A DNA stretch of 40,514 nt from a virus: IMG/VR virus record IMGVR_UViG_3300046007_001204, positions 1 to 40,514 of that record; one strand, written 5' to 3'. The first letter of the stretch is position 1. Each line of letters starts with the position of its first letter. A model generated the notes under the pieces. The model did no database searches and had not been told where the DNA came from. It worked only from the letters and a program-made list of their open reading frames with translations. Below are positions 1 to 40,514 of this stretch, piece by piece. A program made the position numbers and the translations under genes.

Positions 1-1671
1 TTGCAGGCACAGAAGTTGGGGGATTACACACCTGCCCAGTATCAAGGCATGGATGTGTCTTACCTTGGTGCTAGGGCACCACAGCTTCAGCAGTATCAGA
101 TGGAGTCTCCGGAACGGGTCGCTGCCCAACAAGTTGCTGCTCAGCAACTTCAGCAGTATCAGATGGAGGGGCCAGAACGTGTTGCTGCCCAGACTGACTT
201 TGGTGCCGTTGCTGCGCCCAATCTCCGCGACATTCAGATGGGTGGGCCGCGACAAGTAACCGCGCCGTCTGACCTTGAACGCCTTGGCATGGGACCGGCT
301 GAGCGTGTTGGTACGCAAGGGCTTGAACAATATCAGATGGGGCCAGCACAACAGGTGCAGGCTGAACGTTTTGGTCTCAGCACGCTTCAGCCTTACATGT
401 CTCCGTACATGCAAGATGTGGTGGAGTTCCAAAAGCAGCAGGCTGTTGGTGATTACGCTAGGAATTTGCCGGGACTTCAGGCAGCGGGTGTCAGGTCTGG
501 CGCTCGTGGTGGTACCCGTGAAGCGTTGCTTCAGTCAGAGGCCCGTAAAGGTCTGCGTGAACAGTTGGGTGGCATTCAGGCAACTGGCACACAACGTGCG
601 TTTGAACAGGCCCAGCAGTTGTATGGCGCTGACCGTGCTCAGGCTCTGCAGGCGCAGTTGGCTAATCAGGCTGCCGGTCTCACGGTAGGCCAGCAGAACC
701 TCGCGGCTCGGCTCGGCGTTCAGCAGTTGGGTGCCCAGCAGGGTCTTCAGGCTGCGTTGGCTAATCAGGCGGCGGGTATGCAGGTTGGGCAGCAGAACCT
801 TGCTGCGGCTCAGGCTCGTCAACAATTGATGGCTCAGCAGCAACTTGAAGCACAGCGGCTTAATCAGGCTGCAGGACTTACAACAGAGCAGGCCAACCTT
901 CAGGCAGCGTTGCAGACGCAAGGACTTGGTGCTCAGCAAGCACTGCAGTCGCAGTTGGCTAATCAACAAGCGGCTATTACTGGTGGTCAGATGGGTCTTC
1001 AGGCTCAGTTGGCTAATCAGCAGGCAGCGCAGCAGGCTAAAGCACAGAACCTCCAAGCCCGTCTCGGCGTACAACAGCTTGGCGCTCAGCAAGGACTTCA
1101 AGCTGGTCTTGCTAATCAGCAGGCTGGACTTCAGGCGGCGTTGGCCAACCAACAGGCTATGCAGCAGGCAGCGGGTCAAAACCTCCAAGCACGACTTGGT
1201 GTGCAGGCTTTGGGTGCCCAGACGGATGTACAGACTCAGTTGGCCAATCAGCAGGCCGCGCTTCAGGCTCAACAGCAGGCGCTGGCGCAACGTCAGTTTG
1301 GCGCTGAGTTTGGTGAACGTTCTCGGCAGTTCGGCAGAAACCTTGGTCTGCAAGGCATTCAGCAGCAGTTGGCTGCGGCGCAGGCACTTGGTGGGCTTGG
1401 CCAACAACAGTTTGGTCAGCAGCAGACAATTAACCAAGCCCAGATGGCGGCGGGTCAACAGATGCAGCAGTTGGAGCAGGCTCGGCTGCAAGCTCAGTAC
1501 GAAGACTTCCTTGCTCGTCAGCGTTACCCGTACGCTCAGCTTGGTTTCATGTCCGATATCATTCGTGGTACTCCGGCATCAAGTGCGATGCAGACTATGT
1601 ATCAGGCAGGACCAAATCCGCTTAATACGGTTGCCGGTCTTGGTGCGTTGGCTTACGGCGGCGGGAGGTAA
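1..1671 (+). CDS. Repetitive Gln/Ala-rich virion-associated protein (5' truncated)
   Basis: The frame is open from base 1, so the TTG at base 1 is probably not the true start. The visible 556 residues fall into three parts. Residues about 25-120 hold five degenerate copies of a YQMxxPxxVxAQ unit. Residues about 120-215 are a non-repetitive segment with the signature SPYMQDVV, followed by a Gly/Ala/Arg-rich stretch. Residues about 217-430 are strongly repetitive, built on 11- and 33-residue units around LANQxA and ARLGVQQLGAQQGLQ, which suggests a long helical or coiled-coil rod. The C-terminus (ending YGGGR) is short and non-repetitive. It lies 3 bases upstream of another virion gene and the giant polyvalent gene, so an internal or tail-associated virion role is inferred. 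I do not recognise a named family. The start and total length are unknown. Confidence 0.75.
   Translation: MQAQKLGDYTPAQYQGMDVSYLGARAPQLQQYQMESPERVAAQQVAAQQLQQYQMEGPERVAAQTDFGAVAAPNLRDIQMGGPRQVTAPSDLERLGMGPAERVGTQGLEQYQMGPAQQVQAERFGLSTLQPYMSPYMQDVVEFQKQQAVGDYARNLPGLQAAGVRSGARGGTREALLQSEARKGLREQLGGIQATGTQRAFEQAQQLYGADRAQALQAQLANQAAGLTVGQQNLAARLGVQQLGAQQGLQAALANQAAGMQVGQQNLAAAQARQQLMAQQQLEAQRLNQAAGLTTEQANLQAALQTQGLGAQQALQSQLANQQAAITGGQMGLQAQLANQQAAQQAKAQNLQARLGVQQLGAQQGLQAGLANQQAGLQAALANQQAMQQAAGQNLQARLGVQALGAQTDVQTQLANQQAALQAQQQALAQRQFGAEFGERSRQFGRNLGLQGIQQQLAAAQALGGLGQQQFGQQQTINQAQMAAGQQMQQLEQARLQAQYEDFLARQRYPYAQLGFMSDIIRGTPASSAMQTMYQAGPNPLNTVAGLGALAYGGGR
649..1290 (+). repeat. In-frame 33/99-bp coding repeats (11-residue periodicity)
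   Basis: Within the truncated first gene, units beginning QAQLANQ or QAALANQ recur with lengths of 33, 33, 33, 18, 33, 11 and 33 residues. Nearly all are multiples of 11. At the DNA level they are diverged direct repeats, for example around ttggctaatcag. An 11-residue period is typical of right-handed hendecad coiled coils. Confidence 0.7.
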
Positions 1672-1674
1672 GTT

Positions 1675-3432
1675 ATGTACGACATTAAAAAAGGCGGCGG
1701 TCTTCGTAGCCTCGCTCCCATCGTCGATCAGACTGAACAATTTTTGGAAAAACAGAACGTACCAAAGGAGCAGGTCGTACCGTTCCTCATGTCGCTTGGT
1801 CGTCCAGAACTTGCTGGCGCTGTAGCAGATCGTATGCGGCTCGACACCGCAGCCGAAAACATGAAGATGATGCAGCAAGGCAAATCTGCGCCTCCCACAG
1901 TGGTGCAAGAAAACCGTGCGCAAGCGCAGGGTTTGATGGGGATGATGCCGCAGCGGAATCCTATGATGCCGAATCAACCGATGCCGCAGATGGCCGGTGG
2001 CGGGATCGTGGCATTTTCAAACGGCAGTACAGTGCGGTTGCCCAAGTCGGAAGTGTTCTCCGACGCAGGCTTTGAAGAGTACATCCGCAACAACTTCCCA
2101 AACTGGGAGCAGTTGCCCGAAGATCAGAAGCGCGAAGTGGCCCGCGCCATGAAGGATCAGTATCTCTCGGCGCAGGGCCGAGCGATGCAGCGTGAAGCTA
2201 TTGATCCTAGGATGCAGCGTGGTTATGTAGCCCCGGCTCCTGCTGCGGCCCCCGTGGCTGGCCTACCTGCTGCACTTCCTGCAGCGCCTGCTCCGACTGC
2301 GCCCCCCGCAGCGGCCCCGACTGGGTTCGTTGCACCTGACTCGCAAGGTGCGTTGTTTGATCAAATGATGCAGTCGGCTAGCCGCCCGACTCCGCCTGCG
2401 GCTCCCGTTGTACCCCCTGTTACTCAACCTGCGGCTGCGGCGCGACGGCCCACTACTCCGCCTGCGGCTCCTGCGCCGGGTATCGCACTGCCTGATGTCA
2501 ATGCCCCCCAAACCCTTGAACAGGTTACGGCTGCTCGTATTGCAGGCGACAAGGCTGCGGGTATTACTGGCGATGCGACCAAGGCTTACGAAGACTTCCT
2601 CAAAGCCCGCACGGCAGAAATTCCTGAAGAGAAAAAGGCTGCGTATAAAAATGCTTGGATGATGGTCGGCGCTCGGTTGCTGGGCAGCCGTAGTCCGTTC
2701 TTTGCTCAGGCATTGGGCGAGGCGGCTGAGGCTGGCATTACCGGCTACCAGAAGGATCTGAAGGAACTCAAAACCGCCGAGCAGGCATTGCGTCAGGCTG
2801 ACATGCAGCTTCGCATGAACAAGGAAGCCATTGCCCGTGGCGACCTCCGTGCGGATCAGGCTGAAGTGCGGCGTCAGGAAGACAACTACACGAACAAGCA
2901 GTTCAAGTTGTTTGAGCTTCAAACGAACGCCCGTGACAAGGCGCTTGATCGTGCGATGGATCTTCGTATTGCTCAACTCAGAAACGTCACAGGCGGCGAC
3001 TCACGCATTACTCGTTTGCAGGGACTGTATGAAGCCACGCAAGAGGAAGGTCTGACCCCGCAACAGAGGCAGGCGCGTCAGGATAAACTTGCTGAACAGA
3101 TCGAGATGGACCGCAGGTTTACGGCGGCGACCACTTCAGGTGGTTACTCTGCGGATATCCGGTCGGAGACAGAGCGTAAGGAACTTATACAGAAAGTGCG
3201 AGACAGCTTTATTTACCGTAACCAGAAGATGATTGCTGATAACTCTCGCCGTCCTGAGAATGAGCGTGCTGCGGCACGTGCAGAAATGGAGCGGTTGGAA
3301 CGTGAAGCCACGGGCGGTATGCCTTCTCCAGACTACGCTCCCCGTAGCCAGAACATCAGCGGTGGGCCATACTCGGACAAGTCGGACGATGAAATAAAGC
3401 GTCAGCTTAACGAGCAATTTGGGATCAGGTAA
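1675..3432 (+). CDS. Putative internal virion protein, Pro/Ala-rich with helical C-terminal half
   Basis: This 585-residue protein starts at an ATG 3 bases after the previous stop, with GGGAGG just upstream as the ribosome site. Residues 1-90 are helical. A MAGGGIVAF motif follows at about residues 104-112; I associate this motif with structural proteins of aquatic phages, from memory only. Residues about 183-275 are a Pro/Ala low-complexity linker. The remainder is charged and helical, with long heptad-like Gln/Arg/Glu stretches (about residues 290-520). Its stop overlaps the next start by one base (TAATG), so translation is coupled to the giant polyvalent gene. No catalytic motif is visible. 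A virion-internal role is inferred from position and composition; the exact function is unknown. Confidence 0.75.
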   Translation: MYDIKKGGGLRSLAPIVDQTEQFLEKQNVPKEQVVPFLMSLGRPELAGAVADRMRLDTAAENMKMMQQGKSAPPTVVQENRAQAQGLMGMMPQRNPMMPNQPMPQMAGGGIVAFSNGSTVRLPKSEVFSDAGFEEYIRNNFPNWEQLPEDQKREVARAMKDQYLSAQGRAMQREAIDPRMQRGYVAPAPAAAPVAGLPAALPAAPAPTAPPAAAPTGFVAPDSQGALFDQMMQSASRPTPPAAPVVPPVTQPAAAARRPTTPPAAPAPGIALPDVNAPQTLEQVTAARIAGDKAAGITGDATKAYEDFLKARTAEIPEEKKAAYKNAWMMVGARLLGSRSPFFAQALGEAAEAGITGYQKDLKELKTAEQALRQADMQLRMNKEAIARGDLRADQAEVRRQEDNYTNKQFKLFELQTNARDKALDRAMDLRIAQLRNVTGGDSRITRLQGLYEATQEEGLTPQQRQARQDKLAEQIEMDRRFTAATTSGGYSADIRSETERKELIQKVRDSFIYRNQKMIADNSRRPENERAAARAEMERLEREATGGMPSPDYAPRSQNISGGPYSDKSDDEIKRQLNEQFGIR

Positions 3433-6400
3433 TGGCTGATTACCAGCTTCTTCTTGAAGCGGACAGGAGAGGTCTCCTCTCCCCGCAGCAGTCTGCGCTT
3501 TTGCGTGAGGCCCAGCGGCGTGGTTTGCTTGAAGAAGAGCAACCGGCTCAGCCAGTCGTGCCGGAACCTAAGCCCGAAGATCAGTCTTTCTTGCGTGAAG
3601 TAGCTGACGTTCCTCTTAAAGTAGGAACTGGTATCGCTCAGGGCATTCGCTTCATTACGGATGCGTTTGGCGCAGATAACCCCGTATCGCAGAACATACG
3701 TGGCGTTGAAGGCTATCTTGAAGGGCTGCTCAGTGCACAGTCCAAGCAGGATAGTCAGGAAGTTGCTCGTATCATGCAGGAAGCTGAGGACAAGGGTGTA
3801 GGTGCCCAAGTCGTCGCTGCGCTTGATGCGTTCACCAAAGCCCCGGTTGATATCCTGTCGCAGGCGGTTGGCACGGCGTTGCCAACTGTGGTCGGAGGTT
3901 TGTCTGCAGGATTACTTCGTGGTGCAGCGGGCGCTGTAGCGAAAAAGGCTGCTGCTCCGGCTATCGGTGCCGTGACTGGCGCAGGCGTCATCAAGAGCAC
4001 AATTTACGATGAGACCAAACAAGCCTTGATGCAGGAGGGTTTGGACGAAGCGGAAGCTGAACGTGCTGCTATCCAAGCCCAAGAGTACGGTGGCAAAAAC
4101 CTTGATCAGATCATCCTTGGCACGGCACTAGGTGCTGTTGCTGCGGGTACCGGCTTTGAAAAGGCATTGGCAGGAAAGATCCTCTCGCGCACTGCTGCGA
4201 AGGAAGGTGCTGAAGAAGTCGCCAAGCAAGGTGTTGTCCGTGGTGCCATAACTGAAGCCGTACCTGAAGCGGCTCAGGCTGGACAAGAACAACTCGCTGC
4301 TAACATTGCTCTGCAGAGAGAAGGCTTCGATGTTCCGACCACCCGTGGCGTGGCTGGTGCGGCAGCGTTGGAAGGTATCGCTGGCGGTATCTTGGGTGGC
4401 GGTCTCGGCGCTGTATCTGGCCGACCCGAAGTTGAAGTTGCTCCGGAGACCGAGCTACCGCCGCCCCCGCCAGAAGCGCCTGCTCCGCAGTTGCCGCCCG
4501 AAGTCACGCAAAATGCTCGTGACTACATGGCCCGTGTTGATGAGGGCGAAGAAAAGTTTAATTGGATGCGTGGCCGCAAACTGCTCAAAGAGATGGGCGT
4601 TGCAGTCCCGCCTGAAGCAAAAGCTGCCGATGTCAGACAAATTCTGGACAGCACACTTGGAAGAGAGCCTGCTGCACCCAAAGAAGGACAACTTGGAGTT
4701 GAAACTCTCATTGGTGGGGTCTTCGCTCCACCAAAGGTTGCTCAGGAGGTTTCACGTGGAGTATCGACAAGTCCTGCAGAAACTGTCGCTGGAACAGTTG
4801 GAAGAGGCGCTACTGTGCCTGCACCGGGACCAACTCCCGGAGAACCCGCAGTTACAGAGCCTGACCTCACAGGACTGGGGGGCGCTCCATTACCTACTGT
4901 GTCTGCTGAACGCGGAGAAGCGGCAGGCGAGCCTGCACTGACGGAAGACGGGCAGCGGTTCCTTTCCGAGTACGGTCAGTTTGAAACTTACGATCTTGAT
5001 GACGGTGCCAAGTACACCGGAGCGTTGAACCCCAAGACTGGCTTGATGGAAGGCAAGGGCGTCTACGCATACCCAGACGGCACCATTTACGAAGGCGAGT
5101 TTGTTAAGTCCAAGTTCCAAGGCCAAGGCAGGCGCACTCTTCCTTCCGGCGAAATGTACGAAGGCGAGTTCAAAAACGACAAGTACAACGGTTTTGGCAC
5201 GCTGAATTTTGCTGACGGCTCGTATTACAAAGGCAACTTTAAGAACGACAAGTTCAGCGGTGAAGGTGAGTTCGTTGATGCTGATGGCACGACGATGCGC
5301 GGCATGTTCAAAGCTGGCAAGTTCTTGGGCGAACCTGAGACCGTGCCTGTCGAGGAAGCACTGACTCCTCCGGACGACACCCCGCAGGCGGCTGATGTTG
5401 CTACACCTGCTCAGACTCCAACTACGACGCAGGTTGCGGGGCCAAGGCTTTCCGAAGATGCGACCGACGAAGATATCGCCCGGTACGTCGAAGAAAAGAA
5501 CAACATGCCGCCTGCTGCAGAAGTTCAGTTGCAGGAAGGTGATGCGGTTCGCGTGGGCAACATGCCCGGTACGATCATTGGTGTGGAAGGCGATTACATC
5601 AAGTTCCGACCCGTCAATGCCCGCCGTGAGAAGGCATATCAGAGGGTTCCTGCCAGCATGGTTGTGTTTGAATCACGACCGTCTGATGACCTTGTATCTT
5701 TGTCCAAACGTATTGAAGAACAGTTCGGGGAAGAAGCTGGCGAACTTAATATAGACAAAGATGCCATGATCCCGCTTGTCGGTGCCAACATGTACGGCTC
5801 CAACATTGCAGATGTGGCAGTGAAGGAAATGCTGCAGAACTCTTTTGACGCTGTGAAAGAAAGTGTCAAGAAAGGGCAGACTGATGTTGGTGATATCAAT
5901 GTCTCAATCAATGACAACGACCGCACGCTGATTGTTGAAGATGACGGCGTTGGTATGACGCCGGAAATCATTCGCAAAGCGTTCTTCACCATCGGTGGTT
6001 CCGCCAAAGAACTTGATCCCGGCGAGACTAGCGGCGGTCTTGGCATGGCCAAGATGGGCGTCCTGATGGGTGCCGAACGTATCAAGATTGACACTGTTCG
6101 TGACGGTATCCGCACGACTATCGATGCCACTCGTGATGAAATTGCTCAGAGCAACTTCAAGATCCGCAAGCAACCTGCTCCCAAGGACGAGCACGGTACG
6201 AAGATTACGCTCAAAATACCCGAGACTTATACCGATACGCTTACGGGGGATGCAAAAAGAGTTTGGTTCCCTTATGGATCATCAGGCATCAGTATCTTTG
6301 GCAAGCCTTTGGTTGGTCCTGCCAAGGTCACGTTCAACGACACTGCGAGTGGTGAAAAGGAAGAACTTCCAATTGGCGTCAATTTTGATACAAAGGAGAT

Positions 6401-9400
6401 GCCAAAGCTCACGACTGCCGATACGGCGTGGGGCACCTTGGAAGTTTATATGGGTACGAAGCGTAAGAAGTACCCTACACACAATATCCTTTCCAGTGGC
6501 ATCTGGCAGTTTGAGAATCCGTTTAAGCTTAGCGGAAATGAAAAAATCCCGTACGACATCGTTGTAAACGTAAAGTCCAAGGTTAGAGCCAAGGACGTTA
6601 ATTACCCGTTTGAAAACAGTCGAGAAAGGTTCAAGCCTCGAGTTGCAAAAGATATAGAGGCTTTGCAGGGTTACTTGCAGCGTATCGCTCGTGGCGAAGA
6701 AGCCAAGGAACTGCAACAGTCTTTCAAGGATCTTGTGCAGATGCCTCGTGTTGAGGCTGGCGAAGACTTAAAAGATACAAGCAAGAAACTGCAGAAAGTA
6801 TTTGATAGGCGCAGAGACGAAGCGCCAAAAAAACTTGCCGTTCCCAAAACTGAAGAAAAAATTGTTATCAGTGATGATGGTGTCAAAGACACGCTTGGCA
6901 AGATTCTTGTGCCGCCGAAGACTAGCGACGTTATGCGTGAGCAGTCTTTCAAGGCTGACAAAGCTCCTCCTTCAATGGAGGAGTTCAAGATTGTCATGGA
7001 ACAGGATCCAAAGCTGCCTGTATTCCATAACAATACAAACGTAGATTACATCGAAGTTGGCGAACCGTACGGCGACCCGCGTCAGTTCTTTGCTGAACTT
7101 GGCACAATTGTTGTTGAGATGAAAGAGGCTTTGGGAGACAGCGGCCTATATGGATTTCCGCGATCTTATGATGTCCTCAAACCCGAGAACTTGTTTTTTG
7201 GCGGCATCTCAATCGACAGAGGGTACGGCGGCATCCATTTAAAAGAAGTGCCGTATAAGGCCATTTACATCAACCCGTTCTATGAATGGGGTGCTGAAAC
7301 GCTGTTTGGTATTCGTGCCAACATGTATGAGACCATCACGCATGAACTCGCCCACACCGGAAACATGGATCACGGTGTCGGGCACAACCAAGAAATGATC
7401 AAAGTCCGTCAGTATCTTGCTGACCAAGGACTTGAAGACTACTTCCGCGATGCAATATTGAAGGTTCTGGCTAAACACGAGTCTGTGTTTACTGCCATGA
7501 AGGAGGCATATGGACGCTCAACGACAGCAAACGTTGCAAAGTCTCTTGAGGAGTACAACAAAGACTCCTCCGCAGCATCAGCTAGAGGAGATAAAGCAGG
7601 CGATAAAGGTAAACCACGGGCTGTATCAGCAGGAAAACGACGCGGAGGGGATGGCACTGTACCGCCCGCTGCTCCAAGCGGCGAACCAAGCGAAGTCGGT
7701 GGAGGAGTTGGTAAGGCTGGTAAGCGGGTAAAGAAGAAGGCCGAACCCGCAAAGGTCAAACCAAAGGAGACGCCTGAAGAATTCAAGCAACGGCGTGTCA
7801 GCACCCTTAATAACAAGTTCAACAAGAACGGACTGATTGAGCGTACCCGCAAGTATTTGTGGGGTGAAGACGTTGGTTCGCGCCGCGTTGATCTGTACGA
7901 GCGTGCCGTCAAGTTCTTCCAGAACGAACTGCGTCCGTTGAAGCGGCTGGAACAGGATCTTCGCCGTGCCAAACAACTTATTGTCGGCGTCCCCGGCTTC
8001 AACAATGCTTATAGCCTGATCACTGCTGCCCAAGACAAGGCAGCGTTCTACGCATCAACAGTCCTGAAGCGTCCGATGGATGCTGCGTACAAGGCTATCG
8101 ATAATTACGCCAAGATGCGTGGACTTGATACAAACAAAGCTTTGGAGGAACTTGATCGTCTGCGTATTGTCCTGCACGAACCGGAACGCCGTGAAGTTAT
8201 GTTCATGCTGAATGCTCCGCTCAGCACCAAGCGCCGACAGTTTATCGGTGCCAACGGCAAGAAGATGCGTATCAGCCCTGCGGAAATCCGGCAGGAGATC
8301 CTGAAGCAGTTGATCAAGCCGACTGATCTTGCCAGCAACGGTACGGCCAAGGCGTTGGGTGACACCCTGCGTAAGCTTGTCATGGACAAGGCTAACCTTG
8401 ATCCGTTGGGCGACAGCCCGATTGCGCAGCCGAACAAGCCGACTTCAACCGATATCAACAGCGCCACGTACAACGTATTGGGTGGCTACTCACCTGAGTT
8501 TATCAATCAGTTGAAGGAAGACTTTGCCCGCATTGGACCGAAGGCACAGGCTGCAGCCGAAGCCGCGTTGAAAGCGGTAAACGATGTTCAGGAAGAAACC
8601 AAAAACCTGAACCGTAAGGCGAAGTATTGGTCGCAGCCGGTTGATAACATCGTTGCGTTCTACAACTTCCAGAACTACGCCCCGCTCAAGGGTCGTCCTG
8701 AAAAGGGTGAGGCTGCCAAACTTGACCCGAATGATCGCCGTGTAAGCGGTGAGTTTGCTGAGGCTGCGCAGGCAATGGAAGGCCGTCAGTCTGAGGCAGA
8801 GAACTCAATCCTGCAGTCGTTCTCGGATGCCTACTACGCCGCTGCCCGTGCGGGCCGTGAGGGTGTAACGGACGCCGTTAAGAACATGATCGACCAAGGC
8901 CACATCAAGGGTAAGCCGGTTGGCAAGATCACGATGGCAGATCGGTATCTGAACCGTGATTTCAGCTTTGCTCCGTACAAAGGCGAGAACAAGATCTTCC
9001 ATTACGACAACGATGGCAACATCGAGGTCTATCAGATCGCGCCGCAAGATTACGCCATTCTCCGTGCCATTCGCCGTCCGTATCAGGAGTCGCACTGGGC
9101 AACGAGGGCAGGTAACGCTATCACAGGCTTCTTTGGCCAGATGCACACCCGGTTCAACCCGTCGTTTGCTCCGCTGAACTTCCCCCGTGACATCATCACC
9201 AACACCCTTAACATTGCGGGCGAGTACGGTGCAGGCAGTGCTCGTGAATACTTTGTTGATGCGTTGCTCCGCAACGTCATGCGCGGCGGCCTTCACAAGT
9301 CCGGCAGGGTGTCGGTTTTGATTGAGAAGGGTGACATTGCCAAACTGCGTGAACTGGCTAAGAAAGATCCGTTCATCAATGACACGTTGGAATGGATTGA

Positions 9401-10973
9401 GCGCGGTGGTCGCACGGCATATCAACAGTCCTATTCCATCGGTGCGCAGGCAGAGGCTCTGGACAACAGTTTGAATGATCGCGGCGTTGTTGCTGCGTCC
9501 AAGCGCGGTCTGCAGCAAGTTGTTTTAGCGATGGACATTTACAACGACGCCTTTGAGTTCACCAACCGCGTTGCTGCCTACGCCATGTCACGTGACAAGA
9601 CTCAGGCACAGATGAAGCAGGCGTTTGTGGAGAAGAACAAGCGTCAACCTAACGCCCAAGAGATGGAGCAGATTGAAGAAGCAGCCAAGATTGAAGGCGC
9701 TACGTTTGCCAAGAACCTTGCCAACTTCCGGCTTGTGGGTGACGCGGGCCGTGAGGCTGGCGCTCTCTTTATGTTTTTCCGTACGGCTGCTACAGGTGCG
9801 GTGCGTGCCATCGACACCATCATGCCTGCGTTGGTTAGCTATGAGACGGCGCTCTCCAAGGCTCCGGAGTCGGTTCGCAAAAACCCTGAAGCTGCTAAAC
9901 AGTTCCGTCAGACGTACGAAGCTCAGAAGAACCGCGCACGTTGGGCTATGTTTATCACGGCTGCAGCCGGTGCTTGGCTATACGAGATGGCGTTGGCCGG
10001 TGCCGACGACGATGATCAAGGCCGCAACCGTGTGGCCACGGATGATATGGCGCGTTGGACGCGCTACGCCCGCCTGCCTGTCCTTGGTGAGGACACGTTC
10101 CTGCAGATTCCGTGGGGCTTCGGTATCTCGGCGTTCGGTGCGTTTGGCGCTCAGATGGCATCGTTGGCTCGGGGCAACGTGGCAGCAAAGGACGTTGCAG
10201 CTAACACGATCAACATCGGGTTTGACTCGTTCCTACCTATCCCCAAATCAAACATCAACGTATTCGACAACTTCACTGGGTTCCTTGTGGACTCCGTGAC
10301 GCCTTCGGCGCTCCGTCCGTTCGTTGAATACGCCATGAACACCGACAACCTCGGCAACGAGATTTACAACAGTCGGCAGAGTCGCTACAGCGATGTGTAC
10401 ACAGGCGGCGTGAACATCCCCGAGTTCTACAAGAAACTCGCCAAGGACTACTTTGAAATGACGGGCTACGAAGTCAGCCCCAACACGATTTACTTCTGGA
10501 CGAGCAACTACGCTGATGCTCTCGGTCGCGTGGCTACCTCTGCGTATGATCTGCGTATGTTCGCTGCTAACGAGCGCGAGTTCCGTAGCGTTGACGATCT
10601 CGATAAAGTTGTCCCGTTCATCGACAGCTTCATTGGCACCAAGTCCAACTACGATGCTCGGCAGTACGCCAGCGTTGAGGAGCAGGTTCAGAAGAAGCAG
10701 CGATTGCTCAACACACTGAAGTTCCGGCCTGATGATTACGCTGCGTACATTGAGAAGAACCCGAACGATGAAGAGATCGTGGACTTCTACGAACGAGCCA
10801 TTCAAGGCGACCTGAAGAAACTGCGTGAACAGGCAAACTTCGTGCGTAATACGTCAGAACTATCCACGCAGCAGAAGCGGGATCTTCTGAAAGACAACAC
10901 CCGTATGCAGAATCTTGCAAAGCGTAACTTGATCGACTCGTTCCAAATCTACTACGGCATCGAGCCTAAGTAA
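3432..10973 (+). CDS. Giant phage polyvalent protein: MORN repeats, GHKL ATPase, zincin motif, LPD38-like region
   Basis: At 2513 residues this is the largest gene in the window. In order it shows: Gly/Ala-rich hydrophobic stretches at about 145-190, 228-250 and 305-330, which could contact membrane; a disordered linker at about 440-505; four to five MORN units with a 23-residue period at about 526-634; and a GHKL (HSP90/MutL-type) ATPase with N-box E799/N803/D806, DDGVGM at 837-842 and SGGLGMAKMG at 867-876. A metallopeptidase motif HELAH follows at 1304-1308 with possible third ligand H1314. A second basic Gly/Pro linker lies at about 1360-1440. A long helical region resembling phage LPD38 polyvalent domains comes last (FNPSFAPLNFPRD near 1908; FMFFRTAATGA near 2113). 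Proteins of this kind are thought to be packaged and injected to act early in the host; that role is inferred here. The start overlaps the previous stop (TAATG). The 3' end overlaps a convergent gene by 8 bp. Confidence 0.9.
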   Translation: MADYQLLLEADRRGLLSPQQSALLREAQRRGLLEEEQPAQPVVPEPKPEDQSFLREVADVPLKVGTGIAQGIRFITDAFGADNPVSQNIRGVEGYLEGLLSAQSKQDSQEVARIMQEAEDKGVGAQVVAALDAFTKAPVDILSQAVGTALPTVVGGLSAGLLRGAAGAVAKKAAAPAIGAVTGAGVIKSTIYDETKQALMQEGLDEAEAERAAIQAQEYGGKNLDQIILGTALGAVAAGTGFEKALAGKILSRTAAKEGAEEVAKQGVVRGAITEAVPEAAQAGQEQLAANIALQREGFDVPTTRGVAGAAALEGIAGGILGGGLGAVSGRPEVEVAPETELPPPPPEAPAPQLPPEVTQNARDYMARVDEGEEKFNWMRGRKLLKEMGVAVPPEAKAADVRQILDSTLGREPAAPKEGQLGVETLIGGVFAPPKVAQEVSRGVSTSPAETVAGTVGRGATVPAPGPTPGEPAVTEPDLTGLGGAPLPTVSAERGEAAGEPALTEDGQRFLSEYGQFETYDLDDGAKYTGALNPKTGLMEGKGVYAYPDGTIYEGEFVKSKFQGQGRRTLPSGEMYEGEFKNDKYNGFGTLNFADGSYYKGNFKNDKFSGEGEFVDADGTTMRGMFKAGKFLGEPETVPVEEALTPPDDTPQAADVATPAQTPTTTQVAGPRLSEDATDEDIARYVEEKNNMPPAAEVQLQEGDAVRVGNMPGTIIGVEGDYIKFRPVNARREKAYQRVPASMVVFESRPSDDLVSLSKRIEEQFGEEAGELNIDKDAMIPLVGANMYGSNIADVAVKEMLQNSFDAVKESVKKGQTDVGDINVSINDNDRTLIVEDDGVGMTPEIIRKAFFTIGGSAKELDPGETSGGLGMAKMGVLMGAERIKIDTVRDGIRTTIDATRDEIAQSNFKIRKQPAPKDEHGTKITLKIPETYTDTLTGDAKRVWFPYGSSGISIFGKPLVGPAKVTFNDTASGEKEELPIGVNFDTKEMPKLTTADTAWGTLEVYMGTKRKKYPTHNILSSGIWQFENPFKLSGNEKIPYDIVVNVKSKVRAKDVNYPFENSRERFKPRVAKDIEALQGYLQRIARGEEAKELQQSFKDLVQMPRVEAGEDLKDTSKKLQKVFDRRRDEAPKKLAVPKTEEKIVISDDGVKDTLGKILVPPKTSDVMREQSFKADKAPPSMEEFKIVMEQDPKLPVFHNNTNVDYIEVGEPYGDPRQFFAELGTIVVEMKEALGDSGLYGFPRSYDVLKPENLFFGGISIDRGYGGIHLKEVPYKAIYINPFYEWGAETLFGIRANMYETITHELAHTGNMDHGVGHNQEMIKVRQYLADQGLEDYFRDAILKVLAKHESVFTAMKEAYGRSTTANVAKSLEEYNKDSSAASARGDKAGDKGKPRAVSAGKRRGGDGTVPPAAPSGEPSEVGGGVGKAGKRVKKKAEPAKVKPKETPEEFKQRRVSTLNNKFNKNGLIERTRKYLWGEDVGSRRVDLYERAVKFFQNELRPLKRLEQDLRRAKQLIVGVPGFNNAYSLITAAQDKAAFYASTVLKRPMDAAYKAIDNYAKMRGLDTNKALEELDRLRIVLHEPERREVMFMLNAPLSTKRRQFIGANGKKMRISPAEIRQEILKQLIKPTDLASNGTAKALGDTLRKLVMDKANLDPLGDSPIAQPNKPTSTDINSATYNVLGGYSPEFINQLKEDFARIGPKAQAAAEAALKAVNDVQEETKNLNRKAKYWSQPVDNIVAFYNFQNYAPLKGRPEKGEAAKLDPNDRRVSGEFAEAAQAMEGRQSEAENSILQSFSDAYYAAARAGREGVTDAVKNMIDQGHIKGKPVGKITMADRYLNRDFSFAPYKGENKIFHYDNDGNIEVYQIAPQDYAILRAIRRPYQESHWATRAGNAITGFFGQMHTRFNPSFAPLNFPRDIITNTLNIAGEYGAGSAREYFVDALLRNVMRGGLHKSGRVSVLIEKGDIAKLRELAKKDPFINDTLEWIERGGRTAYQQSYSIGAQAEALDNSLNDRGVVAASKRGLQQVVLAMDIYNDAFEFTNRVAAYAMSRDKTQAQMKQAFVEKNKRQPNAQEMEQIEEAAKIEGATFAKNLANFRLVGDAGREAGALFMFFRTAATGAVRAIDTIMPALVSYETALSKAPESVRKNPEAAKQFRQTYEAQKNRARWAMFITAAAGAWLYEMALAGADDDDQGRNRVATDDMARWTRYARLPVLGEDTFLQIPWGFGISAFGAFGAQMASLARGNVAAKDVAANTINIGFDSFLPIPKSNINVFDNFTGFLVDSVTPSALRPFVEYAMNTDNLGNEIYNSRQSRYSDVYTGGVNIPEFYKKLAKDYFEMTGYEVSPNTIYFWTSNYADALGRVATSAYDLRMFAANEREFRSVDDLDKVVPFIDSFIGTKSNYDARQYASVEEQVQKKQRLLNTLKFRPDDYAAYIEKNPNDEEIVDFYERAIQGDLKKLREQANFVRNTSELSTQQKRDLLKDNTRMQNLAKRNLIDSFQIYYGIEPK
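4756..4941 (+). CDS. Nested small gene in the +1 frame of the polyvalent gene (61 aa)
   Basis: A GTG codon at 4756 is preceded by a full AGGAGG Shine-Dalgarno site (4744-4749) with ideal 6-base spacing. It opens a 61-residue frame ending in TGA. The product begins with M/V-EYRQVLQKLSLEQLEEALL, has a DWGALHYLLCLL segment and ends ASLH. Its composition is that of a normal compact helical protein, unlike the Arg/Ser/Leu-rich translation upstream in the same frame. In the main frame the same bases encode a Pro/Gly/Ala/Thr linker (residues 442-503 of the polyvalent protein) with no clear structure. This asymmetry, plus the ribosome site, argues for a genuine overprinted gene. Function is unknown. 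Homology or expression evidence is not available to me. Confidence 0.6.
   Translation: MEYRQVLQKLSLEQLEEALLCLHRDQLPENPQLQSLTSQDWGALHYLLCLLNAEKRQASLH
7510..7731 (+). CDS. Second nested small gene in the +1 frame of the polyvalent gene (73 aa)
   Basis: ATG at 7510 follows AAGGAGG (7500-7506) with a short 3-base gap and opens 73 codons ending in TAA. The product starts MDAQRQQTLQSLL, carries HQLEEIKQAI and a segment GMALYRPLLQAANQAKSVEE, and looks like a soluble two- or three-helix protein. The overlapped main frame here encodes a Gly/Lys/Ser/Pro-rich linker (polyvalent residues about 1360-1434) with no apparent fold. Like the other nested gene, it is in the +1 frame, sits in a linker between folded modules and has a strong ribosome site. 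Function is unknown. It could instead be the remnant of an intergenic gene captured when neighbouring frames fused. Confidence 0.6.
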   Translation: MDAQRQQTLQSLLRSTTKTPPQHQLEEIKQAIKVNHGLYQQENDAEGMALYRPLLQAANQAKSVEELVRLVSG

Positions 10974-11172
10974 TACGCCAGACTCTCACGCCAAGGTGTC
11001 CATCCTTGGACGAGGTAAAAGCTTTCACCTTTACCTTTGCCGCCTTGGCGCGTGAGTCGATAACGTACAGCATCTCCAACGGCTTCAGTGTAGGCACGAA
11101 GAAACTGTCGCCGGGTTTCATGAACTCAAACGGGAAGACCCATTCCGGCTCTTCAATTCTTGTTGAGTTCAT
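10966..11172 (-). CDS. Small conserved-type phage protein (68 aa), last gene of the leftward block
   Basis: The protein begins MNSTRIEEPEWVF, followed by FEFMKPGDSFFVPT and a C-terminal GVRVWRIT. This PxxxMxxGDSFFVP...GVRVWR pattern is familiar from small phage proteins that may bind DNA, but I cannot name it. The gene starts inside the 3' end of the primase-helicase gene (20-base overlap), so it is probably translationally coupled. It ends 8 bases into the convergent polyvalent gene. Confidence 0.75.
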   Translation of the reverse strand: MNSTRIEEPEWVFPFEFMKPGDSFFVPTLKPLEMLYVIDSRAKAAKVKVKAFTSSKDGHLGVRVWRIT

Positions 11173-13981
11173 TCACCAACTCTTCAGCGTTGTCAGTTCT
11201 GAAGGCGTAAACCCAAATCGGTTGGAATGACGAGCCACCCTTCCATCCAGAACCAAGACGCTTTTTCTCGGCTCCGACCAGAAGGTTCTCCTTCTTCATG
11301 ATCAGTTCAAACTGCCTGTTACTGACGCCACGCAGTGCAAGGTACTTTTTAAAATCGCTGCGGGATACGTAGCACATGCCTGTATCCACTTCGAGACGCC
11401 CGACAAGTGCCCTCGGCTCGTACGTATTCACTACCTTGTCCCCGTCCATGAAAAGGAACGACGACGAGTTGGCGTTGCTGTACTCGCCAAGCAAAGTTTT
11501 GTAGTCATCCGGCGTGATCTTCACCGTGTTATCGCGGATCTCAATCATTTTGGATACGACTTTCACATAAACTCTGTCCAGATCAATCGTGACAATCCCA
11601 AGCTCATTGACGATTTCACCGGCTGTGAACGTCGCTACGATCAAGTTTTCGTAGAACCGGTACGAGTCATCGGTGCCAAAGTCAGCCCTGAACCTGTCGT
11701 GCCAAGGCTTCATCCGTAACTTGATAGCATCATCCCCAATCTCAAGCACGCGCTTGATGAACTCTGGCCCTGCGTGGCCGAAGTGGAACCGGAACTCGTT
11801 GAAGATCTGACGGCCAAGGTTCGGGTTCATTGCCATCGGAGCGGGACGTTCAATCTGAAACTCGACCAGACGAGCCACCTCACCGTCAGGGCTTGCCTTG
11901 ATGGTCTGCAGTTTGTCGTAAATCGGTTGGTTCGATGTCAGCATGGCGATCAAGGAAGCCGTCATCTCCAAGTCACGCTCGGCGTTGACCGAAGACTGCA
12001 TACGCAGTTTGGCCTTGCCCTGTGAGACCCGGTGTATCAGGCGGGACAGATCCTCTGCCTTGGCGTTGGATGCCTCGTCGATGCCAAACATGATGTTCTT
12101 CAGATTCAGCAGTCGCCCGATGAAGGCGTTGTCGGTCGCGTTGCCATCCACCACGCTCAGTTCTTTCGGGTCGCCCCAGACTGACAGCCCTGCGTACATT
12201 GCACCGGTCTTGGCGTTGCCCGACTCGACGCTCGTGAATGAGATAACGACACCGCTGGTTGAAGTGAACCGCATCAACGGCGAGCCAAACCCACACAGCA
12301 AGGCAAACATGTGCATCTCAAAGCCCTTCTCGTTGAGGGCGTTGGCGGCTTTCTTCCAAACATCGTACTCACCAAATGGCACCAAGAGCTTGGAGATATT
12401 GCGCACCAGAGGGCTAGCCGCTGCCTTACGGTCGTTGCCGTTCCGGCTCAGTTCCCGCAGACCGATAACAAAACTGTTGTTGTCCTCGGCCCAACCCATT
12501 TGCATGTGCATAGTTTCTGCCCTGTCCTTGCTTTGAAGATACTGATCCCACTTGATGAGATAGTTCATCAAATGAGTTACATGCCCCGGCAGGAACGTCA
12601 CGCTGTTACTGCTCAGAACCTCTTTTAATTTGTCCGTGGCATACACCCACTTCATTGGAAGCACAAACTCCTTGGTGGGGTCATGCTTCATCACGTGTCG
12701 CATCAACAACGACTCGCCGTCAGCCGCGCTGTACATACGCTTGATCGGAGCCAGATCGTTCACGCTAATGCAGATCGGGTCCGGCTGCTCGGTGTTACCT
12801 TCCTCATCCTGCTTTGCCGGAGGCATGTAGTAGATGCCGCCGTTGATACCCCGTACGTACGGCTTCAGGAAGGGAGGAAAGAACGGAACAACTTTGGAAT
12901 CCGCCTCGACCCGAACTGTGTCCTGCGGATCATCTTCCTTGGCCTCCGGTGCAGTAACAAGCCGTCTTCCGACTGCAAGGGGGTTGGTGACCTTTCCTCG
13001 CAAGGGGCATCCGTCGCATCCGCCGGGGTTGAGTTCGTTGAACTTTTCGCATGAGAAGGGTTTGCCATGTGCTTGGTTCGCTTTTTTAATTGTGTTGTCG
13101 CGGTTATAGCCGGGATGATCTTCAGACATCAGATGGATGGCTTCTTCCCAATCCGTGCAGTGTCTGGCAATCGACAGCCCTGCGTACCACAACGGTTCTT
13201 CCAACGTCGCGGCGTTTGTCAGGATGTGCTTGATCTGGGCGCACCCCTCGTCACCCAGACTCTTTTCAGCAATCTCTTGGAACGTCGTCTGATAGTTGTC
13301 CAGACGAGCGATGCTCTTGGTGTCGTCGTCCAGACCCTTTGGAATCGCAGCAAGGATCGAAGACGGCGACGGAACATCAACCTCACCAAGATACATTTTG
13401 AACTCGTCAAAACTCCACACGGCAAAGTCCGTGTCGATGAACTTAGTTTCGACGGGCAATCGTTTGTAGTTAATAGTCTCTGGACACCGCAGGATACGTG
13501 CGGCATCTGCCGTCACAGCCGTATCAATCTTGATGCCGTCAAGGCACAACTGCTTGAACTTGTTGGCGTACGCCTTCCACTCGTCAGTGGGAATGTCCTG
13601 ATCAAATATCCAATACGCATGGACACCGCCGCCCGAGTCCACGCGCACAGGTGGGGGCAGTTCTTTCAGAATTACAAAGTCATCGAGGTCAGCTAACGCT
13701 GCCTCCTTTGACGGGTACTTCTTCGGGTTCTCCGGATCGACATCAAGATCGATAAAGAACGACCGACAATACTGGGCGTATTCAGCCCTGCGGCTGTAGC
13801 CGCTGAATGTGTTTAACGCGACGAATACATTCTGTCCACCCTCTTTAAATTCATTGATCAAATCAAACAAGTCGCCAAGTGACTCTGCAAAACGATTAGT
13901 AACTTTTCCTTCCTGACTAATCGCTGCTACACAGTAGACACCCTGCGACGGTAATACTTTCTCATAAAATTGTTTTAGCAT
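11153..13981 (-). CDS. Primase-helicase: AEP-like primase plus DUF927-like ATPase
   Basis: This is a probable replication primase fused to a helicase-type ATPase, 942 residues from the chosen start. The N-terminal half shows archaeo-eukaryotic primase features: FIDLDVD with acidic D78 and D80, SGGGVHAYW with H121, and an arginine-rich DAARILRCP segment near 158-166. A Cys-containing NPGGCDGCPLRG motif follows. The C-terminal half has a degenerate P-loop, VESGNAKTGA (K near 591), and a Walker B IMFGIDEAS (D635, E636), as in DUF927/D5-like helicases. The longest frame starts at 14029, but its first 16 codons read through a terminator hairpin (13994-14022), so I place the start at the ATG at 13981. 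No strong Shine-Dalgarno site precedes that start, which leaves the exact start uncertain. It is the terminal replication gene of the leftward block. Confidence 0.85.
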   Translation of the reverse strand: MLKQFYEKVLPSQGVYCVAAISQEGKVTNRFAESLGDLFDLINEFKEGGQNVFVALNTFSGYSRRAEYAQYCRSFFIDLDVDPENPKKYPSKEAALADLDDFVILKELPPPVRVDSGGGVHAYWIFDQDIPTDEWKAYANKFKQLCLDGIKIDTAVTADAARILRCPETINYKRLPVETKFIDTDFAVWSFDEFKMYLGEVDVPSPSSILAAIPKGLDDDTKSIARLDNYQTTFQEIAEKSLGDEGCAQIKHILTNAATLEEPLWYAGLSIARHCTDWEEAIHLMSEDHPGYNRDNTIKKANQAHGKPFSCEKFNELNPGGCDGCPLRGKVTNPLAVGRRLVTAPEAKEDDPQDTVRVEADSKVVPFFPPFLKPYVRGINGGIYYMPPAKQDEEGNTEQPDPICISVNDLAPIKRMYSAADGESLLMRHVMKHDPTKEFVLPMKWVYATDKLKEVLSSNSVTFLPGHVTHLMNYLIKWDQYLQSKDRAETMHMQMGWAEDNNSFVIGLRELSRNGNDRKAAASPLVRNISKLLVPFGEYDVWKKAANALNEKGFEMHMFALLCGFGSPLMRFTSTSGVVISFTSVESGNAKTGAMYAGLSVWGDPKELSVVDGNATDNAFIGRLLNLKNIMFGIDEASNAKAEDLSRLIHRVSQGKAKLRMQSSVNAERDLEMTASLIAMLTSNQPIYDKLQTIKASPDGEVARLVEFQIERPAPMAMNPNLGRQIFNEFRFHFGHAGPEFIKRVLEIGDDAIKLRMKPWHDRFRADFGTDDSYRFYENLIVATFTAGEIVNELGIVTIDLDRVYVKVVSKMIEIRDNTVKITPDDYKTLLGEYSNANSSSFLFMDGDKVVNTYEPRALVGRLEVDTGMCYVSRSDFKKYLALRGVSNRQFELIMKKENLLVGAEKKRLGSGWKGGSSFQPIWVYAFRTDNAEELVNELNKN

Positions 13982-13993
13982 GACCGCACAGAT

Positions 13994-14022
13994 AAAAAAG
14001 GCGGGGTTTGAAGTCCCCCGCC
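13994..14022 (-). terminator. Rho-independent terminator upstream of the primase-helicase gene
   Basis: Read on the minus strand, GGCGGGG is followed by a 9-base loop, CCCCGCC and six T residues. This is a GC-rich 7-bp stem with a U-tract. It lies between the HTH gene and the primase-helicase start, so it could attenuate expression of the primase or separate the units. Confidence 0.8.
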
Positions 14023-14046
14023 GAACCACGAGGTAGCACCACTAAA

Positions 14047-14358
14047 TCAAATCTTTCCTCCGCTCAGTTCGCGCAGGTATAACTTGGCATCGATCATAGT
14101 ACGCGCCGGGAGCAATCCAGACTGCATGTCTTTCTCCACAATGTCGATGAATGTCTCGACCTTGGTACGCTTCTCTTCACGGATGCCTTGCCCACGAAAC
14201 CACGCATAAACCGTAGTACGTGATGTATCCAGAACTTTTGCAACGTATGCAGCAGGGAAGTTAGCCTCGACACATACTCTGCCAAGTTTGACTCCTAGCC
14301 TATTCGGATCAGACCTCTGTAGTTCCAGAAGAAACTTGTAATCATACGAACGAGGCAT
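14047..14358 (-). CDS. Helix-turn-helix DNA-binding protein (103 aa)
   Basis: Residues about 30-60 read as a helix-turn-helix (ANFPAAYVAKVLDTSRTTVYAWFRG), where ANFPAAYVAKVLDTS is the first helix pair and TVYAWF the recognition helix. The rest is helical and charged. The ATG at 14358 has AAGGAG six bases upstream. The gene sits between the probable ssDNA-binding gene and a strong terminator. A transcriptional regulator or replication-associated DNA-binding role is likely. It is one candidate for the protein that reads the palindromic sites near 31-33.6 kb, but nothing in the sequence proves that. Confidence 0.75.
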   Translation of the reverse strand: MPRSYDYKFLLELQRSDPNRLGVKLGRVCVEANFPAAYVAKVLDTSRTTVYAWFRGQGIREEKRTKVETFIDIVEKDMQSGLLPARTMIDAKLYLRELSGGKI

Positions 14359-14367
14359 AATTACTCC

Positions 14368-15210
14368 TTACTTCCGAGACCACTTCTTGACGACTTCCGA
14401 AGCGTCGGCAGTCGGCGCAGCCTCCGGCTTCTTGCCAGTGTCGCGCAGTTTGGGCTGATCCGCAGCAGTATCTTGCTTTGCGTTCTCACCTTCGTCTGCT
14501 TGATAAACTGTGAGTTTCACAGCCATTTCAGCAGCGTTGGACTTGCCCTGTGCCACCACGCTCTCCACATCATCAGCCGGGACGGCAGCGACAGGCGAGA
14601 ACAGCAACTTCGGCGCAGTAGCCTTGGTATCAAACTGCATACGAGTCACAACACGGCCAGCCGAGATGTTGTTGTTAGCAAGCATCTGGATGTACGGACG
14701 GAACGGGAACTTGCCGTTCTCTTCCTTACCGAAGCACGACGTTGCAGGCAGCACCAACTGCATGACATCCCCGCTCGGATCGCTCGGCAACACAACTGCC
14801 GTACGCCACGACAGACGACAGGCCGCGCCTACACCGCCGTTGCCCGAACCCTTGATCGACATCGGGCACTTCTCGCAAGTCTCCGCCCTCGGGTTCTTGA
14901 CCTCGGCATCGGGAACCTTGGAATCGGATGACCAACAAGCGGGGCCGCTCTTCTCGCCTTCCTTGTACGTGCCTTCGTAGTACGTACGGCTCGGGTGGTG
15001 CGACATCTTCACGAAGATCACGTTCATGTGACGGTCTTCGATGGAGGCGATCTCCTTACCGCCTGCCATCTTGCGGAACACGCCGCCCTTGATGGAGATG
15101 CGCTTCATCCCACCTGAGCCACCGCCTGCTACGGCACGTGTATCGTCATCGACGCCCGTCTGCACGAGCGCCATCTGTTCCTTCAAACTTGCAATGATAT
15201 CGTTAGCCAT
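14368..15210 (-). CDS. Probable single-stranded DNA-binding/recombination accessory protein
   Basis: The 280-residue product has a Gly-rich turn near residue 30 (AVAGGGSGGMKR). A beta-rich core with conserved-looking Cys residues follows (ACWSSDSKV, ETCEKCPMS, GAACRLSWR), compatible with a zinc-stabilised OB-like fold. The C-terminus is a low-complexity Ala/Asp/Lys tail ending VVKKWSRK. Proteins of this type in aquatic phages lie among replication genes, and I infer ssDNA binding from location and layout rather than a diagnostic motif. The tail is basic at its very end, unlike the acidic tip of classical SSBs. Start: ATG at 15210 with AGAGG eight bases upstream. Three 10-bp repeats lie immediately upstream. 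Confidence 0.6.
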   Translation of the reverse strand: MANDIIASLKEQMALVQTGVDDDTRAVAGGGSGGMKRISIKGGVFRKMAGGKEIASIEDRHMNVIFVKMSHHPSRTYYEGTYKEGEKSGPACWSSDSKVPDAEVKNPRAETCEKCPMSIKGSGNGGVGAACRLSWRTAVVLPSDPSGDVMQLVLPATSCFGKEENGKFPFRPYIQMLANNNISAGRVVTRMQFDTKATAPKLLFSPVAAVPADDVESVVAQGKSNAAEMAVKLTVYQADEGENAKQDTAADQPKLRDTGKKPEAAPTADASEVVKKWSRK

Positions 15211-15220
15211 AAACTAAACC

Positions 15221-15250
15221 TCTACTGGATGTAACTGGATTTAACTGGAC
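15221..15250 (-). repeat. Three 10-bp phased repeats upstream of the probable SSB gene
   Basis: ACTGGA occurs on the plus strand at 15224, 15234 and 15244, exactly one helical turn apart. On the transcript this reads as three tandem TCCAGT units directly 5' of the ribosome site of the probable ssDNA-binding gene. They may be an operator or a translational autoregulation site. Confidence 0.5.
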
Positions 15251-15636
15251 TTGCGTACTGTGACGCCATATTCACGCATCACGTTAACGCCGGGTGGCAG
15301 CCCAGAATCCTCGTGATCTTTCATGAATTCTTTGAAGTTGCTTTGATGGATACGACGCTCCAACAGGTGCGGCGCGTCCTGCTCCATGATGAACTTGTAA
15401 AAGTTTTCCCAGTCTTGGCAAAAGAAGCGTTCGTTCAACTTGCGCATGACGGTGCCGTGCGAAGTCTTGATGCTGTCTGCGTTGATATGGTTACACACAT
15501 CAAGCATGGCGGCTTCTAACTGGGCCATGTCAGCCTTCAGTGCCTTGTCCTGCTCTTCGTAGTTTCGCAATAGGATTTCCCGCTGCGTACGAATGTTGAT
15601 GTAGGCTGCTACGAGTTCCTCGGTATTCACGTTCAT
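15241..15636 (-). CDS. Phage protein with N-terminal coiled coil (131 aa), function unknown
   Basis: Residues 1-50 form a predicted coiled coil (MNVNTEELVAAYINIRTQRE onward). A DWENFYKFI segment and a C-terminal LPPGVNVMREYGVTVRKS follow. The pattern is familiar from phages, where such genes lie beside recombination and helicase genes, but I cannot assign a function. The ATG overlaps the helicase stop as ATGA, so the two are translationally coupled. It lies 30 bases upstream of the probable SSB gene. Confidence 0.75.
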   Translation of the reverse strand: MNVNTEELVAAYINIRTQREILLRNYEEQDKALKADMAQLEAAMLDVCNHINADSIKTSHGTVMRKLNERFFCQDWENFYKFIMEQDAPHLLERRIHQSNFKEFMKDHEDSGLPPGVNVMREYGVTVRKSS

Positions 15637-17225
15637 TCGGCTTCTCCTTCAAGTTCCTGCTTGTACAGGTCAATTAATTGTTGGTGACTATCCACTTTGC
15701 CTTGCAGCATGGTGTACATGCGCTTCTCAACTTCTGATCCTTGTAGATGAACTACCGTCATCTTGTTCTGCTGACCTACGCGGTCGATGCGTCCGATGCA
15801 CTGCAAGTACGTCTCCACTGACATTACCGGCGACCAGAACACAATCGTATCTGCGGCGGTCAACGTGATTCCATGCGATGCCGACTGCGGCTGAATCACC
15901 AAGACTCGTGGATCATGCTCTCGCTGAAACCGGTCAATGATTTCGGATCGTGCCTTCGGCGCTACGGAACCCTTGATGACTTCGTTCGTTATGCCCTCCT
16001 TGTTCAAGTACTCCACGACCACATCGATAGTATGGATGTACGGGACGAATACTACAACCTTATTTGACGTTTCATCAAGCACTTCTTGCAGCGCATTCAG
16101 TCGCGGCGAGATATCAAACTCGATGACATCCTTCTCGTCCGTGTATACGGCACCGCCTGAGATCTGAAGTAGTTTGGACAGTTTGGCTGCGGCGTTGACG
16201 GCAGAGACCTGCTCGCCCGCTGCCTCGATCAACATCTGCTGTTTGAGTTCTTTGTAATACTTGATGACCTGCGGGGACTGTGCAACGAGTCGCGTCTGAT
16301 GAACGATGTCCGGAAGATCCAGACACTCGCGTTTGGCAAACCTGATAGCAGGTTGCAGGGCAGCGTGTACGTCCTGTTGTGCGGTTGTCTTGGGTGCCCA
16401 TTTGAAGCGGGACAACTGCACCATTACTCGGTCGCGCCATGCGCCGGTAAACTTCGGAACCCGCTGTGGCGATACGAGTTTTGCCAATCCAAAGGCATCG
16501 ATGGGTGACTGCGATGCGGGTGTACCCGTCATCATCCACAGTTTTGTTGATGGCGTTAACAATTTAGCCAAGGTCTTCCAACGTCGCGTGTTAGCTGCTT
16601 TGTATGCGTTGGCTTCATCGATGATGATCAGGTCGTACCGTGCTTCCTGTAACTCACGCAGCACGATGTGTGTGCCATCGAAGTTGATGATCGTGAAGTC
16701 AAATCCATCATCAATAACTTTCTTACGCTTCTCCGCCGTGCCGTGAGCGATACCGCACGTGCGGTGCATTGCGGTCTTGAAGATGTCTGCCTGCCACGCG
16801 GAGTGCATGATCGACAACGGGCAGATGACTAGCACTTTCTCAACGACGCCGAGGTTCATCAAGTAGTCTGCTGCCCAGATCGCGGCAGAGGTCTTGCCCG
16901 TGCCAGCCTCGTTGAAGCAGTACGCACGTGAGCGGATGGACAGGAACGACGCGGTGTCTCGTTGATGTGCGAAGGGTATGTGCAGTCCCGGCCAGTTGTA
17001 GTCGCGCAGCATGGGCGACGGGATCTCGGGTACGGTGAGCGCAGGACGCTGCGAGTCAACCACCTGTGCCAAGGCTACGGCTTCATCGTAGTCCCAGTAA
17101 ATCAGTAATTCTTTGGCCTCATCATCTACGCCTACGATCTCGCACTTCTCAATACAGGAGAAGACGTTATCTGCGATATCACAAGGAAGGCTGACTTTGA
17201 TGGCCGTATCTTCAACAATTTCCAT
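15633..17225 (-). CDS. SNF2/DEAD-like superfamily 2 helicase
   Basis: This 530-residue SF2 ATPase shows the expected motifs in order: Walker A NEAGTGKT (K111), motif II IIIDEAN (D203-N206, a DEAN variant), motif III MMTGTP and, in the second RecA-like domain, SASHGITLTAAD and motif VI QCIGRIDRVGQ near residues 474-484. The arrangement matches small SNF2-type phage helicases used in replication or recombination, which translocate on DNA using ATP. The start is ATG at 17225 with AGGTG four bases upstream. Its stop overlaps the next gene's ATG (ATGA). A 154-base spacer with no convincing promoter separates it from the HNH-like gene upstream. Confidence 0.9.
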   Translation of the reverse strand: MEIVEDTAIKVSLPCDIADNVFSCIEKCEIVGVDDEAKELLIYWDYDEAVALAQVVDSQRPALTVPEIPSPMLRDYNWPGLHIPFAHQRDTASFLSIRSRAYCFNEAGTGKTSAAIWAADYLMNLGVVEKVLVICPLSIMHSAWQADIFKTAMHRTCGIAHGTAEKRKKVIDDGFDFTIINFDGTHIVLRELQEARYDLIIIDEANAYKAANTRRWKTLAKLLTPSTKLWMMTGTPASQSPIDAFGLAKLVSPQRVPKFTGAWRDRVMVQLSRFKWAPKTTAQQDVHAALQPAIRFAKRECLDLPDIVHQTRLVAQSPQVIKYYKELKQQMLIEAAGEQVSAVNAAAKLSKLLQISGGAVYTDEKDVIEFDISPRLNALQEVLDETSNKVVVFVPYIHTIDVVVEYLNKEGITNEVIKGSVAPKARSEIIDRFQREHDPRVLVIQPQSASHGITLTAADTIVFWSPVMSVETYLQCIGRIDRVGQQNKMTVVHLQGSEVEKRMYTMLQGKVDSHQQLIDLYKQELEGEAE

Positions 17226-17379
17226 GATGCACCTAATTCTTTGAAAAGCCCGTCACGTGGGCCAGACGGTTATAGCCTGAAGCGGAGAAGCGTTGCTTTG
17301 TAACTTCATCTATAACTGACGCGGTTATCAGACAGGAAAGTGGGTGGGAAAGCCTGTCATGCACACTCGCGCCTAGTGC

Positions 17380-17661
17380 TTATTTCATCGCTCCGCTCGA
17401 CTTGCGTCGGAACGACCGGTTCTTCGACGGGGACTGTATCGTATATCCGTCCTTGTTGGAACCGCCTTTAGACAATGCTTTCTTGTGGGCAATATCTTTG
17501 CCTTCTCTGCGATCTGCTTTGCCGTTGCCGTTCTTGTCGGCACCATTCTTGTCTACGGCGCGACGAGCGCGTTGCCGCTCCATGCGATCTGGATGTTCGT
17601 CACGAGCCTTTTGTAATTTGTACTCGTGTTTGTACGGGCGTGGTGTCTTCGTGTAAGGCAT
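17380..17661 (-). CDS. Small basic HNH-like protein (93 aa)
   Basis: The protein is very rich in Lys/Arg. It contains a calcium-loop-like DKNGNGKADRREGKD, followed by AHKKALSKGGSN and a downstream SPSKNRSFRR. The H...GGSN...N order resembles an HNH nuclease core, though zinc-ligand cysteines are absent. It may be a degenerate HNH fold or a DNA-binding structural protein. ATG at 17661 has GGAGG five bases upstream. The Cas4-like gene ends one base before it, so the two are co-transcribed. Confidence 0.65.
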   Translation of the reverse strand: MPYTKTPRPYKHEYKLQKARDEHPDRMERQRARRAVDKNGADKNGNGKADRREGKDIAHKKALSKGGSNKDGYTIQSPSKNRSFRRKSSGAMK

Positions 17662-17662
17662 T

Positions 17663-18316
17663 TCAACCTCCGTGATACCTGCAAGTTTCTACCGGGCAAT
17701 GTCTACGGCATAAGCCCGTTGGTTGTGCTGGCCAAATCGCGTTGTCAAACGCGATGGATAATCTTTGTAAGTCAGATTCAAACGATTCCCAGAGCTTGTC
17801 GTTGTCGGATCTTAAATACTCTTGATCTATGAACACGTTCTGAGCAATAAACATCAAGGCAGTCTTGGCACGTACGACCTCGGGAAAGTGTGCAAACACC
17901 ATCAGCGCCATCAACTTCAACTGACTCGGGTCGGCGTAACCTGCCTTGCCTGTCTTGTAGTCCACGATGAACGCTGTATCCCCATCGATGATCAGTAAGT
18001 CTGCGATACCTCGTACCCAGTAATCTGGTGCAGTAAACCTGCACGGCTTCCTATCAACCGTCAGCCCCATCTCATGTTCGCAGTACCTTGTGCCGGGGAT
18101 ATCAAGCAACGGATCAACCATCCGTTTGAACTGCTGATAAAACTCCGGCAGCGGCTTGCCATCTCGCACGTACTCTTCGAGCGCCTTGTGTACTTCCTTC
18201 CCATACCGGGCGTCATCGCCTTCACGGGACTGGAAGTTCTTTGCGACACGGATCTCATAGTATTGCTTGGGGCAGGTCTTGTACTGCTTGAGACTGCTGT
18301 AACTCCACTTGATCAT
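17663..18316 (-). CDS. Cas4/RecB-like PD-(D/E)XK exonuclease with Fe-S cysteines
   Basis: Motifs: GKEVHKAL near residue 40, GIADLLI with D106 and VDYKTGK with D119 and K121, which together form the PD-(D/E)XK active site. One N-terminal cysteine (C15, TCPKQYY) and three C-terminal cysteines (C203, C207 and C212, in LCRRHCPVETC) match the four ligands of the 4Fe-4S cluster in Cas4/AddB-type nucleases. At 217 residues it is the usual length. Many phages carry such genes for recombination; no CRISPR array is present. I chose ATG at 18316, which overlaps the polymerase stop as TGATG and has GGGGAG five bases upstream, over the GTG at 18322. Confidence 0.88.
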   Translation of the reverse strand: MIKWSYSSLKQYKTCPKQYYEIRVAKNFQSREGDDARYGKEVHKALEEYVRDGKPLPEFYQQFKRMVDPLLDIPGTRYCEHEMGLTVDRKPCRFTAPDYWVRGIADLLIIDGDTAFIVDYKTGKAGYADPSQLKLMALMVFAHFPEVVRAKTALMFIAQNVFIDQEYLRSDNDKLWESFESDLQRLSIAFDNAIWPAQPTGLCRRHCPVETCRYHGG

Positions 18317-20175
18317 CAACACTCCCCATAGGACTCCCCGTATTTTGCTTCACATGCAACGGGTAAGCCTTCAGCCCAACTCGGAGGAGTAGACATGACT
18401 TTAGTTATAAACGCAAGTGCTTCATTTACCTCATCTTTTGGCGCAACAATCACTGCTGCGTCATGCACTGTAAGCACCGGTCTGTAGCGGTCTTTCATCG
18501 CAAGCATCTGTTCGCCAACGATAATTCTGGCCAATGCCTGAACGACGTTCTCCACCATCGCGCCTCCCCATATCGAAGTTACCCCTTTACGAGAATCGTA
18601 AACGGCTTTGTTGTCTTGATTACGGAGACGGTTGTATCGGATGTACAAACCATTAGGTAAACGTACACCGTGCTGTGTGACCTCCAACACATTGTGTTTT
18701 CCTATCGTGTAAGACTTCTTCTTATGAGACCACGACATCATGTCTTGCAAAGCGTTGTCGCACTCTGCCCAGAGATTTGTAATCCTGTCGTTCTCCTGCC
18801 GGTACAGATCGACAATGCGTTTGCATTCCTCCTCGGGCAGGTCAGCCCCCGGCGGTTGGGTCTTCAGCGTGTGCTGTAACTTCTTCGCCCCAGTGCCATA
18901 GCCCAGTCCAAGGATGCAGGTCTTACCGACGAACCGTTCAACCGGGTTTGCCTTGCTGATCGGCTGCTTGTAGATCTTCGATGCAAAGATCGAATACACA
19001 TCTTCGCCTTTGGCAAACTGCTTGGTAACGTCATCCTGCCCCGCAAGCCACGCCAACACGCGAGCCTCAATCTGTGAGGAGTCGCAGTTGATAATGACGT
19101 AGCCATCAGGGGCATGGATGGAGTTCTTCAGCGTTTTCTTTTTCTTGTCACGGCTCGGCAAGTTTTGGAAGTTAACCGAATCAGTCCCGGCCCAACGACC
19201 TGTGTGAGCGCCGTAATACTTGAGCGGGATAGGTAGCCTGCCGCGATTCCGAGAACCAATACCGATAAAGCGTTCAATGCGTGACTCCTCTAGTGTGGAT
19301 TTCGTGCCAAGACGTACAGCACACAGTTGCTGAATAAACGGATCTTCGTGTTCCGATAACGCGATAAACCCCTCGTCATTCTTGGCAAGGGCAAAGGTCT
19401 CCTTGCCCGTAACCGGACTGATCTTCATGGGTACCGGAATCTCCAAGTCCGTTAGGATGGCAGCGAACTGCGGGTTGCTTGCCAACTTCTTGCGTACTTC
19501 TTCCTCTTCACCCACCTGCAAGGTGTCCATCAGGCCGCGCAGTAACGTGCGCTTCTCCTGCTTCACCTCGGACAAACGCTCGACCAACATCGCATCGTCC
19601 ACGCACAGCACCGGCTGGGTGTACATACGCAATGTCATATCAATCAAATCAAGTTCTGACTGCGGGAAGTGCTGGCCCAACAGCGCATTGAAGAGTTTGA
19701 AAGTCAGGTCCACATCGTTGCAGCAGTACATGCCGTAGTCGGCGAGTTCGGAGTCGATGAAGTCTTTGCGATGCTTGCCAATCGCATCCAGAACCTGCGT
19801 ACCTTTCTTACCCAACGCATACCTTTCAGCTAGCGCAGATAATGATCCACCGGCATCCACACCATGTATTGCTCTCGCCATACACAGCGTATCGAAGTAG
19901 TAAGCCGGGATGATCCCAAAGTGCCATGCCAAGATGGCCCCATCGAACTGCGTGTTGTGACACAGCACCGCTGAGTCAGCCCAGTCGATCTTGTCCAACT
20001 TGGCCTTGATGAATTCTTTCGTACCAGTGATCCACTCGGGGATGTCATCATCGACCTTGATGCTGACACCGATCACTTCAAAGTACGGACTGCGGATGTA
20101 TTCTTCCGTAGTCAGTTTGCTGAGACTGTATCTACTGTCGTAGTACGTCTCAAAGTCGAGAGTTACGAAACTCAT
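18316..20175 (-). CDS. Family A DNA polymerase with 3'-5' exonuclease domain
   Basis: This 619-residue polymerase has an N-terminal DnaQ-like proofreading exonuclease (DFETYY with D7 and E9; HNTQFDGAI; CCNDVDL). The family A polymerase domain contains motif A CDSSQIEARV (D365), a finger region GKTCILGLGYGTGAKK and motif C LTVHDAAVIV (H571, D572). There is no 5'-3' exonuclease domain, as is normal for phage replicative Pol A. The longest frame begins at 20202, but the ATG at 20175 has a GGGGTGG-type ribosome site just upstream and starts directly before the exonuclease strand, so it is preferred. It overlaps the zinc-finger gene upstream and couples to the Cas4-like gene downstream. Confidence 0.93.
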   Translation of the reverse strand: MSFVTLDFETYYDSRYSLSKLTTEEYIRSPYFEVIGVSIKVDDDIPEWITGTKEFIKAKLDKIDWADSAVLCHNTQFDGAILAWHFGIIPAYYFDTLCMARAIHGVDAGGSLSALAERYALGKKGTQVLDAIGKHRKDFIDSELADYGMYCCNDVDLTFKLFNALLGQHFPQSELDLIDMTLRMYTQPVLCVDDAMLVERLSEVKQEKRTLLRGLMDTLQVGEEEEVRKKLASNPQFAAILTDLEIPVPMKISPVTGKETFALAKNDEGFIALSEHEDPFIQQLCAVRLGTKSTLEESRIERFIGIGSRNRGRLPIPLKYYGAHTGRWAGTDSVNFQNLPSRDKKKKTLKNSIHAPDGYVIINCDSSQIEARVLAWLAGQDDVTKQFAKGEDVYSIFASKIYKQPISKANPVERFVGKTCILGLGYGTGAKKLQHTLKTQPPGADLPEEECKRIVDLYRQENDRITNLWAECDNALQDMMSWSHKKKSYTIGKHNVLEVTQHGVRLPNGLYIRYNRLRNQDNKAVYDSRKGVTSIWGGAMVENVVQALARIIVGEQMLAMKDRYRPVLTVHDAAVIVAPKDEVNEALAFITKVMSTPPSWAEGLPVACEAKYGESYGEC

Positions 20176-20332
20176 ATTTCCACCCCTTACTTGTCTCAAC
20201 AAAACCTGCTAATGCCAACGCTTCTACCGATCTGCACCCACCAAACTTGTACCGGTGGGATCTGAATGATTCTGGTGTAGCGAACAGCCGCTTACACTCC
20301 GTACATCTTCTTTCCTTTTTGACGACGGCCAC
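20150..20332 (-). CDS. Small CCHC zinc-finger protein (60 aa)
   Basis: C10 and C13 (RRCTECKRLF), H26 and C33 (FRSHRYKFGGC) form a C-x2-C-x12-H-x6-C zinc-binding motif, followed by a short basic tail. It probably binds nucleic acid or acts as an adaptor. The GTG start at 20332 is supported by GGAGAGG seven bases upstream. The gene overlaps its upstream neighbour by 41 bases and the polymerase start by 26 bases. Confidence 0.75.
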   Translation of the reverse strand: MAVVKKERRCTECKRLFATPESFRSHRYKFGGCRSVEALALAGFVETSKGWKYEFRNSRL

Positions 20333-20495
20333 TCTTCAACCTCTCCACTTCTTTCCGCAGATAAATGATTTCATCGCGGCAAGCCCAAAGAACACTGCCC
20401 ACAGTCAGAAACTTCATCTCTGTTGTAGTCGAGGCATCGTTGATCTCGTTGGGCAACGCCTGAATCAAGTCCAAGATGTCGTCTTCAATTTCCAT
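20292..20495 (-). CDS. Small coiled-coil phage protein (67 aa)
   Basis: The product MEIEDDILDLIQALPNEI... is helical, with a C-terminal heptad segment EIIYLRKEVERLK and a basic end. The ATG at 20495, with AGAGGG upstream, is preferred over a TTG at 20513. It overlaps the 3' end of the methyltransferase gene by 11 bases. Function is unknown. Confidence 0.65.
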   Translation of the reverse strand: MEIEDDILDLIQALPNEINDASTTTEMKFLTVGSVLWACRDEIIYLRKEVERLKSGRRQKGKKMYGV

Positions 20496-21192
20496 ACGCC
20501 CTCTTGATGACAAGCATCTGTGGGTAGTAGCGGATCTCCGCGACTATATTTCTGCTGTCTACCTCTCGCATCAGGTAGTCCATGAACTTCAGTATCTCGC
20601 CCCTGCTGTTGACCGCCGCCGGATTGAAGTACTTACGGAACTGCTCGGTGTATGCGGGGCTATACGTGCAGCCCAAATCTTCGATGACGTAATACCCGCC
20701 ATGCGCTACGTCCTCAAAACAATTACTAAACATTGCCACCATGTCCTCAGCGATGTGTGAAGCATCGTCCACAAACAGGTCAACTGTTTGCGGTAACATC
20801 TCGTTTGACTTGCACAGATCAGCGATGCAGATCTCAACGTTCTCCATGTCCTTGCAAAGTTCCTTGCACTCCGGTCGGATGTCATACCCGATGATTTCGG
20901 ATGCGGGGAGATAGTTACCCCACATACGGAGTGATGCGCCACACGCAACACCCGCCTCTACCACAAGCAACTCGGCCTTCTTGCGGTCTCGTCCTGCCAA
21001 CAACTCACTAACGATCTTCTCGTAGTGCTTGGTGTAATTGTGTTTGATCGTACCCTTGTCGCTGCCATACAGATCAGCAAGACCTTGCAGCGAGAGTTCG
21101 GTCAGATCAACCTCGCCCACGTTCGGCACGTACTCTTCCGGCTTCACCGTATCCAAGTACCGCCTTACCCCACCCCTAGCGTTTCTGTCCAC
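20485..21192 (-). CDS. SAM-dependent methyltransferase, class I, sugar/O-methyltransferase-like
   Basis: The 235-residue protein contains LADLYGSDKGTIKHNYTKHYE, resembling the start of macrocin-O-methyltransferase-like enzymes. Motif I is VVEAGVACGASLRMW (a Gly-rich AdoMet loop), then IIGYDIRPE (acidic ribose ligand), VDLFVDDASHIAEDM and GGYYVIEDL. It probably transfers a methyl group to a sugar or other surface glycan. Two glycosyltransferases and a second methyltransferase in the same block support that. GTG at 21192 has AGAGG six bases upstream. Confidence 0.82.
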   Translation of the reverse strand: MDRNARGGVRRYLDTVKPEEYVPNVGEVDLTELSLQGLADLYGSDKGTIKHNYTKHYEKIVSELLAGRDRKKAELLVVEAGVACGASLRMWGNYLPASEIIGYDIRPECKELCKDMENVEICIADLCKSNEMLPQTVDLFVDDASHIAEDMVAMFSNCFEDVAHGGYYVIEDLGCTYSPAYTEQFRKYFNPAAVNSRGEILKFMDYLMREVDSRNIVAEIRYYPQMLVIKRAYGN

Positions 21193-21379
21193 GTAGCGCC
21201 TCTAGTTCATTTTTTAATGTTGTTAGTTCAAGTGCCAACACGTTGGCCTCAAGTGCTAGACCCGCTTGACGGATATTGGCCAAGGCTTCGTTGACTTTGG
21301 TTTGCTGAGAGTACCGCCACGGCATTCGTGCCATCTCGTCGCGCCACGCTCCCGGTGGCGACTGATCGTCTACGCTCAT
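21176..21379 (-). CDS. Small helical protein (67 aa), out-of-frame overlap with the HTH gene
   Basis: The sequence MSVDDQSPPGAWRDEMARMP is followed by a clear heptad coiled coil (NEALANIRQAGLALEANVLA, then LELTTLKNELEAL). ATG at 21379 has GGAG seven bases upstream. Its first 131 bases overlap the 3' end of the preceding gene in another frame, and its end overlaps the methyltransferase start by 17 bases. It looks more protein-like in the overlap than the partner frame does. Function is unknown. Confidence 0.65.
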   Translation of the reverse strand: MSVDDQSPPGAWRDEMARMPWRYSQQTKVNEALANIRQAGLALEANVLALELTTLKNELEALRGQKR

Positions 21380-21572
21380 GCTCCATCTCCTCCAGTATTC
21401 GTATGTCGTATTGTTTTATTCCGCGATACAACGCGCAGCGTACGGTTGAATCCGATATGCCCCACTCGGCAGCGAGATCCTTGTACTGTTTGGTCTTCAT
21501 CAATCGACCGGCAAGTTCCTGCTGCTCAAGCAAAATCTTGTATTGCTCATAACTCAATTTCGGTCCTCTCAC
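21249..21572 (-). CDS. HTH protein (107 aa) with a tail overprinted on the next gene
   Basis: Residues about 25-60 form a helix-turn-helix (YKDLAAEWGISDSTVRCALY), preceded by the Gln-rich YEQYKILLEQQELAGRLM. The last about 43 residues (VATGSVARRDG... to SGSST) are low complexity and lie over the next gene. The GTG at 21572 overlaps the upstream stop (TAGTG) and has AAGGAG nine bases upstream. It probably binds DNA. The dispensable-looking tail suggests that a mutated stop extended the frame into its neighbour. Confidence 0.65.
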   Translation of the reverse strand: MRGPKLSYEQYKILLEQQELAGRLMKTKQYKDLAAEWGISDSTVRCALYRGIKQYDIRILEEMEHERRRSVATGSVARRDGTNAVAVLSANQSQRSLGQYPSSGSST

Positions 21573-21838
21573 TATGCTTTCTCCTTTCTGGTTTCGTCAC
21601 GCACCAACACCAATAACTTGCACATCACATGTGATTGGCTGCGGCTCTTGGGGTCAGAGTCATACTGCTTGGCGTACATCTCGATGATGTCCCAACGAAT
21701 AGTTTCCAACTCACCCTTGTCACCAATCTTTGCCCAGACTGTTTCAGCAGGCATGGCTTTGGTGTTCTCTTTGTTAATGATCAACTCGGCGTACTCTGCG
21801 TTTTCGGGCGGCGCAACCGCTGCGGGAACCTTTGCCAT
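21572..21838 (-). CDS. Unknown phage protein (88 aa)
   Basis: The product MAKVPAAVAPPENAEYAELI... has mixed alpha/beta character and no recognisable motif; DIIEMYAKQY and a hydrophobic HVMCKLLVLV strand are visible. ATG at 21838 has AAGGAG seven bases upstream and lies one base after the glycosyltransferase stop. The longer start at 21916 would run antiparallel into that gene's coding end and has no such support. Confidence 0.65.
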   Translation of the reverse strand: MAKVPAAVAPPENAEYAELIINKENTKAMPAETVWAKIGDKGELETIRWDIIEMYAKQYDSDPKSRSQSHVMCKLLVLVRDETRKEKA

Positions 21839-21839
21839 C

Positions 21840-22511
21840 TCAAATCTCCTTTGCAATCGCAGTCCATTCGTCTGCGTACTCGACGTTACCCCACTCCTGA
21901 AACCACGGCCCACCACGGGTCATGTGTACAGCGACCGGGTTCGGACAATCCTTCTTGGTATGCCAACCTTCCAGATAGTTGTACGCAATCGGTAGTCCGC
22001 CGATGCGCTCGTCCTCCGTCCACTTGAACCGATGCAGATACATGCCTGTAGCAATGTTGACGGTCTGTGGCGTGAGGTTCTGTCGAATGTCGGGGTGTGA
22101 ACAATTAAATAACATCAGGCTCGACCAATTCTTGCGTGGATACAGGTGCTGCACGGCACCATCCATTTTGGTCTTCTCCTTCGGCTTGTAGTTGTGCTGC
22201 ACACACATCACGCTGTACTTCGGGTCAACATAGTCCATGAGTCCTGCCACATCTCCTCGCCAGAGGAAGTCACAGTCCATGAACAACGCCCAACCTTCGT
22301 ATCCTGCAAGATACGGCGTGAGGAATCGGGTAAAGGAAAACTCTGTAGATGACAGTGGGTCATGCTCCCGCCAGTACAAATTCCGCTCACGCAGATCGCT
22401 CTGCTTGATCGGCTTGATGTTCAGTTCGATGGAGGAGTTACGCGCAAGCGACTCCCTGCACACCTGATATGCAATGTCTTCCCGACTGTCCCAACCAATA
22501 AAGACTTTCAT
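21840..22511 (-). CDS. GT-A-fold glycosyltransferase (GT8-like)
   Basis: This 223-residue protein starts MKVFIGWDSRED, a typical nucleotide-sugar-binding first strand, and carries a DxD-type metal motif LFMDCDFLW (D79, D81) followed by GD. Near the end, VAVHMTRGGPW and EWTAIAKEI resemble the metal-binding histidine region of GT8-like enzymes. It probably transfers a sugar to a phage virion protein, host envelope glycan or nucleotide; the acceptor cannot be inferred. The ATG overlaps the preceding stop as ATGA. Confidence 0.8.
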   Translation of the reverse strand: MKVFIGWDSREDIAYQVCRESLARNSSIELNIKPIKQSDLRERNLYWREHDPLSSTEFSFTRFLTPYLAGYEGWALFMDCDFLWRGDVAGLMDYVDPKYSVMCVQHNYKPKEKTKMDGAVQHLYPRKNWSSLMLFNCSHPDIRQNLTPQTVNIATGMYLHRFKWTEDERIGGLPIAYNYLEGWHTKKDCPNPVAVHMTRGGPWFQEWGNVEYADEWTAIAKEI

Positions 22512-22732
22512 TGTCCACTCGTTAAATCGATTTCCCAACTATCTCTTGCCACGCAGCCGCGCTCGGCACAGCCGGGGTCGAGGAACTTGATATCTTCTCT
22601 CAGTCTGTCGAGTTCCTTTTCCTGATCCACCCAACGCCTCTCGTGTTCAACGCAACGCTGCTCAAGGAACTCAATCCGATCTCTAAGTTTCTGTTTGGAC
22701 TCAAAAAAAGATTTAAAAAATTCAATGACCAT
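22508..22732 (-). CDS. Small coiled-coil protein with Cys-rich C-terminus (74 aa)
   Basis: The N-terminus MVIEFFKSFFESK is amphipathic and hydrophobic. A long charged heptad region follows (KLRDRIEFLEQR, EKELDRLREDIKFL), then GCAERGCVARDSW. ATG at 22732 has GGAGGAG eight bases upstream. Its position between two glycosyltransferases suggests an accessory or scaffold role, which is inference only. Confidence 0.65.
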   Translation of the reverse strand: MVIEFFKSFFESKQKLRDRIEFLEQRCVEHERRWVDQEKELDRLREDIKFLDPGCAERGCVARDSWEIDLTSGQ

Positions 22733-22751
22733 AATACCTACTCCTCCTACC

Positions 22752-24614
22752 TTACACAGCCTCAAACAGTTGTTTACGACTCGGCCCTTTGTAATGAATG
22801 ATCTTCGCGCCGTCATGTTTGTGTTCCGGCAGACAACCGATGATGTTCTCGGAGATCGCGTTCACATCAAACCGCTTGGCGTATTCTCTCAACACTTCTT
22901 GGTCGCCGTACCACTTCTTAAACTTCTGATCGAGCGAACCATACATATTCAACATTTCACGCCAAGGATCGCCGTTCTTCGTGCCCACCATACAGCCTAC
23001 GTATGGATACAGTTCGCCCAACGTCTTGCCTTCGTACTCATTGAACCGCAGCCCACGCTGCTCAATGTTGAAGACGGCATCTATACCAAACGCTCGGCGG
23101 CACAGGACAACCTCGCTGCCGTTGATAATTTCATCCACCATCACGCGATCTAAGAAGATCATGTCCGTGTCGATGTAGAGCGCGGGTTCGGCCAGTTTCA
23201 ATTCAGCAAATGCTTTCATGCGAGAGAACATCAAGTTCTCACGATCAACGGTGAACTCTCTGCGCTCCGTAATGCCCATCACATCCGGTGTATCTTTATC
23301 TGTACACATGATGACGTTGGCATCAGGGTTGTACCGCAGCAGCGACTTGACCATCTTCTGCGGATATGAGATGTCATCGCCTACGTGGAAGAACACAAAA
23401 TTATCTCGCACCCGCTCCAAATCGAAGTGCAGCATGTAATCCAACTCTTCCTTGACTTGCTGCAACTGCAAGTCCCACGGCGCGTTCATGTTCTCGCGCT
23501 GATAGATCTTGACTCCGCTGTACCACAGGCTTTCGTTACCGATGCGATTGTTCCAGTACCAAAGTTTGTTGGCATCAAGCAATAGAACATCTTTACCCAT
23601 CGCACCTGCCAGATGTACGGTCGCACACGATGGCGAGATGATGAGGTCGCACAAATCAATCAACGCAGCAACATTCTCCAGATCGAAGAACGTATCAATA
23701 TGCGTCGTGATTAGGTTTGGATGGTAGTCCCGTCCTTCCTCCTGCGCTTTGCCATACTGAAGATTGATGAACTTGAGGTGCGGCGTATCCAGTATGGGTT
23801 TAAATGCGGACAGCGGTACGGACTTGTGTGGCCCGATGACAGGAGCCGTGCTTGTCCATGCCAGACCAACGGTAAACGCATCGCCCAGATCTAACTCTTT
23901 GCACAACGCCTTTACACGATACTCATCCGCTTTCATGTATTCAAACGAAACATGTTGTCGTATGTCCCATACTCGCTCAATAAAGTATTTACCGAGAGAA
24001 GCGATAGGAATGTGCGAGTCATGCTCTGACATCTTGATCTTGGCACTGTGCGGCAGGAACGTGACGTTCTTGGCCTTGCATCCACGCTGTAACAAGTTAG
24101 CCAGACGGATGTCGATCAGTACAGTGACATGTTCAACTTCATGCGCCAACGCTTCGATGAGTGATGCGTACAGGATCTGATCACCCACACCCTGCTCCGT
24201 CCACACAATCGGACGCTTCAGCCCAAGGCCACGCTCCCACTGCGGATGCACGGTGGACAAACGCGGAGACTGAAACAGCTTACTACCCCATCGCCGCTCG
24301 TAACCTTCCCACCCTGCCTTGAAGTCGCCCATCTGCAAAGCAAGCAAACCAAGAGTCCATCCGGCATCGTCGTTCAACGGGTCAAGCCGGTCGGCAATCT
24401 CAAAATACTTTCTTGCAGGTTCCCAACGGTGCATCTCCCAGTGACACCGCCCCGTCTGTAACGCAGCGGCAGTGAACACAGGCAGTGTGACGTTGATGTT
24501 CTCTAGGACGCCAATCGCTTCGTCGTAATTATTTTTATCCGCAGCGGCGACAGCCATGTTGAACACCTGCTTGAACATATCAAGCAGGGTTTGCTGTTTC
24601 TTTTCTTCAGTCAC
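22752..24614 (-). CDS. Trimodular glycosyltransferase: TPR + GT-B + GT-A
   Basis: About 620 residues. Residues about 10-120 form TPR-like helical pairs (NNYDEAIGVLENI, RWEPARKYFEIADRLDPLN). Residues about 130-410 resemble a GT-B transferase of the heptosyltransferase/GT9 or O-GlcNAc-transferase type, with WTEQGVGDQILYASLIEAL and LCDLIISPSCATVHLAGAMG. Residues about 415-620 are a separate GT-A domain with VFFHVGDDISYP and a DTD metal motif (D482, D484) in ALYIDTDMIFLD. One protein thus appears to join a protein-binding region to two transferase folds. I prefer the GTG at 24614 (GGAGG eight bases upstream, GTGA overlap with the microprotein stop) over the GTG at 24689, which would run through the microprotein gene in another frame. 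Confidence 0.82.
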   Translation of the reverse strand: MTEEKKQQTLLDMFKQVFNMAVAAADKNNYDEAIGVLENINVTLPVFTAAALQTGRCHWEMHRWEPARKYFEIADRLDPLNDDAGWTLGLLALQMGDFKAGWEGYERRWGSKLFQSPRLSTVHPQWERGLGLKRPIVWTEQGVGDQILYASLIEALAHEVEHVTVLIDIRLANLLQRGCKAKNVTFLPHSAKIKMSEHDSHIPIASLGKYFIERVWDIRQHVSFEYMKADEYRVKALCKELDLGDAFTVGLAWTSTAPVIGPHKSVPLSAFKPILDTPHLKFINLQYGKAQEEGRDYHPNLITTHIDTFFDLENVAALIDLCDLIISPSCATVHLAGAMGKDVLLLDANKLWYWNNRIGNESLWYSGVKIYQRENMNAPWDLQLQQVKEELDYMLHFDLERVRDNFVFFHVGDDISYPQKMVKSLLRYNPDANVIMCTDKDTPDVMGITERREFTVDRENLMFSRMKAFAELKLAEPALYIDTDMIFLDRVMVDEIINGSEVVLCRRAFGIDAVFNIEQRGLRFNEYEGKTLGELYPYVGCMVGTKNGDPWREMLNMYGSLDQKFKKWYGDQEVLREYAKRFDVNAISENIIGCLPEHKHDGAKIIHYKGPSRKQLFEAV

Positions 24615-24727
24615 CAGTAATCCCTCCACCCGCGCTTCGCTGCCCAATCCGGCGGCGGCACGTGCGCCCACTCGTTCAGTCTGCGCCACTTCCAGTCACG
24701 TAGCATTTTTCTGAGCCAATCGATCAT
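24611..24727 (-). CDS. Trp-rich microprotein (38 aa)
   Basis: This gene reads MIDWLRKMLRDWKWRR, then LNEWAHVPPPDW and AAKRGWRDYW, with seven Trp in 38 residues plus many Arg/Lys. AGGAGG lies four bases before the ATG at 24727. The ATG overlaps the previous stop (ATGA) and its TGA overlaps the next GTG (GTGA), so both junctions match the coupling style of the whole block. Continuous coupling and the ribosome site are strong evidence that it is translated. A cationic, Trp-rich peptide could bind membrane or the neighbouring transferase; that is inference. Confidence 0.7.
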   Translation of the reverse strand: MIDWLRKMLRDWKWRRLNEWAHVPPPDWAAKRGWRDYW

Positions 24728-25365
24728 ATGGCCTCCTGCGAAACAATCTGAAGAAGTGAAAACGGAATGGAAATGGCTGTCTTCCTACCTTCACGTGGAT
24801 AGATCAGCATCCGTCCCGGTGACTCCAACATCATGGCATTGGCAACGCCCTTCTCCGTTCCTTCAAAGTCATCCATGACGAAGACGGTTTTATCGGTGAG
24901 GATATTGTTTAGCGGTTCAATGTCCTGCTGAGACAAACGTCCGTCGAGATAGACCAGATCGACCTTCAGACCCTGCTCGGCCAAGTCTTTGAACATGTCG
25001 TGAGAAGGACTCTTCGGGTACTGTGTTATACGATTATTGTCTGGAGCAATATGCAGGGCATTTGACATGTCGCATGTATAAATTGTTGCGAGCGAGTTTG
25101 CCTTCGCCATCACCAACGTAGATACACCAATGAACGTGCCCACTTCAGAAATGACACTGGGCTTGAAGAACTTCACTACCTTGTATAACTCAAACGCATC
25201 ATCCACCGGCACAGACCCGGTGTTGTACTCGGCTTGAGACCGCAGGGCTTGCTGATCCTCGACGATCTTCTCAATGCGCTCGTACGGGAAATCACCGACC
25301 TTCTCATCGATGATGCCCCACACGATCTCGCTGAGTCTTTTTCTTCCAATCTGTATTGGATTCAT
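24724..25365 (-). CDS. Class I SAM-dependent methyltransferase (Methyltransf_24-like)
   Basis: The 213-residue protein contains motif I ISEVGTFIGVSTLVMA, an acidic second-strand IYTCDMS, VDLVYLDGRLSQQDIEP and FVMDDFEGTEKG, the usual class I order. The Thr-rich GTFIGVST loop resembles catechol-type O-methyltransferases. It lies directly upstream of the Trp-rich microprotein and the trimodular glycosyltransferase, so it probably acts on the same glycan. ATG at 25365 overlaps the previous stop (TGATG) with GAGGG seven bases upstream. A GTG three bases earlier is a possible alternative. Confidence 0.8.
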   Translation of the reverse strand: MNPIQIGRKRLSEIVWGIIDEKVGDFPYERIEKIVEDQQALRSQAEYNTGSVPVDDAFELYKVVKFFKPSVISEVGTFIGVSTLVMAKANSLATIYTCDMSNALHIAPDNNRITQYPKSPSHDMFKDLAEQGLKVDLVYLDGRLSQQDIEPLNNILTDKTVFVMDDFEGTEKGVANAMMLESPGRMLIYPREGRKTAISIPFSLLQIVSQEAI

Positions 25366-25718
25366 CACGCTACCCTCAGCACTTCAACGACCTTCTTCAC
25401 AGAATTCTGTGCCGTGATGGTACTGTGCCTACCCCACATGTCTACGGCACGAGATGAGATACCACTGACCAGAACCTTCGGACTAAATTTGTCATACGGG
25501 ACTTCAACCATCTGCCCCGGCTGCATGTTCTGAATTAACGGTAGGTAATACGCGCTGATAGACCCGTGCGGATGTTCGCTACGACTTCGCTTACGCCTCT
25601 CCGGTCCAGCCAACTTTAAATCACCCTGCGAGTGTGTCGTGCCGTCCGGCATGACAACGATGAACTTCGCGCCTGTGGCTTTTAACGCAACCAACGAGCG
25701 TTCCAGAATAATAGACAT
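25365..25718 (-). CDS. Putative DNA-binding phage protein (117 aa)
   Basis: The N-terminal domain MSIILERSLVALKATGAKF is followed by a basic stretch ERRKRSRSEHPHG. The C-terminal part, SGISSRAVDMWGRHSTITAQ, suggests a winged or helix-turn-helix DNA-binding fold. I do not recognise the family. ATG at 25718 overlaps the previous stop (TAATG). Confidence 0.65.
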   Translation of the reverse strand: MSIILERSLVALKATGAKFIVVMPDGTTHSQGDLKLAGPERRKRSRSEHPHGSISAYYLPLIQNMQPGQMVEVPYDKFSPKVLVSGISSRAVDMWGRHSTITAQNSVKKVVEVLRVA

Positions 25719-26203
25719 TACGCATTCTCCCGAGCATTGATTTCACGATTCAGATACCACGCGGCCTTCTTCAGATCCTCAACAGGATCAGTCGCCTTCC
25801 TACCGGCACGGCTCACGTATTTAATTACGTTACCCAAACGATAGTTCAGATCCTTCGATTCAATAAAATCGATAGTCTCAACTCCACCGGTTTTGTAGTG
25901 CGGTGGGCTGTTGATGAGATCGAGCGCGTCTTTTGCGAATTGGGAATGGGTGATTATCTTTGCCGGTTTCTTCTCAATCACATCCATTGCCTTCTTCATC
26001 TGAAACAAATCATTGATCAGACGCGAGCGCGGACTTTTAAACACGGCCTTACCCGGCTTTTTATTCCTGTAGTTGCGCAACACAATGGCGATCAACGCAT
26101 GGCTGCAATTTACACGAGCCTTGATTTCTTTGACTGACTTACCCGCATCGTACAACTTGCGGATCTGTTCAGACTTACTCACTTTACCCTTGGACTTCTT
26201 CAC
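25718..26203 (-). CDS. HTH domain fused to DUF3310 (161 aa)
   Basis: Residues about 10-45 read as a Hin-type helix-turn-helix (IRKLYDAGKSVKEIKARVNC and SHALIAIVLR). The C-terminal about 60 residues match the DUF3310 pattern: PPHYKTGGVETIDFIESKDL, GNVIKYVSRAGRK and DLKKAAWYLNREI. DUF3310 proteins are widespread in phages and are sometimes annotated as nucleotide kinases without clear support. The HTH fusion suggests a DNA-linked role. GTG at 26203 has AAGGAG seven bases upstream. It overlaps the nuclease gene by 20 bases. Confidence 0.8.
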   Translation of the reverse strand: MKKSKGKVSKSEQIRKLYDAGKSVKEIKARVNCSHALIAIVLRNYRNKKPGKAVFKSPRSRLINDLFQMKKAMDVIEKKPAKIITHSQFAKDALDLINSPPHYKTGGVETIDFIESKDLNYRLGNVIKYVSRAGRKATDPVEDLKKAAWYLNREINARENA

Positions 26204-26480
26204 GACTTAACTCCTTGCGTAGGTTCTCTACGTTTGTTTCATCAATCACTAATGCGATGCCACCGGCTTTCCGAATGTCATCGAGGTTTTTCAACTGCAA
26301 CGCGGTAGGTTTATTACCACCTGCCTTACACTCTATACCATAAAACAACCCTCCTTTACAAATTAAAAAATCGGGAGCGCCGGAAGAAGCGAAACCAGTT
26401 CCCTGCGGCATCGTCCAGTACGCACCCGCCTCCTTTAGGATTTCCTTCACTCGTTTTTTAACCTTACCTTCCGGTGTCAT
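26184..26480 (-). CDS. VRR-NUC domain nuclease (98 aa)
   Basis: This is a minimal PD-(D/E)XK endonuclease of the virus-type replication-repair family. SGAPDFLI (D37) and YGIECKAGG (E50, K52) form the active site, with ALQLKNLDDIRKAGGIALV as the last helix and strand. Such enzymes act on branched or recombination intermediates. ATG at 26480 overlaps the previous stop (ATGA) and is preferred over the GTG at 26492. Confidence 0.88.
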   Translation of the reverse strand: MTPEGKVKKRVKEILKEAGAYWTMPQGTGFASSGAPDFLICKGGLFYGIECKAGGNKPTALQLKNLDDIRKAGGIALVIDETNVENLRKELSREEVQG

Positions 26481-26881
26481 GTGTCGTACCACTCCTCTGT
26501 CTGCATGGTCAGCGGCATCACTTCCTCCTCGGTCAGCACGATGTAGTAATACTTGTCATTGACACGCCACCCCACATCCCTGAACTGTTCTGGACATTCC
26601 TGCTTGGATGCGTAGTACGCACCCGCTCGCAGTTCCCTGTGCTGCCTCTCCTTGAGATCAATCTTGTCCTTGAAGTACGGGCTATTCGTCGGTGGCTCCA
26701 ACGTGGCGATCATGGCCAACTTCTGTTTAATAAAGTCCGGTAGATTCTCACGGGTGAAGTACCTGCAACTTGTCGGTGCTGTCCACAACGTAATGACTTT
26801 GTTTGTCATACGTAAAGGTAAGTGGAAGGTGACCCCCATTTTTTCCCGGTTGTGATCTACGTACACAAACATCCCACTCAC
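26477..26881 (-). CDS. Unknown phage protein (134 aa)
   Basis: No family is recognised. The chain has beta-rich N-terminal segments (MFVYVDHNREKMGVTF), a central ENLPDFIKQKLAMI helix and a C-terminal YYYIVLTEEEVMPLTM. The GTG at 26881 overlaps the previous stop (GTGA). An ATG three codons in, preceded by AGTGGG, is an alternative. It follows the MoxR/VWA module in the same operon. Confidence 0.6.
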   Translation of the reverse strand: MSGMFVYVDHNREKMGVTFHLPLRMTNKVITLWTAPTSCRYFTRENLPDFIKQKLAMIATLEPPTNSPYFKDKIDLKERQHRELRAGAYYASKQECPEQFRDVGWRVNDKYYYIVLTEEEVMPLTMQTEEWYDT

Positions 26882-27897
26882 GGCTGCTTATCCATCAGGA
26901 CAATGGATGCCTCGTTCCACCCAGACATGAAGGCCATGCCACCCTCGGCCCACAACTGAAACCCACCCGGAAGATCCGGCAGCAACTTGCTGTTATCTTT
27001 GTGTACCTTGTACATCATCAACTGCACTTCGAGTTCCTTGCGGATGTCATCAGGTATTTGTTTAAACGACGGATACCATTGCAGCGGGACGACGGGTTGC
27101 GCAAACGTGAACCTCTCCCAGCCAACGACCCCACCGTACGAGACGTAGTGATCAATCGCTGCCTGCATGGGCAGGGAACTTATCGCACCCACAATGACAG
27201 ACGGCGTGTTGTTGACCTTGCGGTAGTCGTACATCAAAAACCATTTGTCTTGGCTAAACATATCTCGTGCGGTTTTGAATGACTCGTTCATCTTGTCGCG
27301 CTGATCAACGAACCGTTTGTACGAGTTCTCCAACTGCGTAGTCATCGACTGACTGATCTCGACCGGGGCCATCTCCTTCATGAATACTTTCATCAACGTA
27401 GTGGCCATCTCGGAATCGACCTCGATAGTCGGCGGTCGGTATGACGGGTACACACTGCGGATGGTCTGCGTCAGTGCCTCAGAAACAATCTTGTTCGGCG
27501 TCAGGTCAGCCCGGTGCAACGCGCTCATCAGCGAGTCATAGTTCTCGCCTGCCGGTGAAGTAGTCAAACCCGTCGCATCTTGCTTGGCCTTGCGTAACTT
27601 GCTAGCCAGATACTTGGGTCGCTTGCTCTTGCTTTGCTCAAACCCTGTACCTGTGTCATGCCCCTCGCTGTACAAAGAAAACTTGTACGAGCCACCGGGA
27701 GTGAAGTAGACGGCTGCCACCATCATGCCCATGCCATTGACAAGATCCACATAATCACTGCCAATGAATCCCACCTTCAGCCTGCCATCGGTTGCATTGA
27801 TCGCAGCCACGACGATTGGCCATGCCTTGTTCTGCATGATGAACTTGCGGCGTTCATCGGTGTGCATACCATCAAAGAAAAAAGTATTCAGAGTCAT
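26878..27897 (-). CDS. Unknown 339-aa protein in the MoxR/VWA module
   Basis: No domain is recognised. The chain is mixed alpha/beta: an N-terminal YVDLVNGMGMMVAAVYFTPG, a Lys/Arg-rich segment near 90-110 (SKRPKYLASKLRKAKQ), a long central helical part near 160-220 and Trp/Pro-rich C-terminal segments. It begins one base after the VWA gene's stop with a GGAGAAG ribosome site inside that stop region. It is therefore tightly coupled to the VWA protein and is probably its partner or substrate, by inference. Confidence 0.7.
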   Translation of the reverse strand: MTLNTFFFDGMHTDERRKFIMQNKAWPIVVAAINATDGRLKVGFIGSDYVDLVNGMGMMVAAVYFTPGGSYKFSLYSEGHDTGTGFEQSKSKRPKYLASKLRKAKQDATGLTTSPAGENYDSLMSALHRADLTPNKIVSEALTQTIRSVYPSYRPPTIEVDSEMATTLMKVFMKEMAPVEISQSMTTQLENSYKRFVDQRDKMNESFKTARDMFSQDKWFLMYDYRKVNNTPSVIVGAISSLPMQAAIDHYVSYGGVVGWERFTFAQPVVPLQWYPSFKQIPDDIRKELEVQLMMYKVHKDNSKLLPDLPGGFQLWAEGGMAFMSGWNEASIVLMDKQP

Positions 27898-27898
27898 G

Positions 27899-29086
27899 TC
27901 ACTTCTCCACGTTGATCACGACGCCACTTGGCGGCGCGAATGATTGTTTACGAGTCACCATCCACAGGGTCGGTGCATTCACTGACCATTCAAACGAGTC
28001 CTCGACATAGCCATCGGTGAACACGATCACGCACTCGGCATTCACGTTGTTAGCCGCTATATACTCATTCACACACCCCACCCTCGTACCTCCACCACCT
28101 TGCGGCTTGAGGAGTGAAGCGATCTGGTTGTAGTTGTTCTCATCAAACTCCTGCTCGCCATGCACCATTGTGTCCCACCACAAGACACGCACCTTCTCCG
28201 GTGTCACGGTCTCGCAGATGCTCGCCAACTCACTGGCAAACTCGGAGAGTTGCACTTGACTGATGCTTCCCGACGTATCGATGGCGATAACAAGTTCACC
28301 CACAGTCTCGGAGTAGACACCGGGCATGTAGATCTCATCAGCCAACCGTCGCTTGTTCATGCGCTGCCATGTGTATTCGTCCTTGCCTCGCATGGTGCTA
28401 GCCAAGAACTCACGCAGTGCCTCACGCCAGTTGACTTTCGGCTCCATCAGATCGCTGATCGTCTTCGGGACAGTCGCTCCCAACTTGCCTGCCAGTATCG
28501 CGCTCTGCTGTAGTGCCTCGTTGATGTCACGAGACAACTGCTCACGCTGCTCCTGCGTCATGCCCTCAACAACTTCATCGCCATGCTCATCGAGCGGCTC
28601 GCCACCTCGACCACCTTTGCCACCCTCCTGCTCCTGCTTGAGATAGTCGTAAATCTTGCGGAACGACCAGTCGCGGAACATCGGGTCGTACAGTCCACCA
28701 TCGGGCAGTTTGCACAACTGCGGATCTTTGTTTGCCAGATCCACGATCACCTGATTCACGGCGTAGTCCATCGCCATGTTGGCGAGTCGGTGATTCTCCT
28801 TGCTCAAGTCACGACCACGAATCAAGTGCTTCATCAGGATGTGCAGGTTCTCGTGCAGCACCAGACCTGCCACCTCGGGATCGGTCAACTTGCTCATGAA
28901 CTTGCTGCCATAACGCTTGTTATAGCCATCGGTGTACGCAGTCGGGCACTTGCTCTCGTCCTCGACGACCGACGATTCACCCATGAGAATCACGCCACCA
29001 TACAAGCAAGTATCTTTGTGCCGGAGCAACTTGATGTGCGCTCGCTTGAGTCGCGTGTTCTGACTGTCGATGTTTGGTGTGGTCAT
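27899..29086 (-). CDS. VWA-like protein with N-terminal metallopeptidase-like motif
   Basis: Residues about 60-130 resemble the DUF2201 putative metallopeptidase domain, with HENLH at 78-82 preceded by VAGLVL and followed by a long helix. A Gly/Glu-rich linker lies near 165-180 (GGKGGRGGEP). The C-terminal VWA-like domain has a MIDAS DTSGS (D270, S272, S274) and a later CVIVFTDGYVED. VWA proteins act with MoxR-type AAA+ ATPases as metal-dependent remodelling chaperones or chelatase-like complexes. The matching ATPase lies 27 bases upstream. ATG at 29086 has GAGGG seven bases upstream. Confidence 0.85.
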   Translation of the reverse strand: MTTPNIDSQNTRLKRAHIKLLRHKDTCLYGGVILMGESSVVEDESKCPTAYTDGYNKRYGSKFMSKLTDPEVAGLVLHENLHILMKHLIRGRDLSKENHRLANMAMDYAVNQVIVDLANKDPQLCKLPDGGLYDPMFRDWSFRKIYDYLKQEQEGGKGGRGGEPLDEHGDEVVEGMTQEQREQLSRDINEALQQSAILAGKLGATVPKTISDLMEPKVNWREALREFLASTMRGKDEYTWQRMNKRRLADEIYMPGVYSETVGELVIAIDTSGSISQVQLSEFASELASICETVTPEKVRVLWWDTMVHGEQEFDENNYNQIASLLKPQGGGGTRVGCVNEYIAANNVNAECVIVFTDGYVEDSFEWSVNAPTLWMVTRKQSFAPPSGVVINVEK

Positions 29087-29113
29087 ATGTATACCCTCGC
29101 TTCTCCGGTTAAA

Positions 29114-30190
29114 TCAAACCAACAACTCGTAATTATCTTTGGCCCAGTTCATCACCACGCCATTGTTACGAGCGAGCCGCATGGTTCGCTTGGACTGCAA
29201 CAACATGGTGAAGAACACCGATTGCAACTCGGACGAACTGACTCGGTTCACGTACTTCATGAACGACGACAGGTCGTCTTGCGTCTCGATGGTGTCCACT
29301 GCGTTAAACATTGTCATGAACAACGCAGCCAACTTGTCAGGGATGGGAGTGTTCTCCGGATCTTTGATGATGCTCTTAACAGAGACCAACTCCTTCTCAA
29401 GGGACAGGAATGCAGCAAGTGACTGCGCTGCTGATGGACCAATCGTACCGGCGAGTGCTGCCTCGGTCAGTTTGTTACCCACCTGATCACGCTTGCGAAT
29501 GATCGGATCACACTTGGCATACGAGCGAGGACACAGGTACGAGTCCTGCTTCTTCTTGGGATTGAAGATGTACGGATTATCGTCCTGCCCATCATCGAGA
29601 TACGACGCCATGCTTCTTGGATTCATGGCAACCCATGCTCGAAGCAAAGGAGACTGTCCATTCTCGGTTGCCCATGCGAGATACTGCATAGCGTTTGACT
29701 TGCTCACGTACAACTTCATCACACGACTGCTGCCATGAGCGAGCATCGCATCACCGACACCATCGCTCGACAGGTTCGATGTGCCGAACAAATAACTGCC
29801 TGCTTCGATGGGCATGTCACCGACATACCGCTCAAGCAACGCTCGTGTGAAGATGGTCTGCGTCAACTTCGGAGTCTTGGCAAACTCGTCGAACAGCATC
29901 ACCTTCTTGCGACCGTTGCCCAACTTGAAGAGTGACGACACGTACAACTCCAACTGCCCCGTGTCCTTGTTGGGAACCCGCATGCCAATGTCCGACATAT
30001 CCATCACCGGGCAATCGATGTAGATGTAGTCGTACTCATCACCCAGTACCTTGCGCATCTCCTTGAGTATCGATGTCTTACCGATACCCGGCTCACCGAA
30101 CAGGATGGGAGTGATGTCCTGCCCATAGGCCAAGATCGCCTGCGCTGCCTCGTTGATGCTGATGAAAGTCTTGTCGTTCAAGTTACTCAT
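29114..30190 (-). CDS. MoxR/CobS-type AAA+ ATPase
   Basis: This 358-residue AAA+ protein has Walker A GEPGIGKT at 32-39 and Walker B KKVMLFDEF at 96-103. A sensor-1-like LFGTSNLSSDG follows, then MLAHGSSRVMKLYV, the layout of MoxR/CobS ATPases that remodel a VWA partner. DUF3150 lies upstream and the VWA protein downstream, completing a compact module. GGAGAAG seven bases before ATG 30190 is the same ribosome site used by several neighbours. Confidence 0.9.
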   Translation of the reverse strand: MSNLNDKTFISINEAAQAILAYGQDITPILFGEPGIGKTSILKEMRKVLGDEYDYIYIDCPVMDMSDIGMRVPNKDTGQLELYVSSLFKLGNGRKKVMLFDEFAKTPKLTQTIFTRALLERYVGDMPIEAGSYLFGTSNLSSDGVGDAMLAHGSSRVMKLYVSKSNAMQYLAWATENGQSPLLRAWVAMNPRSMASYLDDGQDDNPYIFNPKKKQDSYLCPRSYAKCDPIIRKRDQVGNKLTEAALAGTIGPSAAQSLAAFLSLEKELVSVKSIIKDPENTPIPDKLAALFMTMFNAVDTIETQDDLSSFMKYVNRVSSSELQSVFFTMLLQSKRTMRLARNNGVVMNWAKDNYELLV

Positions 30191-30229
30191 GATGCTTCTC
30201 CGTTAAATACCGTTACAAAAATCAAACAA

Positions 30230-31141
30230 TCAAACGCCGAACTTCGACAGGATGTCGTCGATCCCCTCCTGCACCACGACGCGCATGGTGTCTGAGTCAC
30301 GCAACTTGTCGATGGTCACGCCGTCGAGGAGACGGGCAAACTCTGCTCGTGCCTGCTCCAACTTGCTGTCTTGTGCCAAATTAAATTCTTGGAAGGTATC
30401 GATCAGTTCATGCGCACGATTCAGTGTTGACTCGTACAACTTCTTGCGCTTGATCTTGATCTCGCCACCCTCGGTCACGGTCTCGGTCGCACAGTTGGCC
30501 TTGATGGTCTGCATGATCTCGACCAACTGCTCCTGCTGTTTATTCAGGATGCGCTCGACCAACTCGCGTGCCTGCCTCTCGTAATGTGTGGACAAGTCAT
30601 CTGCCAAGTGCGATGCGATCTTGCAGCGGAAGTCACCCGTCGGAACCTCTGATCTGTACAAGTTAATGCTGAACTTGTTACGTATCTGCTCGGGCAGCGG
30701 GTAGTCCTCGCGTCGGAACATGTCACCCAGTGCAAACGCGCGGTTGCTGATGATCACCGGGTATGCCTTGATGAAGTCCTCGACCAACTGCTTGAATGTG
30801 TCCTCGTGATGTTTGTACTCCTCCATGAACTTCGGGAAGTCCACAGTCGGCAAGATGCGTAGAGAACCTGCCCAGTCATACGTACGACGCTGCATCCAGT
30901 TGTAGACGATCTGTCTGTAGTTCATGCACTTCTTGTGTTCAGCGCAGTTGGCGAGCAAGTGCTTCACAAACTTGCCAGAGTCACGGTCTGCCTTCTTGGC
31001 CTGCGTCACCTCGTCGCTGATCTCGCTGTCCTGCATGGTCGCAGTCCAGACCCGCACATCGGTGTGTACAAGCACACACGACGACGCAAGTGAGATGATG
31101 TGATTAGGTTTGTTCAGAAGATTCGTTGTGTTCGTAGTCAT
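30230..31141 (-). CDS. DUF3150-like protein, first gene of the MoxR/VWA module
   Basis: About 303 residues. SCVLVHTDVRVWTATMQD and the later SLRILPTVDFPKFMEEY resemble DUF3150 proteins, which are often found beside CobS/MoxR-like ATPases in phages. The second half is a long charged helix (ERQARELVERILNKQQEQL). The longest frame starts at 31213 but would translate the leader and palindrome. The ATG at 31141, with GGAGAAG seven bases upstream, is preferred. Its own promoter and palindrome lie directly upstream (31159-31255). Confidence 0.8.
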   Translation of the reverse strand: MTTNTTNLLNKPNHIISLASSCVLVHTDVRVWTATMQDSEISDEVTQAKKADRDSGKFVKHLLANCAEHKKCMNYRQIVYNWMQRRTYDWAGSLRILPTVDFPKFMEEYKHHEDTFKQLVEDFIKAYPVIISNRAFALGDMFRREDYPLPEQIRNKFSINLYRSEVPTGDFRCKIASHLADDLSTHYERQARELVERILNKQQEQLVEIMQTIKANCATETVTEGGEIKIKRKKLYESTLNRAHELIDTFQEFNLAQDSKLEQARAEFARLLDGVTIDKLRDSDTMRVVVQEGIDDILSKFGV

Positions 31142-31158
31142 GTCACTTCTCCACGTTG

Positions 31159-31179
31159 GTTCTGGGAACTTCCCAGAAT
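31159..31179. promoter_or_regulatory. Palindrome copy 1 in the leader of the MoxR/VWA module
   Basis: The core TTCTGGGAACTTCCCAGAA is a perfect 9+1+9 palindrome. It lies 49 bases downstream of the -10 box of its promoter and 17 bases upstream of the ATG at 31141. It could be a dimeric repressor operator, or an RNA stem-loop beside the ribosome site. Confidence 0.8.
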
Positions 31180-31227
31180 GTTGTTTGAATTTAGTTGGCC
31201 TATCGCCGACCACACTTCCACTCTAAC

Positions 31228-31255
31228 ATTATACAAGATAACTTAACACAATCAA
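31228..31255 (-). promoter_or_regulatory. Leftward sigma-70-type promoter 1
   Basis: On the minus strand, TTGATT (31250-31255) and a perfect TATAAT (31228-31233) are 16 bases apart. The predicted start is near 31221. It lies just behind the end of the 66-residue gene and drives the DUF3150/MoxR/VWA genes. Confidence 0.75.
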
Positions 31256-31452
31256 GCAAAATGACAGAGCGAGCCGGGTCGCGTGATGGGTGAGAATTCA
31301 AAGTCAAACTCCAATTGCAGCCACTCACCCGCAGCGAGACGCTTCGCGTCCTCCATTGCCTCCCATTGCTGCTGCTCGAACTCCATCATCTGCTGCTGTA
31401 TCCACCGATCATCGGTGTCCTGTTCAATCCACCAAGTCTCATACCCGTTCAT
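31252..31452 (-). CDS. Small acidic Trp/Gln-rich protein (66 aa)
   Basis: The product is MNGYETWWIEQDTDDRWIQQ followed by QMMEFEQQQWEAM and EWLQLEFDFEF. It is highly acidic, and its aromatic residues and acidity suggest a DNA-mimic or protein-inhibitor type of early gene, which is inference only. The ATG at 31452 overlaps the upstream stop (ATGA), with GAGG eight bases before. A longer frame from 31632 is a shadow of the neighbouring gene. Confidence 0.65.
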   Translation of the reverse strand: MNGYETWWIEQDTDDRWIQQQMMEFEQQQWEAMEDAKRLAAGEWLQLEFDFEFSPITRPGSLCHFA

Positions 31453-31679
31453 CACGCGCACCTCTTTGGATTTAATTGTTTCACCACATCTCGCGCAGCC
31501 TCGACGCTGAACGCCATGTACCCCTGCTTGTGCATCGGCACGACGCAGAACCTGCGCTCCCTTGCCTTTGCCTCGCGCTGTGCCATGTGTAACTTGTACG
31601 CATGACAGTCCTCGCAGTCTCCGCACTGGCACAACCTGCCTGTCTCGATGTCACCTTGTATCTTCACTCTGTACCTCAC
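31452..31679 (-). CDS. Small protein with a four-Cys cluster (75 aa)
   Basis: A putative zinc-binding cluster LCQCGDCEDCHAYK (four Cys within eight residues) lies near residues 17-25, and a fifth Cys occurs in RRFCVVPM. The C-terminal half (QGYMAFSVEAARDVVKQL) is helical. GTG at 31679 overlaps the upstream stop (GTGA). It is probably a small early regulatory protein; the function is unknown. Confidence 0.65.
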   Translation of the reverse strand: MRYRVKIQGDIETGRLCQCGDCEDCHAYKLHMAQREAKARERRFCVVPMHKQGYMAFSVEAARDVVKQLNPKRCA

Positions 31680-32011
31680 GCTGCTACGCCGACCGACTCG
31701 ACGATGCCTCGATAAATCAAACTCTGCATGAAGTTGGTCGATGCCTTTTTAACGGGCACGAGCGGGTGTGCCTGTGATCGATGTTTGCTTGTGGTCACGC
31801 TGTATCGGTCCTCGTTCTCGAACCATGTCTCGGTCGGGTAGTGGTAGATAAACAGCGGGAAGTGTTCGCCGTACGAAAAGACCACGTACATGGATTCGTC
31901 GGTCACTGAATTGTGGCGAACTACTCCAAACAAATTATTTCCGATGAACTGCTTGCGGTTGCGCACATGCTCACGGCACTTGCCGTTGGCGACCTTCTGA
32001 ATCTTGCTCAT
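31676..32011 (-). CDS. First leftward early gene, unknown (111 aa)
   Basis: The N-terminus MSKIQKVANGKCREHVRNRK is basic. The middle has aromatic beta-like strands (SMYVVFSYGEHFPLFIYHY). It is the first gene after promoter 2 and so probably among the earliest expressed. ATG at 32011 has GGAGAAG seven bases upstream. No family is recognised. Confidence 0.7.
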   Translation of the reverse strand: MSKIQKVANGKCREHVRNRKQFIGNNLFGVVRHNSVTDESMYVVFSYGEHFPLFIYHYPTETWFENEDRYSVTTSKHRSQAHPLVPVKKASTNFMQSLIYRGIVESVGVAA

Positions 32012-32027
32012 CTTGCTTCTCCTCGTG

Positions 32028-32048
32028 ATTCTGGGAAGTTCCCAGAAT
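32028..32048. promoter_or_regulatory. Palindrome copy 2 in the early leader
   Basis: This is the full 21-bp form with 10-bp arms. The core TTCTGGGAAGTTCCCAGAA is flanked by A and T. It lies 49 bases downstream of the -10 box and 16 bases before the ATG at 32011, the same geometry as copy 1. Confidence 0.8.
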
Positions 32049-32096
32049 GTTGTTACAACTTAGTCCGGCTTCTTCAAGGCAGACTTCCACTCTATC

Positions 32097-32124
32097 ATTA
32101 TACAACAATACTTAACTAATACAA
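32097..32124 (-). promoter_or_regulatory. Leftward sigma-70-type promoter 2 (early)
   Basis: On the minus strand, TTGTAT (32119-32124) and a perfect TATAAT (32097-32102) are 16 bases apart. The predicted start is near 32090. The sequence from -10 onward (TATAATGATAGAGTGGAAGT) nearly repeats promoter 1. Confidence 0.75.
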
Positions 32125-32154
32125 GAACTTTGGCAGAGCGACGGGTTTTTTATC

Positions 32155-32191
32155 TGTTCCAAGTTTGTTCCATCTGTTCCACGTTGTTCCA
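32155..32191 (+). repeat. Four tandem TGTTCCA elements, about 10 bp apart
   Basis: TGTTCCA starts at 32155, 32166, 32175 and 32185, all in one orientation and spaced one helical turn apart (11, 9, 10 bp). A second pair lies at 32307 and 32316. They resemble iterons bound by an initiator. Confidence 0.8.
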
Positions 32192-32235
32192 AATTTTTAA
32201 CTTGACTAATAACCACAGGATTTGGCCGGGAAGGG

Positions 32236-32244
32236 TGTGGATAA
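32236..32244 (-). promoter_or_regulatory. Consensus DnaA box
   Basis: TGTGGATAA on the plus strand is the exact complement of TTATCCACA, the strong DnaA box. It lies between the first repeat cluster and the A/T-rich stretch. One 9-mer can occur by chance, but its place inside the repeat array makes binding by host DnaA plausible. Confidence 0.55.
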
Positions 32245-32439
32245 GTTCGGTAAGTGATTGATTTGTATAAAGAAGAAGAAGAAGATAATTGTTAATAAGT
32301 AGTAGTTGTTCCATTTGTTCCATGTTTTTGAAAATAGGAGTGCGGTTCCCCTTTTGGGATTTTGAAGTTTACACACTGCGCGACCTCTTGGTTCGGACCC
32401 GGTTTGTTCCCGGTCCCTCCCTGCCTACCTCAAAAAACT

Positions 32440-32541
32440 TGGAACAAATGGAACAAGCCACGTAAGTGCTTGATTCACATGGCAAAATCTTGTTCCAAGT
32501 TGTTGGAACAAGTTGGAACAAAACGGAACAGAGTTGGAACA
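32440..32541 (-). repeat. Inverted TGGAACA elements, mirror of the left cluster
   Basis: TGGAACA starts at 32440 and 32449 (a pair), then 32504, 32514 and 32535, with a one-base variant CGGAACA at 32524, giving 10, 10 and 11 bp spacing. One TGTTCCA at 32491 forms a perfect 10-bp inverted repeat with 32503-32512 (CTTGTTCCAA, four bases, TTGGAACAAG). Orientation is opposite to the left cluster. Confidence 0.8.
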
Positions 32542-32550
32542 AAAAAAGTT

Positions 32551-32579
32551 TTGACAGTCCGAAATCGTTCTGCTAGCCT
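32551..32579 (+). promoter_or_regulatory. Possible rightward promoter in the origin-like region
   Basis: A perfect TTGACA (32551-32556) is 17 bases from TAGCCT, preceded by TGC (extended -10 type). A hairpin GCCTTGC-GCA-GCAAGGC (32575-32591) and palindrome copy 3 follow. No gene lies downstream on this strand, so a regulatory or primer RNA is possible. The -10 is weak. Confidence 0.3.
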
Positions 32580-32613
32580 TGCGCAGCAAGGCCGGTCGGA
32601 CAAAACGCGACCC

Positions 32614-32634
32614 ATTCTGGGAATTTCCCAGAAT
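32614..32634. promoter_or_regulatory. Palindrome copy 3
   Basis: This is a 10+1+10 palindrome with core TTCTGGGAATTTCCCAGAA. It lies downstream of the possible rightward promoter and 77 bases from the terminator of the 224-residue gene. Confidence 0.8.
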
Positions 32635-32710
32635 CACGCTGCAACGTGGTTCGGTCGCGCCCATGCGCGCGCACACATATGGAACTGGTTTCACTGCGCC
32701 CACCGGGCGC

Positions 32711-32745
32711 AAAAAAGCCCCGGCAACCTTGCGGCTGCCGGGGCT
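32711..32745 (-). terminator. Rho-independent terminator after the 224-aa leftward gene
   Basis: On the minus strand, AGCCCCGGCA, a 10-base loop, TGCCGGGGCT and then a run of T. The stem is a perfect 10 bp. It lies 15 bases after the stop at 32761, so that gene is a single transcription unit separated from the early block. Confidence 0.88.
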
Positions 32746-32760
32746 GGTGAGAATGGCCTG

Positions 32761-33435
32761 TTACTTGTTAGCGTTATCCTTCAACACTTTGGCAAAGGCG
32801 GCGGCCGCCTTGTCCATCACATCGGGCGAGTAGGATGACGTATCGCCCCGCTCGAATGCGGCATTGTTGGCCGTGATGATACGTTCAACGTATTTGGGAA
32901 GGCGGACACCGAATGGATCCATCCGTTTCGGCGTGGCGCTGCCATCCTCGCCCGCCTCATCCTTTAATAGTCGTCCGTAGGATTCGGCCATATTGCGCCA
33001 TGCGTCCGCGCATACGTCTTGATACTTTTTCTTTTGCGTGGCAACCAGCGCCCCTAGCGTGGGGTTTTCCTTTTTCAATTTAGTCAAGGCGTTGCCCGCG
33101 TAGCCCATTACGAAGGCGGGGGTGAGATCAGTACCGCAACCTTCCGGTACGGTTTCGCCCGTCGCGGCCGCGTGGTACTCGCCCATTTTGCGGACGGCCG
33201 TGGGAACACGTTCGCGGTATTTTGTCATCCATGCGGCCAGTGCGCCCGCGTTGAAGTCTTGTCGCTCGACTGAATTGGGCTTCAGTGTCGGCCATTCTGC
33301 GCCCCATAATGTGCGGGCTTGCGCGGCGGCAACCTTGCCGCCTTGCGACGCGGTAAACGCGGCCACGCCGATATCATGCGCGGTGGGCTTGACGTTCGCG
33401 GCCACGGCCGTGGCAACCTTGATTGACTTGCTCAT
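32761..33435 (-). CDS. Monocistronic leftward gene beside the origin-like region (224 aa), unknown
   Basis: ATG at 33435 has GGAG six bases upstream; a longer frame to 33501 lacks support. The product is Ala/Lys-rich and mostly helical (AHDIGVAAFTASQGGKVAAA, RVPTAVRKMGEYHAAATGE, NALTKLKKENPTLGALVA, KYQDVCADAWRNMAESYGRL). It ends with a strong own terminator. An origin- or operator-binding protein or a regulator is possible from its place next to the repeat array and two palindromes. No diagnostic motif confirms this. Confidence 0.7.
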   Translation of the reverse strand: MSKSIKVATAVAANVKPTAHDIGVAAFTASQGGKVAAAQARTLWGAEWPTLKPNSVERQDFNAGALAAWMTKYRERVPTAVRKMGEYHAAATGETVPEGCGTDLTPAFVMGYAGNALTKLKKENPTLGALVATQKKKYQDVCADAWRNMAESYGRLLKDEAGEDGSATPKRMDPFGVRLPKYVERIITANNAAFERGDTSSYSPDVMDKAAAAFAKVLKDNANK

Positions 33436-33495
33436 GCGATTCTCCAATGTGCGCGGCCATCGGTGGATCCTTTGTAACCGGCACGGGGCATATCT

Positions 33496-33521
33496 CACCA
33501 CGAAACCGGGCGTGGTGTCAA
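33496..33521 (-). promoter_or_regulatory. Inverted repeat overlapping a leftward TTGACA box
   Basis: CACCACG (33496-33502) and CGTGGTG (33511-33517) are perfect 7-bp arms around 8 bases. A minus-strand TTGACA (33516-33521) abuts them, but no good -10 lies at 17 bases (only an AGATAT-like box further on). It may be an operator controlling the 224-residue gene. Confidence 0.4.
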
Positions 33522-33553
33522 CATTGTTTGCACTATTCCCACGTTTTCGGCGG

Positions 33554-33574
33554 ATTCTGGCCTATTACCAGAAT
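33554..33574. promoter_or_regulatory. Palindrome copy 4, diverged centre
   Basis: ATTCTGG and CCAGAAT flank a 7-base centre that departs from the other copies. Total length is again 21 bp and both outer arms match exactly, so it is probably a weaker version of the same site. Confidence 0.6.
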
Positions 33575-33717
33575 GGACCCGTACCGTACCCGGCCCCCCC
33601 GCGCGGCGTTGGGACTCCGCGCCCTCCCCTCCCCTCTCGAATCCGCACAAATCACTACGCATTTTTCCAAGTTCGACCCCCACCCCCTTCGTATTAGCAA
33701 CGTACCCCCTATCTTTT

Positions 33718-33747
33718 TTGGTACCATGCCATTTTATTTTATATATT
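33718..33747 (+). promoter_or_regulatory. Candidate rightward promoter for the packaging/virion genes
   Basis: TTGGTA (33718-33723) and TATATT (33742-33747) are 18 bases apart in an A/T-rich stretch. The predicted start is near 33754, giving a very short leader to the ATG at 33769, which has no clear Shine-Dalgarno site. Confidence 0.45.
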
Positions 33748-33768
33748 TTGTTTGTAGTATCCGCCCAC

Positions 33769-34347
33769 ATGGACGCACCAGACGATTTTCCGCTCGTCCC
33801 GGACATTGAAGAATTGGTTCCGCTGCCAAAAAGTGCAGCCGATGCCCTGCCCCCGCTCGACCCATCCGAAGAAATCGAGATGCGGGCACGCACAATTAAA
33901 CTCATTAGTGATCTTTCTGGCTCCCCTCTGCTGCCTACAGCCGAAGAACAGGACGCCGCGCACGAGCTAGCTCGTGAAATGGTTGTTAATCCTAAAATAA
34001 AGATCGATTACGCGAAATACCCTAACGAAGTGGTCGCGTATTTGAGTGGGTTGGTGCGTGAAACAAACCATGCACTTGTCGATGACCTTGCCGATTACAA
34101 AAATTTTGTCGTGGCAAACCTTGTTAAAGAGTTCGCCACAGCCAAGGACAGCAAAACCCGCATCTTGGCACTGACTAAGATCGGTGAAATTGATGGCGTG
34201 GACGCCTTTAAACGGCGCAGTGAGGTCACGCACGTGATCAAACCCATCGAAGAAGTTGAAAAAGAGCTTATGTTGGTGCTGGAAGGTATTGAATACAAAG
34301 TTTTGGACAGTGGGGACGAGAATAAAGCCCTGCCAAACCAAGAATAA
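33769..34347 (+). CDS. Probable terminase small subunit (192 aa)
   Basis: The product starts MDAPDDFPLVPDIEELVP and is largely helical and acidic. DPSEEIEMRARTIKLISDLS and a central helical region (ADYKNFVVANLVKEFATAKD, TRILALTKIGEIDG) are visible. It lies 11 bases upstream of the large terminase gene, the usual small-subunit position, and has suitable size and helical content. No diagnostic HTH is clear, so the call rests mainly on synteny. ATG at 33769 is preferred over a start at 33718, which would translate the promoter. Confidence 0.6.
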   Translation: MDAPDDFPLVPDIEELVPLPKSAADALPPLDPSEEIEMRARTIKLISDLSGSPLLPTAEEQDAAHELAREMVVNPKIKIDYAKYPNEVVAYLSGLVRETNHALVDDLADYKNFVVANLVKEFATAKDSKTRILALTKIGEIDGVDAFKRRSEVTHVIKPIEEVEKELMLVLEGIEYKVLDSGDENKALPNQE

Positions 34348-34358
34348 ATACAAAACCC

Positions 34359-35867
34359 GTGCAACTAACTCAAGAAAACATTGTAAAGCTTAAAAAAGCC
34401 TTGCCAACGCTGCCCGACAAGGAGAAACGGCGTGTTGCAGAGCTTCTCAAAACCTACCAAAACCAAATTACGCAGCAACTTGGTAAAAACAGCTTTCTTG
34501 ACTTCATTAACCATGTGTATCCCGGCTACAAAGTCGGGCCACACCACAGAAAACTAGCCAAAATCTTCGAAGATATTGCCGAAGGCAAGAAAAAGCGCGT
34601 AATTGTTAACATTGCCCCGCGACATGGTAAATCCGAGATGATTTCTTACCTTGCTCCGGCGTGGTTTCTGGGGAAGTACCCCCAGAAGAAGGTCATCATG
34701 GCCTCACACACGGCAGATCTGGCGGTAAATTTTGGTCGTCGTGTAAGAAATCTTGTAGGAAGTGAGTCCTATCGTGACATTTTCCCGGCTGTCGAGCTTC
34801 AGGCCGACTCTAAATCGGCTTCTCGCTGGGGCACGAACTTTAATGGTGAGTATTTTGCTATTGGTGTTGGCGGTGCCTTGGCGGGACGAGGTGCAGACCT
34901 CTTTATCATCGACGACCCCCACTCCGAACAAGAAGCTAAGCAAGGTCGGGCGGATGTTTTTGAGCCAGCGTGGGAGTGGTTCCAGTCAGGCCCAGTTCAG
35001 CGACTGATGCCGGGTGGCGCGATCATTGTAGTAATGACGCGCTGGAGCAAGATGGACCTTACCGGCAAGATCGTCGATCACATGCTGCGTGAAGAGGGTG
35101 CCGATCAGTGGGAAGTGGTCGAGTTCCCCGCCATTCTGAACGACAAACCCCTCTGGCCTGAGTTCTGGGAGATTGATGAACTTCTGGCCAAGAAGGCCAG
35201 CATGGACGTTCGGTACTGGCAGGCCCAGTACATGCAGCAGCCGACCTCCGAGGAAGGTGCTCTTATAAAGAGGGAGTGGTGGCGGCTGTGGGAGAAGGAC
35301 GACCCGCCCCAGTGTGAGCACATCATCATGTCCCTTGACGCCGCGCAGGAGAAATCCAACCGGTCGGACTACAACGCCCTCCTGACTTGGGGAGTTTTCT
35401 TTAATGAAGAGACCAAGAACTACAACATCATTCTCCTAAACGCCATCAAGCAACGAATGGAGTTCCCAGAGCTAAAGGCGCTCGTGCTGGAGGAGTACAA
35501 GGAGTGGCAGCCTGATACTTTCATTGTTGAAAAGAAGTCCAACGGGGCTGCGCTGTATCAGGAGATGAGGCGGATGGGCGTGCCCATCAGCGAGTTCACG
35601 CCGGGTAAAGGACAGGACAAAATCAGCCGGGTTAACGCGGTTGTTGATTTGTTTTCTTCAGGGATAGTGTGGTGTACTGAACACCGCTGGGCGCAAGAAG
35701 TAGTCGAGGAGTGCAATGACTTCCCGGCTGGCACCCATGATGACTTGGTGGACGCAACAACACTCGCCCTCCTGCGCTTCCGGCAGGGTGGGTTCATTCG
35801 ACTCCCGACTGACGAGCCTGAGCCAGTGAAATGGTTCAAGAGCCACAGGCGAGAAGGGTATTACTAG
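34359..35867 (+). CDS. Terminase large subunit
   Basis: This packaging motor of 502 residues has Walker A APRHGKS (residues 86-92, K91) and Walker B FIIDD (D185, D186), followed by VVMTRWS as the coupling motif. The C-terminal RNase H-like nuclease has acidic residues in MSLDAAQ (D327), FIVEKKS (E391) and THDDLVDA (D462). It cuts and translocates DNA into the procapsid through the portal encoded next. The GTG at 34359 has no strong ribosome site; no better start is near, and translation may be coupled to the small-subunit gene 11 bases upstream. Confidence 0.95.
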   Translation: MQLTQENIVKLKKALPTLPDKEKRRVAELLKTYQNQITQQLGKNSFLDFINHVYPGYKVGPHHRKLAKIFEDIAEGKKKRVIVNIAPRHGKSEMISYLAPAWFLGKYPQKKVIMASHTADLAVNFGRRVRNLVGSESYRDIFPAVELQADSKSASRWGTNFNGEYFAIGVGGALAGRGADLFIIDDPHSEQEAKQGRADVFEPAWEWFQSGPVQRLMPGGAIIVVMTRWSKMDLTGKIVDHMLREEGADQWEVVEFPAILNDKPLWPEFWEIDELLAKKASMDVRYWQAQYMQQPTSEEGALIKREWWRLWEKDDPPQCEHIIMSLDAAQEKSNRSDYNALLTWGVFFNEETKNYNIILLNAIKQRMEFPELKALVLEEYKEWQPDTFIVEKKSNGAALYQEMRRMGVPISEFTPGKGQDKISRVNAVVDLFSSGIVWCTEHRWAQEVVEECNDFPAGTHDDLVDATTLALLRFRQGGFIRLPTDEPEPVKWFKSHRREGYY

Positions 35868-35877
35868 GAGATTTTAA

Positions 35878-38433
35878 ATGGCCATTGATAAAAGTTTGTA
35901 TGAGGCTCCGATGGGTTTGGATGCGCTTGCTCCCCAAGAGCCGATGGTGATTGAAGTCGTTGATCCGGAGGCAGTCCGGATCGGTGTGGATGGTGAAATC
36001 ATTGAATTGATGAAGGAAGAGCCACGCGCCGAAGACTTTGATGCCAACCTCGCTGAGTTTATGGACGAGGGAGAATTGCAGAGTCTGGCTGGAGAGTTGC
36101 TTGGTCAATACGACCAAGACGTAGCCTCCCGCAAAGACTGGCTGGATACGTACATTAAAGGACTCAAGATCCTTGGCATCCGGTACGAGGAGCGTACCGA
36201 GCCGTGGCCGGGGGCGTGTGGTGTGTTCCACCCGCTCTTGATGGAGAGTGCGGTCAAGTTCCAGTCGGAGACGATCATGGAGACCTTCCCCGCGATGGGG
36301 CCGGTCAAGACCAAGATCATTGGCAGGGAGTCTCAAGAGAAGAAGGACGCTTCGATTCGTGTCGCTGATGACATGAATTACCAACTGACTGAAGTGATGA
36401 AGGAGTATCGGCCGGAGCATGAACGTCTGCTCCTGAGCCTCGCCCTCGCGGGTAATGCCTTTAAGAAGGTGTACTTCGACCCGTCGCTGAATCGTCAGAC
36501 CGCTGTGTATATCCCGGCGGAAGATATCGTGGTGCCGTACGGCGCACCGAACCTTGAATCAGCCGAGCGTGTTACGCACAAGATGCGTAAGACAAAGAAT
36601 GAACTGATCAAACTGCAGTACGCAGGGTTCTATCGTGATGTGGATCTGGGCGACCCGGTTCGCGTCATGGACGAGGTGGAGAAGCAGAAGGCAGAGGATC
36701 AGGGTTTCTCAGCATCAATGGACGACCGGTTCCAGTTGCTTGAGATGCACGTGAACATTGACCTGCCGGGGTATCCGGACGTTGACAAAGATAATAACGA
36801 GACCGGCATCGCACTGCCTTACGTGGTGACGATTGAGAAAGGTACGGGGACTGTCCTTGCGATCAGGAGGAATTGGCATGAAGACGACAAGCTCAAGACG
36901 AAGCGCCAACACTTCGTCCACTATGGATACATACCGGGCTTTGGATTTTACTACTTCGGTCTCATCCACCTCATCGGGGGACATAGTAAGGCGGCCACCT
37001 CGCTCCTTCGTCAACTCATTGACGCCGGAACCTTATCTAACCTACCGGGAGGTCTCAAATCTAGAGGACTGCGGATTAAGGGAGACGATACTCCGATTGC
37101 ACCGGGAGAATTCCGAGACGTAGACATTCCGTCTGGCGCGATCCGCGACAACATCCTACCGCTTCCGTACAAAGAACCTTCGCAAACACTTGCTGCCTTG
37201 ATGGACAAGGTAGTGGAGGAAGGACGCCGCTTCGCTGCGGTGTCGGACCTCAAGATCAGCGACATGTCGTCGCAAGCTCCGGTGGGCACCACGCTCGCCA
37301 TTTTGGAGCGTGTGCTGAAGGTGATGTCGGCGGTGCAAGCCCGCATTTACTACACGATGAAGCAGGAGTTCAAACTCCTTGCGGCCATCATCCGAGACAA
37401 CACGCCGGACGAGTATAGCTACGAGCCGGAGGTTGGCAATCGTAAGGCCAAGAAAGCCGACTACGATGATGTCGATGTCATTCCGGTAAGCGATCCAAAC
37501 GCGGCAACGATGTCGCAGAAGATCGTGCAGTACCAAGCCGTGCTGCAGCTTGCTCAGCAGGCACCTGATATCTATGACATGCCGTACCTGCACCGGCAGA
37601 TGATCGAGACGCTTGGCATTAAGAACGCCAACAAGATCGTGCCAAACAAGGACGACATGAAGCCCGTCGATCCTGTGACGGAGAACATGGACATCCTGAA
37701 CTCCAAGCCGGTCAAAGCGTTTTACTACCAAGATCACGAAGCGCATCTGCAGGTTCACATGATGGCCATGCAAGATCCGAAGATGCGGATGGTTGTGGGC
37801 CAAAACCCAAAAGCGCAGGAAATTATGGCTGCAGCCGCTGCTCACATCATGGAGCACGTGGCGTTCCAGTATCGCAAAGAAATCGAAAAGCAGTTGGGTG
37901 CAACGCTGCCCCCGATGCCGGACGAGGAGAAGGACGAGGGCTTCTTGCCCGAGGCTGTGGAGTTGGAAGTGTCGCGCCTTGCGGCACAGGCCGCTGCCAA
38001 GCTCCTGCAGAAGGATGTGGCCGAAGCGCAGGCTCAGCAGATTGCTCAGCAGCAGCAAGATCCCGTCATTCAAATGCAGCAGATGGAGCTTCAACTTCGT
38101 CAACAGGAACTGCAACTCAAGGCTCAACAGCTTCAGGTTGACTCGCAGATCAAACAGGCCGAACTGCAGCGCAAGCAGCAGGAGATGCAGATTGAAGCTG
38201 CTGCCAAGGCAGATGAACTTGATCTCAAGAAGAGTGAAATCCAAGGACGCCAGCAACTTGAGGCCGCTCGATTGCAAAGCGACTTGCAGAAACATCGTAC
38301 GAGTCTGTCAGCCAAGCAGCAGGCAGAGGGCGTGCGCATGGGTATCGAGATTGGCAAGGCTAAAGAAGCCTCGCAGGAACGTCGGATGCAGACGCAGCAA
38401 CGCCAACAGGCGCAGCCAAAGAAAAAGGAGTAA
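35878..38433 (+). CDS. Portal protein (P22-like, 851 aa)
   Basis: The protein contains the portal core (ASRKDWLDTYIKGL, RTEPWPGACGVFHPLLMESA, FQSETIMETFPAMGPVKT) and a long barrel-like C-terminus. Residues about 715-840 are a Gln-rich coiled coil (QMQQMELQLRQQELQLKAQQ) ending QPKKKE. The size and late helical barrel fit P22-type large portals. It sits directly after the large terminase gene with AGGAG upstream of ATG 35878. It forms the dodecameric ring for DNA entry. Confidence 0.9.
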   Translation: MAIDKSLYEAPMGLDALAPQEPMVIEVVDPEAVRIGVDGEIIELMKEEPRAEDFDANLAEFMDEGELQSLAGELLGQYDQDVASRKDWLDTYIKGLKILGIRYEERTEPWPGACGVFHPLLMESAVKFQSETIMETFPAMGPVKTKIIGRESQEKKDASIRVADDMNYQLTEVMKEYRPEHERLLLSLALAGNAFKKVYFDPSLNRQTAVYIPAEDIVVPYGAPNLESAERVTHKMRKTKNELIKLQYAGFYRDVDLGDPVRVMDEVEKQKAEDQGFSASMDDRFQLLEMHVNIDLPGYPDVDKDNNETGIALPYVVTIEKGTGTVLAIRRNWHEDDKLKTKRQHFVHYGYIPGFGFYYFGLIHLIGGHSKAATSLLRQLIDAGTLSNLPGGLKSRGLRIKGDDTPIAPGEFRDVDIPSGAIRDNILPLPYKEPSQTLAALMDKVVEEGRRFAAVSDLKISDMSSQAPVGTTLAILERVLKVMSAVQARIYYTMKQEFKLLAAIIRDNTPDEYSYEPEVGNRKAKKADYDDVDVIPVSDPNAATMSQKIVQYQAVLQLAQQAPDIYDMPYLHRQMIETLGIKNANKIVPNKDDMKPVDPVTENMDILNSKPVKAFYYQDHEAHLQVHMMAMQDPKMRMVVGQNPKAQEIMAAAAAHIMEHVAFQYRKEIEKQLGATLPPMPDEEKDEGFLPEAVELEVSRLAAQAAAKLLQKDVAEAQAQQIAQQQQDPVIQMQQMELQLRQQELQLKAQQLQVDSQIKQAELQRKQQEMQIEAAAKADELDLKKSEIQGRQQLEAARLQSDLQKHRTSLSAKQQAEGVRMGIEIGKAKEASQERRMQTQQRQQAQPKKKE

Positions 38434-38436
38434 CCA

Positions 38437-38625
38437 ATGTCCTACTCAAACGCTCTGGAATACCTTGAATCAAAGTTCAAGGACGAGCGCACATTGATCG
38501 TAGAAAACCTGATCCAAGGCAAGTTGGATGAGGGCGAATACAAAAGACTTTGCGGGGCGTTACAGGGTCTCGACCTCGCACTCGGCTATATCAAAGACCT
38601 TGCAAAAAGGATGGAGGAAGAGTGA
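38437..38625 (+). CDS. Small head-module protein (62 aa)
   Basis: The product MSYSNALEYLESKFKDERTL is followed by IVENLIQGKLDEGEYKRLCG and LALGYIKDLAKRMEEE; it is entirely helical and charged. AAGGAG lies upstream of ATG 38437 and its stop overlaps the next gene's GTG (GTGA). Such small genes often follow the portal in aquatic phages. Function is unknown. Confidence 0.75.
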   Translation: MSYSNALEYLESKFKDERTLIVENLIQGKLDEGEYKRLCGALQGLDLALGYIKDLAKRMEEE

Positions 38626-38999
38626 GTAACATCGACGTAGAAAAGACTCAGGAGGAGGCCAACAAGGCCAAGCTCCTGCCGGACCCAAAGGGCTACCGAA
38701 TCCTGTGCGCTGTGCCGCACGTGGAGGAGGAGTACGAGGGTGGCCTGATCAAGGCTGAAGACACCAAACGAGTCGAAGAACAGACAACTGTTGTGTTGTT
38801 TGTTATTAAGATGGGCGACCTTTGCTATGCAGACAAGGACCGGTTCCCCACCGGGCCGTGGTGCAAGGAAGGCGATTTCGTCCTGACCCGTCCGTACACG
38901 GGCACCCGCGTGGTCATTCATGGCCGGGAGTTCCGCATCATTAATGACGACAACGTGGAAGCGGTGGTCGATGACCCCCGTGGTATCCGTCGCGCATAA
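38622..38999 (+). CDS. GroES-like co-chaperonin (Cpn10 fold, 125 aa)
   Basis: After a charged N-terminus, the chain shows the GroES pattern: KGYRILCAVPHVEEEYEGGL for the first strand and roof, then a loop (EDTKRVEEQTT) where the GroEL-binding mobile loop would be. TGPWCKEGDFVLTRPYTGTR and EFRIINDDNVEAVVDDP complete it. By analogy with T4 gp31 it would work with the host GroEL to fold the capsid protein, whose gene lies about 1.4 kb downstream. The GTG at 38622 overlaps the previous stop (GTGA) and has GGAGG upstream. Confidence 0.82.
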   Translation: MSNIDVEKTQEEANKAKLLPDPKGYRILCAVPHVEEEYEGGLIKAEDTKRVEEQTTVVLFVIKMGDLCYADKDRFPTGPWCKEGDFVLTRPYTGTRVVIHGREFRIINDDNVEAVVDDPRGIRRA

Positions 39000-39009
39000 G
39001 GAGTGATTT

Positions 39010-39984
39010 ATGGCAGATCGTGACGAATTTAAATTTCCGGATGAAAAGGAAGCCGAAGCAAAGGCTACGAATCCTCCGGAAGATGATATTAAGATCGAAA
39101 TTGAAGACGATACCCCGCCAGAGGATCGGGGTCGTAAGCCGCTGCCCAAGGAGGTAGTGGACGAGCTTGATAACGATGACCTTGAGGAGTATTCCGACAA
39201 GGTCAGGAAGCGCCTCTCCCAGATGAAAAAAGTCTGGCACGACGAGCGTCGTGAAAAGGAGCGTGCGGCTCGTGAAAAAGAAGAAGCCGTCCGTTTCGCT
39301 CAGACTCAATTTGAAGAAAATCAACGCTTGAAACAGCGTCTTGGTGTAGGTGAAAAAGCTTACATTCAGGAGGTCACTAAGGCTGCTAACAACGAGTTGG
39401 CAGTAGCTAAAGATAAACTAAGGTCTGCTTATGAATCAGGTGATGCTGAGCAAATTACAACGGCTCAGGAGTTGCTGACGGATGCTAAGTTAAAGATTCA
39501 GCAGTACGCCAGATTCCAACCTACTTTACAAAGTCAAGAATCAGGTGTACAACCAACTCAACAGGTAACGACACCGCAAGCGCAGCCTGCTCCAGTTATC
39601 GACCAAAAGGCCGAAGCGTGGAAGCAGAAAAACACTTGGTTCGGTGTGGACGAGGAGATGACTGCCCTCGCGCTCGGCCTGCATCAAAAGCTAGTCCGGT
39701 CTGGTGTAGATCCTCGCAGCGATGACTACTACAGGCAGGTCGATAATGTAATGAAGAAGCGATTCCCTGAAGCCTTTGACGACGGGGAAGAGCCGACTCA
39801 AACGAGGGAGGCTGAAAAGCCCACTCGCGCCAAGACAGCTAATGTTGTGGCTCCAGCTACGCGGTCAACCGCGCCTCGTCAGGTCCGCCTGACACCGACT
39901 CAAGTTGCAATCGCCAAAAAACTTGGCTTGAGCAATGAACAGTACGCAAAAGAACTTATGAAACTGGAGACGAACAATGGCTGA
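39010..39984 (+). CDS. Scaffolding protein (324 aa)
   Basis: The chain begins with an acidic disordered region (EDDIKIEIEDDTPPEDRGRK), then a charged coiled coil (QMKKVWHDERREKERAAREK), helices and a basic Thr/Ala-rich linker near 270-300. It ends with a helical AIAKKLGLSNEQYAKELMKL likely to contact the capsid protein. Location between the co-chaperonin and the capsid gene fits a procapsid scaffold. ATG 39010 has AAGGAG upstream. Confidence 0.85.
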   Translation: MADRDEFKFPDEKEAEAKATNPPEDDIKIEIEDDTPPEDRGRKPLPKEVVDELDNDDLEEYSDKVRKRLSQMKKVWHDERREKERAAREKEEAVRFAQTQFEENQRLKQRLGVGEKAYIQEVTKAANNELAVAKDKLRSAYESGDAEQITTAQELLTDAKLKIQQYARFQPTLQSQESGVQPTQQVTTPQAQPAPVIDQKAEAWKQKNTWFGVDEEMTALALGLHQKLVRSGVDPRSDDYYRQVDNVMKKRFPEAFDDGEEPTQTREAEKPTRAKTANVVAPATRSTAPRQVRLTPTQVAIAKKLGLSNEQYAKELMKLETNNG

Positions 39985-40426
39985 TAACAGACTCGACCGT
40001 GAAGTAGAAAGCCGCACGGCTTCGCAGCGTAAACAATCGTGGACTCCCCCGCAGACGCTTCCTAGTCCGAAGCCGCAACCGGGATGGGTCTTCAGATACA
40101 TCCGGACTTCGATTATGGGTAATGCAGACCCATCGAATACCGCAGCAAAATTCCGTGAAGGTTGGGAGCCTGTAAAGGCTGAAGATCATCCGGAGTTGAT
40201 GCACGTTGCTGATCCCAATTCCAAATTTAAAGGGAACATTGAGATTGGCGGGTTGTTGCTATGTAAGGCACCGGAAGAGCTTATGAAGCAGCGTGATGAT
40301 TATTACGCCAATCAAGCACAAGCTCAGTTGCAGTCAGTAGACAACAACTTCATGAGGCTGAACGACGAGCGGATGCCGCTGTTCAAAGAACGCAAGTCCA
40401 GCACGACGTTTGGTAAAGGTAAATAA
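39977..40426 (+). CDS. Unknown head-module protein (149 aa)
   Basis: It begins 8 bases before the scaffold stop. The product has a Pro/Gln-rich segment (SWTPPQTLPSPKPQPGWVFR) followed by RYIRTSIMGNADPSN, KFREGWEPVKAEDHPELM and a basic C-terminus KERKSSTTFGKGK. Small proteins of this layout commonly lie between scaffold and capsid genes in this phage type and may be minor capsid or decoration proteins. Function is unproven. Confidence 0.7.
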   Translation: MADNRLDREVESRTASQRKQSWTPPQTLPSPKPQPGWVFRYIRTSIMGNADPSNTAAKFREGWEPVKAEDHPELMHVADPNSKFKGNIEIGGLLLCKAPEELMKQRDDYYANQAQAQLQSVDNNFMRLNDERMPLFKERKSSTTFGKGK

Positions 40427-40446
40427 TTTTATTTTTGGAGTAACAA

Positions 40447-40514
40447 ATGGCTTATCCTACCGTTGACAAGCCGTATGGCTTGAAGCCGATCAATCTGATC
40501 GGTGGGCAGGTTCC
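40447..40514 (+). CDS. Major capsid protein, N-terminal fragment (3' truncated by window edge)
   Basis: ATG 40447 has GGAG six bases upstream (40437-40440). The visible residues MAYPTVDKPYGLKPINLIGG match the start of major capsid proteins of aquatic podovirus-like phages, from memory. It immediately follows the scaffold region, as expected. The frame is open to the end of the window. Confidence 0.75.
   Translation, partial: MAYPTVDKPYGLKPINLIGGQV

Follow-up and report, generated by a model that had tools for sequence, protein, structure and literature searches.

Two putative small genes nested out of frame in the linkers of a giant polyvalent-type phage protein

Results

Organization of the locus

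The window analysed here is a stretch of viral DNA of 40,514 nucleotides (IMG/VR record IMGVR_UViG_3300046007_001204, positions 1 to 40,514). It carries a giant gene whose product combines MORN repeats, a histidine kinase-type ATPase (HATPase) domain, an HExxH motif and an LPD38 domain, that is, several unrelated domains including one of the LPD type, as in polyvalent proteins. Two small open reading frames, ORF1 and ORF2, lie within the giant gene (Table 1). Upstream of the giant gene, at positions 1-1671, is a gene that consists mostly of diverged Gln/Ala/Leu-rich repeats (NQQAALQA-like).

Table 1. Features of the giant gene and of the putative genes nested within it
Feature	Position	Strand	Remarks
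Giant polyvalent-type protein	3432..10973	+	2513 aa; host frame of ORF1 and ORF2
N-terminal module (A7) of giant	3570..4571	+	In a relative, similar to the N-terminal part of phrog_2206, the N4-like virion RNA polymerase family; weak in the window (E=0.028)
Shine-Dalgarno AGGAGG of ORF1	4744..4749	+	SD-like site in 38/39 homologues
Nested ORF1 (putative)	4756..4941	+	61 aa, GTG start, +1 frame; homologues in +1 of 39 giants
MORN repeats of giant	5157..5351	+	Window only; absent in L009
RIIA-like HATPase + HExxH module	5532..7502	+	Only in the window and L009 giants
HELAH (HExxH) metallopeptidase-like motif	7341..7355	+	From sequence; 5' of ORF2
TGA stop closing the +1 frame	7498..7500	+	Three codons 5' of the ORF2 ATG
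Shine-Dalgarno-like AAGGAGG of ORF2	7500..7506	+	3 nt from ATG; identical in L009
Nested ORF2 (putative)	7510..7731	+	73 aa, ATG, +1 frame of giant; L009 homologue, substitution pattern, coding score, pLDDT 92
LPD38 domain	10047..10571	+	Conserved C-terminal region of giant

Over its ATPase domain, the middle module of the giant matches RIIA (phrog_2979, E=2e-5), and it aligns with rIIA-annotated proteins at 24-25% identity; no free-standing relative of this RIIA-like/HExxH module was found among the giant loci, the phage collection or the genome contigs. In related giants, phrog_2206 was matched over N-terminal residues 27-431 (L021, 5717-13036) and over middle residues 804-1034 (L036, 6362-12988). 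Because of this similarity in the relatives, packaging of the giant into the virion and its ejection are plausible, and the match suggests a virion ejection protein related to the N4 virion RNA polymerase. Searches of the phage collection with the giant gave no match in HTVC027P or DSL-LC04, two terminase relatives, and the stretches of these phages that were examined held no significant match to the nested genes. Gene gp86 of HTVC027P, a small gene 3' of a large structural gene, was considered as a relative of the nested genes and did not match them. Distant relatives of the LPD38 region, the giants of a Traversvirus (Sepvirinae) phage and of a Vibrio phage, carry no comparable nested ORF.

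ORF2 has its own start signals and overlaps both a conserved module end and a linker

ORF2 is contained entirely within the giant ORF, on the same strand and in a different frame. The first-pass annotation had reported a 73-codon +1-frame ORF preceded by AAGGAGG at this place, and the frame, the ATG and the AAGGAGG are all present. The other nested frame counted there, ORF1, was confirmed as well, with its GTG start and AGGAGG. The arrangement AAGGAGG-N3-ATG, in which the spacing is short, together with the in-frame TGA upstream, is common to the window and to a related locus, L009. As this TGA shuts the +1 frame, ATG7510 is the earliest start available to ORF2.

Across ORF2, 88% of the residues in the giant frame are G, A, P, S, T, K, E, Q, D, R or N. 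ORF2 begins within the final conserved codons of the RIIA-like/HExxH module and then enters a linker rich in Gly, Ala, Pro and Lys. When the window is compared with L009, the first half of the overlap is about equally conserved in the two frames (27/36 identical residues in the giant frame, 26/36 in the nested frame), whereas identity in the second half is 18/35 in the giant frame and 25/35 in the nested frame. The earlier placement of ORF2 over a disordered linker thus holds for its second half, which is plain linker, but not for its first 35 or so codons, where the giant residues are conserved.

Substitutions between the window and L009 avoid the giant wobble position

Selection on ORF2 was examined with two independent sequences, the window and L009. 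A further contig, 3300046009_002271, is 100% identical to the window over the parts compared and therefore adds no information on ORF2. The L009 homologue (2867-3082) again lies in the +1 frame of a giant, which is 61% identical to that of the window at its C-terminus, and the two ORF2 products share 71-72% identity (51/71 residues, over 71 codons that align without gaps or stops). ORF2 was not detected in giants outside the window/L009 clade among the relatives searched; it shares these two giants with the RIIA-like module, and no further giant was found with either.

The 45 substitutions over ORF2 split 20/13/12 on giant codon positions 1/2/3, as compared with 33/18/111 in the 200 giant codons directly upstream (chi-square p=2.5e-6); the giant wobble position, favoured in the rest of the gene, is thus avoided over ORF2. 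Its share of the differences is 0.32 in both 40-residue bins of ORF2, the lowest values along the gene, and ranges from 0.36 to 0.81 in all other bins. Amino-acid changes in the nested frame number 20, where 33.8±2.4 would be expected under selection on the giant frame only, with the upstream position pattern, and 28.7±2.6 under uniform placement, that is, with no selection. These values point to purifying selection in the nested frame of ORF2, for which two independent sequences are available, and the same holds for ORF1, for which there are 39 loci. Some of the nested identity in the first half could be passive, since the giant frame is conserved over those codons too.

Coding scores set both ORFs apart from other +1 frames of the giant

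A codon-composition coding score trained on the other genes of the window gave values of 0.25 for ORF1 and 0.21 for ORF2. The 220 remaining +1-frame windows of the giant all scored lower (mean -0.45, sd 0.17, maximum -0.03), and among the sense alternate-frame ORFs of at least 40 aa in the window genes tested, ORF1 and ORF2 ranked first and second. When the score was trained separately on each of some 40 giants, the window and L009 copies of ORF2 were the strongest outliers other than ORF1. Within the overlap, coding composition points to the giant frame in parts of the first half and to the nested frame in part of the second.

ORF1 is kept in the same frame across many giants

Scanning with an alignment of the C-terminal region of the giant (A1) as query yielded 48 loci, and ORF1 was identified in 39 loci, every one in the +1 frame of the giant and together forming 29 clusters at 90% amino-acid identity. 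They start with ATG in 31 cases and with GTG in eight. Substitutions in close pairs fall on nested codon positions 1/2/3 as 8/2/22 (L030/L032) and, in another pair, as 5/1/13, so that the giant wobble, which corresponds to nested position 2, is the most conserved site; in nearly all pairs, identity is higher in the nested frame than in the giant frame. On this larger sample, the evidence for ORF1 is stronger still than that for ORF2.

Among full-length giants of the C-terminal set, ORF1 is absent only from the lineage of L049, L050, L053 and L055, and since this lineage sits nested in the tree, a single loss is the simplest reading. These four giants have the same C-terminus, and their linker is still Thr-rich but holds no gene-like +1 frame. 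A wider set of 78 loci, gathered with the N-terminal module, gave ORF1 matches in more than one third of the giants, each inside the giant and in +1; ORF1 is so either patchy in this set or diverged beyond detection. Relatives with the same giant but no nested frame, which the first-pass annotation had named as evidence against its reading, do exist, namely for ORF2 outside the window/L009 clade and for ORF1 in the L049 lineage; a lack of sequence conservation in the nested frames, which it had named as well, is seen for neither ORF.

Predicted structures and homology of the nested products

The AlphaFold model of ORF2 comprises four helices with a mean pLDDT of 92.2, a value obtained from two sequences and uncalibrated against matched +1-frame peptides, and that of ORF1 has a mean pLDDT of 87.5 (34 sequences). 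Neither product had a significant Pfam or PHROG match, and fold searches with the two models returned no match at E<=0.001. By these searches ORF1 and ORF2 are orphan families. Standard annotation suppresses fully nested ORFs, which would account for families that lack such matches, even though ORF1 is conserved across dozens of phages.

Discussion

Expression of ORF2

We consider ORF2 to be, very probably, a real nested gene that is initiated internally at ATG7510, with its second half read as linker by the ribosomes that translate the giant. We infer its translation from the frame, the initiation signals, the conservation in the same frame and the selection seen at codon level. Ribosomes would start internally on the mRNA of the giant, guided by AAGGAGG, and would produce a soluble protein of about 73 residues with four predicted helices. 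Ribosomes translating the giant, one base out of register, would read the second half of the overlap as a flexible linker rich in Gly, Ala, Pro and Lys, joining the RIIA-like/HExxH module to the conserved C-terminal region. Such a linker tolerates almost any hydrophilic sequence, so that a single DNA stretch could encode both proteins. ORF1 would be expressed in the same mode.

An open +1 frame could also arise passively over a low-complexity linker, with the Shine-Dalgarno-like sequence a coincidence of MKEA codons and conservation following the giant frame. The giant gene indeed has many long open +1 stretches, the longest of 229 codons, further alternate-frame ORFs also carry SD-like sequences, and the giant frame is itself conserved in the first half of the overlap. 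We nevertheless regard a passive origin of ORF2 as improbable: neither the positions of the substitutions nor the count of nested changes fits selection on the giant alone, the coding score of ORF2 exceeds every background window, and Asp plus Glu make up 11-12% of ORF2 versus roughly 0-5% of most chance SD-bearing ORFs of giants; the confident ORF2 model (pLDDT 92) points the same way. Less credible still is programmed frameshifting from the giant, which would yield a truncated giant with an ORF2 tail and involve no internal initiation. It would agree with the +1 position of ORF2 and with the conserved AAGGAGG at the point of entry, a sequence that can also serve as a frameshift stimulator. 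However, a +1 frameshift product would have an open upstream frame with a slippery site, and in both phages a TGA lies three codons ahead of ATG7510 and confines any shift to the 9 nt right at the start; in the homologues of ORF1, moreover, the open length upstream varies from 0 to 168 codons, while the SD and the start are constant.

Origin of the nested genes

That the linkers of this protein host genes, as the first-pass annotation had proposed, is supported by a very probable ORF2, by an ORF1 kept in +1 of 39 giants and by further candidates elsewhere. Its account of their origin fared less well. In that account, separate genes were joined into one frame that ran through the small genes between them, a history compatible with real nested genes. 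ORF2 starts before the conserved sequence of the RIIA-like module has ended, an overlap of the kind that start codons show in phage operons, the frame that looks coding changes along the overlap, and the nested genes lie near module joints, which are sites of recombination. Two near-identical phages, L033 (560-1050) and L034 (7590-8080), are diverged before and through ORF1 and identical just past its stop; this switch is a recombination joint adjoining ORF1. In L039 (7065-7221; compared with L036, 8029), an in-frame insertion of 183 bp (61 codons) directly follows the ORF1 stop, encodes a charged, coiled-coil-like segment and has a short direct repeat at its flanks. On the other hand, the separate modules that the annotation proposed to look for were not recovered by scans with the C-terminal (48 loci), N-terminal (78 loci) or middle RIIA/HExxH regions: about 120 giant-bearing loci, the phage collection and the genome contigs yielded no split giant, free module or free nested gene. 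In every locus read from the 78-locus scan, contig ends excepted, the N-terminal module is the start of one continuous giant; free-standing copies were found neither of ORF2 (phage collection, genome contigs, giant loci) nor of ORF1 (contigs of the retrieved giant loci). Furthermore, ORF1 keeps its +1 position in the giant across its clade, so that any fusion must be older than everything sampled. Taken as a whole, fusion seems unlikely.

We give not quite an even chance to overprinting, whereby the ancestor of the window and L009 would have gained ORF2 as a de novo gene, in the +1 frame of DNA that encoded the end of the RIIA-like module and its linker; this too is compatible with a real nested gene. 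ORF2 is an orphan confined to one clade, internal overprinted genes usually occupy the +1 frame (PMC8227390), and the host frame is prone to disorder. Against such a birth, a four-helix model with a pLDDT of 92, albeit uncalibrated, shows more order than is usual in a young overprinted protein, and in part of its second half ORF2 codes more strongly in the nested than in the giant frame. As ORF2 is restricted to the window/L009 clade, it looks clade-specific and tied to its module and not like the fossil of an ancestral operon; its occurrence only alongside the RIIA-like ATPase/HExxH module fits an ORF2 that came in with the module or arose on top of it, which is at least as likely as fusion.

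As to function, the co-occurrence with the RIIA-like module makes a helical partner encoded in cis the most economical guess. From its position and its presence with the module in two phages, the ORF2 product could tentatively be an assembly or holding factor, or a co-delivered helper, of that module, although we consider this rather doubtful.

Comparison with known nested genes

In the Rz/Rz1 spanin system, a small gene is embedded out of frame in another phage gene. ORF1 and ORF2 are likewise small and out of frame within a phage gene, but Rz1 is a lipoprotein of the lysis cassette whereas they sit in a virion-type giant gene; inspection by eye found no signal peptide or lipobox in either, and an Rz1-type spanin was discarded. 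In phiX174, the tiny genome is limited in size, and gene D encodes a protein that is itself folded and conserved. Here, in contrast, the host frame is a low-complexity linker and the genome is that of a much larger tailed phage (a 40.5 kb fragment). What is shared with gene E, which lies in gene D, is a fully internal position on the same strand in another frame (PMC8227390).

Among phages, the closest precedent is ShiLan, where an HNH gene is inserted out of frame in a methylase and was overlooked because the host frame has no stops (PMC11855218). There too, a gene occupies another frame of a phage gene, and the host frame is open and predicted to form a harmless loop. ORF1 and ORF2 differ from it in product, SD signals, descent and location in linkers of a giant protein. 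The ShiLan gene is a mobile homing endonuclease, patchy at one site, with a GTG start and suggested leaderless initiation, whereas ORF1 and ORF2 are predicted small helical proteins with an SD and no nuclease domain, and ORF1 is inherited by descent. A homing insertion of the ShiLan type was rejected here: Pfam, PHROG and fold searches revealed no HNH or other homing endonuclease domain, and the distribution is one of descent with one loss for ORF1 in the C-terminal tree, if patchier in the wider N-module set, and of a single clade for ORF2.

Overlapping genes, fully internal ones included, are classical, and disorder in one frame has been proposed to ease the constraint (PMC8227390). For polyvalent proteins with LPD38 (Iyer et al. 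2017, PMC5512222) and for the N4-like virion RNA polymerase, the likeness lies in the giant itself; a term search of PMC5512222 gave no instance of 'overlap' and two of 'nested', both in one passage about a protein hairpin and not about genes. In a limited search of titles and abstracts, no paper describing nested genes in polyvalent proteins came up. In the case described here it is the small nested protein that is ordered and selected and the giant frame that is a bland linker, contrary to how overprinting is usually pictured. Out-of-frame genes are thereby predicted in the linkers of giant phage proteins, and it becomes testable whether such overlaps evolve when a linker is run through a small gene that already existed or when a gene arises within the linker.

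Further candidates in the linkers of giants

It is conceivable, though we hold it only as a working idea that may well prove wrong, that the inter-module linkers of giants are dual-coded slots, a regular architecture for gene storage in which unrelated small +1 genes sit at module joints and move with the modules. ORF1 would then be ancient and ORF2 clade-specific, with L087/L091, L074/L079, L119 and others as further candidates. A possible third nested family, unrelated to ORF1 and ORF2, is formed by +1-frame ORFs in the giants of L087 (12442-12699) and L091 (9917-10165), which are 54-56% identical. Their substitutions split 18/28/32 by nested position and both frames look constrained; as this pattern does not tell the two frames apart, they are candidates only. 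Additional +1 linker ORFs of gene-like composition are present in L074 (9430-9579) and L079 (9505-9654), in L075 (12301-12456) and L083 (13072-13305), in L119 (15850-16155) and in L107 (9901-10128); being near-identical copies or single cases, they are unproven.
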